Part shown: in pieces, positions 1 to 64,000 of the stretch
How the letters are laid out: every line of letters starts with the position of its first letter
How positions within the stretch are numbered: the first letter of the stretch is position 1
Source: Fervidobacterium gondwanense DSM 13020
GTDB taxonomy: Bacteria > Thermotogota > Thermotogae > Thermotogales > Fervidobacteriaceae
DNA length: 64,000 nucleotides
Assembly (NCBI RefSeq): GCF_900143265.1
Contig: NZ_FRDJ01000004.1
Coordinates: 124,001-188,000, forward strand
Reading direction: 5' to 3'
Translations under genes and position numbers: made by a program
The notes under the pieces: model-generated
The model's input: only the letters and a program-made list of their open reading frames with translations
What the model was told of the DNA's origin: nothing
Database searches by the model: none

Positions 1-341
1 AATCCCGACTTTTTCCTTACCCATTCCACTGATTTAACAGTGTTGACTATGAGTATCGTCTCTTCTGTTGTTCCGGAAAGTATATCGGGGTTACCAAGAA
101 GTGTGTCATCGATAACGACTACAAGGTGTGGCTTTTCGACTGATGAGTGGAGAAGGATTGGTTCGTCAGAGATTCTGTTGAAGGCTTTCATCGGTGCACC
201 TGTTCTCTCCGCACCGTACTCTGGGAATGCTTGAACGTACTTGCCCATGTCAAGAGCGGCTTCTGCTAACATCTGAGATGCACTCTTTGCACCTTGTCCA
301 GCTCTTCCATGCCATCTGATCTCAAATATGTTTGCTGGCAC
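1..341 (-). CDS. porG: Pyruvate/2-oxoacid:ferredoxin oxidoreductase gamma subunit (3' part missing)
   Basis: The frame starts at a GTG (341) seven bases after a perfect GGAGGT and runs off the window edge, so only about 113 N-terminal residues are visible. They begin VPANIFEIRWHGRAGQGAKS, the glycine-rich opening of POR gamma-domain proteins, and continue with a conserved FPEYGAERTGAPMKAF stretch. The subunit belongs to the cytoplasmic CoA-dependent complex that oxidises pyruvate to acetyl-CoA and reduces ferredoxin, the central step of fermentation in Thermotogota. The remaining subunits (D, A, B) would be expected beyond the left edge. A related 2-oxoacid specificity cannot be excluded from this fragment. 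Confidence 0.88.
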   Translation of the reverse strand, partial: MPANIFEIRWHGRAGQGAKSASQMLAEAALDMGKYVQAFPEYGAERTGAPMKAFNRISDEPILLHSSVEKPHLVVVIDDTLLGNPDILSGTTEETILIVNTVKSVEWVRKKSG

Positions 342-451
342 TTTCCTTACCTCCTTTCGGGTTTTAAAAATAATGGAATAAAACCTCGTGATTGGCACTA
401 ACTTGACAATTTGATAAGTTCTTCACAATGTGTCGGTTTTTCATAACAATA

Positions 452-480
452 CCCCCGAGATTGTTGAACAACCTCGGGGG
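452..480 (-). terminator. Hairpin terminator after the branching-enzyme gene
   Basis: An inverted repeat of eight G/C-rich pairs (CCCCCGAG / CTCGGGGG) with an extra inner GTTG/CAAC pairing lies 21 bases after the stop at 502. The following U-tract is weak (TATTGTTATG), so termination may be partial. Confidence 0.6.
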
Positions 481-501
481 AATTAGAGACTCATTTCAAA
501 A

Positions 502-2103
502 TCAGAATTTTAGATACATTTTGTAATCGATGTCTGGGAATATATCGTCGACGTATTCGAGTCTCTGTAACTCCCCTACATCTATATTACCACTCTTTAT
601 CATATCGTACAAGTTTAAGAATCGTTTAATATGCGTTTTGGTTCTGTTAACAGCGTACTCTACGCTCGTTCTCGTTGTCATTATAAATGCCCAGTCGCTC
701 GATTGTGCTAAGAGTAATTCTCTTGCCATTTGATTAAGAGTTCTAATCTTAATTGGATCAGTTTCTTCTGAGTGTTGTTTTGCCATCTCTGTCATTTTCT
801 CTACCATTTCGTGAAGGTGCGGATAAATCCAGTCGTTCGTACCGTTGAGCCAGACTTCATTGTATCCATTTGCACCCCAACTCGAAGCGGCAGGTGTTAA
901 TATCTGAACTTTTTCTATCCAGTCGACAACGTCGCAAGCTCTGACAACACGAAGCTTCTGACTTTTGGCTGCCTCTCGCATGAAATATTCGATAAAAAAT
1001 GGTCCCTCATACCACCAGTGTCCGAAAAGCTCAGCATCAAATGGTGCCACAATAATTGGTTTCAGACCTTCAAATAAATCTAATAAGTATTCTACTTGTG
1101 CTTCCTTCTTTCTAAGGAAGTCCTTTGCGTGGTTCATTGCTGTTTGTTTCGCAATGTCTATGTCATAGTAATCTTTCTTCTCCAGTGGTACATCTTTTGA
1201 AGTAATTTTATGGTATTTTATGCCAGTGTTCATCCTTACACCGCTTGGATCAATATAAGGCCTTATATATTCGTACTCTCTGTCGAATCCAATGTCCCTG
1301 TAGAATTCTCTGTAATTTGAGTCCCCAGGATAACCAATCTGCGCACTCCACACTTGTTCTGAACTCTCAGGATCTCTCGCAAATGCAAAGACATTATTTG
1401 GAGTGATGACCGGTCTGTAAACTCCATATCGTGGTCTTTCGTCAGCATACCAAAGTGCATGCGAATCTACAAAGAAGTATTCAATACCGTATTCTGCGAG
1501 ATATCTATCCAGCTCTGGGAAATATGCACATTCTGCAAGCCAGATACCGCGCGGCTTAACTCCCATGTGTCTTTCATACGTTTTAACTGCTTGTTCGAGC
1601 TGGGCTCTGATGGCTTGTGGGTATTGTTCCATAAATGGTAAATAACCGTGAGTAGCGTTACAGGTTATTACATCGAGATAACCCCTCGCCATGTATTCTT
1701 TGAAGCCGTTTAATATATTTCTCTTGTACTGATCTTTGAAAATATGCAAAGTTTCTTGCAAATGTGTAAGGTAGTACTGTGCCATCTTGTGCTTAGTAGG
1801 ATGTTCATTCTTTGTTCGCTCAACTTCTTTTCTTGCAAGGTCTATCAGCTTTTCAAGATGTTTTTCATATTTCTCCTGGAGATCATGGTTGGCCAACATT
1901 TCCATCAATGGTGGAGTAATAGACATTGTTAGTTTTGTAGGTACCTTTTCTTCTTCAAGCTTTTTAAACATCCTAAGTAGCGGGATGTATGTCTCGGTTA
2001 TAGCTTCAAACAACCAGTGCTCTTCCAAGAAGAACGGATATTCTGGATGGTGAACATATGGCAGGTGAGCATGTAGTACGAACATTATCTGTCCACGTGG
2101 CAT
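502..2103 (-). CDS. GH57 1,4-alpha-glucan branching enzyme
   Basis: A 533-residue protein of the DUF1957/GH57 type, which transfers alpha-1,4-glucan segments to alpha-1,6 branch points during glycogen synthesis. It opens with the beta-strand motif MFVLHAHLPYVHHPEYP. The nucleophile region is GIWLAECAYFPELDRYL (Glu near residue 190), and the acid/base region is APFDAELFGHWWYEGP (Asp near residue 350). The length fits thermophilic GH57 branching enzymes of about 530-560 residues. It starts two bases after the stop of the DUF4912 gene, so the two are co-transcribed. Amylase or 4-alpha-glucanotransferase activity in the same family is less likely given the WLAEC context. Confidence 0.88.
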   Translation of the reverse strand: MPRGQIMFVLHAHLPYVHHPEYPFFLEEHWLFEAITETYIPLLRMFKKLEEEKVPTKLTMSITPPLMEMLANHDLQEKYEKHLEKLIDLARKEVERTKNEHPTKHKMAQYYLTHLQETLHIFKDQYKRNILNGFKEYMARGYLDVITCNATHGYLPFMEQYPQAIRAQLEQAVKTYERHMGVKPRGIWLAECAYFPELDRYLAEYGIEYFFVDSHALWYADERPRYGVYRPVITPNNVFAFARDPESSEQVWSAQIGYPGDSNYREFYRDIGFDREYEYIRPYIDPSGVRMNTGIKYHKITSKDVPLEKKDYYDIDIAKQTAMNHAKDFLRKKEAQVEYLLDLFEGLKPIIVAPFDAELFGHWWYEGPFFIEYFMREAAKSQKLRVVRACDVVDWIEKVQILTPAASSWGANGYNEVWLNGTNDWIYPHLHEMVEKMTEMAKQHSEETDPIKIRTLNQMARELLLAQSSDWAFIMTTRTSVEYAVNRTKTHIKRFLNLYDMIKSGNIDVGELQRLEYVDDIFPDIDYKMYLKF

Positions 2104-2105
2104 AT

Positions 2106-2900
2106 TTACATCCCCTTCCCACTAAGTTGAATAAAGCTGATGCTTCCAACACTCGAAATCCGAAAAAGATGTTCCAAACCTTGAACGGAGCCACTAATTC
2201 TTTCAACAACAGGTGTTAACATACCGCCTGAAGGCATAACTATCCTTCTTCTCTTTCTCAAATCCATCCATCTTTCCCTCGTTGACTGACTTGGCGAATT
2301 AACGGGTGTTTTACATAGGTTGGAGCGTAATATGAACTTGTATTTACCTTCTTGATCATAATAGCCAATTTCGGCAAGGTAATGTGCTCCCGGCATTGGT
2401 ACGTTTAAGTAATAATTCTTCATATTGTTGATGTCAACATTAATTTCAAATGTCCTGTGTGCGTTTGTTCCGTCGAATTCTATAAACGTCACATCGTAAA
2501 CTCGTAGTACGACTTTTCTCACTTGATGAGATTTCAAAAATTCCCGGTTCGCTTCAGAAAAATCCCAGTACAAGTGTATCCAGTTCGGATTGACAGGCAT
2601 AGCGAAGAGCTTATCTTTATTATACGCTTCCGGGACTGTTATATCTTCTTTGACAGGTTTTTCGTGGACTATGGATGATACCTGAGCAGCTGAAGTTGCA
2701 GAGGATGGTCTTTGAAAGGTTGAATCTTCAGGTTGGACTGCTTTTACTCTTTCTACATACCTTTCGATAAGCTTGTGTACATCGTTTTTCGTCATTTGTT
2801 TTTTGACAGTTAATCCCAGTTCCTTAGCCTTCGCCTTAAGTTCTTGAATCGTTCTTTCCTCACTCAGCCATTTCTCAAGCTCTTGAACAATATTTACCAT
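2106..2900 (-). CDS. DUF4912 domain protein paired with the glycogen branching enzyme
   Basis: About 264 residues from the ATG at 2900, which follows GGGGGGTGA at good spacing. An ATG 39 bases further upstream has no such site. Residues 1-50 form a helical segment resembling a Rho-N/SAP-like fold (IQELKAKAKELGLTVKKQMT), followed by a low-complexity Ser/Thr/Gln linker. The DUF4912 domain then covers roughly residues 95-200, with the motif NWIHLYWDF and a beta-rich core. The C-terminus carries a basic patch, RKRRRIV. DUF4912 has no established enzymatic role; it often occurs beside glycan-metabolism genes and may have a carbohydrate-binding-like fold. Pairing with the branching enzyme suggests a glycogen-associated role, which is inference. 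Confidence 0.8.
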   Translation of the reverse strand: MVNIVQELEKWLSEERTIQELKAKAKELGLTVKKQMTKNDVHKLIERYVERVKAVQPEDSTFQRPSSATSAAQVSSIVHEKPVKEDITVPEAYNKDKLFAMPVNPNWIHLYWDFSEANREFLKSHQVRKVVLRVYDVTFIEFDGTNAHRTFEINVDINNMKNYYLNVPMPGAHYLAEIGYYDQEGKYKFILRSNLCKTPVNSPSQSTRERWMDLRKRRRIVMPSGGMLTPVVERISGSVQGLEHLFRISSVGSISFIQLSGKGM

Positions 2901-2948
2901 ATCTTCACCCCCCAGCGGACTGTGCGATTTTCCTTGCATCTTGAGAGT

Positions 2949-2976
2949 ATTTTACCACTTTTGTGGTTGTTGTAAA
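2949..2976 (-). promoter_or_regulatory. Sigma-70-type promoter for the DUF4912/GH57 pair
   Basis: On the minus strand TTTACA (2976-2971) is followed by 16 bases and TAAAAT (2954-2949), placing transcription start about 40 bases before the ATG at 2900. The spacer contains a small palindrome, CCACTTTTGTGG. Confidence 0.6.
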
Positions 2977-3110
2977 TTGTTGTAAGAAAGTGAAAAGGAC
3001 ACATATTTCGAACTAAATGCCAATAAGCGGATTTAGTATGGAAACATTTGTATATTACATTTAATTCACATTAGTTAACATTTCGTATACAGTATAAAAG
3101 TTGATAAATC

Positions 3111-3140
3111 AAAAAAAAATAAGCGCCTTTTCAGGCGCTT
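3111..3140 (-). terminator. Intrinsic terminator of the amino acid ABC operon
   Basis: A perfect 8-bp stem AAGCGCCT/AGGCGCTT with a GAAA loop is followed on the minus strand by A then nine T residues. It lies 30 bases after the ATPase stop codon. Confidence 0.92.
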
Positions 3141-3169
3141 TGAATGTTAAAGGAACTTCATTAAATTTC

Positions 3170-3925
3170 TTACAGTATTCTTTTTAAAAATTCACGTGTT
3201 CGTTGTTTCTTTGGGTTTTTTAAGACTTCATCGGGGGTTCCTTCTTCTTCGACAACCCCATCGGATATAAAGATGATTCTATCGGCAACATCCCTCGCAA
3301 ATCCCATTTCATGCGTGACAACTAACATCGTCATTCCGCTCTTTGCAAGGTCCTTCATGACGTCAAGGACCTCCCCAACAAGCTCTGGGTCGAGTGCAGA
3401 TGTCGGCTCGTCAAAGAGCATTATTTCAGGGTCCATCATCAATGCTCGAGCTATTGCAACTCTCTGTTTTTGACCACCGGAAAGTTGTTCTGGATAAGCT
3501 TCTATTTTGTCTGATAATCCAACCCGCTTCAAAAGCTGTTTAGCTTTCTCGACAGCTTCTTCTCGAGGCATATTCTTTACTTTTGTTGGGGCTAAAATTA
3601 GATTGTCGAGTACATTCATGTGTGGGAACAGGTTGAATTGCTGGAAAACCATGCCTATTCTTGTTCTGAGTTTATTTACATCGTAACTGTCGATGTCAAC
3701 TCCATCAAGGTAAATCTTTCCACCCTGATATTCTTCGAGCTTATTTATACATCTTAAAAGCGTACTCTTACCGCCACCACTTGGTCCTATTATTACTATT
3801 GCCTCCTGTTTTCGTACTTCAAGGTTTACTCCCTTGAGTACTTCTAGTTTACCGAATCGCTTTACAAGATTCTCTATCTTAATAATTATTTCGTTCGAAT
3901 TTTGGGTGTTCTCATGTCCGTTCAT
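3170..3925 (-). CDS. Polar amino acid ABC transporter ATP-binding protein (GlnQ/HisP type)
   Basis: A 251-residue ATPase with Walker [10 protein letters not shown] (about residue 50), Q-loop [11 protein letters not shown], signature LSGGQKQR, Walker [14 protein letters not shown] and the switch histidine in VVTHEMGF. The HisP/GlnQ phrases ([21 protein letters not shown]) place it in the polar amino acid uptake family. It energises import by the permease encoded upstream, whose stop overlaps this ATG (ATGA at 3922-3925). The start follows GGAGGATGG. Glutamine, arginine, histidine or cystine could be the cargo, and the sequence alone does not decide. Confidence 0.93.
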
Positions 3926-4572
3926 GCTGTTGCCATCCTCCTTTCGATGTACCTTACGATCCTTGAAATAACAAACGTCATGAGGAAGTATATGAACGCA
4001 ATTCCAAAGTATATTGAGAACGTTTGGAACGTTCTTGATATCACAAATTGACCGCTCCTCATCAACTCAGCAACGCCTATAACCGATGCCAATGAACTAT
4101 CTTTTGTAAGTGTTATGAATTCGTTTCCGAGCGCTGGAAGGATATTACGGAACGCTTGAGGAAGTATTATGAATCTCATCGTTTGCCAGTGTGTTAAACC
4201 TAGCGATCTTGCGGCTTCGTATTGTCCTCTTGGAATAGACTGAATTCCTGCTCTCACGATTTCCGCTATATATGCGCCACTATTAAGCCCCAGAGCTGTG
4301 ATAGCAGCAGGATACGGTGCAAGTTGTATACCCAGTTGAGGTAATCCAAAATATATGATGGATATCTGCACAAGTAAAGGTGTTCCTCTTAAAAATTCTA
4401 CGTAAGCTGTACATGGATAATTAATTACCTTGATTTTCGACAGTCTTCCCATGCCTATAAAAGTGCCAAGAATTAAACCGATGCCAACTGAAAAAGCCGT
4501 TAGCTTTAAAGTCTCCCAAGCTCCTATTAGTAAGAAAGGAAAGTTCTTGAATAGTTCGTTTAATGCTTCCAC
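3922..4572 (-). CDS. Polar amino acid ABC transporter permease (HisM/GlnP type)
   Basis: A 216-residue membrane protein with about five transmembrane helices. It carries the family signature [12 protein letters not shown] (about residues 58-70) and the EAA cytoplasmic loop [23 protein letters not shown] that contacts the ATPase. It starts at GTG after GGGAGGG. Only one permease gene is present, so it would act as a homodimer. It overlaps the ATPase gene by four bases and is separated from the upstream binding-protein gene by a hairpin, which probably makes it less expressed than the binding protein. Confidence 0.92.
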
Positions 4573-4611
4573 AAATTTCCCTCCCTATTTATGCTAAATG
4601 ATACAAAGAAA

Positions 4612-4646
4612 AACAATAGTGCCCCCTAATGCAAAATAGGGGGCAC
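4612..4646 (-). terminator. Intercistronic attenuating hairpin between binding protein and permease
   Basis: A 10-bp perfect stem GTGCCCCCTA/TAGGGGGCAC (4619-4628 and 4637-4646), followed on the minus strand by TATTGTTTTTC, sits ten bases after the binding-protein stop. It can reduce read-through into the permease and ATPase genes and protect the 3' end of the upstream message. Confidence 0.75.
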
Positions 4647-4655
4647 GCAAAAAAA

Positions 4656-5408
4656 TTATTCAAACCATTTTTGTAGTAATTTTGAATATGTTCCTGAGCC
4701 TTTCATTATATCGAGAGTTTGATTTACAAAGTTCAGTAATTCTTTGTTTCCCTTTCTTACTGCTATTCCATATGTCTCTCCTGTATCTACAACTGCACTG
4801 ATTGTGAATTTCGGGAATTTTTTAACATAAGCCTTCGCCGGTGCTTCATCAAGAACAACAGCATCGACGCGCCCGTTCTGTAATTCTAAGAATGCGTCTG
4901 TGAATTTTTGAAATCTGACAACTTCTATACCTTTTATCTCGCTGACAACAAGGTCACCTGTTGTACCGAGTTGAACTGCAACCTTTTTGCCGACAAGCCC
5001 GTCGAAACCTTTTGGCAAGAAGTCCGAACCTTTCCTCACAACGATAGCCTGGTTTGCCTCAAAATACGGCTTCGAAAAATCAACAACTTTTGCCCTTTCT
5101 TCCGTGATTGTCATTCCTGCAATTATAAGGTCTATCTTTCCTTGTTGAAGAGCAGGAATAAGGCTGTCAAAAGGCAAATTCACAACTTCAAGTTTGACGC
5201 CCAATCTTTTTGCAAGTTCATTTGCAATGTCTATATCGAATCCAACGACTTGGTTCTTCTCGTCAACAAATTCGAATGGTGGAAAAGTTGGTTCAGTTCC
5301 GATGACGAGTTTCCCTCTCTTCTTAATCTCTGTCAAGCTCTGACCAAAGCTTAGAACAGTTGCCATAACAAACGTTACAAGTAACAGCCACCACAAAATC
5401 TTTTTCAT
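4656..5408 (-). CDS. Periplasmic polar amino acid binding protein (family 3)
   Basis: About 250 residues from the ATG at 5408, which follows GGGGAGG; an upstream in-frame start would add an unlikely leader before the signal peptide. Residues 1-22 are a Sec signal peptide (MKKILWWLLLVTFVMATVLS). The mature protein opens with the family-3 motif RGKLVIGTEPTFPPFEF and GFDIDIANELAKRLG, and has the ligand-loop stretch IIAGMTITEERAKVVDFS with the conserved Arg that binds the amino acid alpha-carboxylate. It is the first gene of a binding protein-permease-ATPase operon. TTGACA (5462-5457) lies upstream but no good -10 follows. Cargo is unknown. Confidence 0.92.
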   Translation of the reverse strand: MKKILWWLLLVTFVMATVLSFGQSLTEIKKRGKLVIGTEPTFPPFEFVDEKNQVVGFDIDIANELAKRLGVKLEVVNLPFDSLIPALQQGKIDLIIAGMTITEERAKVVDFSKPYFEANQAIVVRKGSDFLPKGFDGLVGKKVAVQLGTTGDLVVSEIKGIEVVRFQKFTDAFLELQNGRVDAVVLDEAPAKAYVKKFPKFTISAVVDTGETYGIAVRKGNKELLNFVNQTLDIMKGSGTYSKLLQKWFE

Positions 5409-5480
5409 CCAGCACACCTCCCCAGTTATGGTTTGCAAAAGCGTAGAAACTAAAAGTGTCAAATTGTTTATTTTGATTCC

Positions 5481-6266
5481 TTACATCTGTGCCGAAACAA
5501 ACCAATCTATTTGTCCTGTCTGTAAATTATACCTTCCTAAAGCATTGAAAGATGGATAAGCAATGCCAAGTCCGATGAGCCATTCACCTCCATATGGTTG
5601 ACCAGTATAGATGTAAAGTGCGCTAAACGGTAGCGCTAATTCCCAATTCGCCTTGAAATTTCCGTTCATCGCTTCCTTAATATTGAAAACGGTAAGCCTG
5701 AAGGCAAAATATCCAACGTCACAGCCTTCTACCTTGAGGGTTGTTTGAGCATCTAACCAATCGACCTCGCTGTTAAGAATGAATTTTCCATCTTCCTTCT
5801 TCAGAATATTCTTGTTCTCGTAAGAAATCTCAACTCGGGACCATGAAGAAACAAGAAAACTGGTTTTTCTCGAAGATGCTATACCGAATGCAACAGTAGG
5901 CGTGTCATAACTGGAAATGTCCGTGATAGATTCAAAATTCGGAGCCTGAGAACTCAAAGATGCAAACAGTCCGCCCAAGGTTATACCAGCACCTAAGTAT
6001 ACTGGTCTGTTAAATTCCAAATCTGGGTAATTAAAAGTAGTACCAGCCGAAAAGTTGAGGCCAAACAATTCTAAGTGTCCCTCTACGCCAATTTCAAAAG
6101 AATAAAATTCGCTGAAACTCGTTGGAATAAGTACAGTTCTTACTAAATAAGGCTGTGCAACTACGCCAGATGGTTTTGTTACATTCATCAGTTCATTCAA
6201 TGTAAATGTTTGCCCGAAAATTACAATACCAAATAAAACCAAGAAGCTTACCAACACTTTCTTCAT
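5481..6266 (-). CDS. Secreted beta-rich envelope protein of unknown function
   Basis: About 261 residues from the ATG at 6266 (GGGGTGAAACG before it). A signal peptide MKKVLVSFLVLFGIVIFGQ is followed by an extended, beta-strand-rich sequence with alternating hydrophobic residues and many aromatics, without recognisable catalytic motifs. It begins 14 bases after glyS and is probably read through from glyQS. The composition suggests a periplasmic or outer-sheath (toga) protein, but the C-terminus (WFVSAQM) does not end in the aromatic residue typical of outer-membrane barrels. No family was recognised. Confidence 0.7.
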   Translation of the reverse strand: MKKVLVSFLVLFGIVIFGQTFTLNELMNVTKPSGVVAQPYLVRTVLIPTSFSEFYSFEIGVEGHLELFGLNFSAGTTFNYPDLEFNRPVYLGAGITLGGLFASLSSQAPNFESITDISSYDTPTVAFGIASSRKTSFLVSSWSRVEISYENKNILKKEDGKFILNSEVDWLDAQTTLKVEGCDVGYFAFRLTVFNIKEAMNGNFKANWELALPFSALYIYTGQPYGGEWLIGLGIAYPSFNALGRYNLQTGQIDWFVSAQM

Positions 6267-6279
6267 CGTTTCACCCCTT

Positions 6280-8298
6280 TCACGATTTGATTCTTTCAAC
6301 CAACGTTAAGTCACCAAATTCAGAGAAAAGCGTGTCCACCGTTTTTAGAAATCCGAGCCTGTTAAGACGAATATCTTCTTGTTCCGCCATAACGAATACA
6401 TTGTCAAAGTAATTATCAATGAATGGCCTGAGTTCTGTTATCCTTATCAACGCGTCTCTGTAGTTAAGATGACCGATAAGATCCAAAACCACAGGTTTTA
6501 TCTCCAAGTATTTCTCAAACAACTCTTTTTCTTCTTTCTGTGTAAATTTCGCTGCGTCAAATTCGACTGAGCCATGTTTTTTACTTATGTTATGTACCCT
6601 TTCAAATCCAACAAGGAAATGCTCAAATTCCTCAGCTCCAACTACGTTAGCTATCGCCTTTGCTGAAAGTATTCCTCTTAAAGGCTTCGTCCAAAGACCC
6701 CTAACAGCACGTGCTATGTCGTATCTTATGTTCGAATTGTATAGTTCAAATCTTGTCTCAAAAAATTCCAATAATTCTTTCGGTAGTTCTTCTCTATTTA
6801 ATAATTTACAAGCTCTATCAATGACAATTTTCAAGTCTATATCCCAATCGTATTTTTCAACAATCGCGTATATATCATCAACTTTGCTTCTTAAACCATA
6901 AGGGTCTTTCGAGCCACTTGGTATATTTCCTATTATGAAGTTACCTACTATTGTATCGACTCTGTCCGCTATTCCAACAATCGCTCCCTCGATTGTCGTT
7001 GGGGTTGGAGAATAGTGTTCTTCAATCCCAAGAGCAACATCTTTTGGATATCCGTCTTTTAATGCATATATTCTTCCCATCGTACCTTGAAGCTCAGGGA
7101 ACTCGTAAACAACGTGAGAACCAATATCCGCTTTGCTTAACTTTGCCGTCATCAATATTGTATCACTCTTAGCATTCAAATCCAAAATTTCTATTATTTG
7201 CTTAGAAAGTTCTTCTATCCTCAAAACCTTGTTGTATAGAGTGCCAAGCTCTTTTTGAAAGACAATTTCTTTAAGTCTTTCATTAAAACTCTCAAGCCTT
7301 ACGCTTGCATCTTTTTCATAATAGTATCTTGCATCTTCAAGTCTAGCGTTAATAACTCTCTCATATCCTCTTCTTGCGTTTCCGTACTCGTCACTCGGCA
7401 TGTCTATGAATGCTATAAAGTCGTTGGTCATCTTCCCATTCTTCCTAACTGTAAAAGACCTCTGGTGGTGCTTAATTGTGGTTTTGACAAGTTCTTCCGG
7501 CAGTGCAAGATATTTTTCCAAAAATTTACCGTGTATTAGTTTTGGATATTCCGTTAAGATTGCAACCTCTTCGACAAGTTCTTCATCTTTTTCTACTTCG
7601 TACCCTTGCTTTTCGAACTCCGAAATCTGCTGGTGTATGAATTCCCTTCGTTTGTCGAGCTCAGGAATTACAAAATACTTGTTAAGCTTACTCATGTAAT
7701 CTTCATACGAACTAACACTGAAATATTCATCCATAACGAACCTGTGGCCAACCGTTTTAGCATCGGCTTTCAATCCGAAAATCTCTAAATCTAACACTTC
7801 ACCATTGTACAATGAAATTACGTGATGTGGTATTCGAACAAACTCAAATTCTCCTTTTCCCCACTTCATTGGCTTTCTAAATCTTAGGCTGTAAATTATA
7901 CTCGGCACCATCTTTTTTAGAGCCTCTCTTGCAGAGACACCCTTTTGGACTTTTGTAATGTAGACATAGTTATCAACTATTTTGACGTTTTCAAGCGCCG
8001 CTTCGTTCGATTTCAAGAATCCTAAAAGCGCTTTCGTTGGTTGCCCATCTTTATCGTAAGCAACGTTAACTGCTGGTCCTTTCTTTTCAACAGTTTTATC
8101 CGATGCACTCTCAGAAAGTCCACTAATTACAAACCCGAATCTTCTTGGAGCTACGAATACTTTTACTTCCTTGTATTCAAGCCCCTCGGTCTTTAGAGAT
8201 TCAGACACCTTCTCGTTCAGTTGCTGGATTATACCTTTTACTTCCGTTGTCGGTAGTTCTTCCACCCCTATTTCAAAGAAGAATTCATTGTTTATCAT
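6280..8298 (-). CDS. glyS: Glycyl-tRNA synthetase beta subunit
   Basis: About 672 residues from the ATG at 8298 (GGAGGGTGG upstream), starting [16 protein letters not shown], the canonical GlyS opening. Further family landmarks are FVAPRRFGF, the HD-like catalytic-core relic [22 protein letters not shown], and the C-terminal anticodon-binding segment ending near [22 protein letters not shown]. With GlyQ it forms the heterotetrameric class II enzyme that charges tRNA-Gly. The start overlaps the end of glyQ by 14 bases, indicating translational coupling. Confidence 0.97.
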
Positions 8299-9145
8299 CA
8301 GAACCACCCTCCGTCTCAACGTACATCTTCGCACACTTGCTCGCCATTGTCCTTATGTCCCTTATGAAAGTCTGCCTCTGAGCTACGCTGATAGCGTTCC
8401 TCGCATCAAGCAAGTTAAACGTGTGAGAGCATTTGAGCAACTGCTCGTAGGCAGGAAATACTAAACTTTTTTCTATGAGTTTATCAAATTGCTTTCTGTA
8501 GATGTCGTACAACGTGAATAACGAGTCCGTATCGGCTTCTTCAAAGTTGTATATCGAGAACTGCCTTTCGTTCTCTTTGAAAAGTTCTCCATACTTCACG
8601 TCCTTATTCCACATGACATCATAAACGTTGTCAACACCTTGCAGATACATAGCTATCCTTTCAACACCGTACGTTATCTCAAGTGGTATCTCTTTTAGGG
8701 AGATCCCACCAACTTGCTGGAAATATGTAAACTGGGTTATCTCCATACCATCGAGCCAGACTTCCCAGCCGATTCCCCAGGCACCAAGCGTTGGAGATTC
8801 CCAATTGTCCTCAACAAACCTTATATCGTGTTCTTTTGGATTTATACCGAGAGCCTTCAGTGATTCAAGGTACAGTTCTTGCGATTTTTCCGGATGTGGT
8901 TTCAGAATTACTTGGTACTGGTAAAATCTTTGCATTCTATTTGGGTTTTCACCATATCTTCCGTCTGTAGGTCTTCTGCTTGGCTGGACAAATGCAACGT
9001 TCCACGGCCTGTTTCTAAATACTCCAAAGAATGTCGAGGTGTGGAACGTTCCTGCTCCCATTTCCATATCGTATGGTTGTTCAATGAAACAACCTTGCTT
9101 TGCCCAAAACTCATCCAAAGTTTTAATAACATCTTGTAAGTACAC
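8285..9145 (-). CDS. glyQ: Glycyl-tRNA synthetase alpha subunit
   Basis: A 286-residue catalytic subunit. The GTG at 9145 is chosen because it follows GGGAGGAAAG and gives the usual opening [19 protein letters not shown]; an ATG at 9190 would add 15 unusual residues. Class II motifs are visible: [41 protein letters not shown] and a glycine-recognition region [21 protein letters not shown]. It overlaps glyS and follows the AEC carrier gene by 37 bases. Confidence 0.97.
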
Positions 9146-9182
9146 GCTCTTTCCTCCCTTCGGGAATTTATTATCATTCAAC

Positions 9183-10070
9183 TCATCCAAACACTTTCTC
9201 GAAGATATAAGCCCATAATGGCAAGGTTATTAAAGAAAACAGTGTTGTGACAGCAACACTGACACCGGCTTTTGGAACAAGGTCCTTTTTAAATGCACCG
9301 AGAACAACTACACTGTTGACACCTATGGGCATCGCACACTCCAAAAGAAAGACCTTCGCTTCAAGTCCTTTAAAAATGAATCCTAACGGATATAACACGA
9401 GCGGAATCAGTATCAGTCGTTCAATTACCATTTGTGCATAACTCTTGATGTCAGACCTTGCGAATTCAATCCTTGAAATCCCCAAGCCAACTTGTAAAAG
9501 CAAGAAAGGAATCGCCATCTCTTTTATCCAGTTAAACGTCGTAAGAACTCCGCCTGGTAGTTGTTTGTAAGATATCCCAAACGCGCCAAGCACCCAACCT
9601 AAGATAATAGCATACAAGAATGGTAATTTAAATATATTCTTCAATTCTAATTTTCCTCTTATCAGTGCTGGTAAGAACGTGCTGCCGAAAAATACATTAA
9701 CAAATGAGTAAACAACGCCAAGCGCTAATGCTTTCTCTCCCCACAGTGCTAGTAGTACTGGATATCCAAGATAACCAGAGTTCACATAGACATTTCCTGT
9801 GAAGAAGACTTCTCTATCAATCTTGTGTAACCTTGAGAGCATGAAAGAAATCAAAAACATTATCGAAAAACCCAAAGCATACTTAAGTAAAACGTCTGCA
9901 GTTGGCACGTAGTCGTTCATAAAAGTAAACGTAATCAGCGGGGCCATCAACCATGTCGCTACTTTATTGAAAATATCTATATCGCTGTTTCTGAAAATTC
10001 TCCCGTAGACAAATCCAACAAACATCATCAAAAATGAGGGCAGAACTGCATTAAAGGCTTGTGATATCAC
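9183..10070 (-). CDS. AEC-family (auxin efflux carrier) permease
   Basis: A 295-residue integral membrane protein with about ten predicted helices in two repeats. Its GTG start at 10070 follows GGAGGAAC. AEC features include the N-terminal [16 protein letters not shown], the crossing-helix proline stretches [13 protein letters not shown] and [15 protein letters not shown], and a cytoplasmic loop near residue 150. Bacterial AEC proteins move organic acids such as malate or malonate, or other anions; the substrate here is unknown. It lies between a porin-like gene and glyQ with short gaps. Confidence 0.88.
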
Positions 10071-10086
10071 TTTCGTTCCTCCTATG

Positions 10087-11493
10087 TTAGAAGTTCTTGT
10101 TGAATATCAAACCAAGAGAAAGTGAAAAATACGGAAAATTATTTCCTTCCATCGGTCTTAGAATTGGCTTTTTAACATTGTCTGAATCGACGTTGACTAA
10201 GACTGAAGCATTCCAAATATATCCAAGAGCACCTTTTAATTCAAATTTCAGCCAATCAGCTACAGTAAATAGATAGTTCAAACGCGAAATCAAACGGTAT
10301 TCTAAGACATTATCATCAAGCAAATGTGTACCAGGTACATACGTAGAGCTCTCGTTCCATGGATTGATAGGGGAGCGCTCGCCCAAAATTATAAACTCCG
10401 CATCCGCGCTTAAACCATCTACAACCGAACTATCGTAGGTTATCATAAAAGCAAGGTTGTTTTCTCCATAAATATATCCAGCATACAAGTACTCGAGTGG
10501 TAATACCATTGTTGTACTGTCTTTAGTATAAGTGAAACACGGATAGTACGTATAGCCATAGTACAAAGGATTGCCCGATTCGCTCGAAGGCTGGAAAGTA
10601 TATTTTGTCGCGCCTGCATGGAACAACCCAAATTTACCAAAGATATTCTTGAAATTTGCGCCCACCGACCATGCTATCTTATCTGGATTCTGATACGATT
10701 CGGGATGGAGAAACCTGTTAGCATTTATGTCATCAACTAAGATCTGAGCATACCAATAGAGATTTTCAGTATCATAGTCTAAGAAAAATCCTGAGATATA
10801 ATTTGCATCACCAAGTCCCTCAGAATATGGCCTTCCCGCATCGTTTACGTATTGGATAAAGAAAGATGGAACTGGGTTAGCAAAGTATTCAAAGTCGAAC
10901 TCTTTTCCAACGTAAACTGCCACATCTTGATATCCAAATCTGAAATTACCGAATTTTACTCCGTAAAGTTTGTAATTCGCACTCCTCAATTTTTCTCTTA
11001 TATCTGAGCCGCTTTGCAAATTAGAGAGCTGAATCCAGCGAGTTGTGTACAAAAAAGTTTCGCTATCGAATGAAACGTCAAAGGTGTTTCTTGGAACGTG
11101 AACTGAGCTTATAAATAGCGAATATGGAGATTGGACAACATCGCTAAGATGAATTTTTCCAAGAGTAACAGTGACATTCCCGTTCCTCACTCTAAAACCG
11201 CTCTCATCAACTACGAAATAGAACCCTGCATAGTATGATGAAGAGAAATGGTCATTGAAAAAGTTATCGTTTCTTGCAATCATCGATGCGAAGAAGTCAA
11301 AGTTTTCATTTTCATGTTTCAGTTCAATATCAGCCGATAATATCTGTGAAGTGTTGATTTGGGCGTTGTAAAGAGAGAAAAGCGTAGAACCGCTGTTATA
11401 AGAAACATTGATGTTGGTTTGAAAAGCGAAGTTTAAGATAGGAAATAAAATAGTAATGACAGCCAATACTATTGTTCTGTTTCTCTTTTCCAT
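10087..11493 (-). CDS. Outer-membrane beta-barrel (porin-like) protein
   Basis: A 468-residue protein with a signal peptide (MEKRNRTIVLAVITILFPILNFAF) and many amphipathic beta-strands with alternating aromatic residues. It ends SLSLGLIFNKNF; the terminal Phe is the typical barrel-assembly signal of outer-membrane proteins. No alpha-helical transmembrane segment is seen after the signal. A channel or structural protein of the Thermotogota outer sheath is the best reading; the exact family is not recognised. The ATG follows GGAGGAAAG and overlaps the small upstream gene by 25 bases. Confidence 0.75.
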   Translation of the reverse strand: MEKRNRTIVLAVITILFPILNFAFQTNINVSYNSGSTLFSLYNAQINTSQILSADIELKHENENFDFFASMIARNDNFFNDHFSSSYYAGFYFVVDESGFRVRNGNVTVTLGKIHLSDVVQSPYSLFISSVHVPRNTFDVSFDSETFLYTTRWIQLSNLQSGSDIREKLRSANYKLYGVKFGNFRFGYQDVAVYVGKEFDFEYFANPVPSFFIQYVNDAGRPYSEGLGDANYISGFFLDYDTENLYWYAQILVDDINANRFLHPESYQNPDKIAWSVGANFKNIFGKFGLFHAGATKYTFQPSSESGNPLYYGYTYYPCFTYTKDSTTMVLPLEYLYAGYIYGENNLAFMITYDSSVVDGLSADAEFIILGERSPINPWNESSTYVPGTHLLDDNVLEYRLISRLNYLFTVADWLKFELKGALGYIWNASVLVNVDSDNVKKPILRPMEGNNFPYFSLSLGLIFNKNF

Positions 11494-11702
11494 AACGTCT
11501 TTCCTCCGTGAGTTATTGATTTCACATCAGCTGGAATTGCAACTCCCATGTTGATAACTTGAAGGATCAAATCCATCGGCAACGAGGTCTCAAACCATAT
11601 CTCCTCAACCTTTATTTCTTCCCAACCTCGATCAGAGAATCTCTGGATAACTTTCTCTATCGCCTTTTTGTACTTCTCAAAATCCATTTCATATTTAGAC
11701 AT
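11469..11702 (-). CDS. Small conserved-looking protein, 77 residues
   Basis: Starts at the ATG at 11702 after GGGGGTGGAG. The sequence MSKYEMDFEKYKKAIEKVIQRFSDRGWEEI is charged and helical, followed by a shorter mixed segment ending GGKTLWKRETEQ. No signal peptide, membrane helix or metal motif is visible. It overlaps the barrel gene and precedes it, so it is translationally coupled. Function unknown; its good ribosome site and coupling argue that it is a real gene. Confidence 0.7.
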   Translation of the reverse strand: MSKYEMDFEKYKKAIEKVIQRFSDRGWEEIKVEEIWFETSLPMDLILQVINMGVAIPADVKSITHGGKTLWKRETEQ

Positions 11703-11748
11703 ATACTCCACCCCCAAAGTATTTTCTACACGTTTACTTGCTATTTTA

Positions 11749-12486
11749 TCACATCGATTTAATCGTGCCAACCTTCCTTACTTGGCTTTTAAGATACCTC
11801 CCGTACTCTTCCTTTTCTAAGTCGGTTATCGAAACGCACATATGGTGTCCGTTGGCATGTATAACCTTATTTTCACTCATATACAGCATCACGTGTCCTT
11901 TCATAAATAATAGGTCACCACTTTTTGGGGATTCTGCGCTCTCGAGATATTCTTCCTGTTGATTGGCATCTCTTGGGATGTCTATTCCTAACACATCGTA
12001 AAGTCTATTAACGAATCCTGAACAATCGAAACCGTACGAGGAAGTGCCACCCCATAAATACGGAATACCTAAGAACTGTAAAGATATCTCTACAACATCT
12101 TTAGTCTCGACAGTTGGTGCATCTAATAGCGAATAACTTCTCCCATCCGGTAACAAGAAGGTATCACCGTCTCGATACAGTCTACTACCAAACGGAAGCA
12201 TATAAGAAATCACACCGGATGTTCTGCAAAATGGTGCTGAAATCTTCACCTGTTCGAATCTTGATAGTTCCCGATATTCTTCAAGAGTAAGCAAATATAA
12301 TGTATGCTTGTTTATAAACCCTCTGTAGTTTAACCTAATATCACTTGCATAGACATAATCATTTTCCTCTTTCAGTATTTCAACAAACTCACCGAAAACG
12401 AGCTGGTGTACTCTTTCACTCTTGAACTTAGGTTCAGATCTCACATCTGTAACGGGATTAATAACAACTCCGTACAACTTTTCCAA
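11749..12486 (-). CDS. NlpC/P60 cell-wall endopeptidase with N-terminal SH3-like region
   Basis: A 245-residue protein starting at TTG (12486) after GAGGGG. Residues 1-65 resemble a bacterial SH3 domain (VTDVRSEPKF...VFGEFVEILKEENDYVYAS). The NlpC/P60 domain spans about 125-240: catalytic Cys in YGFDCSGFVNRLYD, His in KGHVMLYMSENK, with a further HANGHH. Such enzymes cleave D-gamma-glutamyl-diaminopimelate bonds in peptidoglycan stem peptides. No clear signal peptide is seen, so it may work on imported muropeptides in the cytoplasm. Confidence 0.9.
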   Translation of the reverse strand: MEKLYGVVINPVTDVRSEPKFKSERVHQLVFGEFVEILKEENDYVYASDIRLNYRGFINKHTLYLLTLEEYRELSRFEQVKISAPFCRTSGVISYMLPFGSRLYRDGDTFLLPDGRSYSLLDAPTVETKDVVEISLQFLGIPYLWGGTSSYGFDCSGFVNRLYDVLGIDIPRDANQQEEYLESAESPKSGDLLFMKGHVMLYMSENKVIHANGHHMCVSITDLEKEEYGRYLKSQVRKVGTIKSM

Positions 12487-12532
12487 AAAAACCCCTCGCC
12501 TTCATCTTTTTTTACTCCATCTTTCTTACATA

Positions 12533-12540
12533 ATTATAGC
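12533..12540 (-). promoter_or_regulatory. Extended -10 promoter element for the NlpC/P60 gene
   Basis: GCTATAAT on the minus strand (part of TGCTATAAT-like extended -10 context) lies about 45 bases before the TTG start. A matching -35 at normal spacing is not evident. Confidence 0.5.
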
Positions 12541-12691
12541 ATAATAAAGGTTTCAAATTATTTCAGCAAGCTTTCTTTCATAAAATTCAGAAAGGCTGAG
12601 AAAACGAAAGTATTTGAACGTTTGGAACAATTACAAGCTAATAAATTTATAGGACAAAGAACTTTTGAATTGAAAAAATAAAGTGCTGTTT

Positions 12692-12700
12692 TGGTATAAT
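12692..12700 (+). promoter_or_regulatory. Extended -10 promoter of the 12.9-15.9 kb ABC operon
   Basis: TGGTATAAT is a consensus extended -10 (TGnTATAAT). TTGAAA lies upstream at 12670-12675, but at 19 bases, slightly long. The predicted start near 12707 is just before the palindromic operator. Confidence 0.75.
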
Positions 12701-12717
12701 TGCGTCGAACAGTTTCG

Positions 12718-12729
12718 GTAACGTTACCA
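12718..12729 (+). promoter_or_regulatory. Palindromic LacI-family operator GGTAACGTTACC
   Basis: A perfect 12-bp palindrome with the central CG typical of LacI-family sites lies about 18 bases after the -10. It shares the core RTAACGTTAY with the two palindromes at 32990-33005 and 33139-33154 upstream of the sulfoquinovose-type operon. A bound repressor would block initiation or promoter escape. Confidence 0.8.
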
Positions 12730-12886
12730 ATAATCTATCTACCAGCCCGTTGCGAAGTCAAAAAAATCAATTGCCACCAAACACGGAGTTTTCAAGAAGG
12801 AAGGGAGGTTGAAAAACGTTTTTTCGTATTTTTATGGGTCTAAAACTTAGTAAATCTTTCAGGAAAAGAAGAAAGGGGTGGAGTGT

Positions 12887-14146
12887 ATGAGAAAAGTGTG
12901 GTTCTTGTTAGCTACGATTCTTTTGCTTAGCCTCGCAGGTGTTGTACTTGCTGAAACAGCAAAAATTACAATCTGGGCTTGGGACCCGAACTTCAACATC
13001 GCAATCATGAACGAAGCCGCTGCACGATACAAAAAGATCAACCCAAATGTCGAGTTTGAAATCGTAAGCATGGCGAAAGCAGACGTTGAACAGAAGCTGA
13101 ATACAATATTGGCTTCTGGTGTGAAGACAGGTTTACCAGAAATAGTTTTGATCGAAGACTATAACGCACAAAAATACCTTCAATCATATCCGGGTGCATT
13201 CGCCGACTTAACAAAACAATTCAACTACTCTGAATTTGCACCATACAAGGTTAAGCTGATGACATTGAACAACAAAGTGTACGGTGTTCCATTCGATTCT
13301 GGCGTTGCAGGTTTCTTCTACAGAAGAGATTACTTGGAACAGGCAGGATTCAAACCATCAGACCTTGAAAATATCACTTGGGATAGATTCATAGAGATAG
13401 GAAAGGTCGTCAAAGCGAAGACTGGAAAATACATGATAGGAGCAGATCCATTTGACGGCGGATTAATGAGAATTCTCCTCCAATCAGCGGGTTCATGGTA
13501 CTTCGATAGCAAAGGAAAACCATACATTGCAAATAACCCTGTTCTCAAAGAAGCCGTAAAACTTTATAAGGAAATAAGGGATTCAGGTATCGCAAAAGAA
13601 GTTTCAGGATGGAACGAATGGGTTGCTGCATTTAATAATGGCGATGTTGCGACGGTTGTGACGGGTGTCTGGATCGTAGGTTCTATAAAAGCTGAAAAGA
13701 GCCAGAGCGGAAAATGGGGGCTTGCACCAGTTCCAAGAATGAATATCAAAGAGTCCGTTAACGCGTCGAACCTCGGTGGTTCAAGTTGGTACGTACTCCA
13801 GAACAGCAAATATAGAGATGTTGCGATTGACTTCTTAAAGAAGATCTACGCAAGAGATTCTGAATTCTACCAGAAGATTCTGATCGATAGGGGAGCAGTT
13901 GGCACTTGGTTGCCAGCACAAGGCGGTTCAGCATATAAAGCAAAAGATCCATTCTTTGGAAACGATGCAATATACGTTAAATTCTCAGAATGGATGAAGA
14001 AGATTCCAAGCGTTGATTACGGTGTTTACACGTACGAGGCAGATGCTGCAATAATGAGCGTAATGCCTGATGTGTACTCTGGAAAGCTATCAATCGACGA
14101 GGCGTTGAAGAAAGCAGAACAACAATTCCTCAACAGTATAAAGTAA
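12887..14146 (+). CDS. Sugar ABC transporter substrate-binding protein (family 1)
   Basis: About 419 residues from the ATG at 12887 (GGGGTGGAG upstream). The signal peptide MRKVWFLLATILLLSLAGVVLAE is followed by the family-1 pattern ITIWAWDPNFNIAIM, a FEKxxPxVEFE-like segment, and GVPFDSGVAGFFYRRDYLEQAG. The protein captures a carbohydrate in the periplasm for the two downstream permeases. No ATPase gene is adjacent, so a shared MsmK/UgpC-type ATPase elsewhere is presumed. The operator at 12718 suggests co-regulation with the 20-33 kb operon, so the cargo may be a related sugar (inference). Confidence 0.92.
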   Translation: MRKVWFLLATILLLSLAGVVLAETAKITIWAWDPNFNIAIMNEAAARYKKINPNVEFEIVSMAKADVEQKLNTILASGVKTGLPEIVLIEDYNAQKYLQSYPGAFADLTKQFNYSEFAPYKVKLMTLNNKVYGVPFDSGVAGFFYRRDYLEQAGFKPSDLENITWDRFIEIGKVVKAKTGKYMIGADPFDGGLMRILLQSAGSWYFDSKGKPYIANNPVLKEAVKLYKEIRDSGIAKEVSGWNEWVAAFNNGDVATVVTGVWIVGSIKAEKSQSGKWGLAPVPRMNIKESVNASNLGGSSWYVLQNSKYRDVAIDFLKKIYARDSEFYQKILIDRGAVGTWLPAQGGSAYKAKDPFFGNDAIYVKFSEWMKKIPSVDYGVYTYEADAAIMSVMPDVYSGKLSIDEALKKAEQQFLNSIK

Positions 14147-14156
14147 CTTTGTTTCA

Positions 14157-14192
14157 AGCCGGGAAGACAGAGATGTCTTTCCGGCTTTTTAT
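14157..14192 (+). terminator. Intercistronic attenuating hairpin after the binding-protein gene
   Basis: A 13-bp stem AGCCGGGAAGACA / TGTCTTTCCGGCT (one G-U pair) followed by TTTTTA. It lies between the binding-protein stop and the first permease, as in the amino acid operon at 4.6 kb, and probably lets only part of transcription through. Confidence 0.85.
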
Positions 14193-14216
14193 TCTTGTAT
14201 CGGGAGGAAAGAAGAC

Positions 14217-15131
14217 ATGACTTTTAGAACCAAGAAGACAGGGATTGAAAAAGTTTGGAATAGATGGGGCTGGATTTTCATAAGTTTGATGTTGTTCGGG
14301 ATTGCACTCTTCATTTTTTATCCGATTGTTTATTCTTTGTATCTTTCAACCTTTTCAACACGCGGCTTTTTGAAAACTTTCGTTGGATTCGGAAACTACA
14401 TACGTTTAATCCAAGATTCGTACTTTATCCTCGCTTTGAAAAATGTCTTGATCATATTAGTAATCCAAGTGCCTATAATGCTTTTACTTGCATTGGTGTT
14501 TGCAACCCTACTAAACGACCCGAGGTTGAAGTTTAAAGGTATTTACAGAACCGCTCTGTTTTTGCCAGCGGTGACCTCTCTTGTTGCATACACGATATTG
14601 TTCAGGATGATGTTCAGTAACGAAGGACTTATAAACAACTTTTTGCTTTCGGTCGGGATTATAAAGGAACCGATAAGATGGCTATTGGATCCATTCTGGG
14701 CAAAGGTAACTCTAATCATCGCTCTAACCTGGCGTTGGACTGGTTACAATATGATGTTCTACTTGGCGGGGCTTCAGAACATTCCAACTGAAGTTTATGA
14801 AGCAGCAGAAATAGACGGAGCTTCAAAAACTGTTCAGTTCTTTAAGATCACAATTCCATTGCTGAGACCTATAATACTTTTTACCACTATCACTTCAACT
14901 ATAGGAACTCTACAACTTTTCGATGAACCGATGAACCTTGCAGCAGGTGTCGTGACTGGCTCGAGTGTTGGACCTGGCAATTCACTCCTCACACCGTCAG
15001 TCTACATTTACAACGTATGTTTCAAGTACTCTCCAAACTTTGGTTACGCATCTGCAATATCTTACGTAATAGTTTTAATCGCCGCAGTTCTTGCTATCAT
15101 ACAGTTTAAAGTGGCAGGTGAAAGAAAATGA
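14217..15131 (+). CDS. Sugar ABC transporter permease 1 (MalF/UgpA type)
   Basis: A 304-residue protein with six predicted helices. The first follows IFISLMLFGIALFIFYPIVYSLYLS, and the EAA loop is EVYEAAEIDGASKTVQFFKITIPLLRP at about residues 195-222, the contact site for the ATPase. Its ATG follows GGGAGGAAAG. It overlaps permease 2 by four bases (ATGA), indicating a heterodimer made in equal amounts. Confidence 0.93.
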   Translation: MTFRTKKTGIEKVWNRWGWIFISLMLFGIALFIFYPIVYSLYLSTFSTRGFLKTFVGFGNYIRLIQDSYFILALKNVLIILVIQVPIMLLLALVFATLLNDPRLKFKGIYRTALFLPAVTSLVAYTILFRMMFSNEGLINNFLLSVGIIKEPIRWLLDPFWAKVTLIIALTWRWTGYNMMFYLAGLQNIPTEVYEAAEIDGASKTVQFFKITIPLLRPIILFTTITSTIGTLQLFDEPMNLAAGVVTGSSVGPGNSLLTPSVYIYNVCFKYSPNFGYASAISYVIVLIAAVLAIIQFKVAGERK

Positions 15132-15940
15132 GAAGGAAATTGAGATACCTCTTCATATACATATTTCTCACATTGTCAGCTTTCATATCGGTTTTTCCAT
15201 TCTTTTGGATGATCGTCGGGAGCACGAATAAGTCTGTTGATGTTATAAAAGGGAAACTCACTCCCGGAAATCAATTCCTAATTAATTTCAAGAACTTATG
15301 GGATAATTATAATCTCGGAACAGTGCTGCTCAACTCTGCAAAGATATCAGCTTTAGTCGTTATCTTTTCAGTTATAGTCTCATCAATGGCAGGTTATGGC
15401 TTTGAAATGTACGTTTCGAAAGCACGAAATAGACTGTACGGATTGATGCTATTAACTTTGATGATACCTTTGGCTGCGCTGATGGTTCCACTTTTCAGGC
15501 TAATGTACTTTTTCAACCTCATCGATTCACACTGGGGTGTTATACTTCCTCTCATTCCTTCAGTCTTTCTAACGTTCTTCTTCAGACAGAGCTTTAGTCA
15601 GTATCCAAAGGAAATAGTCATGGCTGCAAGAGTCGATGGAGCAAATGAATTAAGAATATTCTTTTCTATCGTTTTGCCATCAATGAAATCTGCATATGCT
15701 GCGGCTGCTATTTACGCCTTCATGACAAGCTGGAACGCTTATCTCTGGCCACTTGTGATTATTCAGAGCGAACAAAAGAAGACCATGGTACTCTTAATCT
15801 CCAATCTTGCCTCTGGTTATACACCTGACTTTGGTGTTGTAATGATGGCTGTTGTTATAGCCACTTTACCGATGCTGATTGTCTTCTTCTCGCTGCAAAG
15901 ATACTTCGTCCAAGGTGTTTTGGGGTCTGTAAAGCAGTAG
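15128..15940 (+). CDS. Sugar ABC transporter permease 2 (MalG/UgpE type)
   Basis: A 270-residue partner permease with six helices. It has the typical N-terminal SVFPFFWMIVGSTNKS, the EAA loop KEIVMAARVDGANELRIFFSIVLPSMKSA, and the C-terminal QRYFVQGVLGSVKQ shared by CUT1 permeases. Coupled to permease 1 by an ATGA overlap and followed by a terminator. The ATPase is encoded elsewhere. Confidence 0.93.
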   Translation: MRRKLRYLFIYIFLTLSAFISVFPFFWMIVGSTNKSVDVIKGKLTPGNQFLINFKNLWDNYNLGTVLLNSAKISALVVIFSVIVSSMAGYGFEMYVSKARNRLYGLMLLTLMIPLAALMVPLFRLMYFFNLIDSHWGVILPLIPSVFLTFFFRQSFSQYPKEIVMAARVDGANELRIFFSIVLPSMKSAYAAAAIYAFMTSWNAYLWPLVIIQSEQKKTMVLLISNLASGYTPDFGVVMMAVVIATLPMLIVFFSLQRYFVQGVLGSVKQ

Positions 15941-15966
15941 TAAAGTAGTTCGTCAAATATGGGCAA

Positions 15967-16001
15967 AGGGTGGAGAAGAAAAGAGTGTCTCCACCTTTTT
16001 T
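15967..16001 (+). terminator. Intrinsic terminator of the sugar ABC operon
   Basis: Stem GGTGGAGA / TCTCCACC with an 11-base loop, followed by seven T residues, 28 bases after the permease 2 stop. Confidence 0.9.
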
Positions 16002-16026
16002 ATTTATGCGTTTGTGAATGAAAGAA

Positions 16027-16035
16027 TGCTATAAT
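16027..16035 (+). promoter_or_regulatory. Extended -10 promoter for the hydrolase pair
   Basis: TGCTATAAT, a consensus extended -10, lies 36 bases before the GTG at 16071 and after the terminator of the ABC operon. It suggests the two hydrolase genes have their own promoter. No matching palindromic operator is seen here. Confidence 0.7.
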
Positions 16036-16070
16036 TGAAATACCAGAATTATTGTGCAGAGGCGATTTGA

Positions 16071-17084
16071 GTGAGAAAATTCACTATTTATAATGATGAT
16101 AAGACAATCAAGAGAATACTTGTTTTGAAATTAATCTTATACGTTATTTCACTAGTTATTGGTCTTAGCAATTTTTTGCTACTTTTGTTGATACTCTTTA
16201 TCCTAAATATACCACTCCTCAGAAAGTCGGTATTCGGTCGTCTCCCAACAGATACGAAGGTTCTTAGAAAAAGTGGTGTATTGAGATTTTACGAAAGCTA
16301 TGAGTACTTGCCAAAACTCAAACTTGACATATATTATCCCGTAGAGTATTTTCGCAAGAACGTTCCTGAAATGACGCAAGATGTGAAGGAAGACGTCTTA
16401 AGATCGGCAAAAGGTATAGTTCTCTTTGCACACGGTGGCGGTTGGATAACAGGTTATCGAAGACAACCAAACAACACTTCATGGTACAGATACCTGGTAA
16501 GTGAAGGTTTTATCGTTGCAACAATCGATTATGAAAGAGGCTACAAAGCAGGTATAGAGCAGTTGGTCGATGAGTTGGAGATCGCATTGCAATTCGTAAA
16601 AGGTATCATGAAAAAGCAGGGAGTTGACCGAAAGATTTCTTTGATGGGGTTGTCGGCGGGAGGTCATTTAGCTCTCCTAACAGCAAGTAGGTTTCCCGAG
16701 GATGTGGATAGAGTTGTTGCATACTATGCACCATGCGATTTGCTGGATATCTGGAAATCACCTTCCATTTTTGCACGTATAGCGGCTGCTACAACTTTAA
16801 AGAGGTTACCAAATAAGGATAGATATATATATGAAAAGTATTCTCCTTTAAATAGCGTGAATGAAAAGTTTCCAAGTACTTTACTCGTTCACGGACTGAA
16901 GGATTCCGTGGTATCTTTTCACTCTTCGGTAAAGATGTTCAAAAAGCTTAGAGAAAATGGAATAACATCAAAGCTTCTCTTACACCCTTCCGGCGAGCAC
17001 GGATTCGAATTCGTGTTGAGAGACAAGAGAACTATTGATATAATTGAAAAGACAAGCGTTTTCTTGGAGGGACAAGTATGGTAA
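16071..17084 (+). CDS. Membrane-anchored alpha/beta hydrolase (HSL-type esterase)
   Basis: A 337-residue protein starting at GTG. Two hydrophobic segments (about residues 15-55) anchor it, followed by a cytosolic or periplasmic hydrolase domain. The oxyanion-hole motif is HGGGWITG (about 121), the nucleophile elbow GLSAGGH (Ser about 195), and the acid and base lie in HGLKDSVV and GEHGFEF. This HGGGW/GxSxGG pattern is typical of hormone-sensitive-lipase-type esterases acting on short or medium acyl esters. It overlaps the next hydrolase by seven bases. The substrate is unknown; a link to deacylation of sugar esters or glycolipids is speculative. Confidence 0.85.
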   Translation: MRKFTIYNDDKTIKRILVLKLILYVISLVIGLSNFLLLLLILFILNIPLLRKSVFGRLPTDTKVLRKSGVLRFYESYEYLPKLKLDIYYPVEYFRKNVPEMTQDVKEDVLRSAKGIVLFAHGGGWITGYRRQPNNTSWYRYLVSEGFIVATIDYERGYKAGIEQLVDELEIALQFVKGIMKKQGVDRKISLMGLSAGGHLALLTASRFPEDVDRVVAYYAPCDLLDIWKSPSIFARIAAATTLKRLPNKDRYIYEKYSPLNSVNEKFPSTLLVHGLKDSVVSFHSSVKMFKKLRENGITSKLLLHPSGEHGFEFVLRDKRTIDIIEKTSVFLEGQVW

Positions 17085-18085
17085 GCTTTGAATATACCGG
17101 TAAGATTAAAGATTATACTCAAGGATATATAATGAAATCAAAAAGGTTTAGAGGTATATTTACCCGTTTTCACACGCTTTATCCAAATCCTGAAAAGGGA
17201 ACAGAAATCGTCGAGTATTACCTATTCGACCCGAAGGAAGAACCAGTCGGCATTTTGTTCATACTCCATGGCCTCGGTACAAGTAATATACCGTTTTTGC
17301 TATGGATGGCAACCCACTTAGCAAATGCCAACGTGCGTGTGGTCATGCCAATTTTACCGGGTAATTTTACGCGTGTAGCTCACGGTTCAGTTAGCGGAAA
17401 GGATTTCTTTGATACGGATGTAGAGAAAGCAACAAAATTCTGGGAACAGTCTGTTGTAGATGTGCTTACCATAGTTGATCACGTTAAAGACCAAGGACTT
17501 TGGATAGACAATTCACACCTTTTCGGCTTCTGTCTCGGTGGGATGGTTTCCGTCATGATCAACGCATTTAGGAACGATTTTAAACGAACCATACTTATGA
17601 CCGTTGGTGGAGAAATGGCAACATTAATGTGGCATTCACCAACCTTGGCGTATTTTAGAAGAAGTGTCGAGAAGCTTAAAGCAGGGGGTAAGATAAAACA
17701 TTTTATCGATGATCAGAAAAAGTTTAAGGAAATATTTGCCCAACAACTCGCAGAGCTGGAAAAATTTAGAAGTGTTGAAGAAATGCAGAATAGTGACATA
17801 CATCCATATCTCAAACTTGACCCTATCGCTTACGCTCAGTTTGTGGATAAGAGCAAAATAGTATTCGTTGAAGCGTTATTCGATAAAGCACTTCCGTTGA
17901 GAAGTAGAAAGTTGTTGTGGGAAGCACTTGGTAGACCAAGAAGGTATATAATCCCGAGTGGCCACGTCACTTGGTTGCCCTTTGGATTCATTGTCGCAAG
18001 ATTCATATTGCAGAACATGGGCATAAGGGAATTCAAAAAGCAGATGGAACTGCTGAAGAAAATTGAATTGGAAGAGAAAAAATAA
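17078..18085 (+). CDS. Alpha/beta hydrolase with a cysteine nucleophile elbow
   Basis: A 335-residue soluble protein, ATG at 17078 overlapping the previous gene. The fold is shown by LFILHGLGTSNIP (oxyanion region), the elbow HLFGFCLGGMVS at about residue 155, and late FDKALPLRS and IIPSGHVTWLP carrying the likely Asp and His. The elbow reads G-F-C-L-G-G, so Cys replaces the usual Ser, as in dienelactone hydrolase. The length and the insertion after the elbow (about residues 190-245) differ from classic dienelactone hydrolases of about 240 residues. The reaction is not known. It is coupled to the esterase upstream. Confidence 0.8.
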   Translation: MVSFEYTGKIKDYTQGYIMKSKRFRGIFTRFHTLYPNPEKGTEIVEYYLFDPKEEPVGILFILHGLGTSNIPFLLWMATHLANANVRVVMPILPGNFTRVAHGSVSGKDFFDTDVEKATKFWEQSVVDVLTIVDHVKDQGLWIDNSHLFGFCLGGMVSVMINAFRNDFKRTILMTVGGEMATLMWHSPTLAYFRRSVEKLKAGGKIKHFIDDQKKFKEIFAQQLAELEKFRSVEEMQNSDIHPYLKLDPIAYAQFVDKSKIVFVEALFDKALPLRSRKLLWEALGRPRRYIIPSGHVTWLPFGFIVARFILQNMGIREFKKQMELLKKIELEEKK

Positions 18086-18086
18086 A

Positions 18087-18116
18087 AATAAGCGCCTCAT
18101 AAAAGAGGCGCTTATT
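18087..18116 (+). terminator. Bidirectional terminator between convergent genes
   Basis: A perfect 12-bp stem AATAAGCGCCTC/GAGGCGCTTATT with a six-base loop. On the minus strand it is followed by TTTATTTTTT and therefore also ends the PepV gene transcript; on the plus strand by ATATA. Confidence 0.88.
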
Positions 18117-18134
18117 ATATATAAGTCAAATTAC

Positions 18135-19526
18135 TTATTCGTTAATTAGCCATTCGTATATAAGTTTCGTGTAGATTTTGATGTACTTTTTGAACGATTC
18201 TAACGACCAGGATTCATCTGGTTGGTGCATATGTGTGTCCTCTCCTGGAAACACGGCGCCGTAAGCTACTCCGTACGGTACACTCCTTGCATACGTTCCT
18301 CCGCCTATCGCTAATGGTTCCGTGGTATCTCCTGTCTCTTCCCTATAAATCCTCAGCAGTTGCTGTACAAGATCACTGTCTTTTGATACGTACAACGGCT
18401 TACTGTAACTTTTTCTTTCCACTTCAAATCCTTTCATTGCTTCTTTAATTTGAAGTGTTAGCATGTCAACGTTGTAGAATATCGGATGGCGAATGTTTAT
18501 AACAGCTTCCACTATACCATTTTCAAGTTTTAAAATCCCAAGGTTGCAAGTTAACTTCCTGCTCACATCGTCCTGACCAGAAATACCAAGGCCTATGCCA
18601 TAGTAGTCTTTACCAAGGCGCTCGTAAAGTGTTTGGAATACTTCACTGTTCGGTCCAAAGTCTATTCTTGAAAGGATTTCCAACATACCAGCTGCTGCGT
18701 TGATGCCAGCTTCTGGATGTGCACCGTGAGCAGATTTTCCAAAGGACTTTATTGTTATCTTGTTTCCGTCAACTGTACATTCGTATTTGCACATACCTTT
18801 GTAATTTGAAACGAGATATTGTATTTCCTTAACTTTGTCAGTTTCTAAAACTGCAATACATTCTTCTGGGACAACGTTTGCTGCAGTGCCAGCTTTGAGC
18901 TCCAAAACTTTCGTGCTGTATTCTCCGGAAATTTGTCTTTTTATAGAATAAGTCACTATACCTTTCTCAGCGAAAACAAGTGGAAAATCGCCATCAGGAG
19001 TTACCGCTGCATCAGGATATGGCTCTTTTGTAAAATAATACTTCAAACATTGTGAACCGTTCTCTTCATTTGTTCCAAGGATAATCCTTACCCTATTTTT
19101 CGGTTTTTCAACCAACTCAGAAGCGATCTTAAGTGCAAACAGTGCTCCAATGCTTGGTCCTTTGTCATCCGAAACGCCTCTTCCGTACATCTTTCCTTCT
19201 CTAATAACCATTTTAAATGGATCATCAGTCCATCTACTTCTGTCACCTTCCGGAACAACGTCCAGATGCCCAAGCACTGCGTAAAGTTTTCCACCTTGAC
19301 CATATTCGACGTGCCCTGCGTAATTATCAACATTTACTGCTTCAAAACCGAGCTCTTTCGCTATATTCAACGTTTCGTTCAGTGCCTTTGCAGGTCCTTC
19401 GCCAAATGGCATGCCTTCTTTTGGCTCCCCCATCACAGACGGAATAGCAATAACCCTTTCAAGAGCTTTCAAAATGTCATCAAAGTACTTATCAACAAGT
19501 TCGTTGATTTTTTCGTTTACTCCCAT
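18135..19526 (-). CDS. PepV-like M20 family dipeptidase
   Basis: About 463 residues, start taken at the ATG 19526, seven bases after GGGAGG; an ATG two codons earlier is too close. M20 metal ligands are seen in VLGHLDVVPEGD (His, Asp), GRGVSDDKGPS (Asp), GTNEENGS (catalytic Glu-Glu) and DGDFPLVFAEKG, and late EDTHMHQPDES carries the final His. Length and the two-domain layout match Xaa-His/PepV-type dipeptidases, which hydrolyse imported dipeptides in the cytoplasm with two zinc ions. It is monocistronic, ending at the shared terminator. Confidence 0.93.
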   Translation of the reverse strand: MGVNEKINELVDKYFDDILKALERVIAIPSVMGEPKEGMPFGEGPAKALNETLNIAKELGFEAVNVDNYAGHVEYGQGGKLYAVLGHLDVVPEGDRSRWTDDPFKMVIREGKMYGRGVSDDKGPSIGALFALKIASELVEKPKNRVRIILGTNEENGSQCLKYYFTKEPYPDAAVTPDGDFPLVFAEKGIVTYSIKRQISGEYSTKVLELKAGTAANVVPEECIAVLETDKVKEIQYLVSNYKGMCKYECTVDGNKITIKSFGKSAHGAHPEAGINAAAGMLEILSRIDFGPNSEVFQTLYERLGKDYYGIGLGISGQDDVSRKLTCNLGILKLENGIVEAVINIRHPIFYNVDMLTLQIKEAMKGFEVERKSYSKPLYVSKDSDLVQQLLRIYREETGDTTEPLAIGGGTYARSVPYGVAYGAVFPGEDTHMHQPDESWSLESFKKYIKIYTKLIYEWLINE

Positions 19527-19584
19527 CTTCATTCCTCCCTGAATTTTTTCTCATATAAATATTTTATCACACTCAGACAGTTTT

Positions 19585-20601
19585 TTATCTCTTGATAGTT
19601 GAATTTCTCACTACTAATTCAACTGGCAACGTTAATTCAGTCACAGAGCCACTTTCAATGTTATTCATCAATATCCTAAAAGCCTCCGCACCCAGTTTCG
19701 GTTTGTCCGTTCTCACTGTAGTTAAAGATGGCTCTACTATCGAGGAAAAATATATGTCATCAAATCCGACTATTGACACATCGTCTGGAATTCTGATACC
19801 TCTTTCTTTCAATGCTTTCATAACAGCAAAGGCATAGACATCATTGTAGCAAATTATACCATCATATTCAAACTTCGTTTTATTCTTCTCGATAAACTTA
19901 ACGAAAGTATCATATCCGTTGTCGAAACCATCTTTCGAATATATTACTTCAAGCTTTGCGCTAACATTTATTTCAGAAATAGCCTTTCTTACCCCAAGTT
20001 CTCTCATTTTGGATGCGTACTTATACTTCTCGGCGTTCACAAGTAGTAACTTTTTGTGGTTATTTTCAAGCAAATGTTTTGCGGCCAGATACCCTCCCTT
20101 TTCATCATCACTGCACACGTAGTTTGTCACCAGTTCGTCAAATTTACTACCGATGATAACATTTGGAATTTTCTCATCAACAAGTCTTTTCAGATCATCA
20201 TTTTTTGTCTGAACTGCCGTTATTATTAACCCTTCAACCCTTCTCTGCAGGAGTATTTCTATTGCTTTTTCTTCGTTTTCATAACTTCTATCCGTATTGA
20301 TGAGTATTATTGTATAGCCATATTTCTTTGCTTCAAGTTCAACACCTTTTATCACTTCCGCATAAAAAGGATTGGTGTTGTCGACAACAACAACACCAAC
20401 GATGTGCGACCTTTTCGTCCTCAAAGCACTTGCAGCACAATTTCGCATATACCCAAGTTCTGATGCGACTTTCAGAATCTTTTCTTTCGTCTCTCGCTTG
20501 ACATACCCTCGATTACCAAGAGCTCGAGAGACAGTATTAATTGAATAGCCTGAAATCTTGGCAACGTCCTTAATTGTGACGAAGTCCTTCTTCTTGACCA
20601 T
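19585..20601 (-). CDS. LacI-family repressor, probable regulator of the sulfoquinovose-type operon
   Basis: A 338-residue regulator. Residues 8-30 form the helix-turn-helix (VTIKDVAKISGYSINTVSRAL). A hinge helix (AASALRTKRS) follows near residue 58, and the periplasmic-binding-protein-like effector domain begins at IVGVVVVDNTNPFYAEVIKG and continues to VSIVGFDDIYFSSIVEPSLTTVRT. It is the last gene of the operon and overlaps the RpiB-like gene by one base (TAATG), so it should be autoregulated. The palindromes with core GRTAACGTTAYC at 32990, 33139 and 12718 are its candidate operators. A sugar or sulfosugar inducer is inferred. Confidence 0.93.
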   Translation of the reverse strand: MVKKKDFVTIKDVAKISGYSINTVSRALGNRGYVKRETKEKILKVASELGYMRNCAASALRTKRSHIVGVVVVDNTNPFYAEVIKGVELEAKKYGYTIILINTDRSYENEEKAIEILLQRRVEGLIITAVQTKNDDLKRLVDEKIPNVIIGSKFDELVTNYVCSDDEKGGYLAAKHLLENNHKKLLLVNAEKYKYASKMRELGVRKAISEINVSAKLEVIYSKDGFDNGYDTFVKFIEKNKTKFEYDGIICYNDVYAFAVMKALKERGIRIPDDVSIVGFDDIYFSSIVEPSLTTVRTDKPKLGAEAFRILMNNIESGSVTELTLPVELVVRNSTIKR

Positions 20602-21083
20602 TATTTAAAATTCTCCTCCTCAATCTTTTGAACTTCTTTGTATGCGTTATTGAGGAACTCCCGTCTCCATTCCGGGAATCCTTCGGTAAAAGACGATTCA
20701 AGCCATTTATCAACTATATCACAAGCTTGCTCTGGTGCAATAACCCATCCACCCATTGTCAAGACATTTGCGTTATTCACAACTTTTGCCATCTTGCCTG
20801 TGTAACTCCCTTCTACCGCTACTGCGTATATGCCTTTGAATTTGTTAGCAACTATAGACATTCCTGCACCTGTCCCGCAGATAAGTATCCCTCTTTCAAA
20901 TTCGCCTGACTGTATCTTCTTAGCAACTCTTGGAGCGACAACGTAGTAAGGAAACCAGTTTTCTAAATCGAGTGTGCCCACATCTTCTACGTAATATCCT
21001 TTCTCTTCTAAATGCTTTTTAACCGCTTCTTTGAGTGTGAATCCAGATTTATCTGAGCCAATCACAAGCCTTTTTTCAGACAT
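20601..21083 (-). CDS. RpiB/LacAB-family isomerase, candidate 4-deoxy-4-sulfoerythrose isomerase
   Basis: A 160-residue protein with the RpiB fold: LVIGSDKSGFTLKEAVKKHL at the N-terminus and the catalytic Cys69 in ILICGTGAGMSIVANKFKGI. Relative to E. coli RpiB the His of the CDH motif is Lys12, and the ring-opening His99 position is Val102 (KVVNNANVLTMGG). Loss of the ring-opening residue fits an aldose that cannot form a furanose. In the sulfo-TK pathway an RpiB homologue converts sulfoerythrose to sulfoerythrulose, and this gene sits with the other pathway genes. Start ATG at 21083 after GGAGGTGCAG. Ordinary ribose-5-phosphate or erythrose-type isomerase activity is the alternative. Confidence 0.85.
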   Translation of the reverse strand: MSEKRLVIGSDKSGFTLKEAVKKHLEEKGYYVEDVGTLDLENWFPYYVVAPRVAKKIQSGEFERGILICGTGAGMSIVANKFKGIYAVAVEGSYTGKMAKVVNNANVLTMGGWVIAPEQACDIVDKWLESSFTEGFPEWRREFLNNAYKEVQKIEEENFK

Positions 21084-21099
21084 AACTGCACCTCCAGCA

Positions 21100-22539
21100 T
21101 CAGATTTTTTTGTAGTTCTGATAATAGTCTTTGTAAGGAACTTTCTGTACAGGATCGATACTCAACCAGTTCATGACCTCTATGACTTCGTTATCCCATG
21201 TTCCTTTGACCACGGGGAAGTGGTGTTCCAACTTCCTAACGAGAAGCGTATTAACTAAGTCGAGGATATTTATTTCCTCGCCGAAATATCTCAGTTTACC
21301 GAACCAACCTCTGCTGCCGTCGTAATCAGGCTTGTTTTCGTTTGACAAGAATTCACCAGAGAGAACAAAGTATTCTGATAGGTTGTTCCCAATCCTCGCT
21401 ATAGTTGCTGGCATCTGTGCAAATTGCATGCTCGAAACGGGTGCCATCGTCAACCAGCCTCTGTCTTCGGTGTACGGTCCAGGATTGAAGTGTCTTTCCA
21501 ACACAGGAACGTTTTTTGAATAATACCTGCTCCCAATACCGCAGTGCCACAAGAATATGCTGTTATCATTCGTATCAAAACTTGATAAATCCATCAATAT
21601 CGCAGGATAATCTGCTACGTATTCCAACATTTTCATGCTCAAAAGACTGATTATATCGCCTTCGCAAACTGTTGTGTTGCCCTCATCAGAGAGGAATGCA
21701 TACGCACCGCATGGCACCATGCCGAGCTCAGATCTGAACCTGGGCCAGCAGCTTATCGCAAGTCCATCGTAATTCCCCTTCTCGGAGAGTTCTCTGACTG
21801 CGCTCACAAGCCGAGCCATCTTTTCAAGGAAACCTTTCGTAAAATCGTCCGCTATATTGTATTTTTCTCTTATTTCATTCTCCACTGCTTTGACTTTAAT
21901 CTCATTTTGTTCTAAGAACATCTTCTTTAAATCTCCAAATTCTATCTCATCGACCGAAACGCGGAATTTCTTCATAAACTCTCGGGGATCATAGAATAAG
22001 TTATCAAAACCAGGTGCGCGTCCGCCGACCAACGCGTAGTTAGAACCTTGTATGTTCTTAATGCTCCTTAAAGCCCTTATTGTAACCTCAAACCTTCTTC
22101 TAAACAATTCGTCTTCAGGAAATCCGTAAAACCATTTCGCATCCTTTTCTAAATACGGCATGTACCTATCGAGTATGCTCATGTTGAGATTCATATTACA
22201 GAACGAATTTAGCGGGAGTGGTCCTGAGTTTGTTATCTCAGGCACAGCCCACAGTCCGAGGTAAGCTTTTGTCTGCCCGAGGATTTGAATCAGATATCCT
22301 GAAGAAAACGACGTCGATTGAACAAGGAGAAGATCGACGTTTTCTCGTTCCATTTCGTTGAGTGCTTCAAGAGCATCTTTTTTTGTAACCACAAAATCTT
22401 TACGCCAGTAGAATTCAAACCCCATTTCCTGAGAAAGCTTTTTCAATCCTTCTACACTTCTTTGATAAACTTCCTGCTTATTTCCACGGTAGTTCAATTG
22501 AATAACTCCGACAAGCCCCACTTTCAACTTCTTTTTCAT
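21100..22539 (-). CDS. L-fucose/arabinose isomerase-like protein, candidate sulfoquinovose isomerase
   Basis: A 479-residue protein of the L-fucose/L-arabinose isomerase superfamily: Rossmann-like N-terminus (KLKVGLVGVIQLNYRG), middle domain GLAISCWPRFRSELGMVPCGAYAFLSDEG, then the metal-site region TVCEGDIISLLSMKM (Glu293), ILMDLSSFD (Asp317) and IFLWHCGIGSR (His332). These enzymes interconvert aldoses and ketoses with Mn2+. Between a YihQ-like glycosidase (four-base overlap) and an RpiB-like isomerase, the fitting role is sulfoquinovose to 6-deoxy-6-sulfofructose, the role of L-fucose-isomerase-like proteins in several sulfoglycolytic clusters. The family assignment is firm; the substrate is inferred from context. 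Confidence 0.82.
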   Translation of the reverse strand: MKKKLKVGLVGVIQLNYRGNKQEVYQRSVEGLKKLSQEMGFEFYWRKDFVVTKKDALEALNEMERENVDLLLVQSTSFSSGYLIQILGQTKAYLGLWAVPEITNSGPLPLNSFCNMNLNMSILDRYMPYLEKDAKWFYGFPEDELFRRRFEVTIRALRSIKNIQGSNYALVGGRAPGFDNLFYDPREFMKKFRVSVDEIEFGDLKKMFLEQNEIKVKAVENEIREKYNIADDFTKGFLEKMARLVSAVRELSEKGNYDGLAISCWPRFRSELGMVPCGAYAFLSDEGNTTVCEGDIISLLSMKMLEYVADYPAILMDLSSFDTNDNSIFLWHCGIGSRYYSKNVPVLERHFNPGPYTEDRGWLTMAPVSSMQFAQMPATIARIGNNLSEYFVLSGEFLSNENKPDYDGSRGWFGKLRYFGEEINILDLVNTLLVRKLEHHFPVVKGTWDNEVIEVMNWLSIDPVQKVPYKDYYQNYKKI

Positions 22540-24557
22540 TGCGCACCACCAACTTTCTCAAACAAAGCACCCCATTCAGAATTTTGCCTGTAAAACACGG
22601 GTGGATAGCCAATTGGAGCATCTATTTCATACCAACCGCCGCTGTATTTTTTGTCACTCCAGAGGTTCACCCATTCATCTTCAGGTAAGAATACTTTTTT
22701 CGTACTTTGACCACTTTCAATAACTGGCGCTACTAACAAGTCTTCGCCGAAGAGATATTCGTACTTCATTCCTTCGGTGTCTTCAACTTTGTATTTGAGA
22801 TTAAGTGGCATGATTATCGGGTTGCCGGTCGTAGAGTATCTTCCCACAAGATTTTTTATGTACGGCTTTAATAAGGCATGTATTCTACTCATCTTTGCGA
22901 AATGTAGCAACGTCTCTTCGTCGGAATCGAATTGCCAGTTCTCATCAGGCCAGTTTCCTTCATGCGTTCTCATAACCGGTGTAAATGTAGCTTGTTCCAC
23001 CCATCTCATGAACAATTCTTTTGTCCTCTTTGTCACCACGACGTCCGGGATATTTTTGGCGAGTGTCGTGTACCCTCCGATATCTGAATGCGTCAAGCCT
23101 ATTCCAGACATTGTCATCGAAAGAGCAGCAACGATTACAGACGGTAACCCGTCATCTTTTGACCAGTTTACCATCTGGTCACCATGCCAGAAGAGAGTGG
23201 AATATTTTGAACTGTAAAGGTTACCTGCCCTCATGAAAAAGACAACTTCACCACTTTTGCCTGCCTCTGCCACAGCTTCAGCATTTATCTTCGCCCAGTC
23301 GACCGGGAATCTATTGTGATAAAGCTCAGCGGGTGTACCATCGTAAAGCACCGCATCCGTTGGCAAGTACTCACCGAAATCCGCCATCCAGCCAGAGAGT
23401 CCTATACCTATCATGTTCGTCTTTATCACATTCTTTATCCATTCCCTCGCTTCCGGATTTGTAAAATCAACCAAAGCTGCTGGGAATGTCGTGACAACAA
23501 CGTGGTACTCTTCACCGTTTGGTTTCCTTACGAGATATCCTTTTTCAGACGCCTCTTTGTAAAGCGAACCCTCGAGAGCTAAGAACGTGTTTATGTATCC
23601 AAGCGTCCTAATACCCATGTTCCTGAGCTCTGAAATCATCTCTGGAAGATTCGGGTACATGTTTGCATCGTACACCCAATTCCACATCAGTTGCTTTCCA
23701 AAAGTTGTGACTCTCTTCCCTTCCCAGTCCTGAATCCACAAACCAGATATTTTCAGACCTTTATCCAAGGCATTTTTTATCTTCTGCATCACAATGTCCC
23801 TACCGCCTTGGAGTCCTAAAATCACGCCATCGTACACCCAGTCAGGCAGAGGATTTGGCAGTCCTATTCTTTTCGTCAAATTTAAAACAGTCTCATATAG
23901 GTTATCTGCAGTGCCAAATTCAATGCTTTTCGGGATTTCATGTATTTCTATTTCATGGAAGTTCTTGTGAGAGAAATCAAATTTGCTGTAAGCGTAGGTT
24001 TCAAAAATTGCGTAATACGATCTATTAGAAACAAACGTTGGTTGTGGGAAGTATGTCGTGTACCAATCACCACCCGCATCGTCTTTAAAATTCGCAAAGT
24101 GCGTTATTATATCTCTCTTGTTTCGTCCAACTCCCTGCTCAGAAACCCACAAAGGCACCCTCTTTCCGCGCAGATTCAAATACGAAAATTGCTCGCCACA
24201 ACCGTAAATCTCCTCGTTTTCAGATGTTGGTATGTAAAGCCAGAATCTGTTGAGCCCGTGTGAGTGTTCAAGAATTCTGATTTTTAAAGAATTGCTTTCA
24301 ATGGTGAATTCACACTTCACCTGTTCGCCATTGTCGGAGAGAAATAATATCTCACACGTTTCGTTACTAGAAGTGAGAACTCTGAATTTCTTCAGAGGGA
24401 TTTTCTCTTTGTAATACTTCGATATGTTAAAGTTACCGTGCGACATCTCGTAGCTGTTTTCACCGTACCCAACGGCAAGAATTGGAAAATCCTCGGCATG
24501 GATTAACTCAAAACCTCCAAGTTTAATTCTCAACGATTTATCTTTAATCTCGAACAT
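22536..24557 (-). CDS. GH31 alpha-glycosidase of the sulfoquinovosidase (YihQ) type
   Basis: About 673 residues from the ATG at 24557 (GAGGTGATAAG before it); E. coli YihQ has 678. GH31 nucleophile Asp393 lies in WMADFGEYLPTD and acid/base Asp460 in WHGDQMVNWS. The YihQ-like phrases IQDWEGKR, FGKQLMWNW and SDIGGYTTL are all present. Compared with the E. coli sulfonate-binding set Q262, Q288, R301, W304, Y508 (numbers from memory), this protein has Gln250, Gln276, Gln289, Trp292 and Tyr496, so the key Arg is Gln. It would release sulfoquinovose from glycosides such as SQ-glycerol. No signal peptide is seen, so it acts after uptake. A non-sulfonated substrate cannot be excluded. Confidence 0.88.
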   Translation of the reverse strand: MFEIKDKSLRIKLGGFELIHAEDFPILAVGYGENSYEMSHGNFNISKYYKEKIPLKKFRVLTSSNETCEILFLSDNGEQVKCEFTIESNSLKIRILEHSHGLNRFWLYIPTSENEEIYGCGEQFSYLNLRGKRVPLWVSEQGVGRNKRDIITHFANFKDDAGGDWYTTYFPQPTFVSNRSYYAIFETYAYSKFDFSHKNFHEIEIHEIPKSIEFGTADNLYETVLNLTKRIGLPNPLPDWVYDGVILGLQGGRDIVMQKIKNALDKGLKISGLWIQDWEGKRVTTFGKQLMWNWVYDANMYPNLPEMISELRNMGIRTLGYINTFLALEGSLYKEASEKGYLVRKPNGEEYHVVVTTFPAALVDFTNPEAREWIKNVIKTNMIGIGLSGWMADFGEYLPTDAVLYDGTPAELYHNRFPVDWAKINAEAVAEAGKSGEVVFFMRAGNLYSSKYSTLFWHGDQMVNWSKDDGLPSVIVAALSMTMSGIGLTHSDIGGYTTLAKNIPDVVVTKRTKELFMRWVEQATFTPVMRTHEGNWPDENWQFDSDEETLLHFAKMSRIHALLKPYIKNLVGRYSTTGNPIIMPLNLKYKVEDTEGMKYEYLFGEDLLVAPVIESGQSTKKVFLPEDEWVNLWSDKKYSGGWYEIDAPIGYPPVFYRQNSEWGALFEKVGGAQ

Positions 24558-24587
24558 TCTTATCACCTCATTAATGCTCTCCATAAT

Positions 24588-25550
24588 CTATTTCGTTCTC
24601 AGCAGGTTCTTAGATGCATCGTATATATCTTTTGCTGTCATTTTGTACTTCTGGAGCAAGAAATCTGTCAGTCCAACTTCGCCGAAATGATCTCTCACTC
24701 CTATTCTTGCAACTGGAACGGGATAGTTTTCTGATACCACTTCGCAGACAGCGCTACCCCAACCGTTCAATATGCTGTGGTTCTCCGCCACAACGATTCT
24801 TCCGGTCTCTCTCGCTGCTTTGATTATTGTCTCTTCATCGACCGGTTTAAGCGTGTACATATTCAAAAGTCTAACGCTTATCCCTTCTTCCTCGAGCATA
24901 TTTGCTGCGATAATCGCTTGTCCAACCATGAGCCCGGAAGCGATTATTGTTATGTCTTTTCCATCTTTCATTGTAAAAATCTTTCCAATCTCGAATTTTT
25001 CATCACCGTTGAAGAATTTATCTTTTCTCCTTCTGTACATTCGCGTGTATACAGGTTTTTCATGATAAATAATATCTCTAAAAAGCGAAGAAAACTGGTA
25101 AGCATCAGCGGGTTCAACAATTACCATATTTGCAAGATTCCTCATTATCCCAGCATCTTCAAAGCTCATGTGAGTCCCACCGTTCAGTTCTGCGGTGACT
25201 CCCGGATCTGTTCCCATTATCTTTACTGGTAAACCTGCGTAGGCTATAGAAATAGTTATCTGGTCAAACGCGCGTCTTGTAGCAAACGGGGTAAAGCTGT
25301 GCGCTATTGGTATTAATCCCATGTTGGCAAGTCCTGCCGAAATTCCCATCATGTTAGCCTCGGCAACGCCTACGTCGATAAATCTTTCTGGAAATCTTTC
25401 TTTGAACTTTAGAGTGCTGTCTGATCGTGCTAAATCAGCATTTAAGACAACTATTCGTTCGTCTTCTTCTGCAAGTTGCAATAAGAGTTCACCGTATGTT
25501 TCTCTAAGTTCCTTGTCAGTTTGTGTTGGCAGTGGTAATTTATCTGTCAT
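24588..25550 (-). CDS. Transketolase C-terminal subunit (candidate sulfoglycolytic transketolase)
   Basis: A 320-residue split transketolase half holding the pyrimidine-binding domain and the C-terminal domain. The catalytic Glu of TPP activation is in FIDVGVAEANMMG (about residue 62), followed by PIAHSFTPFATRRAFDQI and GTDPGVTAELNGGTHMSFEDAG. The C-terminal domain covers the last 120 residues. It overlaps the N-terminal half by four bases. In the sulfo-TK pathway a two-subunit enzyme removes C2 units from sulfofructose and then from sulfoerythrulose, each passed to glyceraldehyde-3-phosphate to give xylulose-5-phosphate. Which substrate is used here is inferred from the operon. Confidence 0.92.
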   Translation of the reverse strand: MTDKLPLPTQTDKELRETYGELLLQLAEEDERIVVLNADLARSDSTLKFKERFPERFIDVGVAEANMMGISAGLANMGLIPIAHSFTPFATRRAFDQITISIAYAGLPVKIMGTDPGVTAELNGGTHMSFEDAGIMRNLANMVIVEPADAYQFSSLFRDIIYHEKPVYTRMYRRRKDKFFNGDEKFEIGKIFTMKDGKDITIIASGLMVGQAIIAANMLEEEGISVRLLNMYTLKPVDEETIIKAARETGRIVVAENHSILNGWGSAVCEVVSENYPVPVARIGVRDHFGEVGLTDFLLQKYKMTAKDIYDASKNLLRTK

Positions 25551-26410
25551 CTTGCATCATCTCCTTCGATCTCACTTCTCAATGTTGTAAGTGCTATCTT
25601 TAGCTCCTCTGGTTTTATCGGCATATTGTGTGACGTTACTTTTCCTTCTGAGAAGAACGCACCTTTACCTTTCACTGTGTGGAGAATAATCATCGTAGGC
25701 TTTTCTTCTTGTGATAGTCCTTCGCGGATTGCGTTGTAAATCTCCTCGACGTTATGCCCATCAACCTCTATCGTGTGCCAATTGAAAGAGCTCCATTTGT
25801 CGGAAAGGGGTTCAAGGTTATTTACCTCGTGAATGTATCCGTCTATCTGCATCTTATTGTAGTCTGTGAAGGCAATTAAATTATTTAGTTTGTTATGTGC
25901 TGCAAACATCGCAGCCTCCCATATCTGGCCCTCTTGCGATTCGCCATCACCTATAAGTGCGTAAACTTTGACATCAGATTTCTTTATTTTCGCTGCAAGT
26001 GCCATACCAACAGCTGCTGACAAACCTTGACCAAGAGAACCGGCGGTCATATCTACCCCTGGTGTTTTCAACCTGTCACAGTGGCTCGGAAGATTCGTGT
26101 TTGGTTTGTTCAAAGTGTAAATCCATTCGTATGGAAAATATCCAAGGTCAGCCAAAACGGAATACAAAGCAGGACCTGCATGACCTTTCGACAAAACAAA
26201 TCTATCTCTACCTTCCCACTTTGGATTGTTCGGGTCTATTCTCATCACCTTGTAGTAAAGTACCGAAAGGACTTCTGCTATAGAAAGCGAACCACCGACA
26301 TGTCCAACACCGAGGTGTCCTATCATCTCTAATGTAATAATCCTAATTTGAGTGGCTTTCTTCCTCAAAAACTTTATCTCCTCTTGGGTGAGAGCTGGCA
26401 AAGTATTCAA
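25547..26410 (-). CDS. Transketolase N-terminal subunit (candidate sulfoglycolytic transketolase)
   Basis: A 287-residue thiamine-diphosphate-binding half. It has the TPP motif GDGESQEGQIWEAAMFAAHNKLNNLIAFTDYN, with Mg2+ ligands in GDGE and the later Asn, plus the active-site histidines in GHVGGSLS and SKGHAGPALY and the MTAGSLGQGLS loop. TTG start at 26410 follows GGAGGGA. It pairs with the next gene. Split transketolases also occur in ordinary pentose metabolism, so only the neighbours point to sulfosugar cleavage. Confidence 0.92.
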   Translation of the reverse strand: MNTLPALTQEEIKFLRKKATQIRIITLEMIGHLGVGHVGGSLSIAEVLSVLYYKVMRIDPNNPKWEGRDRFVLSKGHAGPALYSVLADLGYFPYEWIYTLNKPNTNLPSHCDRLKTPGVDMTAGSLGQGLSAAVGMALAAKIKKSDVKVYALIGDGESQEGQIWEAAMFAAHNKLNNLIAFTDYNKMQIDGYIHEVNNLEPLSDKWSSFNWHTIEVDGHNVEEIYNAIREGLSQEEKPTMIILHTVKGKGAFFSEGKVTSHNMPIKPEELKIALTTLRSEIEGDDAR

Positions 26411-26450
26411 AATAAATCCCTCCTTCTAATGTTATCAAAGTTATCAATTA

Positions 26451-27572
26451 TCAGTATATTTGATTAAGTATCTCCAACACGTCTTCGTATCTCGGTTGAC
26501 CTGGGGTTAAATCTATAATACGAGCCTCCATAGAAACCTTAGCTATATTTTCAAGCTCTTCCTCTTTAACACCATAATCGCGGAGTCTTGTAGAAAATCC
26601 TGCAAACTCTATGAGTTCTTCAACCTTCTTTGCAAGTTCATCGATATTCTTCAAGGATAAATATTGAATAAGCTCGTCCATTTTTTCTTTAACATGCTTA
26701 TATGTCCACATTATCAAGCTTGGAAGAGTCAATGCGCAGGCAAGCCCGTGCTCTACGTTATAGAAACTCGTTATTGGAAAGCTTATCGCATGTGCTGCAG
26801 TTGTACGTGTTTGGCTGAACGCTATACCCGCTATCGTTGCGGCGATAGCCATCTCGTCCCTTGCCCACTCTTCACCATTCAATGAAGGTTTAAAATTTTC
26901 AAAAATCATCTTCATAGCTCTTAACGCAAGTCCTTCCGTGTACGGTTGCGTGCTTGTAGCCCAGTAGCTTTCTATGGCATGAGTTAACGCGTCTAAGCCT
27001 GTTGTACCAGCCACTCTATGAGGCATCGAGTACGTGAGAACCGGATCAACGAGTGCTATATCAGCCCAGAAAGTCTTGCTCGTCATCGGCTTTTTTATGC
27101 CATTTACAGTATATACACCAACGTTGGTTACCTCACTTCCCGTGCCTGAGGTTGTTGGAACAAGCATCAGCGGTAATCTATTCTCAAGTTTCTTTTTACC
27201 TTCAAGATATTCGCTTAACTTCCCACGACTGACAATCAATGAGCTGACAGCTTTGGCTGTGTCGAGCGTACTTCCACCGCCTATTCCAATCACACCATCG
27301 AAATTGAATTTTCCACTTGTGTAATCGCAAGTGATGCTGATAATATCGTCGACCATCTCGCATGGTGGGTTTGGAAGTATCTTGTCAAATACAAAGAAAG
27401 AATCGTACTTGCTCATCGCCCTTTTAAAATACTCGCTTTGGCTAACGTATGGATCACATATAACCAAAACGTTTGAAAAACCCGAAATCTCGCGTGAATT
27501 CTCTAAACCGCCCTTTTTGTAGACAACCCTTACAGGATTGTAAAGCTCGAAATTCTCATGCCCTTTTATCAT
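26451..27572 (-). CDS. Iron-type alcohol dehydrogenase, candidate sulfoacetaldehyde reductase
   Basis: About 373 residues from the ATG at 27572 (GAAGGTGG upstream). It carries the NAD-binding motif GVIGIGGGSTLDTAKAVS, the loop PTTSGTGSEVTNVGVY, and metal ligands in TGLDALTHAIESYW (Asp, His), TTAAHAISFP (His) and NVEHGLACAL (His), all expected for group III Fe-ADHs. In sulfo-TK and taurine pathways related dehydrogenases reduce sulfoacetaldehyde to isethionate with NADH, regenerating NAD+ in fermenters. That role is inferred from the operon; lactaldehyde or another short aldehyde would be the alternative. Confidence 0.87.
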   Translation of the reverse strand: MIKGHENFELYNPVRVVYKKGGLENSREISGFSNVLVICDPYVSQSEYFKRAMSKYDSFFVFDKILPNPPCEMVDDIISITCDYTSGKFNFDGVIGIGGGSTLDTAKAVSSLIVSRGKLSEYLEGKKKLENRLPLMLVPTTSGTGSEVTNVGVYTVNGIKKPMTSKTFWADIALVDPVLTYSMPHRVAGTTGLDALTHAIESYWATSTQPYTEGLALRAMKMIFENFKPSLNGEEWARDEMAIAATIAGIAFSQTRTTAAHAISFPITSFYNVEHGLACALTLPSLIMWTYKHVKEKMDELIQYLSLKNIDELAKKVEELIEFAGFSTRLRDYGVKEEELENIAKVSMEARIIDLTPGQPRYEDVLEILNQIY

Positions 27573-27584
27573 AAGCACCACCTT

Positions 27585-28454
27585 CTAACCACGTTTTGAT
27601 TTTCTAAAATAATTGCTCATGGTGAGTATAAAAGCACCAAAGAGCACAATAACCACACCTATTATCTGCTTTGTGTTGACTGCCTCACCGAAGAGTGACA
27701 TCACAATTAAGACATAAACTGGCATAAATAAAAGTGAAGTTCTCACAAGCCAAACAGGAAAAATTCGCAAGTTCCGGTAATAAACTACATAAATCAGATA
27801 CTGAAGAATACTTGCCATGACCAACCCTGTTGTAGATGCCTTCAATCCAAAATTACTTAATCCCAGTGCGACCTCATTAACCAGATTATTAAGTGAGAAG
27901 ATAGAGAAGAAAACCAACGTGAAAAAGTTATTATAAAAAGCTATCACAAAATCTGATGCGGGGTTTTTCTTATCTTCTTGGACACTTCTAATAACAAACG
28001 CATTGAGACTTATAAAAAACGCGCTGAGAAGGAAAAAGACATCCCCGTAAGCAAGCTTAAATATACTACCACTGCCTGAAACGAGGGCAACGCCAAAGAG
28101 CATGAGAACCATCGACAAGATATCCATAACCCCTGGCATCTGTCCAAGAAATGCTGATATGACCGTCGAGAAAAGAACGTCTGTTCGCAATAACACTGCA
28201 CCTTTCGAAGCCGATGAGTATTTGAAACCAAGAAAAGCTGTTATGTCGAGCGCAAATCCAAGTAATCCTATCAAAACTAACCTGGGAAATATATTTTTAA
28301 GTCTTAATAATTCATAGCTCTTCTTTGATAAGAAACCCACAAAAAGCATTAAAAAAAGCACAAAAGTTCTTATAAAAATCCCTGTAAAAACAACACTATA
28401 CGTTGTTAATGCAAACTTGTTGGTTATATAATAACTACCCCATACGATTACCAA
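27585..28454 (-). CDS. DMT/EamA-family transporter, candidate isethionate exporter
   Basis: A 289-residue membrane protein with about ten helices in two EamA repeats (first repeat about 1-120, second from KLAYGDVFFLLSAFFISLNAFVIRS). The only listed-type start is TTG at 28454, which would cut into helix 1. The open frame runs nine codons further (LIKLINLLA) to a TAG, and GGGGAG sits just upstream, so a non-standard start (such as AUC or AUA) or a sequence error is possible. Given its place after the reductase, export of the pathway end-product is the inferred role; import of a sugar is possible. Confidence 0.78.
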   Translation of the reverse strand: MVIVWGSYYITNKFALTTYSVVFTGIFIRTFVLFLMLFVGFLSKKSYELLRLKNIFPRLVLIGLLGFALDITAFLGFKYSSASKGAVLLRTDVLFSTVISAFLGQMPGVMDILSMVLMLFGVALVSGSGSIFKLAYGDVFFLLSAFFISLNAFVIRSVQEDKKNPASDFVIAFYNNFFTLVFFSIFSLNNLVNEVALGLSNFGLKASTTGLVMASILQYLIYVVYYRNLRIFPVWLVRTSLLFMPVYVLIVMSLFGEAVNTKQIIGVVIVLFGAFILTMSNYFRKSKRG

Positions 28455-28511
28455 GGCTAAGAGATTTATTAACTTGATAAGCTACACTCCCCTTTTTGAA
28501 TATACTTTTGA

Positions 28512-29957
28512 TTAAATAAGTTCCCTTTTCAACTCACTCAGTATATTTTCCTCAACCTTGTCCCCTTTTCGCCTTTTTTCGAGTATTGAGACAAGTAGCT
28601 TGTGCTTTTCTGGTTTCAGTGGATACTTTATGGCGGAAATCACGCCTATTACAAGTAGTAGAATAGGACCAAACAAGATAATCATACGTATTGCTAATAT
28701 AACATTCGCAGGCTGTTGGGGTATCTCGTTCCCAACCGGGTTTATGTATCCGACAGCACCGAGTATCAGTAAAATCACTGCCTGGACTAAAGCAGACGCA
28801 ACTTTTCTCAAAAACGTTGCCATTGAAGATATATTTCCTTCTCTTCGCTCACCGCTCTTGAGTTCCGCAACGTCTGTAACATCGCCAAGGATAGTGTGTG
28901 GCATCACCGCAACGGCAGACACCCCAGAACCGATGAGTGCAGCAATACCAAGAAGCACAGCATTAGACCATTCTGGTTTGAAGAAGAACGTTGCAGCAGA
29001 ACCTAACATCCACACGAAAGCTCCAAGCATATAGGCAAAATTCTTGCTCTTCTTTCTTGCGATAGTTGCGTAAACTGGAACGAAAATTATCTCTGTTATC
29101 AACAACACACCAAGCACTGCAGAAACGAAGAACGGCTTTCCAACGTAGTATTTCATGTAATATGGGAATATTACAGAGACAGTATCGATGGCAAGATAAG
29201 CAAAAAGGAACATGCCAAGGTATAGTCTGAATGTTTTGATTTTCAAAGGCTCAACAATAAGATCTTTAAAATTCAGTTTCGTCGTTGCAGGTTTGAAGTT
29301 CTTCTCTTTCGTAAACGCAAAAACGCCAAGGTACGGTAAAGCAAAGAAAGCACCAAAAATTATGGACATCAATAAATAACCTTTCTTCACATCGCCCGCA
29401 CTTTTTACAATCATCATAGGCAAGACTGCACAGAGTAAAGAAGAAAGGAGCGAAAACGTGAGTCTTATTGAATTAATCGCTGTCCTTTCGTTGTAATCAA
29501 GCGTGATTTCTGCACTCATCGCTGTATAGGGTATAAGTACCATCGTAACGACAGTGTTCAAGAACATATATGCAAACAATGCATAGATAAATCTTGCAAA
29601 GATACTTTCAAAACTAACAGGATACCATACCATAACAAACGATAGGAATATGAAAGGAACACCGAACAAGAAATACGGTCTTCTGCGTCCCCACTTAGAT
29701 TTGGTCTTATCGCTGATGTAACCCATTATTGGATCTGTTACCGCATCCCATATCTTTCCGACTAAGAATATTACAGAAGCAAATACCGGCGGAATCTTTA
29801 CAACGTCAGTAAGAAAAATCGCGTAGAAGAAATTTATTATGTTGAAAACTCCCCCACCGTAAACATCACCAAAGCCAAAGAAGAATTTCGTTATGAAAGG
29901 CACCTTTTCTGTTCCAACCACAGTGCTAACTTGTTTACCTCTTTCACTTTTGCTCAT
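28512..29957 (-). CDS. GPH-family sugar:cation symporter (YihO/YihP-like)
   Basis: About 481 residues from the ATG at 29957, which overlaps the permease stop (ATGA) and follows GGGGGGATAA. Twelve transmembrane helices are predicted. The glycoside-pentoside-hexuronide signatures are FLVGKIWDAVTDPIMGYISDKTKSKWGRRRPYFLFG near residue 50-85 and DYNERTAINSIR near 150. The E. coli sulfoquinovose and SQ-glycerol transporters YihO and YihP belong to this family. Together with the ABC importer it gives this operon two uptake routes, one likely for the sugar and one for its glycoside, which is inference. Confidence 0.88.
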   Translation of the reverse strand: MSKSERGKQVSTVVGTEKVPFITKFFFGFGDVYGGGVFNIINFFYAIFLTDVVKIPPVFASVIFLVGKIWDAVTDPIMGYISDKTKSKWGRRRPYFLFGVPFIFLSFVMVWYPVSFESIFARFIYALFAYMFLNTVVTMVLIPYTAMSAEITLDYNERTAINSIRLTFSLLSSLLCAVLPMMIVKSAGDVKKGYLLMSIIFGAFFALPYLGVFAFTKEKNFKPATTKLNFKDLIVEPLKIKTFRLYLGMFLFAYLAIDTVSVIFPYYMKYYVGKPFFVSAVLGVLLITEIIFVPVYATIARKKSKNFAYMLGAFVWMLGSAATFFFKPEWSNAVLLGIAALIGSGVSAVAVMPHTILGDVTDVAELKSGERREGNISSMATFLRKVASALVQAVILLILGAVGYINPVGNEIPQQPANVILAIRMIILFGPILLLVIGVISAIKYPLKPEKHKLLVSILEKRRKGDKVEENILSELKRELI

Positions 29958-30787
29958 CCCTTTATCCCCCCTGCTACTAATCCTTTGATAATATATTTTT
30001 GAAGTGACAGTGTGATTACAAACACCGGTAGCAGCATGATCGTACCTGCAGCAGTTAACTGCCCCCACTTTGGAGCATATTGTCCGAGCAAACCGTTCAC
30101 TGCTACGGGCGCGGTCTTTGCATTGACTGAAGAAAGTATGAGAGCGTACAAGAATTCATTCCAAGACATCAGAAACGCAAAAACGCTTGCAACCACCAAA
30201 CCGGGCGAGACTAAAGGAAAGAAGACTCTCCAGAATACAGTGAATTCACTTGCACCGTCTATTCGAGCTGCCTCTTCATAATCGGTTGGAACAGCAGCAA
30301 AGAATGGCAAAAGCAACCATATGACGTACGGAATATTGAAGCTGATGTGTGCCAGAACAATGCCCGTAAGTGTGTCCCTTAACTGCAATTGGTTAAACAT
30401 TACAAAAAGCGGTATAACGAGCGATATTTGAGGTAACATCCTGAAAGTAAGAAACATGTAAGCTATCGTCTCTTTCAGCTTAAAAAAGTATCTTGTTAGG
30501 CCATAAGAAGCCATTGCACCAACTACAATCGAAATGAGTGTAGAAGAAATACCAACTATCAAGCTGTTTTTCAAACTTGCCAATATATCTCTGTTCGACA
30601 AAACAGCTTTATAACTATCCAATGTTCCTTTGAAATAAAACGGACCTCGTGCCCAGATGTCTATATCTCGCTTGAACCCGCTTGTAATGACCACTAATAT
30701 CGGCATCAATTCTACAACAAGAACAACAAAGGTCACCAGAATTATTAATAAGTTCACAAGTCTCTTTCTCATCTTCGTGTTCATCAT
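29954..30787 (-). CDS. Sugar ABC transporter permease 2 (MalG type)
   Basis: A 277-residue permease with six helices. It has the N-terminal LMPILVVITSGFKRDIDIW, the EAA loop TDYEEAARIDGASEFTVFWRVFFPLVSPG (about 180-208) and the C-terminal LQKYIIKGLVAGGIKG. It overlaps permease 1 upstream and the GPH symporter downstream by four bases each, so the whole set is tightly coupled. It forms the channel with permease 1; an ATPase must come from elsewhere. Confidence 0.92.
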   Translation of the reverse strand: MMNTKMRKRLVNLLIILVTFVVLVVELMPILVVITSGFKRDIDIWARGPFYFKGTLDSYKAVLSNRDILASLKNSLIVGISSTLISIVVGAMASYGLTRYFFKLKETIAYMFLTFRMLPQISLVIPLFVMFNQLQLRDTLTGIVLAHISFNIPYVIWLLLPFFAAVPTDYEEAARIDGASEFTVFWRVFFPLVSPGLVVASVFAFLMSWNEFLYALILSSVNAKTAPVAVNGLLGQYAPKWGQLTAAGTIMLLPVFVITLSLQKYIIKGLVAGGIKG

Positions 30788-31701
30788 CCGCGTTCACCCT
30801 CAAATTTTATATTTCCTCTGACAATTACAAAAGCTATCGCTAAGGCTATAATGAGCAACAGAATACCCATGGATGCAGCATAACCTATGTTAAAGAATTC
30901 AAAAGCCTGCTTATTTATGTACAAAGATAAGAGCATCGTTGCATTTCCAGGGCCACCGCCCGTCATTACGTAAACTTCTGAAAATATCCTCAGCGCATCA
31001 ATTAACCTAAGCAGTAATGCAGTTGCGATTGTAGGTCTCAAATAAGGAATGATTATTCGGTTAACTTTCTTCCAGAAATTCGCCCCGTCGATATCAGCTG
31101 CTTCGAGAACTTCTTTTGGTATACCTGACAATCCGGCGTAAATGAACATAAACATGAAGGGCCACATACGCCATACATCTTGAACTATCACCATACCATA
31201 TGCAAAAGAAGGCTCGGCAAGCCACGCCTTAACACCAAATCCAAGTCTTTCAAGAAAATAGCTGACCATCCCGTATTCTGGTTGCAAGAGCAACCTCCAA
31301 GTTAAACCTGATATCACGGGTAGTATAAAGACAGGGAGTAATAGCAGAGATCTAACAAGTGAATAAAAACGTCCTTCCCGATTTAATAATAGTGCGACAA
31401 AAAAACCTATTACCGTTTCAATAGGAATTGCTATTACAACAAAACCGAGCTGCAAGAAAAGAGAATGTATAAACTCGCTGTCTTTGAAAAGCTCGATGTA
31501 ATTCTTGAGAAAAACAAATTTCTTCTCAGTGGAATGGAAAAGATGCCACTCGTGCAGTGACATGTATAAAGAATAGAAGACTGGATAAACCAATATAGTA
31601 AAAACTATTATTAAAGCTGGAAGGACAAAAAACCAATGGGGGCGAAAGCCCCCGATTTTCCCTTTTCTTGCATTATTTCTTGAGTAAGTCGTTGAGCTCA
31701 T
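30784..31701 (-). CDS. Sugar ABC transporter permease 1 (MalF type)
   Basis: A 305-residue permease with six helices. The EAA loop KEVLEAADIDGANFWKKVNRIIIPYLRP lies at about residues 205-232 and GGGPGNATMLLSLYIN is typical of CUT1 permeases. The ATG at 31701 lies 29 bases inside the binding-protein gene, and no later Met is available before helix 1. Codons 15-22 coincide with a G/C-rich hairpin plus U-run (31627-31653), so a transcription attenuator is embedded in this coding sequence. Confidence 0.9.
   Translation of the reverse strand: MSSTTYSRNNARKGKIGGFRPHWFFVLPALIIVFTILVYPVFYSLYMSLHEWHLFHSTEKKFVFLKNYIELFKDSEFIHSLFLQLGFVVIAIPIETVIGFFVALLLNREGRFYSLVRSLLLLPVFILPVISGLTWRLLLQPEYGMVSYFLERLGFGVKAWLAEPSFAYGMVIVQDVWRMWPFMFMFIYAGLSGIPKEVLEAADIDGANFWKKVNRIIIPYLRPTIATALLLRLIDALRIFSEVYVMTGGGPGNATMLLSLYINKQAFEFFNIGYAASMGILLLIIALAIAFVIVRGNIKFEGERG
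31627..31653 (-). terminator. Attenuator-like hairpin inside the start of permease 1
   Basis: On the minus strand GGGGGC-TTTC-GCCCCC is followed by ATTGG and six T residues. It lies just after the binding-protein stop codon (31673), the same relative place as the intercistronic hairpins at 4619 and 14157, but within permease codons. Confidence 0.55.
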
Positions 31702-32947
31702 CTATCATCTTCCTTACTGCTTCTTCTGGCTTTACCTTTCCGGAAATCGCTGCCAGCCAGTTGTCGCGGATAATTTGTGAGGCTTCCGGATACCTTGTGA
31801 ACCTCGGTCTTGCAACTGCGTTTTTCATTGAGTCGAATATCGCTTTGAACCACGGCCTGTCTTTGTTGTAGTTTGGATTGAGTAATAGATCAGCTCTCGC
31901 AGGCGTAAAACCTTTTGGTATTAATTTCTGACCAGTTTCAAGTGATGACCACCAGTAAGCAAACTCGGCTGCAGCTTCTTTGTTCTTGGACGCGTTTGGC
32001 ATCGCCAACACCCAACAGCCTCTGATAGCCGAACCTTTCGCTGGTCCAACTGGAGGAGCTGAGTAGATTATCTTACCTGCAACAAGTGAGTTGTTTGGAT
32101 CCTCATGTTGTGGGACTAATGCTGGCCACTGGAACATCGTAAATACTTTTCCTTGGTTAAATGCAGCTATACGTTCCGCATGTCCCATGTCGAGAGCGCC
32201 CGGAGGTGAAAATCTTAAGAGTTCCTTGTAGAAATTGATGGCTTCCACAGCTTTCTTTTCATCCAAGCTCACAACAACCTTTCCACCCTGCACTGTCAAA
32301 GGACTTGTTCCAAATGCTTCAAACATGAAAATTGCTTCAGCGGTTGAGCCTTCTGTTTGCTTTGTAAATGGAGCGAAACCATATATACCTTTAGAGTGGA
32401 AAAACTCCGCCATGTCTCTTAGTTCTTTAAACGTCTTTGGTACACCAAGGTCGTAACCGTACTTTGACTTGAACTCGTTCTTGTATTTTGGGTCATTTAC
32501 CAGGTCTTTTCTTGTTATCCAGATATAAACATTAGCGTTAATGGGCATTCCGACGAAAACCCCAGCCCATTGCGCTGCCTCAAACGCGTTTGGTGCGAAG
32601 ATATTCAGATTTGGTTTCTTGTAGACTTTTCCGCCAAACCACGAGTTAAATGGTAACATCAAATGTGCAAGAGATGGTACAAATGGTTCATCAACCGTGA
32701 CGAGGTCATAATCTGTCTTATCGGGACCAACACTAACACCGATCTTCTGCAACAAATTGCCTGATGGTACAAGCTCAAGAACAACCTTAATACCTGTTTG
32801 TTTCTCAAATTCCGGTATACCATCCTTAAGCGCTTGAGTGAGAGCATCATCCCAAGCCAATACTTTGATAGTTGTGTTGTACGGTGCAGCAAAAAGCATA
32901 GCCGCAAGAAACATCAAGCTTACCATAGTGACAAATACCCTTTTCAT
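31673..32947 (-). CDS. ABC transporter substrate-binding protein (family 1), first gene of the operon
   Basis: About 424 residues from the ATG at 32947 after GGGGGTGAT. The signal peptide MKRVFVTMVSLMFLAAMLFAA is followed by TTIKVLAWDDALTQALKDG. Family-1 features include FEKQTGIKVVLELVPSG, GVFVGMPINANVYIWITRKDL and a C-terminal helix ending RKMIDELNDLLKK. As the promoter-proximal gene before the hairpin, it should be the most abundant product. Cargo is inferred to be sulfoquinovose or an SQ-glycoside from the operon; nothing in the protein alone proves this. Confidence 0.9.
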   Translation of the reverse strand: MKRVFVTMVSLMFLAAMLFAAPYNTTIKVLAWDDALTQALKDGIPEFEKQTGIKVVLELVPSGNLLQKIGVSVGPDKTDYDLVTVDEPFVPSLAHLMLPFNSWFGGKVYKKPNLNIFAPNAFEAAQWAGVFVGMPINANVYIWITRKDLVNDPKYKNEFKSKYGYDLGVPKTFKELRDMAEFFHSKGIYGFAPFTKQTEGSTAEAIFMFEAFGTSPLTVQGGKVVVSLDEKKAVEAINFYKELLRFSPPGALDMGHAERIAAFNQGKVFTMFQWPALVPQHEDPNNSLVAGKIIYSAPPVGPAKGSAIRGCWVLAMPNASKNKEAAAEFAYWWSSLETGQKLIPKGFTPARADLLLNPNYNKDRPWFKAIFDSMKNAVARPRFTRYPEASQIIRDNWLAAISGKVKPEEAVRKMIDELNDLLKK

Positions 32948-32989
32948 CCTAATCACCCCCTTGGAAGTTTTACCACTTTAAAAGCAAAT

Positions 32990-33005
32990 GTGGTAACGTT
33001 ATCAC
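32990..33005 (-). promoter_or_regulatory. Operator 1 of the sulfoquinovose-type operon
   Basis: GTGGTAACGTTATCAC on the plus strand, a 16-bp palindrome with one mismatched pair and central CG. It begins one base after the extended -10 (33007-33015) on the minus strand, so a bound repressor would cover the transcription start. Confidence 0.85.
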
Positions 33006-33006
33006 A

Positions 33007-33015
33007 ATTAAACCA
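33007..33015 (-). promoter_or_regulatory. Extended -10 of the sulfoquinovose-type operon promoter
   Basis: TGGTTTAAT on the minus strand matches TGn plus a -10 hexamer, about 60 bases before the first start codon. No clear -35 is present, so an extended -10 promoter is proposed. Confidence 0.55.
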
Positions 33016-33138
33016 CATACCAGTATTAAAATAGAAAATCGATCGTTAACTGAAAAATCAAGTGTAAGTTAAGAATTTTTATTTATCGTCCAAAATCTTC
33101 TCATTACCTAAAATTTGCTCTCTATTTCTCAATGTAAT
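33016..33138. other. Intergenic spacer between the two operators
   Basis: AT-rich spacer without a supportable reading frame. It is part of the 350-base gap between the operon start and the acetyltransferase stop, which otherwise contains the two operators, the -10 element and the terminator at 33231. Confidence 0.5.
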
Positions 33139-33154
33139 ATGATAACGTTATCAT
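33139..33154 (-). promoter_or_regulatory. Operator 2 upstream of the sulfoquinovose-type operon
   Basis: ATGATAACGTTATCAT is a perfect 16-bp palindrome. Its centre lies about 149 bases upstream of operator 1, a distance that would permit repression by DNA looping. Confidence 0.82.
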
Positions 33155-33230
33155 AAACTCGTACAGAACAATACATTAAGGACAGTTACCGCGTTGCCAA
33201 TTTTCAACAATGAGAATATACGTCTTTTTG

Positions 33231-33260
33231 AAAAACAAACAAGAGCCCCCTTGGGGCTCT
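33231..33260 (-). terminator. Intrinsic terminator of the VIT/TSUP/acetyltransferase operon
   Basis: Stem AGAGCCCC/GGGGCTCT with a three-base loop, followed on the minus strand by TGTTTGTTTTTC, 38 bases after the acetyltransferase stop. Confidence 0.85.
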
Positions 33261-33298
33261 CAAATTGCTTGTCATACTATCAAATAAAAAAAATATTC

Positions 33299-33781
33299 CT
33301 ACACTTCCCTAACCATATTCCTATAAATTCCAGGATACGAGTTTTCTATTTCAATAGCACTTACGGTCTTTCGATAATATTCTATTGGTCCGGGGTCACC
33401 TATAACTGCATATGCATATCCAACGTTGTACATGTCGTGCAAACAAGAAAGCAGAAGAGCAGTTCCTATGTTCTTACCTCTGTAAGCTTCATCTACTCCG
33501 GTCGGTCCGAAGAATCCGCGTACCGTCGCATCATAACAAGCAAATCCGACGATTTTTCCGGTGTTGGTATCGATTGCGATAAATGAAGATATTGGCTTGT
33601 TTGAAAAAGTCATATCCGTTTCACTTGCCCAATGATTTCCGAACTTTTGCCTTACCCACTCGACTACGAAGTACTTTTCCGGACCTATGGGTCTTTTAAT
33701 TTCAATACCATGTTTCCTGACTTCCTCAATTACCGGTTCGAGTCTTGGAAGTTCGTAAAGCTTCACAAGCATATCGCCCAT
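33299..33781 (-). CDS. GNAT-family acetyltransferase
   Basis: About 160 residues. The ATG at 33781 is preferred because GGGGGGG lies six bases before it; the ATG two codons earlier abuts the G-run. The acetyl-CoA site is visible in GPTGVDEAYRGKNIGTALLLSCLHDM (the Q/RxxGxG/A-type loop is RGKNIG), and beta-strands around GKIVGFACYDATVRGFF fit the GNAT core. Substrate unknown. It is the last gene of a three-gene operon with the TSUP exporter and the VIT protein. Confidence 0.85.
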   Translation of the reverse strand: MGDMLVKLYELPRLEPVIEEVRKHGIEIKRPIGPEKYFVVEWVRQKFGNHWASETDMTFSNKPISSFIAIDTNTGKIVGFACYDATVRGFFGPTGVDEAYRGKNIGTALLLSCLHDMYNVGYAYAVIGDPGPIEYYRKTVSAIEIENSYPGIYRNMVREV

Positions 33782-33793
33782 GTTCATCCCCCC

Positions 33794-34573
33794 CTAAACC
33801 ATGTCTGAAAGTATTTTGATAAACAACAATACCAATACTCCAAGCATGACTGGTTTTATAACTTTTGCTCCTTTCTTCAACGCCAGTCCTGATCCAAGCC
33901 AATTTCCAACAATTCCAAACGCCGCTGCTGGCAAACCTATAGAGTACAAAACCTTGTTTCCGAATATGAATGTGACGAGTGCGCCAATGTTTGAAGCAAG
34001 GTTAACGACTTTTGCTGTGCCAGAAGCACTGACATGGTCCATATTCAATAAACTTACGTAGAGTATAATCAAGAACGTCCCGGTGCCAGGTCCAAAAAAT
34101 CCATCGTACATACCTATGGTAAATCCTATGGCTGTAGCTACCAATATAGTTTTGGTAATTCCATAACTTGAACCAGTGTCCTCAACACTATTTTCTTTAC
34201 TCTTTCTTGGATTTGTTATCAGTACAATAATCGCAGCAACTGGAATAAGGATTGCAAGAACAACTTTCAAGATATTGTCACTCAGCACCAAAGCTAATCT
34301 TGCTCCAAGGTGTGAGCCAATGAGTGAACCAACAACAGACGGAACACCAACCGAATACACAATCGCTCGTCCCTTTGCATATCTTAAAGTGCTGAAAATC
34401 GTTCCAATAGTCGAGGAAAGCTTATTTGTGGCAAGTGCGTTGTGACTTGGTAACCCAATAAACAGATATGCTGGCAGTGATATCAACCCTCCACCACCTG
34501 CGATTGAGTCTACAAAACCTGCCAAGAATACTAATGGATACAAGATCAGCAAATTTACGTAGTTTATATTCAT
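33794..34573 (-). CDS. TSUP (TauE/SafE) family membrane exporter
   Basis: A 259-residue protein with about eight helices. The family hallmarks are GFVDSIAGGGGLISLPAYLFIGLPSHNALATNKLSS at the N-terminus and its repeat GMYDGFFGPGTGTFLIILY with SASGTAKVVNLASN in the second half. TauE/SafE proteins are proposed exporters of sulfite, sulfoacetate, sulfolactate and related organosulfur anions. Its position about 850 bases upstream of the sulfoquinovose-type operon promoter makes isethionate or sulfite export conceivable, but it is in a different transcription unit. The ATG follows GGGGGATCG. Confidence 0.88.
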   Translation of the reverse strand: MNINYVNLLILYPLVFLAGFVDSIAGGGGLISLPAYLFIGLPSHNALATNKLSSTIGTIFSTLRYAKGRAIVYSVGVPSVVGSLIGSHLGARLALVLSDNILKVVLAILIPVAAIIVLITNPRKSKENSVEDTGSSYGITKTILVATAIGFTIGMYDGFFGPGTGTFLIILYVSLLNMDHVSASGTAKVVNLASNIGALVTFIFGNKVLYSIGLPAAAFGIVGNWLGSGLALKKGAKVIKPVMLGVLVLLFIKILSDMV

Positions 34574-34610
34574 CTCGATCCCCCATTCTTACAATTAAGC
34601 ATTTATCCTA

Positions 34611-35441
34611 CTATAGTGTTGGTATGCGAACAACCTTTTCCAAAAGCCAGCCAATCATGTAAGCAACCGCTGCTGAAAGTCCGCCAACTAAGAGCATCTC
34701 CAAACCGCCCTTGTACCACTTTACTCCGGTAACTATCTGCCTAAGAGCCCCAACAAAGAAAAGTGTCATACCGGTAATCACACAAGAAAGTAAGAACTGA
34801 TTTTGAGCAAGGAAACTTCCCTGAGAAGCGAAAACGTAAGCAATCAACGGCATAAAACCGGCAATTACAAAAGACAAGAACGTCACAATCGCACTTTTCA
34901 GTGGATTCGTATCGTCTTCAAATAGTCCAAGTTCTTCGTGCAACATTGTGTCAACCCAAATTTCCTTGTTGCTCGTGATTGCATCAACAAGATTATCCAA
35001 CTTTTCACCGCTCAGTCCCTTTCTTTTATATATTTCTTTGACCTCCAGTTTTTCAGCTTCTGGCATTTTCTCGACTTCCCAGAGTTCTCTCTCTTTTTCA
35101 GCCCTTATGTACTCCCGTTCGGACTTCTCAGAAAGATAATCGCCTATAGCCATAGAAAGCCCGTCAGCAAAGAGATTAGCAAGTCCTACTATAACAGCAA
35201 TTTTGGGATTCAAGCTCGCACCCGCGATGCCAGAGATTGCAGCAAAAGTTGTGACAATTCCATCACTCGCACCATACACAGCTTGTCCGATGTACTTTCC
35301 CTGCTCTGTCTTATGCCAAGGCTCGTTTCCTATATGTTCTGGACTATGTAGTTTCTTGTGTGTTTCGAAATCTCCTTTTCTGAATGCCTCGCTTGCAAGC
35401 TTGGGCCTTGATTTCTTGTAGTTAAATAAAAATCTAAACAC
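34611..35441 (-). CDS. VIT1/CCC1-family membrane protein (Fe/Mn transporter-like)
   Basis: About 276 residues. The GTG at 35441 is eight bases after GGGAGG; the GTG nine bases earlier overlaps that site. The VIT hallmark YGASDGIVTTFAAISGIAGA (helix 1) and LANLFADGLSMAIGDYLSEKSE (helix 2 with metal ligands) precede a helical acidic cytoplasmic domain rich in Glu (about 105-180) and three further helices. The family exports Fe2+ or Mn2+ from the cytosol. The N-terminal 45 residues, with HKKLHSPEHIGNEPWHK, are rich in His and may bind metal (inference). Confidence 0.87.
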   Translation of the reverse strand: MFRFLFNYKKSRPKLASEAFRKGDFETHKKLHSPEHIGNEPWHKTEQGKYIGQAVYGASDGIVTTFAAISGIAGASLNPKIAVIVGLANLFADGLSMAIGDYLSEKSEREYIRAEKERELWEVEKMPEAEKLEVKEIYKRKGLSGEKLDNLVDAITSNKEIWVDTMLHEELGLFEDDTNPLKSAIVTFLSFVIAGFMPLIAYVFASQGSFLAQNQFLLSCVITGMTLFFVGALRQIVTGVKWYKGGLEMLLVGGLSAAVAYMIGWLLEKVVRIPTL

Positions 35442-35493
35442 CTGAAGCACCTCCCGATTTGTGTGAATTCACTGTTTGGATGCATACGATTTT

Positions 35494-35502
35494 ATTATAT
35501 CA
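35494..35502 (-). promoter_or_regulatory. Extended -10 promoter for the VIT operon
   Basis: TGATATAAT (TGnTATAAT) on the minus strand, about 55 bases before the VIT start codon. No good -35. Confidence 0.6.
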
Positions 35503-35602
35503 CGTGCATAGCGAAAAACATTCTTGCTCTAAATCGTTTTTTCAGACAAAATAGATACAAAATGTTAACCTGTTCTTTTCATACTAAGTGGTTTCTACCT
35601 AC

Positions 35603-35630
35603 TTGACAAAAATTTTTTCTTTGGTATCAT
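35603..35630 (+). promoter_or_regulatory. Promoter of the Glu-Val-Phe tRNA cluster
   Basis: TTGACA (35603-35608), 16-base spacer, TATCAT (35625-35630) preceded by TGG as an extended -10. Confidence 0.8.
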
Positions 35631-35695
35631 AGGATACGGTCACTGACTTCGGGAAATGTGCGAAGAAAAATGTGAACCGATGTGTATATATTAAC

Positions 35696-35771
35696 GCCCC
35701 CATCGTCTAGCGGTCTAGGACACTGGCCTTTCAAGCCAGCGGCACGGGTTCGAATCCCGTTGGGGGCGCCA
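35696..35771 (+). tRNA. tRNA-Glu (TTC)
   Basis: Full cloverleaf: acceptor GCCCCCA/TGGGGGC, discriminator G, encoded CCA. The anticodon loop CTTTCAA gives anticodon TTC. Confidence 0.97.
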
Positions 35772-35799
35772 GTTTTTAAAATTACAAAAAAGGCAGGTT

Positions 35800-35874
35800 G
35801 GGTGCGTAGCTCAGAGGGAGAGCGTCTGCCTTACGAGCAGAAGGTCGTAGGTTCAAGTCCTGCCGCACCCACCA
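35800..35874 (+). tRNA. tRNA-Val (TAC)
   Basis: Acceptor GGGTGCG/CGCACCC, discriminator A, encoded CCA. The anticodon loop CTTACGA gives TAC. Confidence 0.97.
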
Positions 35875-35918
35875 AGTGAGAAAAATGAATCGAAATGATG
35901 ATATAAAGATTTAAAGGT

Positions 35919-35994
35919 GGCCAGGTAGCTCAGATGGTAGAGCAGTGGACTGAAAATCCACGTGTCGACGGTTCGATTCCGTCCCTGGCCACCA
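35919..35994 (+). tRNA. tRNA-Phe (GAA)
   Basis: Acceptor GGCCAGG/CCTGGCC, discriminator A, encoded CCA. The anticodon loop CTGAAAA gives GAA. It is followed by a T-run that may end the transcript. Confidence 0.97.
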
Positions 35995-36032
35995 GTTTTT
36001 TTACTACCTGTACAAGAAATTCAAATTAAGTG

Positions 36033-36060
36033 TTGAAGTTCGCATTTTTTTTGGTATAAT
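36033..36060 (+). promoter_or_regulatory. Promoter of rpmH-rnpA-yidD-yidC
   Basis: TTGAAG (36033-36038), 16 bases, TATAAT (36055-36060) with an extended TGG, 36 bases before the rpmH start. Confidence 0.85.
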
Positions 36061-36096
36061 CATTTTTAGACTAAGTTGAGAAAAGGAGGAACTGAC

Positions 36097-36231
36097 ATGA
36101 AGAGGACATACCAGCCATCCCAGAGGAAAAGAAAGAGAACACATGGATTTCTCGCAAGAAAGTCAACACCAGGTGGAAGAAAAGTCCTTAGAAACAGAAG
36201 AAGAACAGGTAGATGGAGATTAGCAGTTTAA
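36097..36231 (+). CDS. rpmH: Ribosomal protein L34
   Basis: A 44-residue, very basic protein of the large ribosomal subunit: [20 protein letters not shown], ending [10 protein letters not shown]. The ATG follows GGAGGAACTGAC. The length and RKRTHGF motif are characteristic. It is the first gene of the conserved rpmH-rnpA-yidD-yidC-jag order and overlaps rnpA by 19 bases in another frame. Confidence 0.98.
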
Positions 36232-36617
36232 GAAGTAAGCGGATTAACATTTTTAGAAAAAGAGAGCGCCTGAGACTCAGGAGGGATATATCCCTTCTTT
36301 TTAAAAGTGGAAGTGCTGTCCAAAACGAAGATTTCGTCATTCTTTACAGGAAAAACGGACTTGATTACAGCAGGATCGCTATATCGGTAAGAAAAAAATT
36401 TGGAAAAGCGAACCGAAGAAACAAGTTACGAAGATGGGTGCGTGAGTGTTTTAGATTAAACAAAGATTCCATACCAGCAGGCTACGATTTTCTTATCATC
36501 GCAAGGAAGAGTTTATCTGAAAAGTTTGAAAAAAGCAACTACTGGACGGTGTGCAAGACTCTGCTGAATAACTTCGAGAGGTTAATTAATGAAGAAAGCA
36601 ATATTGGGAGCGATTAG
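36213..36617 (+). CDS. rnpA: Ribonuclease P protein component
   Basis: A 134-residue basic protein that binds RNase P RNA and helps it mature tRNA 5' ends. The motif [28 protein letters not shown] (RNR-type helix, about residues 55-82) is diagnostic. The ATG at 36213 lies inside rpmH; no later start precedes the conserved [20 protein letters not shown], so the overlap is required. A 12-residue N-terminal extension results. It overlaps yidD by 29 bases. Confidence 0.96.
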
Positions 36618-36858
36618 ATTTTACCAAAGGTACATTTCACCACTTAAACCACCAACTTGCAGATTTGAACCAACATGTTCCACATACACATTTCAAGCTG
36701 TGGAGAAATTTGGTGTTTTTAAAGGGCTCCTCCTGGGTTTCTGGCGCATTCTCAGATGTAATCCCCTTTCAAAAGGCGGATATGACCCCGTACCTGAGTA
36801 TTTTCATGTTTTCCACACTCACCAAAAAAACGAAAAAACATCTGAAAAGAAAACATAA
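36589..36858 (+). CDS. yidD: Membrane protein insertion efficiency factor YidD
   Basis: An 89-residue protein with the family core [34 protein letters not shown], containing the two conserved Cys, and [18 protein letters not shown]. It assists YidC-dependent membrane protein insertion and associates with the membrane by an amphipathic helix. It overlaps rnpA and lies 27 bases before yidC. Confidence 0.96.
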
Positions 36859-36885
36859 TACTAAAATTGTAGGGAGGCGGTAGAA

Positions 36886-38214
36886 TTGAAGAAGTTAACC
36901 GTCATTTTTTTGTTGTTACTGGCGATATTGGGGGTCTCGAATCTTTACGTTGAAGAACGAGTAGATTCAATTGTTGTAACGTCGAAGTATGCTCAGATCG
37001 AGATAGGATTGGATGGTAATTTAAGCAAGGTAAGTCATCTGCTTGGACGTGCTTATCTTTTCTACGTGAACGACAATGATGGATTTGATATCTTTGGTAT
37101 CGATGACAACGAATTGGAAGTCGCAACACCAACTTACAACATCGAATACGGAAAGAAAAACGAAAAAGATGGCTCATATGAATCTGCTAAGATTGTCTTC
37201 AAATACGAAAACGGTATTACAAAAACTTATTCGTTCGATAGTCTTCTTCTCACCTACGCTTTCGAGGTTTTGATAAATTCTCCAGAGGAAGTAAAGGTTG
37301 GATTGCCTCTCGTCTGGGATACAGCAAATGTTAGGTCCGCAGTTAACCTTTTTATATCGTTCAGACCGGATAGAGATTACACTTCTATAGTAAAGTTCTC
37401 TGGAAAACTCGATAAAACGCGCATTGTTGGTTCTGACATCTCATTAAAGGTCTACATGGGACCTTACAAAAAGACAGTTTTAAAACACGCATTCAAAGAT
37501 GACTACGAAAGAATAATTGATTTGGTAAAGACTGTTCCTGGTGCTGGTAAATGGTACAGCTTCCTTGCGGACGGTCTCAACGAATTTTTCAACTGGATAA
37601 ATTCCTTAGTGAAGAATTTTGGTCTGACAATAATCATTTTCACAATTATCGTCAGACTTATACTTTATCCGTTCTACCACGCACAGACAAAACAGATGAT
37701 CCAAATGAGAAAACTTCAGCCCGCTGTGGAAGCGATTAAGAAAAAGTACAAGGAACCTCAAAAACAGCAGGAAGAATTGATGAAGCTTTATAAAGAAAAC
37801 AAGATTAATCCATCAAACGGATGTTTGATGCTGTTAATCCAGTTCCCAATATTCATGCTCCTGTACGGTGTAATCCAGAGTTATCAAGAACTCTTCTCAA
37901 CATCTGGTGGATTCTTAATTTGGCAAGACCTGTCGGTAGGCGGATGGGGAAATAACTGGCTATTCTTGGTTATCACCATAATAACAAGCTATTATTTAGC
38001 ACTTATCACAAGTCAAGACAGCAGGACAGCTTGGCAACAGATTATAATGGGGGCTATATTCCCATTCTTCTTCGTGAATCTGCCAAGCGGTATATTCCTC
38101 TACTGGACAATGAACTCCATTATCCAGCTTGCTATAACTTACTACATTTACAAGAGGTACAAAATTAAAGGTCTCACTCAACATGAGCTTTGGGGTATAC
38201 AGAAGAGAAAGTAA
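36886..38214 (+). CDS. yidC: Membrane protein insertase YidC
   Basis: A 442-residue insertase starting at TTG (36886) after GGGAGGCGG. A first helix (MKKLTVIFLLLLAILGV) precedes a periplasmic domain of about 190 residues, shorter than that of proteobacterial YidC. The conserved C-terminal five-helix core begins at FGLTIIIFTIIVRLILYPFYHAQTKQM, where the hydrophilic-groove Arg is visible. The cytoplasmic coiled-coil region is KKYKEPQKQQEELMKLYKENKINP. It inserts inner-membrane proteins with or without SecYEG. Confidence 0.97.
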   Translation: MKKLTVIFLLLLAILGVSNLYVEERVDSIVVTSKYAQIEIGLDGNLSKVSHLLGRAYLFYVNDNDGFDIFGIDDNELEVATPTYNIEYGKKNEKDGSYESAKIVFKYENGITKTYSFDSLLLTYAFEVLINSPEEVKVGLPLVWDTANVRSAVNLFISFRPDRDYTSIVKFSGKLDKTRIVGSDISLKVYMGPYKKTVLKHAFKDDYERIIDLVKTVPGAGKWYSFLADGLNEFFNWINSLVKNFGLTIIIFTIIVRLILYPFYHAQTKQMIQMRKLQPAVEAIKKKYKEPQKQQEELMKLYKENKINPSNGCLMLLIQFPIFMLLYGVIQSYQELFSTSGGFLIWQDLSVGGWGNNWLFLVITIITSYYLALITSQDSRTAWQQIIMGAIFPFFFVNLPSGIFLYWTMNSIIQLAITYYIYKRYKIKGLTQHELWGIQKRK

Positions 38215-38273
38215 TAAACAATCTGATCAGTCTATTGATAATATAATCATAACCGCAAGAAGAGGTGATTCAC

Positions 38274-38939
38274 TTGAAGACTTTGAACTATGTTGGGAAG
38301 AGCGTTGATGAAATTATCGAACAGTTTAGGAGCGAGTACGACGTTTTGGATAAGGAGTATGACGTGAACATAATAGATAAAGGAACACACGGTATATTCG
38401 GTCTTTTCTCCAGAGACGCCGTTGTTGAAATAACTATTTCCAACAAGTATTATGAAAGAAAGCTTAAAGAGTTTTTGGAAGAGATATTCAAAAGATTTGG
38501 TGTCGATTACTATGTCGAAGTTGCAAGCAGAGGTAAAACTTTCATAGCAACATGCCACAGCGAGGACATAGGTAAGGTAATCGGTAAACACGGAAAGGGA
38601 TTGGGAGCGCTGCAGCATCTTGCGAATATATTCTTGAACAGAATTACGGACACCAAAGTAACAGTAATTATCGACGCAGGTAACTACAGAGAAAAGAGAA
38701 AAGAACAGCTTGAAAGAATCGTGGAAATGGCTGTTGAGAAAGCTAAAAAGTCAGGAAAGGTCAAATTGGACCCAATGTTCGCTTTCGAAAGAAAGCTCGT
38801 TCACGAGATAGCCAAGAAATTTAGAGACGTTCACACTTATTCAGAAGGCTTGGAACCTTACAGATACGTAGTAATCGAAGCGAAAAGAGGGGGGAAGAAA
38901 AATGAAGATAGGCGACATTTCAAGAATGCAACCGCTTGA
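38274..38939 (+). CDS. jag: Jag/KhpB RNA-binding protein (Jag-N, KH, R3H)
   Basis: About 221 residues. TTG at 38274 is preferred because AGAGGTGAT lies just before it; a GTG at 38265 overlaps that site. Jag-N domain KTLNYVGKSVDEIIEQFRSEYDV (1-50), KH domain with GKVIGKHGKGLGALQHLANIFLN (about 105-130) and R3H domain REKRKEQLERIVEMAVEKAKK to RDVHTYSEGLEPYRYVVIEAKRG. It binds RNA and affects cell-wall growth in Firmicutes. The gene overlaps the cupin gene by 38 bases. Confidence 0.93.
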   Translation: MKTLNYVGKSVDEIIEQFRSEYDVLDKEYDVNIIDKGTHGIFGLFSRDAVVEITISNKYYERKLKEFLEEIFKRFGVDYYVEVASRGKTFIATCHSEDIGKVIGKHGKGLGALQHLANIFLNRITDTKVTVIIDAGNYREKRKEQLERIVEMAVEKAKKSGKVKLDPMFAFERKLVHEIAKKFRDVHTYSEGLEPYRYVVIEAKRGGKKNEDRRHFKNATA

Positions 38940-39240
38940 AATTGATGGCGGTAAGATATTGAAAAGAGTTTTGATTGGTCCGAGGGACGGTGCACCCAAC
39001 TTCGTCATGCGTTTATTCACCCTCAAACCTGGAGCATCGACACCGTACCACACACATCCTTGGGAACATGAAATATTTGTCGTTGACGGCGAAATTGAAG
39101 TTGTGCAAAAAGACGGGAGAACTAAGGTTTCACAAGGTGCGTTTATATACGTAGAACCGAATGAAGAGCACCAGTTCCATAATCCTTCAGAAAAAGAAGC
39201 TTCCTTTATATGTGTAATACCAAAAGAGGGTGGCGAATAA
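38902..39240 (+). CDS. Small metal-binding cupin protein
   Basis: A 112-residue single-domain cupin. Motif 1 is PYHTHPWEHEIFVVDGEIEV with two His, Glu and later His as metal ligands, and motif 2 is YVEPNEEHQFHNP. The ATG follows GGGGGGAAG inside the 3' end of jag. Small cupins of this type include sugar-nucleotide isomerases, dioxygenases and sensors; nothing more specific can be said. It is last in the yidC operon, before a second tRNA promoter. Confidence 0.88.
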   Translation: MKIGDISRMQPLEIDGGKILKRVLIGPRDGAPNFVMRLFTLKPGASTPYHTHPWEHEIFVVDGEIEVVQKDGRTKVSQGAFIYVEPNEEHQFHNPSEKEASFICVIPKEGGE

Positions 39241-39302
39241 AAAGCGTTTCAGGAAATAAAAAATTAACGTAGAGTTATAGAATAATTAGCTCATACACTT
39301 AC

Positions 39303-39331
39303 TTGACACTCCAAGAGTGATATGCTATAAT
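39303..39331 (+). promoter_or_regulatory. Consensus promoter of the five-tRNA cluster
   Basis: TTGACA (39303-39308), 17-base spacer, TATAAT (39326-39331): a perfect sigma-70 consensus at ideal spacing, 19 bases before the first tRNA. Confidence 0.95.
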
Positions 39332-39350
39332 TACTCACGGTCTTGAGCGT

Positions 39351-39427
39351 CGGGGCGTAGCGCAGATGGCGAGCGCGCCGGTCTTGGGAACCGGAGGTCG
39401 CTGGTTCAAGCCCAGTCGCCCCGACCA
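39351..39427 (+). tRNA. tRNA-Pro (TGG)
   Basis: Acceptor CGGGGCG/CGCCCCG, discriminator A, encoded CCA. The anticodon loop CTTGGGA gives TGG. Confidence 0.97.
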
Positions 39428-39432
39428 GCCAT

Positions 39433-39509
<77 letters not shown>

Positions 39510-39537
39510 ATTTATTTTTTTAAATTTTTTCAAGGCA

Positions 39538-39614
39538 GCGGCCGTAGCTCAACAGGATAGAGCATCGGACTTCTAATCCGAGGGTTGTGGGTTCGAGTCC
39601 CGCCGGCCGCGCCA
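39538..39614 (+). tRNA. tRNA-Arg (TCT)
   Basis: Acceptor GCGGCCG/CGGCCGC, discriminator G, encoded CCA. The anticodon loop CTTCTAA gives TCT. Confidence 0.97.
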
Positions 39615-39646
39615 GAGACAGCAAAAATTTAATAGAAACTATCTGT

Positions 39647-39723
39647 GGTGGCTATAGCTCAGTTGGCAGAGCGCCTGACTGTGGATCAGGTGGTCGAGGG
39701 TTCAAATCCCTCTAGCCACCCCA
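39647..39723 (+). tRNA. tRNA-His (GTG)
   Basis: Acceptor GTGGCTA/TAGCCAC with the extra 5' G (39647) opposite C73, the histidine identity element, and encoded CCA. The anticodon loop CTGTGGA gives GTG. Confidence 0.97.
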
Positions 39724-39759
39724 GTTTTTTATATAATACCATCAATTGTTCACAAGGAC

Positions 39760-39836
39760 GCGCTCGTAGCTCAACTGGATAGAGCGTCGGACTTCGGATC
39801 CGATGGTTGCGGGTTCAAGTCCTGCCGGGCGCGCCA
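39760..39836 (+). tRNA. tRNA-Arg (TCG)
   Basis: Acceptor GCGCTCG/CGGGCGC with one T-G pair, discriminator G, encoded CCA. The anticodon loop CTTCGGA gives TCG. A second weak -10-like TATAAT lies at 39732-39737 just upstream. Confidence 0.96.
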
Positions 39837-39943
39837 AAAGATTACAATCACGGTTTGCAAAACGTTTGCCACTGACGGAGCCCATCTTTTGAGCAGGAAC
39901 ACAGGAAAAGACTTTCGTGTGTCGGAAAAAAGGAGGTAGAACT

Positions 39944-40207
39944 ATGGAAGTACTAAAGGTCTCTTCAAAATCAAACCCCAACAAAGTGGCTGGTGCTTTG
40001 GCTGGTGTAATTAGAGAAAAAGGTAAGGCAGAGATTCAGGCTATAGGCGCAGGTGCGGTAAATCAGGCTATTAAGGCTGTCGCTATTGCAAGAGGTTACC
40101 TCGCTCCAAGCGGATTTGACCTTGTTTGTGTTCCGGCCTTCACGGACGTTACAGTTGAAAATGAAACAAGAACCGCATTAAAGTTCATCGTCTTCCCAAG
40201 AGAGTAA
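39944..40207 (+). CDS. spoVS: Stage V sporulation protein S-like (SpoVS/Alba-like)
   Basis: An 87-residue protein starting at ATG 39944 after AAGGAGGTAG. The sequence EVLKVSSKSNPNKVAGALAG, GAVNQAIKAVAIARGYLAP and TALKFIVFPRE is the full SpoVS family pattern. SpoVS has an Alba-like fold and probably binds nucleic acid. It is widespread in non-spore-formers, including Thermotogota and Thermus, so sporulation is not implied. No separate promoter is obvious; it may be read with the tRNA cluster. Confidence 0.95.
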   Translation: MEVLKVSSKSNPNKVAGALAGVIREKGKAEIQAIGAGAVNQAIKAVAIARGYLAPSGFDLVCVPAFTDVTVENETRTALKFIVFPRE

Positions 40208-40228
40208 GAATTTTAATAGAATGATTAA

Positions 40229-40254
40229 AAAAGCGGTCCGAATGGACCGCTTTT
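40229..40254 (+). terminator. Bidirectional terminator between spoVS and trpB2
   Basis: Stem GCGGTCC/GGACCGC with a GAAT loop, flanked by A-run and TTTT on both sides, so it can end both convergent transcripts. Confidence 0.93.
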
Positions 40255-40263
40255 CTTGTTTCA

Positions 40264-41520
40264 TTAGTTGTTTTGATACGCATTTAGATCAAAATGACCG
40301 TGTCCGGAAAGCGTGAATACAATTGTTTCTTTCCCGTTATCTTTTGCCTTTTTAACAACGTAGGCTATAGCATGTGCCGATTCAGGTGCCGGTATAATGC
40401 CTTCCAGTTTTGCAAATAGCTTCGCAGCTTCAAAGACTTCTTCTTGTGTTACGCTTGCCGCCTTTATTAAACGTTCGTGGTACAGCTTCGACACAATCGG
40501 CGCTGCACCATGGTATCTTAAACCTCCCGCATGTATTGCTGGAGGTACGAAATCTTTTCCGAGTGTATACATTTTCATCAACGGAGTTAATCCAGCAGTA
40601 TCTCCATAATCATATCTGAACTCTCCTTTTGTAAGCGACGGGCAGCTCTCCGGCTCAACAGCCACGAGGTCAATCTTTCTGCCTTGCAAGACATCTGGAA
40701 TAAATGGCAGAATCGTTCCACCAAAATTTGACCCACCACCATGACAGGCTACTACCATGTCTGGGATTACACCAATCTTTTTCAGCTGTTCTTTTATCTC
40801 CAAGCCGATAACGGTCTGATGCAGTAAAACGTGGTTCAGCACACTTCCCAGTGCGTATTTCGTACCTTCCTCTGACAGGACAACTTCTATCGCTTCTGAT
40901 ATTGCTATCCCAAGTGTTCCAGGGTGTTCATCAGAATAGTTCTTGCCAAAATTCGTTAACTTACTCGGACTGGGCACCACCGAACCGCCAAAAATGTTCA
41001 TCAAGGTTTTTCTAAAAGGCTTTTGGTTGTAACTAACTTTTACCATAAAGACCTTGACATCCAGACCGAATTTTGCCCCAGCGTACGATAGTGCACTACC
41101 CCATTGCCCTGCTCCTGTCTCGGTGACCAATGTTTTCGTACCGCTGATCTTATTGTAATATGCCTGAGCAAGTGCCGTATTGACTTTGTGACTCCCTGTC
41201 GGACTTGTTCCTTCGTACTTGTAGTATATCTTTGTCCTCGTCCCAAGATATTCCTCCAAGAACTTTGCCCTGATTAGCGGTGTTGGTCTGTAGACTGCGT
41301 ATTCTCTCAAGACTGGTTCAGGAATCTTTATATATCTTTCCGTGCTCATCTCCTGTTCGAGCAATTGTTCTGGGAATATCCTCAACAACTTCTCAGGACT
41401 CATCGGCTCTTGAGTTTCAGGATCAAGTGGCGGGTCGAGTTTGAAAGGAATGTCTGCAAGTACATTGTAATAACTTCTCGGAAGTTCCTCGGGTTTCAAT
41501 GCCACATACTCTCTAAACAT
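40264..41520 (-). CDS. trpB: TrpB2-type tryptophan synthase beta chain
   Basis: A 418-residue PLP enzyme. The PLP lysine is in EGTSPTGSHKVNTALAQAYY (about residue 112), the phosphate-binding loop is CHGGGSNFGGTILPF, and the end is FTLSGHGHFDL. The long N-terminus and GTSPTGSHKVN phrase identify the TrpB2 subfamily, which works without tight TrpA binding and is often used to salvage indole plus serine to tryptophan. It follows the binding-protein gene by 20 bases, and both are controlled by the upstream Trp attenuator. No trpA is nearby. Confidence 0.95.
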   Translation of the reverse strand: MFREYVALKPEELPRSYYNVLADIPFKLDPPLDPETQEPMSPEKLLRIFPEQLLEQEMSTERYIKIPEPVLREYAVYRPTPLIRAKFLEEYLGTRTKIYYKYEGTSPTGSHKVNTALAQAYYNKISGTKTLVTETGAGQWGSALSYAGAKFGLDVKVFMVKVSYNQKPFRKTLMNIFGGSVVPSPSKLTNFGKNYSDEHPGTLGIAISEAIEVVLSEEGTKYALGSVLNHVLLHQTVIGLEIKEQLKKIGVIPDMVVACHGGGSNFGGTILPFIPDVLQGRKIDLVAVEPESCPSLTKGEFRYDYGDTAGLTPLMKMYTLGKDFVPPAIHAGGLRYHGAAPIVSKLYHERLIKAASVTQEEVFEAAKLFAKLEGIIPAPESAHAIAYVVKKAKDNGKETIVFTLSGHGHFDLNAYQNN

Positions 41521-41540
41521 AACTATCCCCCCTAACGTTA

Positions 41541-42662
41541 TTATTTCAAAACGTTTGTATTCAACTTCCCGCTATAAACAAAATCGCCGTTCTTTACTTT
41601 GAGTATAACTATCTCTTTTTGGGCATTTCCTTCCTTATCTATCGATATCGCTCCAGTCGCCCCCTGGAAATTCTTGATTGACCTAATAGCCGTAGCTATA
41701 AGCTCTGGTTTTGTTGTTTTCGCTCTCTCTATAGCACTTACAATTAGCATGTAAGCATCATATCCAAGCGCAGACAATGTAGAAGGCTTAACTCCGTACT
41801 TCTTGACAAATGCTTCGACAAACTTCTTAGATACCTGCGTCACCGGAGCGTCTGGGTGGTAGTGGTCTGAGAAGTATACTCCTTCTACCGCCTGTCCGCC
41901 TATCTTTATTAATTCAGGTGCGTTTGCTCCGTCTCCCGCAAGGATGTGTCCTTTGAATCCGAGTGACCTTGCTTGCTGGGCTACCAACGCTATTTCGTTG
42001 TAGTATCCTGTCACAACTATCGCTTCTGCTCCGAATGCCAATGCTTGTGACAACTGAGCGCTGAATTCGCTGTCTCCTGATTTGTACTGGAGTTGCTGTA
42101 CTTGTCCGCCGTATTTTTTGAACCTTTCGATAAAGTAGTTCGAAAGACCGACGCTGTAGTCTTGTTCGACGTCCGTGAGAACTGTTGCTTTCTTAATCTT
42201 CAGCGTCTTAACTGCGAATTCTGCAAGCGCTGTACCTTGGAGTGGGTCGATGAAACAAACCCTTGAAACAAACTTCTTGCCTTGCGTCACGAGCGGGTTC
42301 GTGGAGGCAGGACTGACCATGGGAACCTTCCTTTTTTCTGCTATCTCACCTGCAGCAAGAGAGTTTCCGCTCATAATTTCACCTATAACAGCGACAACAC
42401 CCTCTTTGTCGATAAGCCTTGCGATACCGTTAGCTGATTCTGTTTTCTCGCTTCTTGTGTCCATGAAGACAAGCTCGATCTTTTCACCGAGTGCTGTGCT
42501 CTTCTCTTCGTGCGCAAGCTCGATGCCTTTCTTCACCAAATCACCAGCCGCAGCCAACCCGCCTGTGAACGGAAGTAATACACCTATCTTCACAGTTGCA
42601 ACCGAAAAGACCGAAAAAACAACCGTCAATAACAAAGCAAAACCTCTTCTGAAAATACCCAT
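41541..42662 (-). CDS. Amino-acid-type periplasmic binding protein (LivJ family) under Trp control
   Basis: About 373 residues from the ATG at 42662 after AAGGAGGTAG. The signal peptide MGIFRRGFALLLTVVFSVFSVA is followed by TVKIGVLLPFTGGLAAAGDLVKKGIELA, the type-I fold of branched-chain amino acid receptors. GEIMSGNSLAAGEIAEKRKVPMVSPASTNP carries the alpha-amino and carboxyl-binding Ser/Thr residues. No Liv permease or ATPase genes are adjacent. Attenuation by Trp codons and co-transcription with trpB2 suggest the ligand is tryptophan, another aromatic amino acid or indole-related (inference). Confidence 0.88.
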   Translation of the reverse strand: MGIFRRGFALLLTVVFSVFSVATVKIGVLLPFTGGLAAAGDLVKKGIELAHEEKSTALGEKIELVFMDTRSEKTESANGIARLIDKEGVVAVIGEIMSGNSLAAGEIAEKRKVPMVSPASTNPLVTQGKKFVSRVCFIDPLQGTALAEFAVKTLKIKKATVLTDVEQDYSVGLSNYFIERFKKYGGQVQQLQYKSGDSEFSAQLSQALAFGAEAIVVTGYYNEIALVAQQARSLGFKGHILAGDGANAPELIKIGGQAVEGVYFSDHYHPDAPVTQVSKKFVEAFVKKYGVKPSTLSALGYDAYMLIVSAIERAKTTKPELIATAIRSIKNFQGATGAISIDKEGNAQKEIVILKVKNGDFVYSGKLNTNVLK

Positions 42663-42720
42663 ACGCTCTACCTCCTTATACCAATGTAATGATGTGGGGA
42701 ACAATTATTGAATTAAAAAT

Positions 42721-42755
42721 AAAAAAGCCGGGTATGAATTTTACTCATACCCGGC
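42721..42755 (-). terminator. Leader terminator of the Trp attenuator
   Basis: An 11-bp perfect stem GCCGGGTATGA/TCATACCCGGC followed by TTTTTTATTTTT on the minus strand, 59 bases before the first start codon. Its 5' arm overlaps the antiterminator partner 42751-42765. Confidence 0.93.
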
Positions 42756-42850
42756 GATTGTCCACTTGTTTCCTATGCTATACCCTTGCTCACTGAATAT
42801 ATCGTCTTAAGAACACAAGCAAAGGGGTGGACAACCACCGGTTGTCCACC
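42751..42850 (-). promoter_or_regulatory. Trp attenuator: pause hairpin and antiterminator
   Basis: Arm 1 (42850-42840, GGTGGACAACC) pairs perfectly with arm 2 (42836-42826, GGTTGTCCACC) and includes the last Trp codons. The longer arm 2 (42841-42827, CCGGTGGTTGTCCAC) can instead pair over 15 bp, with two G-U pairs, with arm 3 (42765-42751, GTGGACAATCGCCGG). This consumes the first five bases of the terminator stem. Ribosome stalling at the Trp codons would free arm 2 for antitermination. Confidence 0.88.
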
Positions 42851-42932
42851 ACCACCAGAAGTTAACTGAACTATTTAATTCTTTTGATTTTGCAACCGTC
42901 AAATATGTCGATAAGCTACCACATAAATCCAC
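42807..42932 (-). CDS. Trp-rich leader peptide (41 codons)
   Basis: GTG start at 42932, seven bases after GGGGTG; stop TAA at 42807. Codons 26-29 (42857-42846) are four consecutive Trp codons (segment SVNFWWWWTTGGC). It lies between a strong promoter and the terminator, with pairing segments overlapping the Trp codons, the classical arrangement of an amino-acid-sensing attenuator. The peptide itself is probably without other function. The GTG is the best-supported start; a TTG ten codons later would still include the Trp codons. Confidence 0.85.
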   Translation of the reverse strand: MDLCGSLSTYLTVAKSKELNSSVNFWWWWTTGGCPPLCLCS

Positions 42933-42968
42933 AACGCCGCACCCCGTACACTGTTATAATTTTTTCCG

Positions 42969-42998
42969 ATTATACCACATCCTCTCTTTGAATGTCAA
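42969..42998 (-). promoter_or_regulatory. Promoter of the Trp leader, binding protein and trpB2
   Basis: TTGACA (42998-42993), 18-base spacer, TATAAT (42974-42969) with extended TGG. Start expected near 42962, about 30 bases before the leader GTG. Confidence 0.92.
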
Positions 42999-43020
42999 CT
43001 ATTTTGATTATCACCAATCA

Positions 43021-43374
43021 TCAGTAATGGCTTAAAATCCCCTTCTCCTTGGCAATCTTCTCGCATTTTTTGTAACCCAATACTCCTAAGGTAAGATAAA
43101 CTAAGCTTGATATAACCAGCCACAAAAAGTCAGAACTACCTGTAGCTGCGGACATGCTCAAATCTTCAAACACAATTTTTTTACCAAGCAAGACGCCTTG
43201 AGTTAATGGAAGCATTAAACCTATCTTCCTAACTATCTCAGGAAGGTTTTCAAATGGAATAACGCTTCCGCTAAGAAAGAGTAGAATGAATGAGAAGACG
43301 TACGAAAGCTGTGTGATTTGTTTAAATAATAAGCATAAGCCTGCTATGAGAAGGTCAAATCCATATATACCCAT
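43021..43374 (-). pseudogene. C-terminal remnant of an ABC-2 type permease
   Basis: A 117-residue frame resembling the last third of an ABC-2 drug/lipid-type permease: helices around FSFILLFLSGSVIPFENLPEIVRKIGLMLPLTQGVLLGKKI, followed by LWLVISSLVYLTLGVLGYKKCEKIAKEKG. Full-length proteins have about 250-380 residues and six helices. A TGA closes the frame five codons before the ATG, and the 200 bases upstream show no matching N-terminal part. No ATPase partner is present. A weak GAAGAAGGA precedes the ATG, so a short product could still be made. Confidence 0.6.
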
Positions 43375-43574
43375 GACAGTAATCCTTCTTCAAAAATAAT
43401 ATTGGGGAATTCTTTTTATTACTTAAGAATTAAAAATAGTTGGCAATGACAAGAGAGGATGCGGGCTAAGTGCAGAGAATTCAGAACATGATCGAGCTAT
43501 AAAATGAGTGGCTGTTAGGGGCAATACGCGAGCAAACCACAAAAATTGGCAATGGATTGTCTATATTTAAAGAT

Positions 43575-43868
43575 TCAGTCTTCCAAAACCTGTTGAAAAA
43601 GCTTTTGAACGTATTTGTCCATTTCACTTTCAACCTTGGCTTTGTTCGATGAATTTAGAAATGGCGAATCTATAGTTATCACGATTTTATCTTCAAGAAC
43701 CCTTACCTTACCGCTTCCGAAAAAGCCAACCTTGGCACTGTAGGAATATTCGTCGGTTCGGAAGAGTTTTACACCATACTTTTTAATGTACGGTTCCATT
43801 TCACGCTCCATGATGGTAAATATCTTCTTTCTATCAAAAGAATGAGAATATTCCTTTGTTATAACCAC
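43575..43868 (-). CDS. Small protein resembling the PHA-system (PF09650-like) family
   Basis: About 97 residues from GTG 43868 after GGGGGT. The sequence VVITKEYSHSFDRKKIFTIMEREMEPYIKKYGVKLFRTDEYSYSAKVGFFGSGKVRVLEDKIVITIDSPF, split here as an N-terminal helix and several strands, recalls the polyhydroxyalkanoic-acid system family and related small SRPBCC-like proteins. The match is weak and no function can be given. It follows the radical SAM gene by 29 bases and is probably the last gene of that operon. Confidence 0.55.
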   Translation of the reverse strand: MVITKEYSHSFDRKKIFTIMEREMEPYIKKYGVKLFRTDEYSYSAKVGFFGSGKVRVLEDKIVITIDSPFLNSSNKAKVESEMDKYVQKLFQQVLED

Positions 43869-43897
43869 ATTAATACCCCCTATCAGCAGAAATTCGT

Positions 43898-45109
43898 TCA
43901 AAAATTGCACGGTTTATCAACTTTTTGGCTATACATAGCTGCCTTTTTTGCAAGCTCTTCTTGTTTAACCCAGTATCCGTCAAGGATTCCCTGAGATGCC
44001 AGTTGACCTAAGAATTTGTAATGGTAATCGTAGAGCACCCCAGGACCTGCATTCCACAGGGGAGTACCTGGAAGTGGCATGAATGTGTGCGCGTGTATCT
44101 TTGCTTTGTATTTCTTGACTATCTTGTTTATGAAATTAAATGTCTCTTCAACGTCTTCCTTTGTTTCAAAAGGAAAGCCGAATATGAAATCTACTTTGGC
44201 ATAGAAGCCGTTTTGTGCAAGTATTTCAAGAGCTTCCTCAACTTTCTCGACGGTGTGTCCACGCCTTATCAGGTTCAAAATCCTGTTGCTTCCGCTCTGT
44301 GCACCTATAACAACGTAGTCGTGGTTGACATACTTTTTGACAACTTTAACCATCTCATCTGTAATGCTCTCAGGTCTAATGTCAGATGGGAATGTACCAA
44401 AGTATATCTCTTTTACACCCGTCGATTTCACTTTGTAAAGCAATTCATCGACAATCTCAGGCCTTGGAGTTACACCGTTTTTGCTACCGTATCCAAATGC
44501 GTTTGGTGTTATAAACCTTGCCGTCGTCTTGTTGTGTTTGACGGATATCCGTTCATATTCTACAATCTGCTCGATGCTCCTGTGCCTCACTATTTTTCCT
44601 GCAAGTCTCGGCGTTTGGCAGTATCCACAGTCAAATGGGCAGCCACGGGATATCTCTATTGGCATGAATAGTTTCTTTTTTTCGCAAACAGCTGGGAAAT
44701 CATCGAGATTCACCCTCTGCTTAATACCATCGAATATCCTTGATTCAGGGATTTCGCCACATAGGAACTTTACGATATTCTCTTCACCATCACCGACGAA
44801 GACGTAATCGAAACCGATGTTGAGCATTTCTTGTGGGAGTGCGGTTGCGTGAGGTCCACCCGCAATCGTTGTGTACCCGTTCTCTTTCAAAAATCGCACC
44901 TCAGCCAAGATCGTATCTATATCGAATGTCATAAAAGAAAAAGCAACTACAGTATCCGTTGCCGGATACTGCAGTATTGTGTTCACATCTTTAGTTTCAA
45001 GAACTTCTATGTTATCTAAACGGCTAAGTATGGCACCAACAATTGCAGCTACGCTGTATCTGTTGTGTTTCGTGGTTCTGAATACTATTCTTTTGAATCT
45101 ACTATTCAA
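43898..45109 (-). CDS. B12-binding-domain radical SAM protein
   Basis: A 403-residue protein. Residues 1-125 form a cobalamin-binding-type Rossmann domain (VVAFSFMTFDIDTILAEV, GGPHATALPQEMLNIGFDYVFVGDGEEN). The radical SAM cluster motif is EISRGCPFDCGYCQTPR (CxxxCxxC, Cys about 154, 158, 161). Downstream GAQSGSNRILNLIRRGHTVEKVEEAL and VDFIFGFPFETKEDVEET are typical of the Elp3-like core. It starts at TTG. The layout resembles archaeal-type proteins of the same architecture; the substrate is unknown. Confidence 0.88.
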   Translation of the reverse strand: MNSRFKRIVFRTTKHNRYSVAAIVGAILSRLDNIEVLETKDVNTILQYPATDTVVAFSFMTFDIDTILAEVRFLKENGYTTIAGGPHATALPQEMLNIGFDYVFVGDGEENIVKFLCGEIPESRIFDGIKQRVNLDDFPAVCEKKKLFMPIEISRGCPFDCGYCQTPRLAGKIVRHRSIEQIVEYERISVKHNKTTARFITPNAFGYGSKNGVTPRPEIVDELLYKVKSTGVKEIYFGTFPSDIRPESITDEMVKVVKKYVNHDYVVIGAQSGSNRILNLIRRGHTVEKVEEALEILAQNGFYAKVDFIFGFPFETKEDVEETFNFINKIVKKYKAKIHAHTFMPLPGTPLWNAGPGVLYDYHYKFLGQLASQGILDGYWVKQEELAKKAAMYSQKVDKPCNF

Positions 45110-45115
45110 TGCTCT

Positions 45116-45352
45116 CTAACCCCAAATTCTCTTTTTAACATCGGCTGCCGAGTCAGCTAATAACAACACATGGCCACTGTCCATGAAAATGATTGAATTG
45201 CACTCTTTTCCGTACGTTAAGTTTACTATCTTTCCTCCGATCTGGTTACTTGCTCTGATTCTCCTTGAAATCGTAGAGCTGACAGGCACTACAGCAACAA
45301 CTCTACCTTTCACAACATAGACGTTCTCACTCGCTCTTACGATAGGTTCCAT
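45116..45352 (-). CDS. DUF370/RemA-like regulator
   Basis: A 78-residue protein with the RemA family pattern: VYVVKGRVVAVVPVSSTISRRI, then KIVNLTYGKECNSIIFMDSGHVLL. RemA-type proteins form ring-like DNA-binding assemblies and activate matrix genes in Bacillus; in other phyla the role is not known. The ATG follows GGAGGTAATAG. It sits between ychF and the radical SAM gene with gaps of 45 and 6 bases. Confidence 0.8.
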   Translation of the reverse strand: MEPIVRASENVYVVKGRVVAVVPVSSTISRRIRASNQIGGKIVNLTYGKECNSIIFMDSGHVLLLADSAADVKKRIWG

Positions 45353-45397
45353 ACTATTACCTCCATAACGGTATATTTTCTCGAATTTTCTTGAATT

Positions 45398-46462
45398 TTA
45401 AACGTTGAATCTTATTGTTATTATATCTCCATCTTCTACGATGTGCTCTTTTCCTACAAGTTTCATGAGCCCTGCATCTTTGACAGCCTTTTCTGATCCA
45501 AGCCTTATTAGGTCCTCGTACTTTATAATCTCCGCCTTTATAAATCCTCTCGCCAAGTCGCTGTGTATCGCACCTGCCGCATCCACCGCTGTCGAATTCT
45601 TTCTCAGTGTCCAAGCTCTAACTTCATCTTTACCAACCGTGAAGAATGATATAAGCCCGCACTGTGAATACAACGCATTTGAAAGTCTCTCTATGCCTGT
45701 TTCCTCTGTGCCAAGTTCTTTCAAGAATTCCATCTTCTCTTCTTCGCTAAGCACATTCAATTCCATTTCGAGTTTACCGCAGAGCTCGACATATGCAAAG
45801 CCATTTTCTTTGCAGAGATTTACTATCTGTTCTTTTGTATCATATGCCTTTTCTGTAAATTGCTCTTCGTCAACATTTACAACAACAGCGGTGGGTTTTA
45901 ATGTGGCGAATGAAAAACCGCCGAGCATTTTCTTCTCTTCTTCTGTCAATTCTACCTTTGACAAGAATTGTTCGTTTTCAAGTGCTTCCTGCAATCGCTT
46001 CAGCAATTTTAGTTCTATCTCTTCTTTCGGTTCAAGTTTCCTTTTTGCGTTTTCGAGCCTTTCTATCCTGTTTGTAACAACATCAAGGTCTCTGAAAAGG
46101 AACTCGTCCAACGTGGCCTTTAACTGGTCTACAGGCTTTTCAACCTCAGGATAAGGAACTGCGTCGTTTTTAAATGCCCTTACTACAATAAGCAATGCTT
46201 CGGCATTCTGGATAGAATTGAACACGGCTGTTCTTTCTTTAGCGTCTTTTATTTTGAGAGCAGGGGTATCAAAGAATTCCAGTGTTGCATAAGTAACTTT
46301 CTTCGGCTCGTACATCTTCGCAAGTATATCAACCCTCTTATCATGCACCTTTGCTATGCCTTTCTCGTGCTGTTGAGAGAAAAGGTCAACTTCAAGACCG
46401 GTAAGCAAAGAGAAGATTGTTGTCTTTCCAACTTGAGATAGCCCTACTATTCCAACTTTCAT
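45398..46462 (-). CDS. ychF: Obg-like ATPase YchF
   Basis: A 354-residue TRAFAC-class NTPase. The P-loop is GLSQVGKTTIFSLLTG at residue 7, switch II LEFFDTPALKIKDAKERT, and the NKxD-equivalent is NVDEEQ, as in ATP-preferring YchF. A coiled-coil insertion (about 120-190) and a C-terminal TGS domain (ARGFIKAEIIKYEDLIRLGS to the end) complete the family layout. It binds ribosomes and affects translation and stress responses. The gene starts two bases after truB. Confidence 0.94.
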   Translation of the reverse strand: MKVGIVGLSQVGKTTIFSLLTGLEVDLFSQQHEKGIAKVHDKRVDILAKMYEPKKVTYATLEFFDTPALKIKDAKERTAVFNSIQNAEALLIVVRAFKNDAVPYPEVEKPVDQLKATLDEFLFRDLDVVTNRIERLENAKRKLEPKEEIELKLLKRLQEALENEQFLSKVELTEEEKKMLGGFSFATLKPTAVVVNVDEEQFTEKAYDTKEQIVNLCKENGFAYVELCGKLEMELNVLSEEEKMEFLKELGTEETGIERLSNALYSQCGLISFFTVGKDEVRAWTLRKNSTAVDAAGAIHSDLARGFIKAEIIKYEDLIRLGSEKAVKDAGLMKLVGKEHIVEDGDIITIRFNV

Positions 46463-46464
46463 TC

Positions 46465-47415
46465 TTATTCCTCCTTGAAAACTTTGATGAGTTTAGCGAT
46501 TCTTTCGTTTCTGCTCTGCTTCTTGAGAGTATTGATAAAACTCGAACTGCGTTCCGCTTTAGCTAAAGCAATCAATTTTCCTTGAAAGTATATCTGTATC
46601 AAGTCGTCTTTTTCGAAATCTTCAATTTCAATTATATCATTAACAGTAGGCTGTACACCGTTAAAGATGCGTTCAACGTTATTGACCTCAACTTTTGGAA
46701 AGTCAAGCACCTGTTCTATCGGTATCAAACTCCTTATGGCTTTTTCCCGGATTTCATCAACATTCTCATTTCTATCGATTTTCGGAATGTTTATCGCATC
46801 ATCAACTGAGAATTTTCCTACGCTTATCCTTCTCAATTCGACAGCTGTTGCGCCGCAGCCAAGCTTGTATCCTATGTCCATGCAAAGGCTCCGGATATAT
46901 GTTCCCGAAGAAACTTTTGTCGTAAATTCCACGTACGGAAGCGCTATTTTTATATCATAAATATCATATATCGTTACTTCTCTCGGTGGAAGGTTTATGA
47001 TCTTCCCTTCGCGAGCGAGTTCGTAAAGCTTCTTACCCTGGTATTTCTTCGCTGAATACGCAGGCGGAACTTGTTTGTAAGTTCCAACAAAGGATTTTAC
47101 AGCCTCCAAAATTTCTATTTCAGAAACTTCGACTGGGTTTTCTTCCATAACTTGACCAGTAATATCGAACGTATCGGTTATAACGCCGAGTTTAAATTTT
47201 ACTTTGTAAACCTTTGTATCGTGCTGGAGATACTCAAGTAATCGTGTCGCTTTGCCAACACCTATCACCAAAAGCCCTGTTGCGAATGGGTCCAAAGTCC
47301 CCGAATGGCCCACTTGTTTTACAGAAAAGAGTCTTCTCACCCTGTCGACTATGTCATGCGATGTTGGTCCTTTTTCTTTATCTACCAAGAGTATTCCATT
47401 AACAGTCGAAGTCAC
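46465..47415 (-). CDS. truB: tRNA pseudouridine(55) synthase
   Basis: A 316-residue enzyme starting at GTG. The catalytic Asp is in VGHSGTLDPFATGLLVIGVGKATR (about residue 43). The family motifs KVYKVKFKLGVITDT, PPAYSAKKYQGKKLYELAR and SSGTYIRSL follow, and a PUA-like C-terminal domain ends the protein. It converts U55 of the T-loop to pseudouridine in all tRNAs. It lies between pheS and ychF. Confidence 0.96.
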   Translation of the reverse strand: MTSTVNGILLVDKEKGPTSHDIVDRVRRLFSVKQVGHSGTLDPFATGLLVIGVGKATRLLEYLQHDTKVYKVKFKLGVITDTFDITGQVMEENPVEVSEIEILEAVKSFVGTYKQVPPAYSAKKYQGKKLYELAREGKIINLPPREVTIYDIYDIKIALPYVEFTTKVSSGTYIRSLCMDIGYKLGCGATAVELRRISVGKFSVDDAINIPKIDRNENVDEIREKAIRSLIPIEQVLDFPKVEVNNVERIFNGVQPTVNDIIEIEDFEKDDLIQIYFQGKLIALAKAERSSSFINTLKKQSRNERIAKLIKVFKEE

Positions 47416-47452
47416 AAAACCACTCCATATTTATTCGGATTTTAGATTATTT

Positions 47453-48454
47453 TCACCAATTTTCCAAGAATCTGATATCGTTCCTGACCAAGTCTCTTAT
47501 ATCCCTAACACCGTACTTAACCATCGCTATCCTTTCCACACCAAGCCCAAACGCGAGACCTCTCCATTGTTCTGGATCATACCCAACGTTTTTGAAAACA
47601 TTCGGGTGCACCATACCAGCACCGAGTATTTCAAACCACCTGTTGTTGAAGTATATGTCGACTTCAAAGCTCGGCTCAGTGAATGGGAAGAAGCTTGGTC
47701 TTAGCCTCACTTTCGTGTTTTCGCCCAGCAATCTTCTCGCAAATTCTTCGAGGAAATATTTTAAATGCTTAACTGTAACGTCGTGGTCAACGTACAAGCC
47801 TTCCATTTGTGTGAACATCGGAAGGTGTGTTGCATCGTAGTCTCTTCTGTATACCCTACCAGGTGCAACGATTGCAAGTGGTGGTTTTCTTGAAAGCATC
47901 GTTCTTATCTGAACTGGTGAGGTATGCGTCCTCAACATGTATTCTTCGTTTATGTAAAACGAGTCGTGCGAATCTCTCGCAGGGTGCCACTCAGGAGTGT
48001 TAAGTGCATCGAAATTGAACCACGGCTGTTCAACCTCAGGACCTTCTACAACTGAAAAGCCCATCGAAATGAATATGTCTTCCAATTCCATCTGGACTCG
48101 GCTGATTATGTGAAGATGCCCGACATCTCTTTTTGCTCCAGGCATCGTGTGGTCAACCCAGAGTTTTTTGTAAATTATTTCTCTTTCTATCTCAGCAAGT
48201 CTATTCTTCTGCTCTTCAAGCAAGCTTTCAATTTCTTCTTTGAGTTCGTTGACTACCTTTCCAAATATCGGCTTTTCTTCGGCAGGTATGTCTTTGAGCT
48301 TCTTCATGAGGCCCGTCACTATACCGGATTTTCCTAAGTACTTAACCCTCAAATCGTTCAGTGTTCTGCTGTCCTGTGCGTTGCTTATATCGCTTTTAGC
48401 ACTTTCAAGGATACCTCTCATTTCTTCATAGACTTTGCCTTCTCTTTCTTGCAT
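47453..48454 (-). CDS. pheS: Phenylalanyl-tRNA synthetase alpha subunit
   Basis: A 333-residue class II synthetase subunit. An N-terminal coiled coil (1-85) binds tRNA. Class II motif 2 is [23 protein letters not shown] and motif 3 is [17 protein letters not shown]. The Phe-recognition segment is [14 protein letters not shown]. The ATG follows GAGGGGGAATT. pheT is not adjacent: downstream is truB and upstream a DUF368 gene. Confidence 0.97.
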
Positions 48455-48495
48455 AGTGAATTCCCCCTCTATTTTTTAAAAATCAATTATTCTTC

Positions 48496-49323
48496 TCACT
48501 TTTGTATTTTGCCAAGAGAATATACTACTAACCCACCAAGCGCTATCCATAGGAACATTCCAATCAGTGTACCTGTACCATGGAACGCCGGGGTTATCGG
48601 ATAAAGCGAACCAGCAACGAGTCCTAAGATGAAGTTCAAAATCGACTGCTTCGCCTTTTCCAACCATATCTTCAGTAGTTTGGAAATCAAACCTATGCCA
48701 AACAGAACACCTGAGCCGAGCACAATGATGAAAAGAATGTCCGAACCGGTGAAATCTCTTGATGCAAATCTTGAAACTGTGGCAATCGCTTTTTCGTAAA
48801 AACCGAGAATCATGAGCATGAGAGAGCCACTCAAACCTGGGAGTATCATTGAGCCTCCCGCTATAACTCCTGAAACGAACAACCCAAAATAGCTAATTGA
48901 ATCTGAAACTTGAGTATCTTGCAGTTTCACCGCGTTACTCACAACGTATGGAATAATAACTATCAATACCCCAACCAAGAATTCAACTATTTTAAACGTG
49001 CGAATTTCGTCTTTAAAATTAATCAGAGAGAGCAATATCAACCCGTAGAAGAAACTGTATGTGTAAAATGGATAGTTTTCAAAAGACCAAGACAATATTT
49101 TGCTGCCACTCAATATTCCTATTAACAACCCAAGAGCTATAAGTGATATGAAAACCAGGTCCTTCTTAGATATTTTGAGCTTCATTACGTCATTCACAAC
49201 TTCTATGAGCCTTTCAAAGACACCTATTATAACGGCTATCGTTCCACCACTTACGCCGGGAATCACATTTGCCCAGCCCATCAGCAAACCTGCTATAACC
49301 GTTCTAAAGAAATTCAGCACCAT
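48496..49323 (-). CDS. DUF368 membrane protein, probable undecaprenyl phosphate translocase
   Basis: A 275-residue protein with about eight helices and the two family repeats GWANVIPGVSGGTIAVIIGVFERLI and AGGSMILPGLSGSLMLMILGFYEKAI. DUF368 proteins (PopT) were recently linked to flipping undecaprenyl phosphate back to the cytosolic leaflet for wall and glycan synthesis, a role shared with DedA proteins. Function here is by family only. It begins seven bases after the phosphatase gene. Confidence 0.87.
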   Translation of the reverse strand: MVLNFFRTVIAGLLMGWANVIPGVSGGTIAVIIGVFERLIEVVNDVMKLKISKKDLVFISLIALGLLIGILSGSKILSWSFENYPFYTYSFFYGLILLSLINFKDEIRTFKIVEFLVGVLIVIIPYVVSNAVKLQDTQVSDSISYFGLFVSGVIAGGSMILPGLSGSLMLMILGFYEKAIATVSRFASRDFTGSDILFIIVLGSGVLFGIGLISKLLKIWLEKAKQSILNFILGLVAGSLYPITPAFHGTGTLIGMFLWIALGGLVVYSLGKIQK

Positions 49324-49330
49324 TTAATTC

Positions 49331-49954
49331 TCAGCACCTCACTTGTACTTTTCTACTACTCTTGACTTCGTACGCTGTCAGCATACCACCGTATACGCAA
49401 CCCGCATCGATTCCTATTTTATCTTCGCCTACATATACGTCTTCCATCGGAGTATGCCCGAATACCACTATATAACCGAGGTTGTGTTTTTTAAGTATGA
49501 ACTCTTCCCTTATCCAAATTAAGTCCCTCGAGTCTTGCCTTTCCAAAGGGACATTCGGTCGAACTCCAGCGTGTACAAAAAGGAAACTATCTTCGATGTG
49601 ATAATACTTAGTATTTCTAAAGAAATTCATATGCTCCTCGTTTAAAGCCTGTTCGTTCAGATTTCCATAACTTCTCCACGTAGCCTGCGCACCGTTTATT
49701 AACCACAAGTATGTGTCGTCATTTCCATCTATCACATCAAGGAGCATCTGCTCGTGATTCCCACGAAGAAATATACACTGCGTTTGCTTTGAAAGTGAGA
49801 TCAAATAATCGACAACGCCTTTTGAATCGGGTCCTCTATCAATATAATCACCGAGGAACACGAGTTTATCCTCTGGTTTTGGTGAAATCTCAGAAATCAA
49901 TCTTTCTAAACTTCTGAGACAACCGTGGATATCACCCACTGCCCATAGACTCAT
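49331..49954 (-). CDS. PPP-type metallophosphoesterase
   Basis: A 207-residue phosphatase with the full metal-site series: GDIHGCLRSLE (residue 8), FLGDYIDRGPDSKGV, LRGNHEQMLL, VHAGVRPN and VFGHTPMEDV. It resembles bacterial serine/threonine phosphatases (PrpA/B) and ApaH-like dinucleotide hydrolases, requiring Mn2+. Substrate not determinable. It lies 23 bases after topA. Confidence 0.9.
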   Translation of the reverse strand: MSLWAVGDIHGCLRSLERLISEISPKPEDKLVFLGDYIDRGPDSKGVVDYLISLSKQTQCIFLRGNHEQMLLDVIDGNDDTYLWLINGAQATWRSYGNLNEQALNEEHMNFFRNTKYYHIEDSFLFVHAGVRPNVPLERQDSRDLIWIREEFILKKHNLGYIVVFGHTPMEDVYVGEDKIGIDAGCVYGGMLTAYEVKSSRKVQVRC

Positions 49955-49977
49955 GTCGATTTACCACCAGATTATTC

Positions 49978-52029
49978 CTATTTTCCAGCCGTCTTTTTAG
50001 ATTTCGACGCTTTCGATGTTTTAGGTGTTTTTGAACCTTTTGCTTTATTTGGCTTTGTGTATCTTTTTCTTTTCTCTTCCCCAGTTGAGCCTTCTTCATC
50101 TGTTGATTCAGGTTCTTGTGCTTCTTTCAAAACGTACAACTTTCCATTATCGATAACTCCGAAAATATCGTTTTTCAAAGATTTATTCGTCTTGCATTTT
50201 GGACAATGGAGATAAAGTCCAAATTTCCCTACCTTAAGTTTATAGTTTCCCTCGCAGTCTTCACATTTCAAATCAGTATCAAAATCTATGCTGAAGAATT
50301 CCTTTTCAGCTTTCTGCAGATCCTTTCCGAATTCGGACAAGAACGTTCTAACAACTTCTTTCCAGTCCTTCTTTCCATTCTCCACCTCGTCGAGTTGTTT
50401 CTCCATTTCCGCTGTAAAATTCTTATCCACTATGTCAGGAAATCTCTGCTCGAGGTAATGATTGACAACAAAACCTAATATCGTTGGAACTAATGTTCTT
50501 TTGTTTTTGACAACGTATTTCCTATCTAAAAGTGTTTGAATTATGGTAGCGTATGTACTCGGCCGTCCGATCCCTTCAGCCTCAAGCGTCTTAACAATTG
50601 ATGCTTCGCTGTATCTGTCCGGTGGCGTGGTTTCCGATTCAACTGTTTTCGGCTCCACGTTGTATACTTCACCTATCCTCAGTTCTTTGTGCTCCTCGCT
50701 AGCTTCGTTATCGATTGTGTAGACCTTTTCAAATCCGTCAAATATTCTTTCTCTGATAGTAGCTTCGAATATGTATTTGTCTGATTGAAAGTCATAACTG
50801 TATTGCTTGTAAACTGCACTGCTCATCTGAAAAGCGATGAATCTTTTCCATATGAGTTCGTAAATCTTGTAGTGGTCCTTATCAAGTAATTCCTTAGCCT
50901 TTTCCGGTGTCAAACTTATATCGACCGGTCTTATACATTCGTGAGCGTCTTGAACTTTAGTCTTCGTTTTTGATGAAGATTTTTTTGGTTGTAGATTTCC
51001 CAAGTACTCTTTGCCAAAATTATTCAAAATAAACTCCTCTGCTGCCTCCTGAGCCTCTTCGGATACTCTCGTAGAATCTGTTCTCATGTAAGTTATGAAC
51101 GCCCTGTGTCCGTTCTTAATATCGATACCTTCGTAAAGTTCTTGGGCGATTTTCATCGTCTTGGAGACTGGAAATCCAAGTTTGCTCGCCGCATCTTGTT
51201 GGAGCGTACTTGTAATAAATGGGGGTGGAGGATTCTTCCTGACCTCTTTGATTTCTATGTCTATTAACTTCACATTTTTAACATCCTTCAAAACGTCATC
51301 AGCAATTTCTTTCGTTACATCAGTTGGTTTTATTTTTTTACCGTTGATTTTCGTAAGATAAGCCTTCAGTTCGGCTATCTCAATCCAAACTTTATAATAC
51401 TTCTGTGGAACAAACCTGTATCTTTCTCTTTCTTTTTCGCATATAATTTTGAGTGCTGCTGACTGAACTCTTCCAGCACTTCGCGCGTCTTTTATGATAC
51501 GCCACAGAAGTGGGCTTATCTTATAACCCACTATCCTGTCTAACACTCTTCTGGCGAGTTGAGCGTTTACTTTGTTCATATCTATCTCTCGCGGATTTTT
51601 AACAGCTTCCTGTATTGCGCGAGGAGTGATTTCGGAGAAAGTAATTCTATTCTTCCCCTTCACTCCGAGAATTGTTGCCAAATGCCAAGCAATGGCTTCT
51701 CCTTCTCTGTCCTGGTCGGATGCCAAATACACTTCCTTTCCTTCAGCGGTCTTTTTAATCTGCTCAACTACTGATTCCTTGCCTGGTATAATTTCGAAAT
51801 CCAACTTAAGTGAATTTAAGTCAACGCCAAACTGTTTTTGAGGCAAATCTCTTATGTGTCCTTTTGAAGAGATAACCTGATAATCCTTTCCAAGTATTCC
51901 CTCTATAGTCTTAGCCTTCGCAGGCGATTCAACAATTATTACCTTTCTTTTGCCGCTGCCCGTTTCGTTTTCAATCTCGCCTGAAGATTGTGTTTTTGTC
52001 CTTTTCTTGTTCTTTGTTGCATCGCTCAT
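49978..52029 (-). CDS. topA: DNA topoisomerase I (type IA)
   Basis: About 683 residues from ATG 52029 (GGGTGATAAT before it; an upstream GTG adds four codons). TOPRIM domain VIIVESPAKAKTIEGILG with DQDREGEAIAWH, active-site Tyr in AFITYMRTDSTRVS, and KTLEAEGIGRPSTYATII in domain IV. A single four-Cys zinc ribbon (CEDCEGNYKL, LHCPKCKT) and a Lys/Ser/Thr-rich tail end the protein; the N-terminal 30 residues are also low-complexity. It relaxes negative supercoils by strand passage. Confidence 0.97.
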   Translation of the reverse strand: MSDATKNKKRTKTQSSGEIENETGSGKRKVIIVESPAKAKTIEGILGKDYQVISSKGHIRDLPQKQFGVDLNSLKLDFEIIPGKESVVEQIKKTAEGKEVYLASDQDREGEAIAWHLATILGVKGKNRITFSEITPRAIQEAVKNPREIDMNKVNAQLARRVLDRIVGYKISPLLWRIIKDARSAGRVQSAALKIICEKERERYRFVPQKYYKVWIEIAELKAYLTKINGKKIKPTDVTKEIADDVLKDVKNVKLIDIEIKEVRKNPPPPFITSTLQQDAASKLGFPVSKTMKIAQELYEGIDIKNGHRAFITYMRTDSTRVSEEAQEAAEEFILNNFGKEYLGNLQPKKSSSKTKTKVQDAHECIRPVDISLTPEKAKELLDKDHYKIYELIWKRFIAFQMSSAVYKQYSYDFQSDKYIFEATIRERIFDGFEKVYTIDNEASEEHKELRIGEVYNVEPKTVESETTPPDRYSEASIVKTLEAEGIGRPSTYATIIQTLLDRKYVVKNKRTLVPTILGFVVNHYLEQRFPDIVDKNFTAEMEKQLDEVENGKKDWKEVVRTFLSEFGKDLQKAEKEFFSIDFDTDLKCEDCEGNYKLKVGKFGLYLHCPKCKTNKSLKNDIFGVIDNGKLYVLKEAQEPESTDEEGSTGEEKRKRYTKPNKAKGSKTPKTSKASKSKKTAGK

Positions 52030-52107
52030 ATTATCACCCACTTAACAATTTACTTTCACCATAGTTCTTCGATTAGATGAAACTGCTGAAAAGACATTAT
52101 CAAAGAA

Positions 52108-53091
52108 TTACCTAAGGAAAAATCTTCTGCTCAAGTTCGAGTCATATTCGCTCCATTCTTTCTCTCTGTCTTCCTTATCTATTATTTGAAAGACTCTATT
52201 TATCTTGGAGTCCATGTTCTCTACAAAATGAAGAACTAATGCCTCCGGCGTTTTCGGGAGCACTGGTGCACCCCACTCGAATTCCCCATGGTGCGAAGCT
52301 ATTAAGTGTTTTAAGCGCAGAATTTTGTCGTAACTTATGCCCCTTGCTTTTTGAGAGAGCATCTCAACGCCCATCAGGATATGTCCCATCAATTCACCAT
52401 CGGTGGTTACCTCTATACCTTTTTGGTTTATAACGTATTCTTTTACTTTTCCAATATCGTGAAGTAGTGCTCCAGTTATGAGCAGGTCTTTATCGAGGTC
52501 ATCGTAGATGTTGCAAACACTCTCAACTATCTTTGCAACATTAACCGAGTGTTCCAACAATCCGCCCCTGTAGGCATGGTGGATTTTCATACCAGCAGGG
52601 GCGTTCTTAAACGCCTCTGCAAAACTCACATCTTCCACAAAAAACCTTTTCAGAATTTCTTTATAGTCGTTATCGCGTACTTTATCAACGAGCCTCAATA
52701 GCGTCTTATAGAGCTCTTCAACGTTCTTTACACTTCCAACAAATCTCTCAACATCGTACTCGTTCTCGGTCAATTTCCTAACAGCGCTTTGTGAATTCAA
52801 GATGTTTATTTGAACTTTCTCTTCGAAATAAACTACTTTTCCCGAAACGCTGACAACGTTGCCAGGTTGCAAAACTTGGTCGTTAAGTTCTGCATTGTAC
52901 CAATCTATTGCCCTTACGCTTCCTGTTCTGTCTTCAAGGGTCAGTAGTAGAAACTTTTTCCCGTCCTTTGTCTCTTGGAGTCGTTTACTTTTTACTTTGA
53001 ACACTCCATCGATTTCCCTATCAACAAAATTCCTCAACTCTTCCGCGTAAGGCGGTCTCAACTTTTCCAGTGCTTCTCTCAGATTACTCAC
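52108..53091 (-). CDS. YhaM-like 3'-5' exoribonuclease (OB fold plus HD domain)
   Basis: A 327-residue protein. The N-terminal OB fold (about 20-110: FLLLTLEDRTGSVRAIDWYN) binds single-stranded nucleic acid. The HD domain carries AYRGGLLEHSVNVAKIV, ITGALLHDIGKVKEY and LIASHHGEFEWG, the metal-binding His and Asp of YhaM/CBF1. It starts at GTG overlapping the alanine racemase stop. RNA turnover is the family role. Confidence 0.9.
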   Translation of the reverse strand: MSNLREALEKLRPPYAEELRNFVDREIDGVFKVKSKRLQETKDGKKFLLLTLEDRTGSVRAIDWYNAELNDQVLQPGNVVSVSGKVVYFEEKVQINILNSQSAVRKLTENEYDVERFVGSVKNVEELYKTLLRLVDKVRDNDYKEILKRFFVEDVSFAEAFKNAPAGMKIHHAYRGGLLEHSVNVAKIVESVCNIYDDLDKDLLITGALLHDIGKVKEYVINQKGIEVTTDGELMGHILMGVEMLSQKARGISYDKILRLKHLIASHHGEFEWGAPVLPKTPEALVLHFVENMDSKINRVFQIIDKEDREKEWSEYDSNLSRRFFLR

Positions 53092-54182
53092 AGTTCCATC
53101 CCCTCGTATTTTCTCGGAACTCTTTCAGATATCCGGCATGTTACCTCGTAATTTATAGTACCAACAAGTTGTGCGATCTCTTCGGCTGTTATGATTTTAT
53201 CTCCTTGTCTTCCTATCAAAACAACCTCGTCACCAATATTGACCTCTGGCAAATGTGATACGTCAACCATGAATTGATCCATGCACACTCGCCCAACTAT
53301 GGGGCATCTCTCGCCGTGTATCAGTACGTATCCTTTGTTCGAAAGGCTTCTCCAATAACCGTCCGCATATCCAACAGGAATTGTGGCTATTTTCATTTCA
53401 CTGAAAGCGGTGAATGTTCTGCCATAACTCACAGTGTCGCCTGGCTGGATGTTTTTGACATGCGAAACAACCGATTTCCAGGCCAAAACAGGTTTTAGTG
53501 AGTCGCTCCGAACTGTATCGCTAGGTTGAAGCCCATAGCTTGCTATACCGACTCTTACGTAATCAAAGCAATTAACAACCTTAGACAGTGCGGCGCCACT
53601 GTTGCATACGTGTTTAATTCTTACATCTAAGTCCAATTTTCTGAATTCCTCAGCTTGCTTTTCAGTAAATTCCACATCGCCTTCTTCCGAACTATCGGCA
53701 ACCGCAAAATGCGTGTAAGCACCGTCAATTACAAAATTCGCCTTCCTTGCGGCTAACAGAAATTCTTTCGCTTCAGATGGGAAAACTCCTAATCTTCTCA
53801 TACCTGTGTCGATTTTTATATGGCATTTCGGCCTAAAAGCATATTTTGTATATCTCCATAATTGTTCCCAAGAGTAAAGGGTAATCGTTAAATTGTACTG
53901 CTCGGCCACATGGAGCATATCTGGTGCAACGTAGTTAAAGACGAGTATTTCGGATTTTATGCCGTGCTTTCTTAGTTCTACGCCCTCTTCCAAAAACGCA
54001 ACAGCAAGAAAGTCTATTCCGAAGCGCTCCGCTGCTTTCGAAAGCGCAACGGCTCCGTGCCCGTATGCATTCGCTTTCACCACAGGCATAACCTTAGCAG
54101 GAGCACAGTGCTCTTGAAAAAATTTCAGATTGCTCAAATAGTTCCTTACATTTATCACCGCGTATGTTCTTCTACTCTCCAC
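53088..54182 (-). CDS. alr: Alanine racemase
   Basis: A 364-residue fold-type III PLP enzyme that makes D-alanine for peptidoglycan. The PLP lysine is in MPVVKANAYGHGAVALSKAA (about residue 37). KIDTGMRRLG, VRVGIASYGLQPS and the C-terminal-domain motif CMDQFMVDVSHLPEVNIGDEVVLIG are all family hallmarks. GTG start at 54182. The order alr-yhaM-topA is tightly packed. Confidence 0.95.
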   Translation of the reverse strand: MESRRTYAVINVRNYLSNLKFFQEHCAPAKVMPVVKANAYGHGAVALSKAAERFGIDFLAVAFLEEGVELRKHGIKSEILVFNYVAPDMLHVAEQYNLTITLYSWEQLWRYTKYAFRPKCHIKIDTGMRRLGVFPSEAKEFLLAARKANFVIDGAYTHFAVADSSEEGDVEFTEKQAEEFRKLDLDVRIKHVCNSGAALSKVVNCFDYVRVGIASYGLQPSDTVRSDSLKPVLAWKSVVSHVKNIQPGDTVSYGRTFTAFSEMKIATIPVGYADGYWRSLSNKGYVLIHGERCPIVGRVCMDQFMVDVSHLPEVNIGDEVVLIGRQGDKIITAEEIAQLVGTINYEVTCRISERVPRKYEGMEL

Positions 54183-54213
54183 TTGCCCTGCCCCCTTGGT
54201 AATCGTTCAATTA

Positions 54214-54579
54214 TTATTCTTTTCTTTCAACAACTAACATGTTTGTCATCCGGCCAATTTTATTAACACCATCCACGGGAGGTATTCTGTAAATCCTCCA
54301 TCTCGTTCTTATGACAGTTTCTAAAATTCCACTCTTCACACCAATTATATCACTCAAGTCTATTGAAAAGTACATCGATTTCAATTTGCTACCTTTTATT
54401 TCTATTTTAAAAATCAGGCTTTCGGCAAACATTATGACTAAAATAAAATAAGCTAAGATAATCACGAAAGTTACGAAATCAGATAACGGAAGAGAAAAAA
54501 GATAGAGCACGAACGGTGTGCTCGATGATAGAACTAATAGATTCAATATCTTGTACCATTTTTTAACTTTTAGCACCAT
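54214..54579 (-). CDS. Two-helix membrane protein of unknown function
   Basis: A 121-residue protein: a short basic N-terminus, two adjacent helices (about 12-55: ILNLLVLSSSTPFVLYLFSL and TFVIILAYFILVIMFAE), then a 60-residue soluble region with alternating strands (FKIEIKGSKLKSMYFSIDLSDIIGVKSG...). The layout recalls small PH-like membrane proteins, but no family is firmly recognised. It ends 31 bases before alr. Confidence 0.6.
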   Translation of the reverse strand: MVLKVKKWYKILNLLVLSSSTPFVLYLFSLPLSDFVTFVIILAYFILVIMFAESLIFKIEIKGSKLKSMYFSIDLSDIIGVKSGILETVIRTRWRIYRIPPVDGVNKIGRMTNMLVVERKE

Positions 54580-54619
54580 ATAATCACTTCACATAAGCTT
54601 TCAGTCTTTTACAGCTTTA

Positions 54620-54646
54620 AAAAAAGCGGGGATGTCCCCGCTTTTT
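54620..54646 (-). terminator. Terminator of rpmB
   Basis: Stem AAAAAGCGGGG/CCCCGCTTTTT with a four-base loop (ACAT on the minus strand). The rpmB stop codon TAA forms the first bases of the A-rich arm. Confidence 0.92.
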
Positions 54647-54866
54647 ATGCTTCTACTTCAACTGATTGAGATCTGCTAACGTATCTCTTTACCTTACCGG
54701 CCTTGAGACAGCTTGTACAAACACTCATTCTCTTGACTGTACCATCGTCAAGAAGAACCCTAACTTTCTGAACATTTGGCTTGAACCATCTGTTCGTGTG
54801 TCTGTTCGAGTGGCTGACATTCTTTCCTGCTCTTGGTTCTTTCCCGCATATTTCGCACTTTGCCAT
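54645..54866 (-). CDS. rpmB: Ribosomal protein L28
   Basis: A 73-residue ribosomal protein from the ATG at 54866 after AAAGGAGGAAG. It starts [20 protein letters not shown] and ends [13 protein letters not shown]. Two CxxC pairs (CEIC, CTSC) form the zinc ribbon of the Cys-containing L28 form. Monocistronic with its own promoter and terminator. Confidence 0.97.
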
Positions 54867-54962
54867 GACCGCTTCCTCCTTTATTCCAATATTAATTGCT
54901 TCATCGCTTTTTAGCATTCCCGTGTTATGACAATGCTAACAGAAAAGACTGCTACGTGGTAT

Positions 54963-54990
54963 ATTATACCAATTCTCCCTGTAAATTCAA
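54963..54990 (-). promoter_or_regulatory. Promoter of rpmB
   Basis: TTGAAT (54990-54985), 16 bases, TATAAT (54968-54963) with extended TGG on the minus strand; leader of about 90 bases. Confidence 0.85.
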
Positions 54991-55012
54991 GTGGTATTTT
55001 TATTACATTTTC

Positions 55013-56428
55013 TTATTTTATTTCCTGCACCTGTACGGTATTAGTCGTTCCTGGTTTACCCCACGGTATTCCAGCAACGATGACTACTTTATCACCCGAA
55101 TTCACAAATCCAAGTTTCTTGGCTTTTTCTGTAACGCTCTCGATCATCTCATCGGTTGACAAATTTTCTTCAAGCATAACTGGTAAAACACCCCAAACAA
55201 GTGAAAGCCTGCAGTATGTTTCATACGAATTCGTTGCTGCCATTATTGGTATTGCCGGTTTGAATTTAGAAACGTGTATCGCCGTTGAACCGGTACTTGT
55301 AGCTGTTATGATCATCTTCGCGTCTATATTCTTCGCCAGAGTAGTAGCAGAGTAAGAGATGGCGCTCGGCAGATCCAAGCTGGACGAATACTCTTTTAAC
55401 CAGTCCAATTTGAATGTCTCGTATTCTTCCATATATTTTTCCGTATTCTGCGCTACCTCGTCCATAACCTTAACAGCTTCGCAAGGATATTTACCTATAG
55501 ATGTTTCCGCTGAAAGCATTATCGCATCAGTGCCATCAAGTATTGCGTTCGAGATATCGGTAACTTCCGCTCTTGTAGGCGTCGCGTTGTTTATCATACT
55601 CTCAAGCATCTGGGTCGCAGTTATGACGGGTTTCTTGTAAAGATTAGATATTTCAATAATTCTCTTCTGAGCAATTGGTACTTGCGAAATTGGTATCTCG
55701 ACACCAAGGTCTCCCCTTGCTACCATTACGGCATCTGATTTTATTATTATTTCTTCCAAATTGTCGAGGGCTTGAACCGTTTCTATCTTTGCTACAATGG
55801 GGATATCAGTAAGCTTTTTCGCATCTTCTATATCTTTTGCCTTCCTCACAAAGGAGAGAGCAAAGTAATCTATTCTCTCCTCATTTCCGAGTTTTATGAA
55901 TTCCTTATCCCGCTCCGTAATCGAAGGAATGGATACATCAACCCCAGGAAGATTAACGCCACGCTTATGTGTTATAGTACCGCCCCTTTCGATGATACAT
56001 GTTATAGTCTTTTTTTCGACATCGACACTGTCAACCGTCAACGCAACAGCTCCATCGTTTATAAGTATCTTTTCACCAGATTTTATCTCTTGATAAAGCT
56101 TATCGTAGTTAATCCAAAATCTCTTTTCACTTCCAACAAATTCTTCACCACACACGATTTCACAGTATTCCCCTTCTTTTAAAGTCACGTAGTCACTTTC
56201 GAATTTTCCCGTTCTTATCTTTGGTCCTGCAAGGTCAAGTAGTATCGCCAAAGGATAACCTTTTTCTCTCACTCTTTTTAGCCTTTTTATACGCTCCCCG
56301 TGAACCTCAATAGTCTCGTGAGATGAATTGAGCCTGAAAACATTAACGCCGCACTGCACCAGTTTGGTTATATTCTCTTCCGATTCGCTTGCAGGTCCAA
56401 TAGTGGCAACGATTTTTGTTTTTCTCAT
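55013..56428 (-). CDS. pyk: Pyruvate kinase
   Basis: A 471-residue glycolytic enzyme making pyruvate and ATP from phosphoenolpyruvate and ADP. N-terminus TKIVATIGPASESEENITKL, substrate loop FRLNSSHETIEVH, DLAGPKIRTGKF, the catalytic block ITATQMLESMINNATPTRAEVTDISNAILDGTDAIMLSAET and metal ligands in VMVARGDLGVEIP. No extra C-terminal PEP-utiliser domain is present. ATG after TGGAGGTGC. Confidence 0.98.
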   Translation of the reverse strand: MRKTKIVATIGPASESEENITKLVQCGVNVFRLNSSHETIEVHGERIKRLKRVREKGYPLAILLDLAGPKIRTGKFESDYVTLKEGEYCEIVCGEEFVGSEKRFWINYDKLYQEIKSGEKILINDGAVALTVDSVDVEKKTITCIIERGGTITHKRGVNLPGVDVSIPSITERDKEFIKLGNEERIDYFALSFVRKAKDIEDAKKLTDIPIVAKIETVQALDNLEEIIIKSDAVMVARGDLGVEIPISQVPIAQKRIIEISNLYKKPVITATQMLESMINNATPTRAEVTDISNAILDGTDAIMLSAETSIGKYPCEAVKVMDEVAQNTEKYMEEYETFKLDWLKEYSSSLDLPSAISYSATTLAKNIDAKMIITATSTGSTAIHVSKFKPAIPIMAATNSYETYCRLSLVWGVLPVMLEENLSTDEMIESVTEKAKKLGFVNSGDKVVIVAGIPWGKPGTTNTVQVQEIK

Positions 56429-56475
56429 TTTTGCACCTCCAATCTAATTATTTCTCACCTTTTAGACCGTATGCT

Positions 56476-56502
56476 ATTATATCACATCCTTCGTAGATTC
56501 AA
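56476..56502 (-). promoter_or_regulatory. Promoter of pyk
   Basis: TTGAAT (56502-56497), 15 bases, TATAAT (56481-56476) with an extended TGA element on the minus strand, 48 bases before the ATG. Confidence 0.7.
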
Positions 56503-56513
56503 GTATTTAACTA

Positions 56514-56550
56514 TAAAGAAAAACCCCTGCACCTTTTCATGCAGGGGTTT
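56514..56550 (-). terminator. Terminator after the four-helix membrane protein gene
   Basis: Stem AAACCCCTGCA/TGCAGGGGTTT with an eight-base loop, followed on the minus strand by TTTTTCTTTA. Confidence 0.9.
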
Positions 56551-56569
56551 CAAAAGCAACTATTGTCTG

Positions 56570-57007
56570 TTAATCGATGTTCCACTTCGTAATACCTATT
56601 ATTAGAACAACAACAAACGCCCAAGTAATCGAGAACAGAGGTATAAACGCCGCACTTTTTACCCAGAAGAAGTCTATGACATTCAAAGCAATCATTAGAA
56701 TGCTCATGTAGACTGTCTTGTGCATGCCTTGCCTTACTCTGAGCTCTCCGAAATCTCGAGCTATTATGAAAGTCAAAACAGCTAATATCACGTAAGCTAC
56801 TGGTGAAATCGACAAGCCAAGCTTTGTAAAGAATGTCTTAAAATCTCCTGAGAAGAAGGAAACGGAGATGAGTATGTAAACCATAGAGACTACATTTGCA
56901 ATATTCATAGAAGCCTTTGATTGCTGTATAACAGAAAGTATGATGGGAACCGCAAGAACGATGTTTGCTATAAACATCAATACTGAATAAGCGTTGACAT
57001 TTGTCAT
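56570..57007 (-). CDS. Four-helix membrane protein of unknown function
   Basis: A 145-residue very hydrophobic protein with four helices (starting at about residues 8, 38, 68 and 100) and short charged loops (RDFGELRVRQGMHK). No motif links it to a known transporter or enzyme family. The ATG follows GGAGATG, 17 bases after gcvH, and a terminator follows. Probably co-transcribed with gcvH. Confidence 0.65.
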   Translation of the reverse strand: MTNVNAYSVLMFIANIVLAVPIILSVIQQSKASMNIANVVSMVYILISVSFFSGDFKTFFTKLGLSISPVAYVILAVLTFIIARDFGELRVRQGMHKTVYMSILMIALNVIDFFWVKSAAFIPLFSITWAFVVVLIIGITKWNID

Positions 57008-57024
57008 CTATGTATCACATCTCC

Positions 57025-57378
57025 TTAGAGTGATTTTCTGTACTCTTCTTCACTCATGAGTTCATCGAATTCCGCAGGGTTTGATGCTTCAATCTTCACA
57101 AGCCAGCCTTCCCCTTCTGGGTCTTGGTTTATAATTTCAGGATTCGTATTGACTTTGTCGTTAACTGCCACGATTTTGCCACTGACTGGAGCGTAAACAT
57201 CACCAGCTGCTTTAACACTTTCCAAAGAAACTATTACATCACCCTTCTTTACTTCTTTTCCAACTGCTGGAAGGTCAACGTAGACAATATCCCCGAGTTG
57301 CTCTTGCGCGTACTGGCTTACGCCAACATATCCTGTCTCGTTATCATACCATTCGTGCGTTTTCGCAAACCTTTTCAT
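57025..57378 (-). CDS. gcvH: Glycine cleavage system H protein
   Basis: About 117 residues from ATG 57378 (GGGGAGG upstream). The lipoyl-Lys motif is VIVSLESVKAAGDVYAPVSG (about residue 54). HEWYDNETGYVGVSQYAQEQLGDIVYVDLP and the C-terminal GEGWLVKIE complete the family. It shuttles the aminomethyl group between P and T proteins. gcvP and gcvT are not in the window. Confidence 0.97.
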   Translation of the reverse strand: MKRFAKTHEWYDNETGYVGVSQYAQEQLGDIVYVDLPAVGKEVKKGDVIVSLESVKAAGDVYAPVSGKIVAVNDKVNTNPEIINQDPEGEGWLVKIEASNPAEFDELMSEEEYRKSL

Positions 57379-57425
57379 TGAAAGATACCTCCCCTTTTTA
57401 AATTCAAGATTAATAACCATTTTTC

Positions 57426-57454
57426 ATTATATCACACAGACAGTAATTATCCAA
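57426..57454 (-). promoter_or_regulatory. Promoter of gcvH
   Basis: TTGGAT (57454-57449), 17 bases, TATAAT (57431-57426) with an extended TGA on the minus strand. The -35 lies in the last codons of recG. Confidence 0.8.
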
Positions 57455-59777
57455 CATCTAAAAATTTTATTCTATCTCTGTATAACTCAAAAACCTTGCT
57501 AATTATATCACTATCTGAATAGTTCTCGACTATCCTTTTTGCATCTTCACGTGCTAAGAGCATCAATTCAGTATCAGAAATTATATCAGCTACTCTGAAT
57601 TCTGGTAAACCGTGCTGACGTGTACCGAAAAATTCTCCAGGTCCTCTCAATTTTAAATCGTACTCTGAAATCTTGAATCCGTCATTTGTGCTCGCAAAGA
57701 ACTGTAACCTATCCCAAGCCTCTTCCCCAGCTTCGCTGACTATAAGGAAGCAGTAACTTTGCTTTTCTCCCCTTCCTACCCTTCCCCTTAATTGATGGAG
57801 TTGCGCAAGCCCAAATCTTTCTGCATTTTCAATCACCATAATGGTGGCATTCGGAACGTCTACTCCAACTTCTATGACCGATGTTGAGATTAGAATCTTC
57901 AATTCTCCGCTTGCGAATTTTACCATCACTTCGTTTTTTTCATCGTCAGACATTCTACCGTGAATTAATCCTGTTGGAATATCGGCAAAGATGTCTTTTG
58001 TAAGCATTCTATACATCTCTTCCGCCGCCTTTGCATTGATAGCATCCGACTGTTCTATGAGAGGATAAACTATATAGGCTTGGTCACCATTTTCGGTCAC
58101 CTGTTCTCTGACAAACTTATACACATCTTTCGCACGTGTGTGCCTCATCGTAAATGTCTTGATTTCCTTTCTTCCAGGTGGCATCTCGTCGATGACTGAA
58201 ACATCGAGGTCGCCATATAACGTTAGCGAAAGTGTTCTCGGTATCGGAGTAGCTGTCATGATCAGCGTATCGACTACTTTGCCTTTGGATATAAGCTCTT
58301 CGCGTTGTTTAACACCGAATCTGTGTTGTTCATCTATGATTACAAGCCCTAAGTTCGCAAAGTGCACATCTTCTTGTATGAGCGCATGAGTGCCTATCAC
58401 CACATCTATATCCCCGTTTTTCAATCCGAACTTTATCCGTTCTTTTTCTCTTTGAGATGTTGATCCGATAAGAAGAGCTACCCTTATTCCAAGGTTCGTT
58501 AAATGAGTGAATACTTTCTGGAAATGTTGCATTGCAAGTATGGATGTTGGAACCATAAAAGCACTTTGATACCCTGCCTCGTAGTTATCAACAATCGCAA
58601 GCTCTGCAACCAATGTCTTACCGCTTCCAACGTCACCTTGGAGCAGTCTATTCATCGGATTCTGACTTTTCAAGTCATTTTGTATTTCCACGTGGGCTCT
58701 AACTTGAGCATTTGTCAATTTAAATGGAAGTTGAGAAATGAATTTCTTACTCAACTCGCCTGTAAATTCCTTAGCAATACCTCCAATTTGCTGGATATTG
58801 GCTTTTGATAAGAAGAGCGCAATTTGAAAGAGCAAGAGTTCCTCGTACGCTAATCGCCTTCTGGAGATCTTTTGGTGGAAGACGCTTTTTGGGAAGTGCA
58901 TCCCAGCATATGCCGTGTGGATATCCACGAGCTTTCTCTCTTCTAAAACTTCCTGTGGAATAACTTCTCTCAAGTTGCAAGCACTTCCAATATTGTCCGA
59001 CACTATTTTCCTTATAACCTTTTGGCTAAGATTTTCGGTTAATGGATATATCGGCAGTATTGTGCGTTCGGGTGTATCGCTGATCGATACTTCTGGGTTC
59101 TGGATCTCCATAGCTCCGAAGAACCCTCTCTTTGTCGTGCCCGTGACGTAGACTTCTCTGCCTATGAGCTGTTTGATCTCAAGTTCTCTGAATTCCTGAT
59201 TGAACCATTTTAACAATACTTGGCTTATCCCGTCTTGCAGTAATGCACTGATTATAACGAGGTTATCCTTTCTTGTCTTTTCAACACTCTTTATTATGCC
59301 CTTAGTCGTGACTTTCTCATTTTCTCGCAGGTACATCAAAGGGATGATTTTTCTTCTGTCTTCATAATCTCTCGGAAAATAATTGATCAAATCATTTATC
59401 GTTTCAATCCCAAGCTTTCTGAGAAGTCTTTCTCTCGATGGCCCAACACCTTTCGCATACTTGATTGCTACATCGAGCGGGTTGTAACCATCAAGGCACT
59501 CAATTTTATATGTTAAATAATTATACTTAAATCTCTCTACCATACCTCTAACTTGCGACAGTCTGTTCAAAACTCTCTGAGTAGGTAATTTTTCAGCACT
59601 GACAATGTAATCCCTAAACTCTTCAAGCTTTTTCCTTACCACAAAATCACTTAACAAAGGATCATCAATGCGTTCAAAATTATCATCTATATATTCGATG
59701 AGTGCTTTAAGATTATTTTCTGTTATATCGCCAGACAGCTCATAACAATTATCCATGAATTCCTCAATAAGTAGCAT
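57447..59777 (-). CDS. recG: ATP-dependent DNA helicase RecG
   Basis: A 776-residue branch-migration helicase that rescues stalled forks. An extra N-terminal helical region of about 100 residues precedes the wedge/OB domain (AIKYAKGVGPSRERLLRKLGI, then TTKGIIKSVEKT). Helicase motifs: Walker A LQGDVGSGKTLVAELA, DEQH in LVIIDEQHRFGVKQ, TATPIPRTLSL, and LHQLRGRVGRG with EYDLKLRGPGEFFGTRQHG at the end. The long N-terminus matches the form known from Thermotoga maritima. ATG after AGAGGTGG. Confidence 0.96.
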   Translation of the reverse strand: MLLIEEFMDNCYELSGDITENNLKALIEYIDDNFERIDDPLLSDFVVRKKLEEFRDYIVSAEKLPTQRVLNRLSQVRGMVERFKYNYLTYKIECLDGYNPLDVAIKYAKGVGPSRERLLRKLGIETINDLINYFPRDYEDRRKIIPLMYLRENEKVTTKGIIKSVEKTRKDNLVIISALLQDGISQVLLKWFNQEFRELEIKQLIGREVYVTGTTKRGFFGAMEIQNPEVSISDTPERTILPIYPLTENLSQKVIRKIVSDNIGSACNLREVIPQEVLEERKLVDIHTAYAGMHFPKSVFHQKISRRRLAYEELLLFQIALFLSKANIQQIGGIAKEFTGELSKKFISQLPFKLTNAQVRAHVEIQNDLKSQNPMNRLLQGDVGSGKTLVAELAIVDNYEAGYQSAFMVPTSILAMQHFQKVFTHLTNLGIRVALLIGSTSQREKERIKFGLKNGDIDVVIGTHALIQEDVHFANLGLVIIDEQHRFGVKQREELISKGKVVDTLIMTATPIPRTLSLTLYGDLDVSVIDEMPPGRKEIKTFTMRHTRAKDVYKFVREQVTENGDQAYIVYPLIEQSDAINAKAAEEMYRMLTKDIFADIPTGLIHGRMSDDEKNEVMVKFASGELKILISTSVIEVGVDVPNATIMVIENAERFGLAQLHQLRGRVGRGEKQSYCFLIVSEAGEEAWDRLQFFASTNDGFKISEYDLKLRGPGEFFGTRQHGLPEFRVADIISDTELMLLAREDAKRIVENYSDSDIISKVFELYRDRIKFLDVG

Positions 59778-59813
59778 CAGGCCACCTCTTTCGCTATGCC
59801 ACTTAACATTGCT

Positions 59814-60923
59814 TTAATAATACATATAAAGGTAAGTCCATATACCACTGTTCTGGAACCTGATTTTCTTACTTGCCTTCCCCAAGAGTTTTTCGAGCTC
59901 TCCGCTCGGGTGCAGAAGGTAGAAGTTCGAATTTGGGAATTTTTCTCTCAATTTTGGAAGGAATGATAATATTTCTTCTCCTTTGAGGCGTTCTCCATAA
60001 GGTAAGTTGGAAATAACCCACGCCCTATCTTCGAAAACTGTTAAATCTTTAAAGTCAGAGCATCTGAATTCAGCATTGCGCGCCGAGCCAAAAACCTCTA
60101 TCGCTCGCCTGTAATTTTCTCGAGCTATTTGAATCACCTTGCAATCTTTGTCGCTTCCAACAATTATGCCATCATTCACATCATACGCTTTGAATTCATC
60201 TCTAAGATCTCTTTTCGTCCTCTTCCAAATCTCTTTCAGAATTTTCCATTCTTCTGATGAATACTTTCGACGAACATTCGGAAGTTCCAAAGTTGATGCC
60301 TCAATAGGTATAGTTCCACTACCGCAGAACAGGTCAAATAGTGGACCTCCACTCCACCTTGAAAGAAGAATGATACCAGCCGCGATCGTTTCCCTTAGTG
60401 GCGCTTTACCACTCTTTATTCTATATCCGCGCTTTGAAAGTGAATCGCTTCCTGTTGTGTCCAAAATCAGATGCACTTCATTGTCTTTTATGAGCAATAT
60501 CACCTCATATATCGGACCACTTTCGTTGCTGCCACCTATGTTTTCCATCATCGCTTTTTTTGCCACTGATGCAACAGCACCTGTGGCGCTTAGCTTAGAA
60601 TTTGTTATCTTTAATTTTTCAATAACAATTTTGGCGTTTTTTTCAACATACTTATTCAGATTCGAACTCCTAACGCCGGCAAATAACTCATCAAACGTTT
60701 CAGCATGGAATTTTGCGACAAGTATTGTGATCCTGTCTGCTGATTTTATTTTCATATTTAGAAAAGGTATATCATTTAATGGCGCAGTAAAAAATATCCT
60801 CCCTGAGGAGGAATATACGATTTTATATCCGTATTTTCTGAGCTCAACGGCCACCGCACCTTCCAACCCTGAAGTACAGAAAGCAACTAAGGTGACTAAG
60901 TTAGAATTGTCCGATTCGAACAA
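59814..60923 (-). CDS. THUMP-domain class I SAM RNA methyltransferase (RlmL/TrmN type)
   Basis: About 369 residues. TTG at 60923 is preferred because AGGAG lies eight bases before it; a GTG nine bases upstream overlaps the Shine-Dalgarno. THUMP domain about 40-150. The methyltransferase has the SAM motif LFDLFCGSGTIPIEAS and catalytic SNLPYGERL (NxPY type), which methylates a base amino group, usually guanine N2 in rRNA or tRNA. It starts just after the 163-residue gene. Confidence 0.88.
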   Translation of the reverse strand: MFESDNSNLVTLVAFCTSGLEGAVAVELRKYGYKIVYSSSGRIFFTAPLNDIPFLNMKIKSADRITILVAKFHAETFDELFAGVRSSNLNKYVEKNAKIVIEKLKITNSKLSATGAVASVAKKAMMENIGGSNESGPIYEVILLIKDNEVHLILDTTGSDSLSKRGYRIKSGKAPLRETIAAGIILLSRWSGGPLFDLFCGSGTIPIEASTLELPNVRRKYSSEEWKILKEIWKRTKRDLRDEFKAYDVNDGIIVGSDKDCKVIQIARENYRRAIEVFGSARNAEFRCSDFKDLTVFEDRAWVISNLPYGERLKGEEILSFLPKLREKFPNSNFYLLHPSGELEKLLGKASKKIRFQNSGIWTYLYMYY

Positions 60924-60928
60924 AATAA

Positions 60929-61420
60929 TCACTCCTGATTGCCGAAGACGAGCTCTTCGTTATTTAATAACACGTACGTCGTGCCTTCAAATAACCTTCC
61001 GTCTTGAGATTTTGAGGAAAATAACATTCTGTTAACAACACCATTGTATATTATATGCCCAAAAACATTCACATTACTAACTTGAGCACCTACCCACATC
61101 TGCGCTTTTCTGTAAAAGAACTTCGACGGATAGTTAGTCTTTTCGAAGCAGACAAACAAGTCTGGTTTTGCTTTATCGTAATTTTCAATTATGCCTATCT
61201 CGTTTCCTATTAGTACTCTTAGTATGAAGTCTTCAAATTTGACATCGATTTTCTTATCGATCGTGTATTTGAGTATTCCGTATTGATAAATATACACTTT
61301 GTTGCCATCGAAATAAAAAGTATAAGGTACTGAGAAATTATAGCCTTTTACATCTGTTGTTATAAGTATGTCAACATCGTATTCGCTCGAGATAAAGTGA
61401 CTTCCAGATAAAATTTTCAC
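60929..61420 (-). CDS. Protein of unknown function, 163 residues
   Basis: Begins at GTG directly after the rlmB stop and ends just before the THUMP methyltransferase. The sequence is beta-rich (YTFYFDGNKVYIYQYGILKYTI) without signal peptide, membrane helix or catalytic motif. Its mid-operon position between two RNA methyltransferase genes supports that it is expressed, but no role is recognisable. Confidence 0.6.
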   Translation of the reverse strand: MKILSGSHFISSEYDVDILITTDVKGYNFSVPYTFYFDGNKVYIYQYGILKYTIDKKIDVKFEDFILRVLIGNEIGIIENYDKAKPDLFVCFEKTNYPSKFFYRKAQMWVGAQVSNVNVFGHIIYNGVVNRMLFSSKSQDGRLFEGTTYVLLNNEELVFGNQE

Positions 61421-62122
61421 TTATCTCATCTCTCTTCTCAAGACTTCATAAATTATTATACCAGCACTCACAGAGACGTTTAGAGAATCGATTGGTGTCT
61501 TCATAGGTATCGCTATCAAATCATCGCAAGATTCCTTCACAAGCTGCCGAATGCCACTTCCCTCATTACCCAGAACTATACCAAGTGGTCTTGAAAGTTC
61601 TATATCCCAGATGGGTTTTCCTTGCATGTGCGCTCCGTAAATCCAAACCCCTTTTTCTTTGAGTTTCTCAATATAACGTGCTAAGTTGACCACTATGACT
61701 ATCGGTATACGAAATATCGTACCTGCAGATGCTTTTATTGCACCCGGTGTTACGTGTGCACTGTTATCTTTCGTCAAGACGACCATATCAACACCAGCAG
61801 CCACACATGTTCTAACTATCGAGCCAAGGTTCTGTGGATCTTGAACTTGATCAAGCAAAACGATGAACGGATTCTCCGGAAGATATGATTCGTCATAATA
61901 CTGAAATTCGCCTATATCTATAACAACACCTTGATTCTTCTCTTCTCCACAGAGTCTTTTGAGAACCTGCTTAGGCGCTATCGTAAAAGGCAGTCTTTTC
62001 TCTTTGACTTTTTCAATCAGCTCGTCGAGGTCTTTATCGTGTGAATCTGAAAAGTAAATCATTTTAACAGGTTGTGAGCTGAGAAGCAATTCTCTAAGCA
62101 CGTTCCTTCCATAAACTATCAT
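61421..62122 (-). CDS. rlmB: 23S rRNA 2'-O-ribose methyltransferase (RlmB/TrmH family)
   Basis: A 233-residue SPOUT enzyme. The N-terminal substrate-binding domain starts VYGRNVLRELLLSS. The SPOUT core has FIVLLDQVQDPQNLGSIVRTC, then GIVLGNEGSGIRQLVKESCDDLIAIPM and SLNVSVSAGIIIYEVLR, giving the knotted SAM site. RlmB modifies Gm2251 of 23S rRNA; the closely related TrmH (tRNA Gm18) is the alternative. It overlaps mazG by four bases. Confidence 0.9.
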   Translation of the reverse strand: MIVYGRNVLRELLLSSQPVKMIYFSDSHDKDLDELIEKVKEKRLPFTIAPKQVLKRLCGEEKNQGVVIDIGEFQYYDESYLPENPFIVLLDQVQDPQNLGSIVRTCVAAGVDMVVLTKDNSAHVTPGAIKASAGTIFRIPIVIVVNLARYIEKLKEKGVWIYGAHMQGKPIWDIELSRPLGIVLGNEGSGIRQLVKESCDDLIAIPMKTPIDSLNVSVSAGIIIYEVLRREMR

Positions 62123-62898
62123 GCGTTCTCATCCTCTTCTTTCTCTTCTTTACTTTTGACTGAGTTCCAGTAACTGTCCATCTCTTCCAAAGTCATGCCC
62201 TCTAACTTTTTCCCGTCGTTTTCTATCATCTTTTCCATCTTTTCAAACCTTAGGATAAACTTTTCTGTAGCCTTTCTGATAGCACTCTCAGGATCAACAT
62301 TCATAAACCTCGCAAGATTCACAATCGCAAATAGCAAGTCGCCAAATTCTTCTTCTATTTCTTCTTGGTTTTTTGCTCTTCGTAGTTCTTCTATCTCTTC
62401 TTCAACTTTATCCCAGACGTCCTCGATTTTCGTCCAATCAAATCCCACGCCCGCTGCATTTTCTTGCACTCTGCGTGCCAGAGACAATCCCGGTAGTGCG
62501 TGATTCACGTCTCCTATGCTCGTTCTTCTCTTTTCGCCTTTCTCTTTTGCCTTTATCTCTTCCCAACGAGCATAAGAGTACCCTTGCGCATCTCCAAATA
62601 CATGTGGATGCCTTCTAATGAGTTTATCGTTCAGTGTATCGATTACGTCCTTTATCGTAAAAGCACCGCGTTCTGAAGCGATTTGCGAGTGAAAAACAAC
62701 TTGCAGAAGCACATCGCCAAGTTCTTCTTTTAATTCTTCGTCGTCATTTAAGTCAATAGCGTTTAGGACTTCGTACGCTTCTTCAATCAAGTATGGTTTA
62801 AGAGTTTCGTGAGTTTGTGCTTTGTCCCAATCGCATCCATTTTCGCCACGGAGTGTTGCCATTATCTCCACTAATCTTTCAAATTCTCTTCCAGCCAT
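62119..62898 (-). CDS. mazG: Nucleoside triphosphate pyrophosphohydrolase MazG
   Basis: A 259-residue protein with two tandem MazG domains. The first has ENGCDWDKAQTHETLKPYLIEEAYEVLNAI and ELKEELGDVLLQVVFHSQIA, the second EEIEELRRAK and EEEFGDLLFAIVNLARF, whose EExxE and ExxD motifs bind Mg2+. It cleaves NTPs to NMP and pyrophosphate. The GGGGGA nine bases before the ATG lies in the end of gpsA (28-base overlap). Confidence 0.95.
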   Translation of the reverse strand: MAGREFERLVEIMATLRGENGCDWDKAQTHETLKPYLIEEAYEVLNAIDLNDDEELKEELGDVLLQVVFHSQIASERGAFTIKDVIDTLNDKLIRRHPHVFGDAQGYSYARWEEIKAKEKGEKRRTSIGDVNHALPGLSLARRVQENAAGVGFDWTKIEDVWDKVEEEIEELRRAKNQEEIEEEFGDLLFAIVNLARFMNVDPESAIRKATEKFILRFEKMEKMIENDGKKLEGMTLEEMDSYWNSVKSKEEKEEDENA

Positions 62899-63863
62899 TT
62901 CATTACTTCCCCCATCTCTACTTTTAAACTCCTGTTCATCAACGATTTTATCGACTCAACAGGTGATTTTCTGTTGTAGATAACTTGGTATACTTCCGAT
63001 ATTATCGGAAGATCGAATTTATCGCCGTAGTTCTCTATTATTGCCTTACAAGTGTAAGCACCTTCTACAATCTCTTTACTTGCTTCCAGCAAGTGTATAG
63101 GGTCATACCCTTTTGCCACCATTTCGCCATATCTTCTATTTCGGCTGTGCTTACTTCCACAGGTGACAACAAGATCACCAATTCCAGCAAGTCCCATAAA
63201 CGTTAGTGGATTAGCTCCGAACGCTGCTGAGAACTTCGCAATCTCGTACAACCCTCTCGTAATTAACGCCGCTTTTGCATTGTCCCAACCGCCCAGCCCA
63301 TCAACTATACCAGCCGCTATCGCTATAACGTTCTTTAATGCACCCGCCAGCTCTACACCTGCTACATCATCGTGCACGTAGACTCTAAAATACTCGTTCG
63401 AGAACTCTTTTTGGAATACTTCAGCCATGTGCCCAGCAACTACAACTGCGGTAGGCAGGTGTAACGCTACTTCCTCAGCGTGTGAAGGACCTGAAAGGAT
63501 CGCATACGGACATTTCAATACTTCATCAACAATTTCTGAAACTCTCTTCCCCGAAGATATCTCAATACCCTTCGACAAGTTCAGAATAACGTTAACTTTG
63601 AAATTTATCTTTTCAAGCACTCCTCTTATGTATTGGACAGGAACTGCAAGGACTATGACATCTGCAGTTTTCCCTTCATTTATATCGTTCGTGACTAATA
63701 CGTCCAATTTCGCATCCGGAATGTGTGGCATCGTTTTTCTTTTATTTAAATCGTCAGCATGTTCCTTTGTATGAGCCCACAGCATTACATCGTGACCGTT
63801 GTCTTTGAGAAGTTGGGCGATAGTACACCCCCAACTGCCTGCACCAAGGACAAAGTATTTCAT
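62871..63863 (-). CDS. gpsA: Glycerol-3-phosphate dehydrogenase [NAD(P)+]
   Basis: About 330 residues from ATG 63863, after GGGTGGG. NAD-binding motif VLGAGSWGCTIAQLLKDNG, ILNLSKGIE and YAILSGPSHAEEVALHLPTAVV, catalytic Lys in AGALKNVIAIAAGIVDGLG, and NAKAALITRGLYE. It makes sn-glycerol-3-phosphate for phospholipid synthesis. About 137 bases of upstream sequence reach the window edge without a clear gene. Confidence 0.96.
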   Translation of the reverse strand: MKYFVLGAGSWGCTIAQLLKDNGHDVMLWAHTKEHADDLNKRKTMPHIPDAKLDVLVTNDINEGKTADVIVLAVPVQYIRGVLEKINFKVNVILNLSKGIEISSGKRVSEIVDEVLKCPYAILSGPSHAEEVALHLPTAVVVAGHMAEVFQKEFSNEYFRVYVHDDVAGVELAGALKNVIAIAAGIVDGLGGWDNAKAALITRGLYEIAKFSAAFGANPLTFMGLAGIGDLVVTCGSKHSRNRRYGEMVAKGYDPIHLLEASKEIVEGAYTCKAIIENYGDKFDLPIISEVYQVIYNRKSPVESIKSLMNRSLKVEMGEVMKWLEENLKD

Positions 63864-64000
63864 AAATACCCACCCCATAAAGAATTCAAAGATAATGTTA
63901 CAATACTATGCAGCATCATTGCGACAGAAAGTCAGCCAAAACTTGTACAGACCACTTAACAGCCGGTGTTCTGTAAGGATTTGAAGCGCTGTCAAGTTTT

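Follow-up and report, generated by a model that had tools for sequence, protein, structure and literature searches.

We propose that the expression of trpB2 in the window (the whole 64,000-nucleotide stretch of Fervidobacterium gondwanense DNA analysed here), and of the receptor gene which stands before it, is tied to the supply of charged tRNA-Trp by a ribosome-mediated transcription attenuator, a reading to which we give a probability of roughly 0.9. The earlier note had described a promoter, a 41-codon leader with four consecutive Trp codons, a hairpin and a terminator in front of these genes, and each was found again on the minus strand exactly where it had been placed (Table 1). Translation of the leader ORF (42932–42807) gives the 41-residue peptide VDLCGSLSTYLTVAKSKELNSSVNFWWWWTTGGCPPLCLCS, ending at the stop codon at 42809–42807, and the GTG start with its GGGGTG site appears plausible from the sequence, if not strong. 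The Trp codons, TGGTGGTGGTGG at 42857–42846, are the sole copy of this sequence in the 64 kb, and none was seen in 100 shuffles. The host genome contains 36 TGGTGGTGG sites, and among the 20 of these which were fetched a terminator-like hairpin was found within 160 nt downstream only at the window leader; a search of the same genome (G000) with the RNA model returned one match. We also note a three-codon ORF, ATG TGG TAG (M-W-stop), at 42924–42916 on the minus strand, which shares sequence with the leader ORF but is read in a different frame.

Table 1. Elements of the putative attenuator and the genes that follow it in the window.
Feature	Coordinates	Strand	Basis
Promoter TTGACA-18-TATAAT, extended -10 (TG)	42969..42998	-	12/12 consensus positions
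Candidate Shine-Dalgarno GGGGTG, 7 nt 5' of the GTG start	42940..42945	-	Putative, from sequence
Leader peptide ORF, 41 codons, GTG start, TAA stop	42807..42932	-	Translation; Trp run and TTGG.CPP part kept before trpB2 in relatives
Putative sensor, four consecutive Trp codons (WWWW)	42846..42857	-	Single occurrence in window; relatives mostly have 3–4 Trp codons
Protector hairpin 1:2, 11 bp, predicted to sequester segment 2	42826..42850	-	In MFE and centroid folds; overlaps last Trp codons
Segment 2, antiterminator 5' arm	42827..42841	-	15 bp with 42751–42765
Segment 3, antiterminator 3' arm; 42751–42755 shared with base of terminator stem	42751..42765	-	
Intrinsic terminator, 13-bp stem 42755–42727, then six T 42726–42721	42721..42755	-	Between leader ORF and first gene
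Receptor gene, LivJ-type periplasmic binding protein (Peripla_BP_6), no adjoining permease genes	41541..42662	-	Pfam E 2.4e-59
trpB2 (TIGR01415 / PRK12391 TrpB-like enzyme), 20 nt past receptor gene	40264..41520	-	NCBIfam E 1.3e-202 and 1.3e-197
Terminator-like hairpin between convergent spoVS and trpB2, probable unit end	40229..40254	.	

In the mechanism that we envisage, a ribosome supplied with ample Trp-tRNA would cross the Trp run to the stop codon (42809–42807) and hairpin 1:2 (42850–42826) would re-close behind it, blocking segment 2, with the result that the terminator 3:4 (42755–42727) would form and transcription would end. When Trp-tRNA is scarce, the ribosome would stall at 42857–42846 and mask the 5' arm of hairpin 1:2; with 1:2 blocked, segment 2 (42841–42827) would pair with segment 3 (42765–42751) once the latter has been transcribed, and the 2:3 helix, by occupying the base of the terminator, would allow RNA polymerase to read on into the receptor gene and trpB2. 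Translation of the leader, ribosome stalling, termination and the response to Trp are steps that we infer, and the mechanism assumes that transcription and translation are coupled in the Thermotogota.

The alternative 15-bp helix that the earlier note had drawn, which takes five bases from the terminator stem, proved to be exact save for two G-U pairs (CCGGTGGTTGTCCAC at 42841–42827 with GTGGACAATCGCCGG at 42765–42751), and its duplex energy was better than that of 200/200 dinucleotide shuffles of the segment past the Trp codons (z -4.5). For 63 leaders (61 from Thermotogota, plus the two non-Thermotogota loci L087 and L096) we computed the strongest duplex that the 45 nt past the Trp run can form with the terminator 5' arm and the 18 nt before it; in 61 of them the antiterminator ranked within the top 5% against dinucleotide shuffles (mean z -4.2). 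In all 63 it shares 3 nt or more with the terminator arm, and the overlap is 9–11 nt in several other families. The helix arms vary by family (CCGGTGGTTGTCC/GGACAATCGCCGG in the window, GCCCCGATTCG/CGAATCGGGGC in family f2 and GCCCCTTC/GAAGGGGC in family f9), and the mean energy of the segment 2/3 duplex is -29.8 kcal/mol for a leader's own segments compared with -16.7 kcal/mol when segments are mixed across families; a leader's own segment beats every foreign one in 42/60 cases. These dozens of natural leader variants offer a means of comparing helix competition.

Compensatory changes in the pairing arms had been suggested as a check, and these are present in a 14-sequence alignment of the family: six of the ten terminator stem pairs are changed on both sides, with a covariation score reached by no shuffle, and three of the 15 antiterminator pairs are likewise changed on both sides, with a covariation score matched in 1/500 shuffles. 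As the count of antiterminator pairs changed on both sides was reached by 73/500 shuffles, the covariation evidence for this helix is moderate on its own, and it could come partly from shared ancestry. Hairpin 1:2 (85.7% of cells paired in the 14 relatives) adds little covariation, and in the closest relatives of the window the segments are nearly the same. Lack of conservation of the Trp codons and arms had been named in advance as the result that would speak against the switch; both were found to be conserved in relatives, the two sides of a helix having changed sequence together.

Equilibrium folding at 37 C gave a mean terminator probability for the 63 leaders of 0.89 for the free RNA compared with 0.59 when the stretch that a stalled ribosome would cover (the 5' arm) was removed, and this removal lowered the probability by more than 0.2 in 38/63 leaders. 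For the window leader the drop was small (1.00 to 0.80), as the contest here concerns just 5 nt of the 13-bp stem and 10 bp of 2:3 can form alongside the terminator; the stalled-state equilibrium fold indeed keeps the full terminator beside this 10-bp remnant. Given this weak equilibrium switch, the switch in the window must be kinetic and rely on co-transcriptional folding. We read this as pointing to an outcome set by the order of transcription and not as a refutation, although our explanation is weakest at this point. The weak switching could also be taken to mean that the leader is a relic with a constitutive terminator, the receptor gene and trpB2 being transcribed from elsewhere or poorly, and a promoter-like match (9/12) at 41549–41522 does lie directly before trpB2. 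We regard this as very improbable: promoter-like matches occur at chance level (5 found vs 5.4 expected), the perfect consensus promoter, the four Trp codons and the 15-bp pairing are all intact, and nearly identical segments are retained in the closest relatives.

An attenuator of trpB2 is also what the wider distribution of the leader points to. We found trpB2 in 75 of the 103 Thermotogota genomes searched, with readable upstream DNA in 72 (the upstream DNA of the other three stops at or close to a contig end or was not fetched), and a Trp-rich leader followed by a terminator was present upstream of trpB2 in 64 of these 72. The Trp runs in relatives are mostly of 3–4 codons, with the stop 9 to 60 nt past the run, and the eight genomes in which trpB2 has no Trp leader belong to two genera (g12 and g13, the latter probably Thermotoga) of one family. 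As Trp codons, the terminator and the pairing of the antiterminator are kept phylum-wide, the logic of ribosome-mediated attenuation recognised in the earlier note is supported. The Trp codons also match the amino acid that the regulated enzyme would make. Since the Trp leader is kept with trpB2 throughout the phylum, the switch belongs to this gene, and the window is a local variant in which the receptor gene stands between leader and trpB2. The claim that the leader controls both a binding protein and trpB2 needs to be narrowed in this respect, as the leader precedes both genes here but the conserved target is trpB2 and not the receptor.

It is likely that these leaders descend from a phylum-wide ancestral Trp attenuator of the Thermotogota that controls the stand-alone TrpB2 and is unrelated in sequence to the known trp leaders. 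Separate origins of the leaders in several families, which would also be compatible with attenuation, might account for helix sequences that are unrelated between families, for the variable position of the stop past the Trp run (9 to 60 nt), and for the Petrotogaceae-type genomes where the leader is found on trpE instead; this seems unlikely, however, as the gene, the place of the leader and the order of its elements are identical in nearly every family and loss of the leader is limited to one family (eight genomes).

A number of individual loci were also noted. In the Fervidobacterium genome G002, which is counted among the 64, the RNA model found an intact leader (83 bits) that is separated from trpB2 by an ORF (L133:4280-5437) which by the look of its sequence is probably an IS110-like transposase, a case in which switch and gene have been naturally separated. 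Genomes of family f10 (Petrotogaceae-type, the family name being inferred) are without trpB2 and have a leader of the form WWWHL(G)-stop upstream of trpE (L196, L200, L201, L202, L205, L206, L208, L210 and L211), which places the Trp leader on the biosynthetic operon in genomes that lack trpB2. The leader ORF starts some 330–350 nt before trpE in most of these loci and some 600 nt before it in L208, and a terminator was present in both of the loci that were read (L200 and L210). Locus L187 (G034, family f8) has Trp leaders before trpE (NNGWWYRARC-stop) as well as before trpB2 (WWWYDRYFGRT-stop). Outside the phylum, L087, from a metagenome-assembled genome titled Spirochaetota, has a 71% identical trpB2 with a Thermosipho-like leader (WWLAGNCPP), which reflects either a misbinned contig or horizontal transfer, and L096, from an Alistipes (Bacteroidales) metagenome-assembled genome, has a YWWWRSL leader and terminator before trpB2 with a modest pairing (z -2.2).

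The TrpB2 protein encoded in the window scores 656.6 bits against TIGR01415, for which the curated cut-off is 518.85, and its nearest named relative is that of Fervidobacterium sp. UBA8200 (79% identical), followed by those of Thermosipho and Marinitoga. Neither TrpA, TrpE nor IGPS (trpC) was found above cut-off in the host genome, and TrpA above cut-off is missing in 18/20 genomes of the family. A lone TrpB2 is able only to condense indole or to react with serine. With trpE, trpC and trpA missing from the host, the most likely role of TrpB2 is to condense salvaged indole with serine to tryptophan, and this indole must be scavenged or come by another route. The control of trpB2 through Trp codons argues for such a synthase role, and a Trp switch on trpB2 in almost the whole phylum suggests that making tryptophan is the job of TrpB2 there. 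What TrpB2 does has been a matter of debate, with a second role as a serine deaminase proposed (PMC1854888); a Trp-specific attenuator before trpB2 in most of a phylum brings regulatory evidence for tryptophan synthesis into this debate and, if our reading is true, would establish that the lone TrpB2 makes Trp (by indole salvage) in cells whose trp pathway has been lost. We note that Rfam matches also place two clusters of tRNA genes near the operon on the plus strand, with five genes at 39351–39833 and three at 35696–35991.

The receptor gene has a more restricted history. It lies in the trpB2 transcription unit in only three Fervidobacterium genomes and in two orders, after trpB2 in G001 and G004 and between leader and trpB2 in the window, and it is a lineage-specific addition to the trpB2 switch, which illustrates that a binding-protein gene can join an existing switch by its position before or after the original target. 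We considered the receptor as a conserved target of the leader and rejected this, as no Trp-rich leader was found upstream of the other receptors of the family that were examined. A full Liv system with two receptors is present in the host genome (G000:C10), and the window receptor probably feeds the LivHMGF transporter encoded there, whose permease it would share. The window receptor was also rejected as a simple orthologue of its trpB2-linked counterparts in G001 and G004, as the tree groups it with the Liv receptor of its own genome (support 97/91). At the diagnostic sites, 25 match the Liv group and nine match the G001/G004 receptors, with most of these nine in the first third of the protein, and comparison with L002, L041 and L042 suggests a mosaic that may have arisen either by gene conversion or by convergence.

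Aspects of the receptor sequence bear on its ligand. In our alignment the window receptor keeps the GDG Asp that matches D226 of Atu2422 (3ip5). We take this residue to be the amino-group contact, and its retention makes an amino acid the probable ligand. An Asp-to-Asn change which might have indicated loss of this contact was discounted, as it lies three residues past the conserved GDG Asp with which Asp226 aligns. A Phe found in the Liv-operon receptors is replaced by Ala in each of the three trpB2-linked receptors; the position falls in the specificity loop, which contains LBP Trp18/LIVBP Tyr18, and the change would enlarge the pocket to suit a larger side chain. Uptake of Trp or another aromatic amino acid, rather than of an indole source or of branched-chain amino acids, would be compatible with the attenuator and we hold it tentatively, at a little under an even chance: the gene is under Trp control, the GDG Asp is kept and the Phe-to-Ala change would widen the pocket, but the aromatic ligand is read from sequence only, the protein otherwise groups with the Liv receptor of its own genome (97/91), and the closest solved structure, 3td9, is named as branched-chain amino acid binding. 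We found no literature on the ligand of TM1135/3td9, and tryptophan is our best guess from the sequence for the receptor described here.

Returning to the leader RNA, a ligand-binding riboswitch or a T-box in which the Trp codons are incidental would also contain a terminator and a competing helix, as these are present in any attenuator, and the window does give a weak match of 22.1 bits (E 0.66) to the covariance model of the published 'trpB' riboswitch candidate RF04312. This match is below the 59-bit gathering cut-off and covers the terminator and A/T-rich sequence, and no Rfam family (the T-box and RF04312 among them) reached its gathering score when the leaders of the window and of ten relatives were searched. 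From one family to the next the RNA is replaced by another sequence and nothing but the Trp run and the helix competition persists, which is the opposite of a conserved ligand pocket, and we find the riboswitch or T-box reading barely credible. Of the individual models, Trp_leader (RF00513) had no match in the window or the ten relatives and the T-box (RF00230) had none in the window, and RF04312, RF00558 and Phe_leader were rejected as relatives of the leader, with matches below cut-off and at chance level.

The attenuator before trpB2 probably has a counterpart in RF04312 itself. This 'trpB motif' of Firmicutes and Fusobacteria was described as a strong riboswitch candidate with attenuation left possible (PMC11109978). 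Like the window leader it combines a terminator with a competing helix upstream, and it precedes trpB or an amino-acid ABC transporter; it is a different RNA, however, with a peptide WQxWRR that has two spaced Trp codons. A short ORF ending in WQxW lies upstream of 24/30 RF04312 matches in one Bacillota family (that of G347; L244 and L248-L276) and is present at all 14 matches above cut-off, with WQxW followed as a rule by RR and the stop 15–23 nt before the motif. Tested against control positions in the same loci, the ORF was found at 24/29 RF04312 motifs compared with 45/2868 controls. From these sequences we suggest that the RF04312 motif is probably a ribosome-mediated Trp attenuator as well.

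Trp attenuators that work by ribosome stalling in a leader are textbook for enterobacteria, and the leader described here shares with Escherichia coli trpL (RF00513) a leader peptide with tandem Trp residues, mutually exclusive 1:2, 2:3 and 3:4 helices, and a terminator before the first gene. It differs from trpL in its target, which is a stand-alone trpB2 (with a binding protein in the window) instead of trpEDCBA, and in that just 5 nt of the terminator are contested in the window. The window stop codon also lies past segment 2, whereas in E. coli the ribosome covers segment 2, so protection here would come from 1:2 re-forming behind the ribosome. Classical trp attenuators have also been predicted in Actinobacteria (Corynebacterium and Streptomyces), with one in C. 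diphtheriae before a trpB2A operon (PMC1262725). These have UGG runs, a terminator and an antiterminator as does our leader, but their operon has trpA and is part of a full pathway, in contrast to our host, which is without trpA and belongs to another phylum. The amino-acid attenuator motifs that Rfam contained at the time were suggested to be gamma-proteobacterial in origin, with few transfers, by a motif survey that covered 11 Thermotogales (PMC3766115). Our search of the open literature found no report of trp attenuation in the Thermotogota; the earlier note's impression that such a leader is not commonly described in this lineage holds to this extent, but the switch itself is near-universal for trpB2 in the phylum. 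Trp attenuation, which in the open literature we found for Proteobacteria and Actinobacteria, would in this way be extended to a largely thermophilic phylum and, if our reading is true, ribosome-mediated attenuation would be an old device outside these two groups. The mechanism is known in kind; it is the target that is unusual, and the distribution that is unexpectedly wide.
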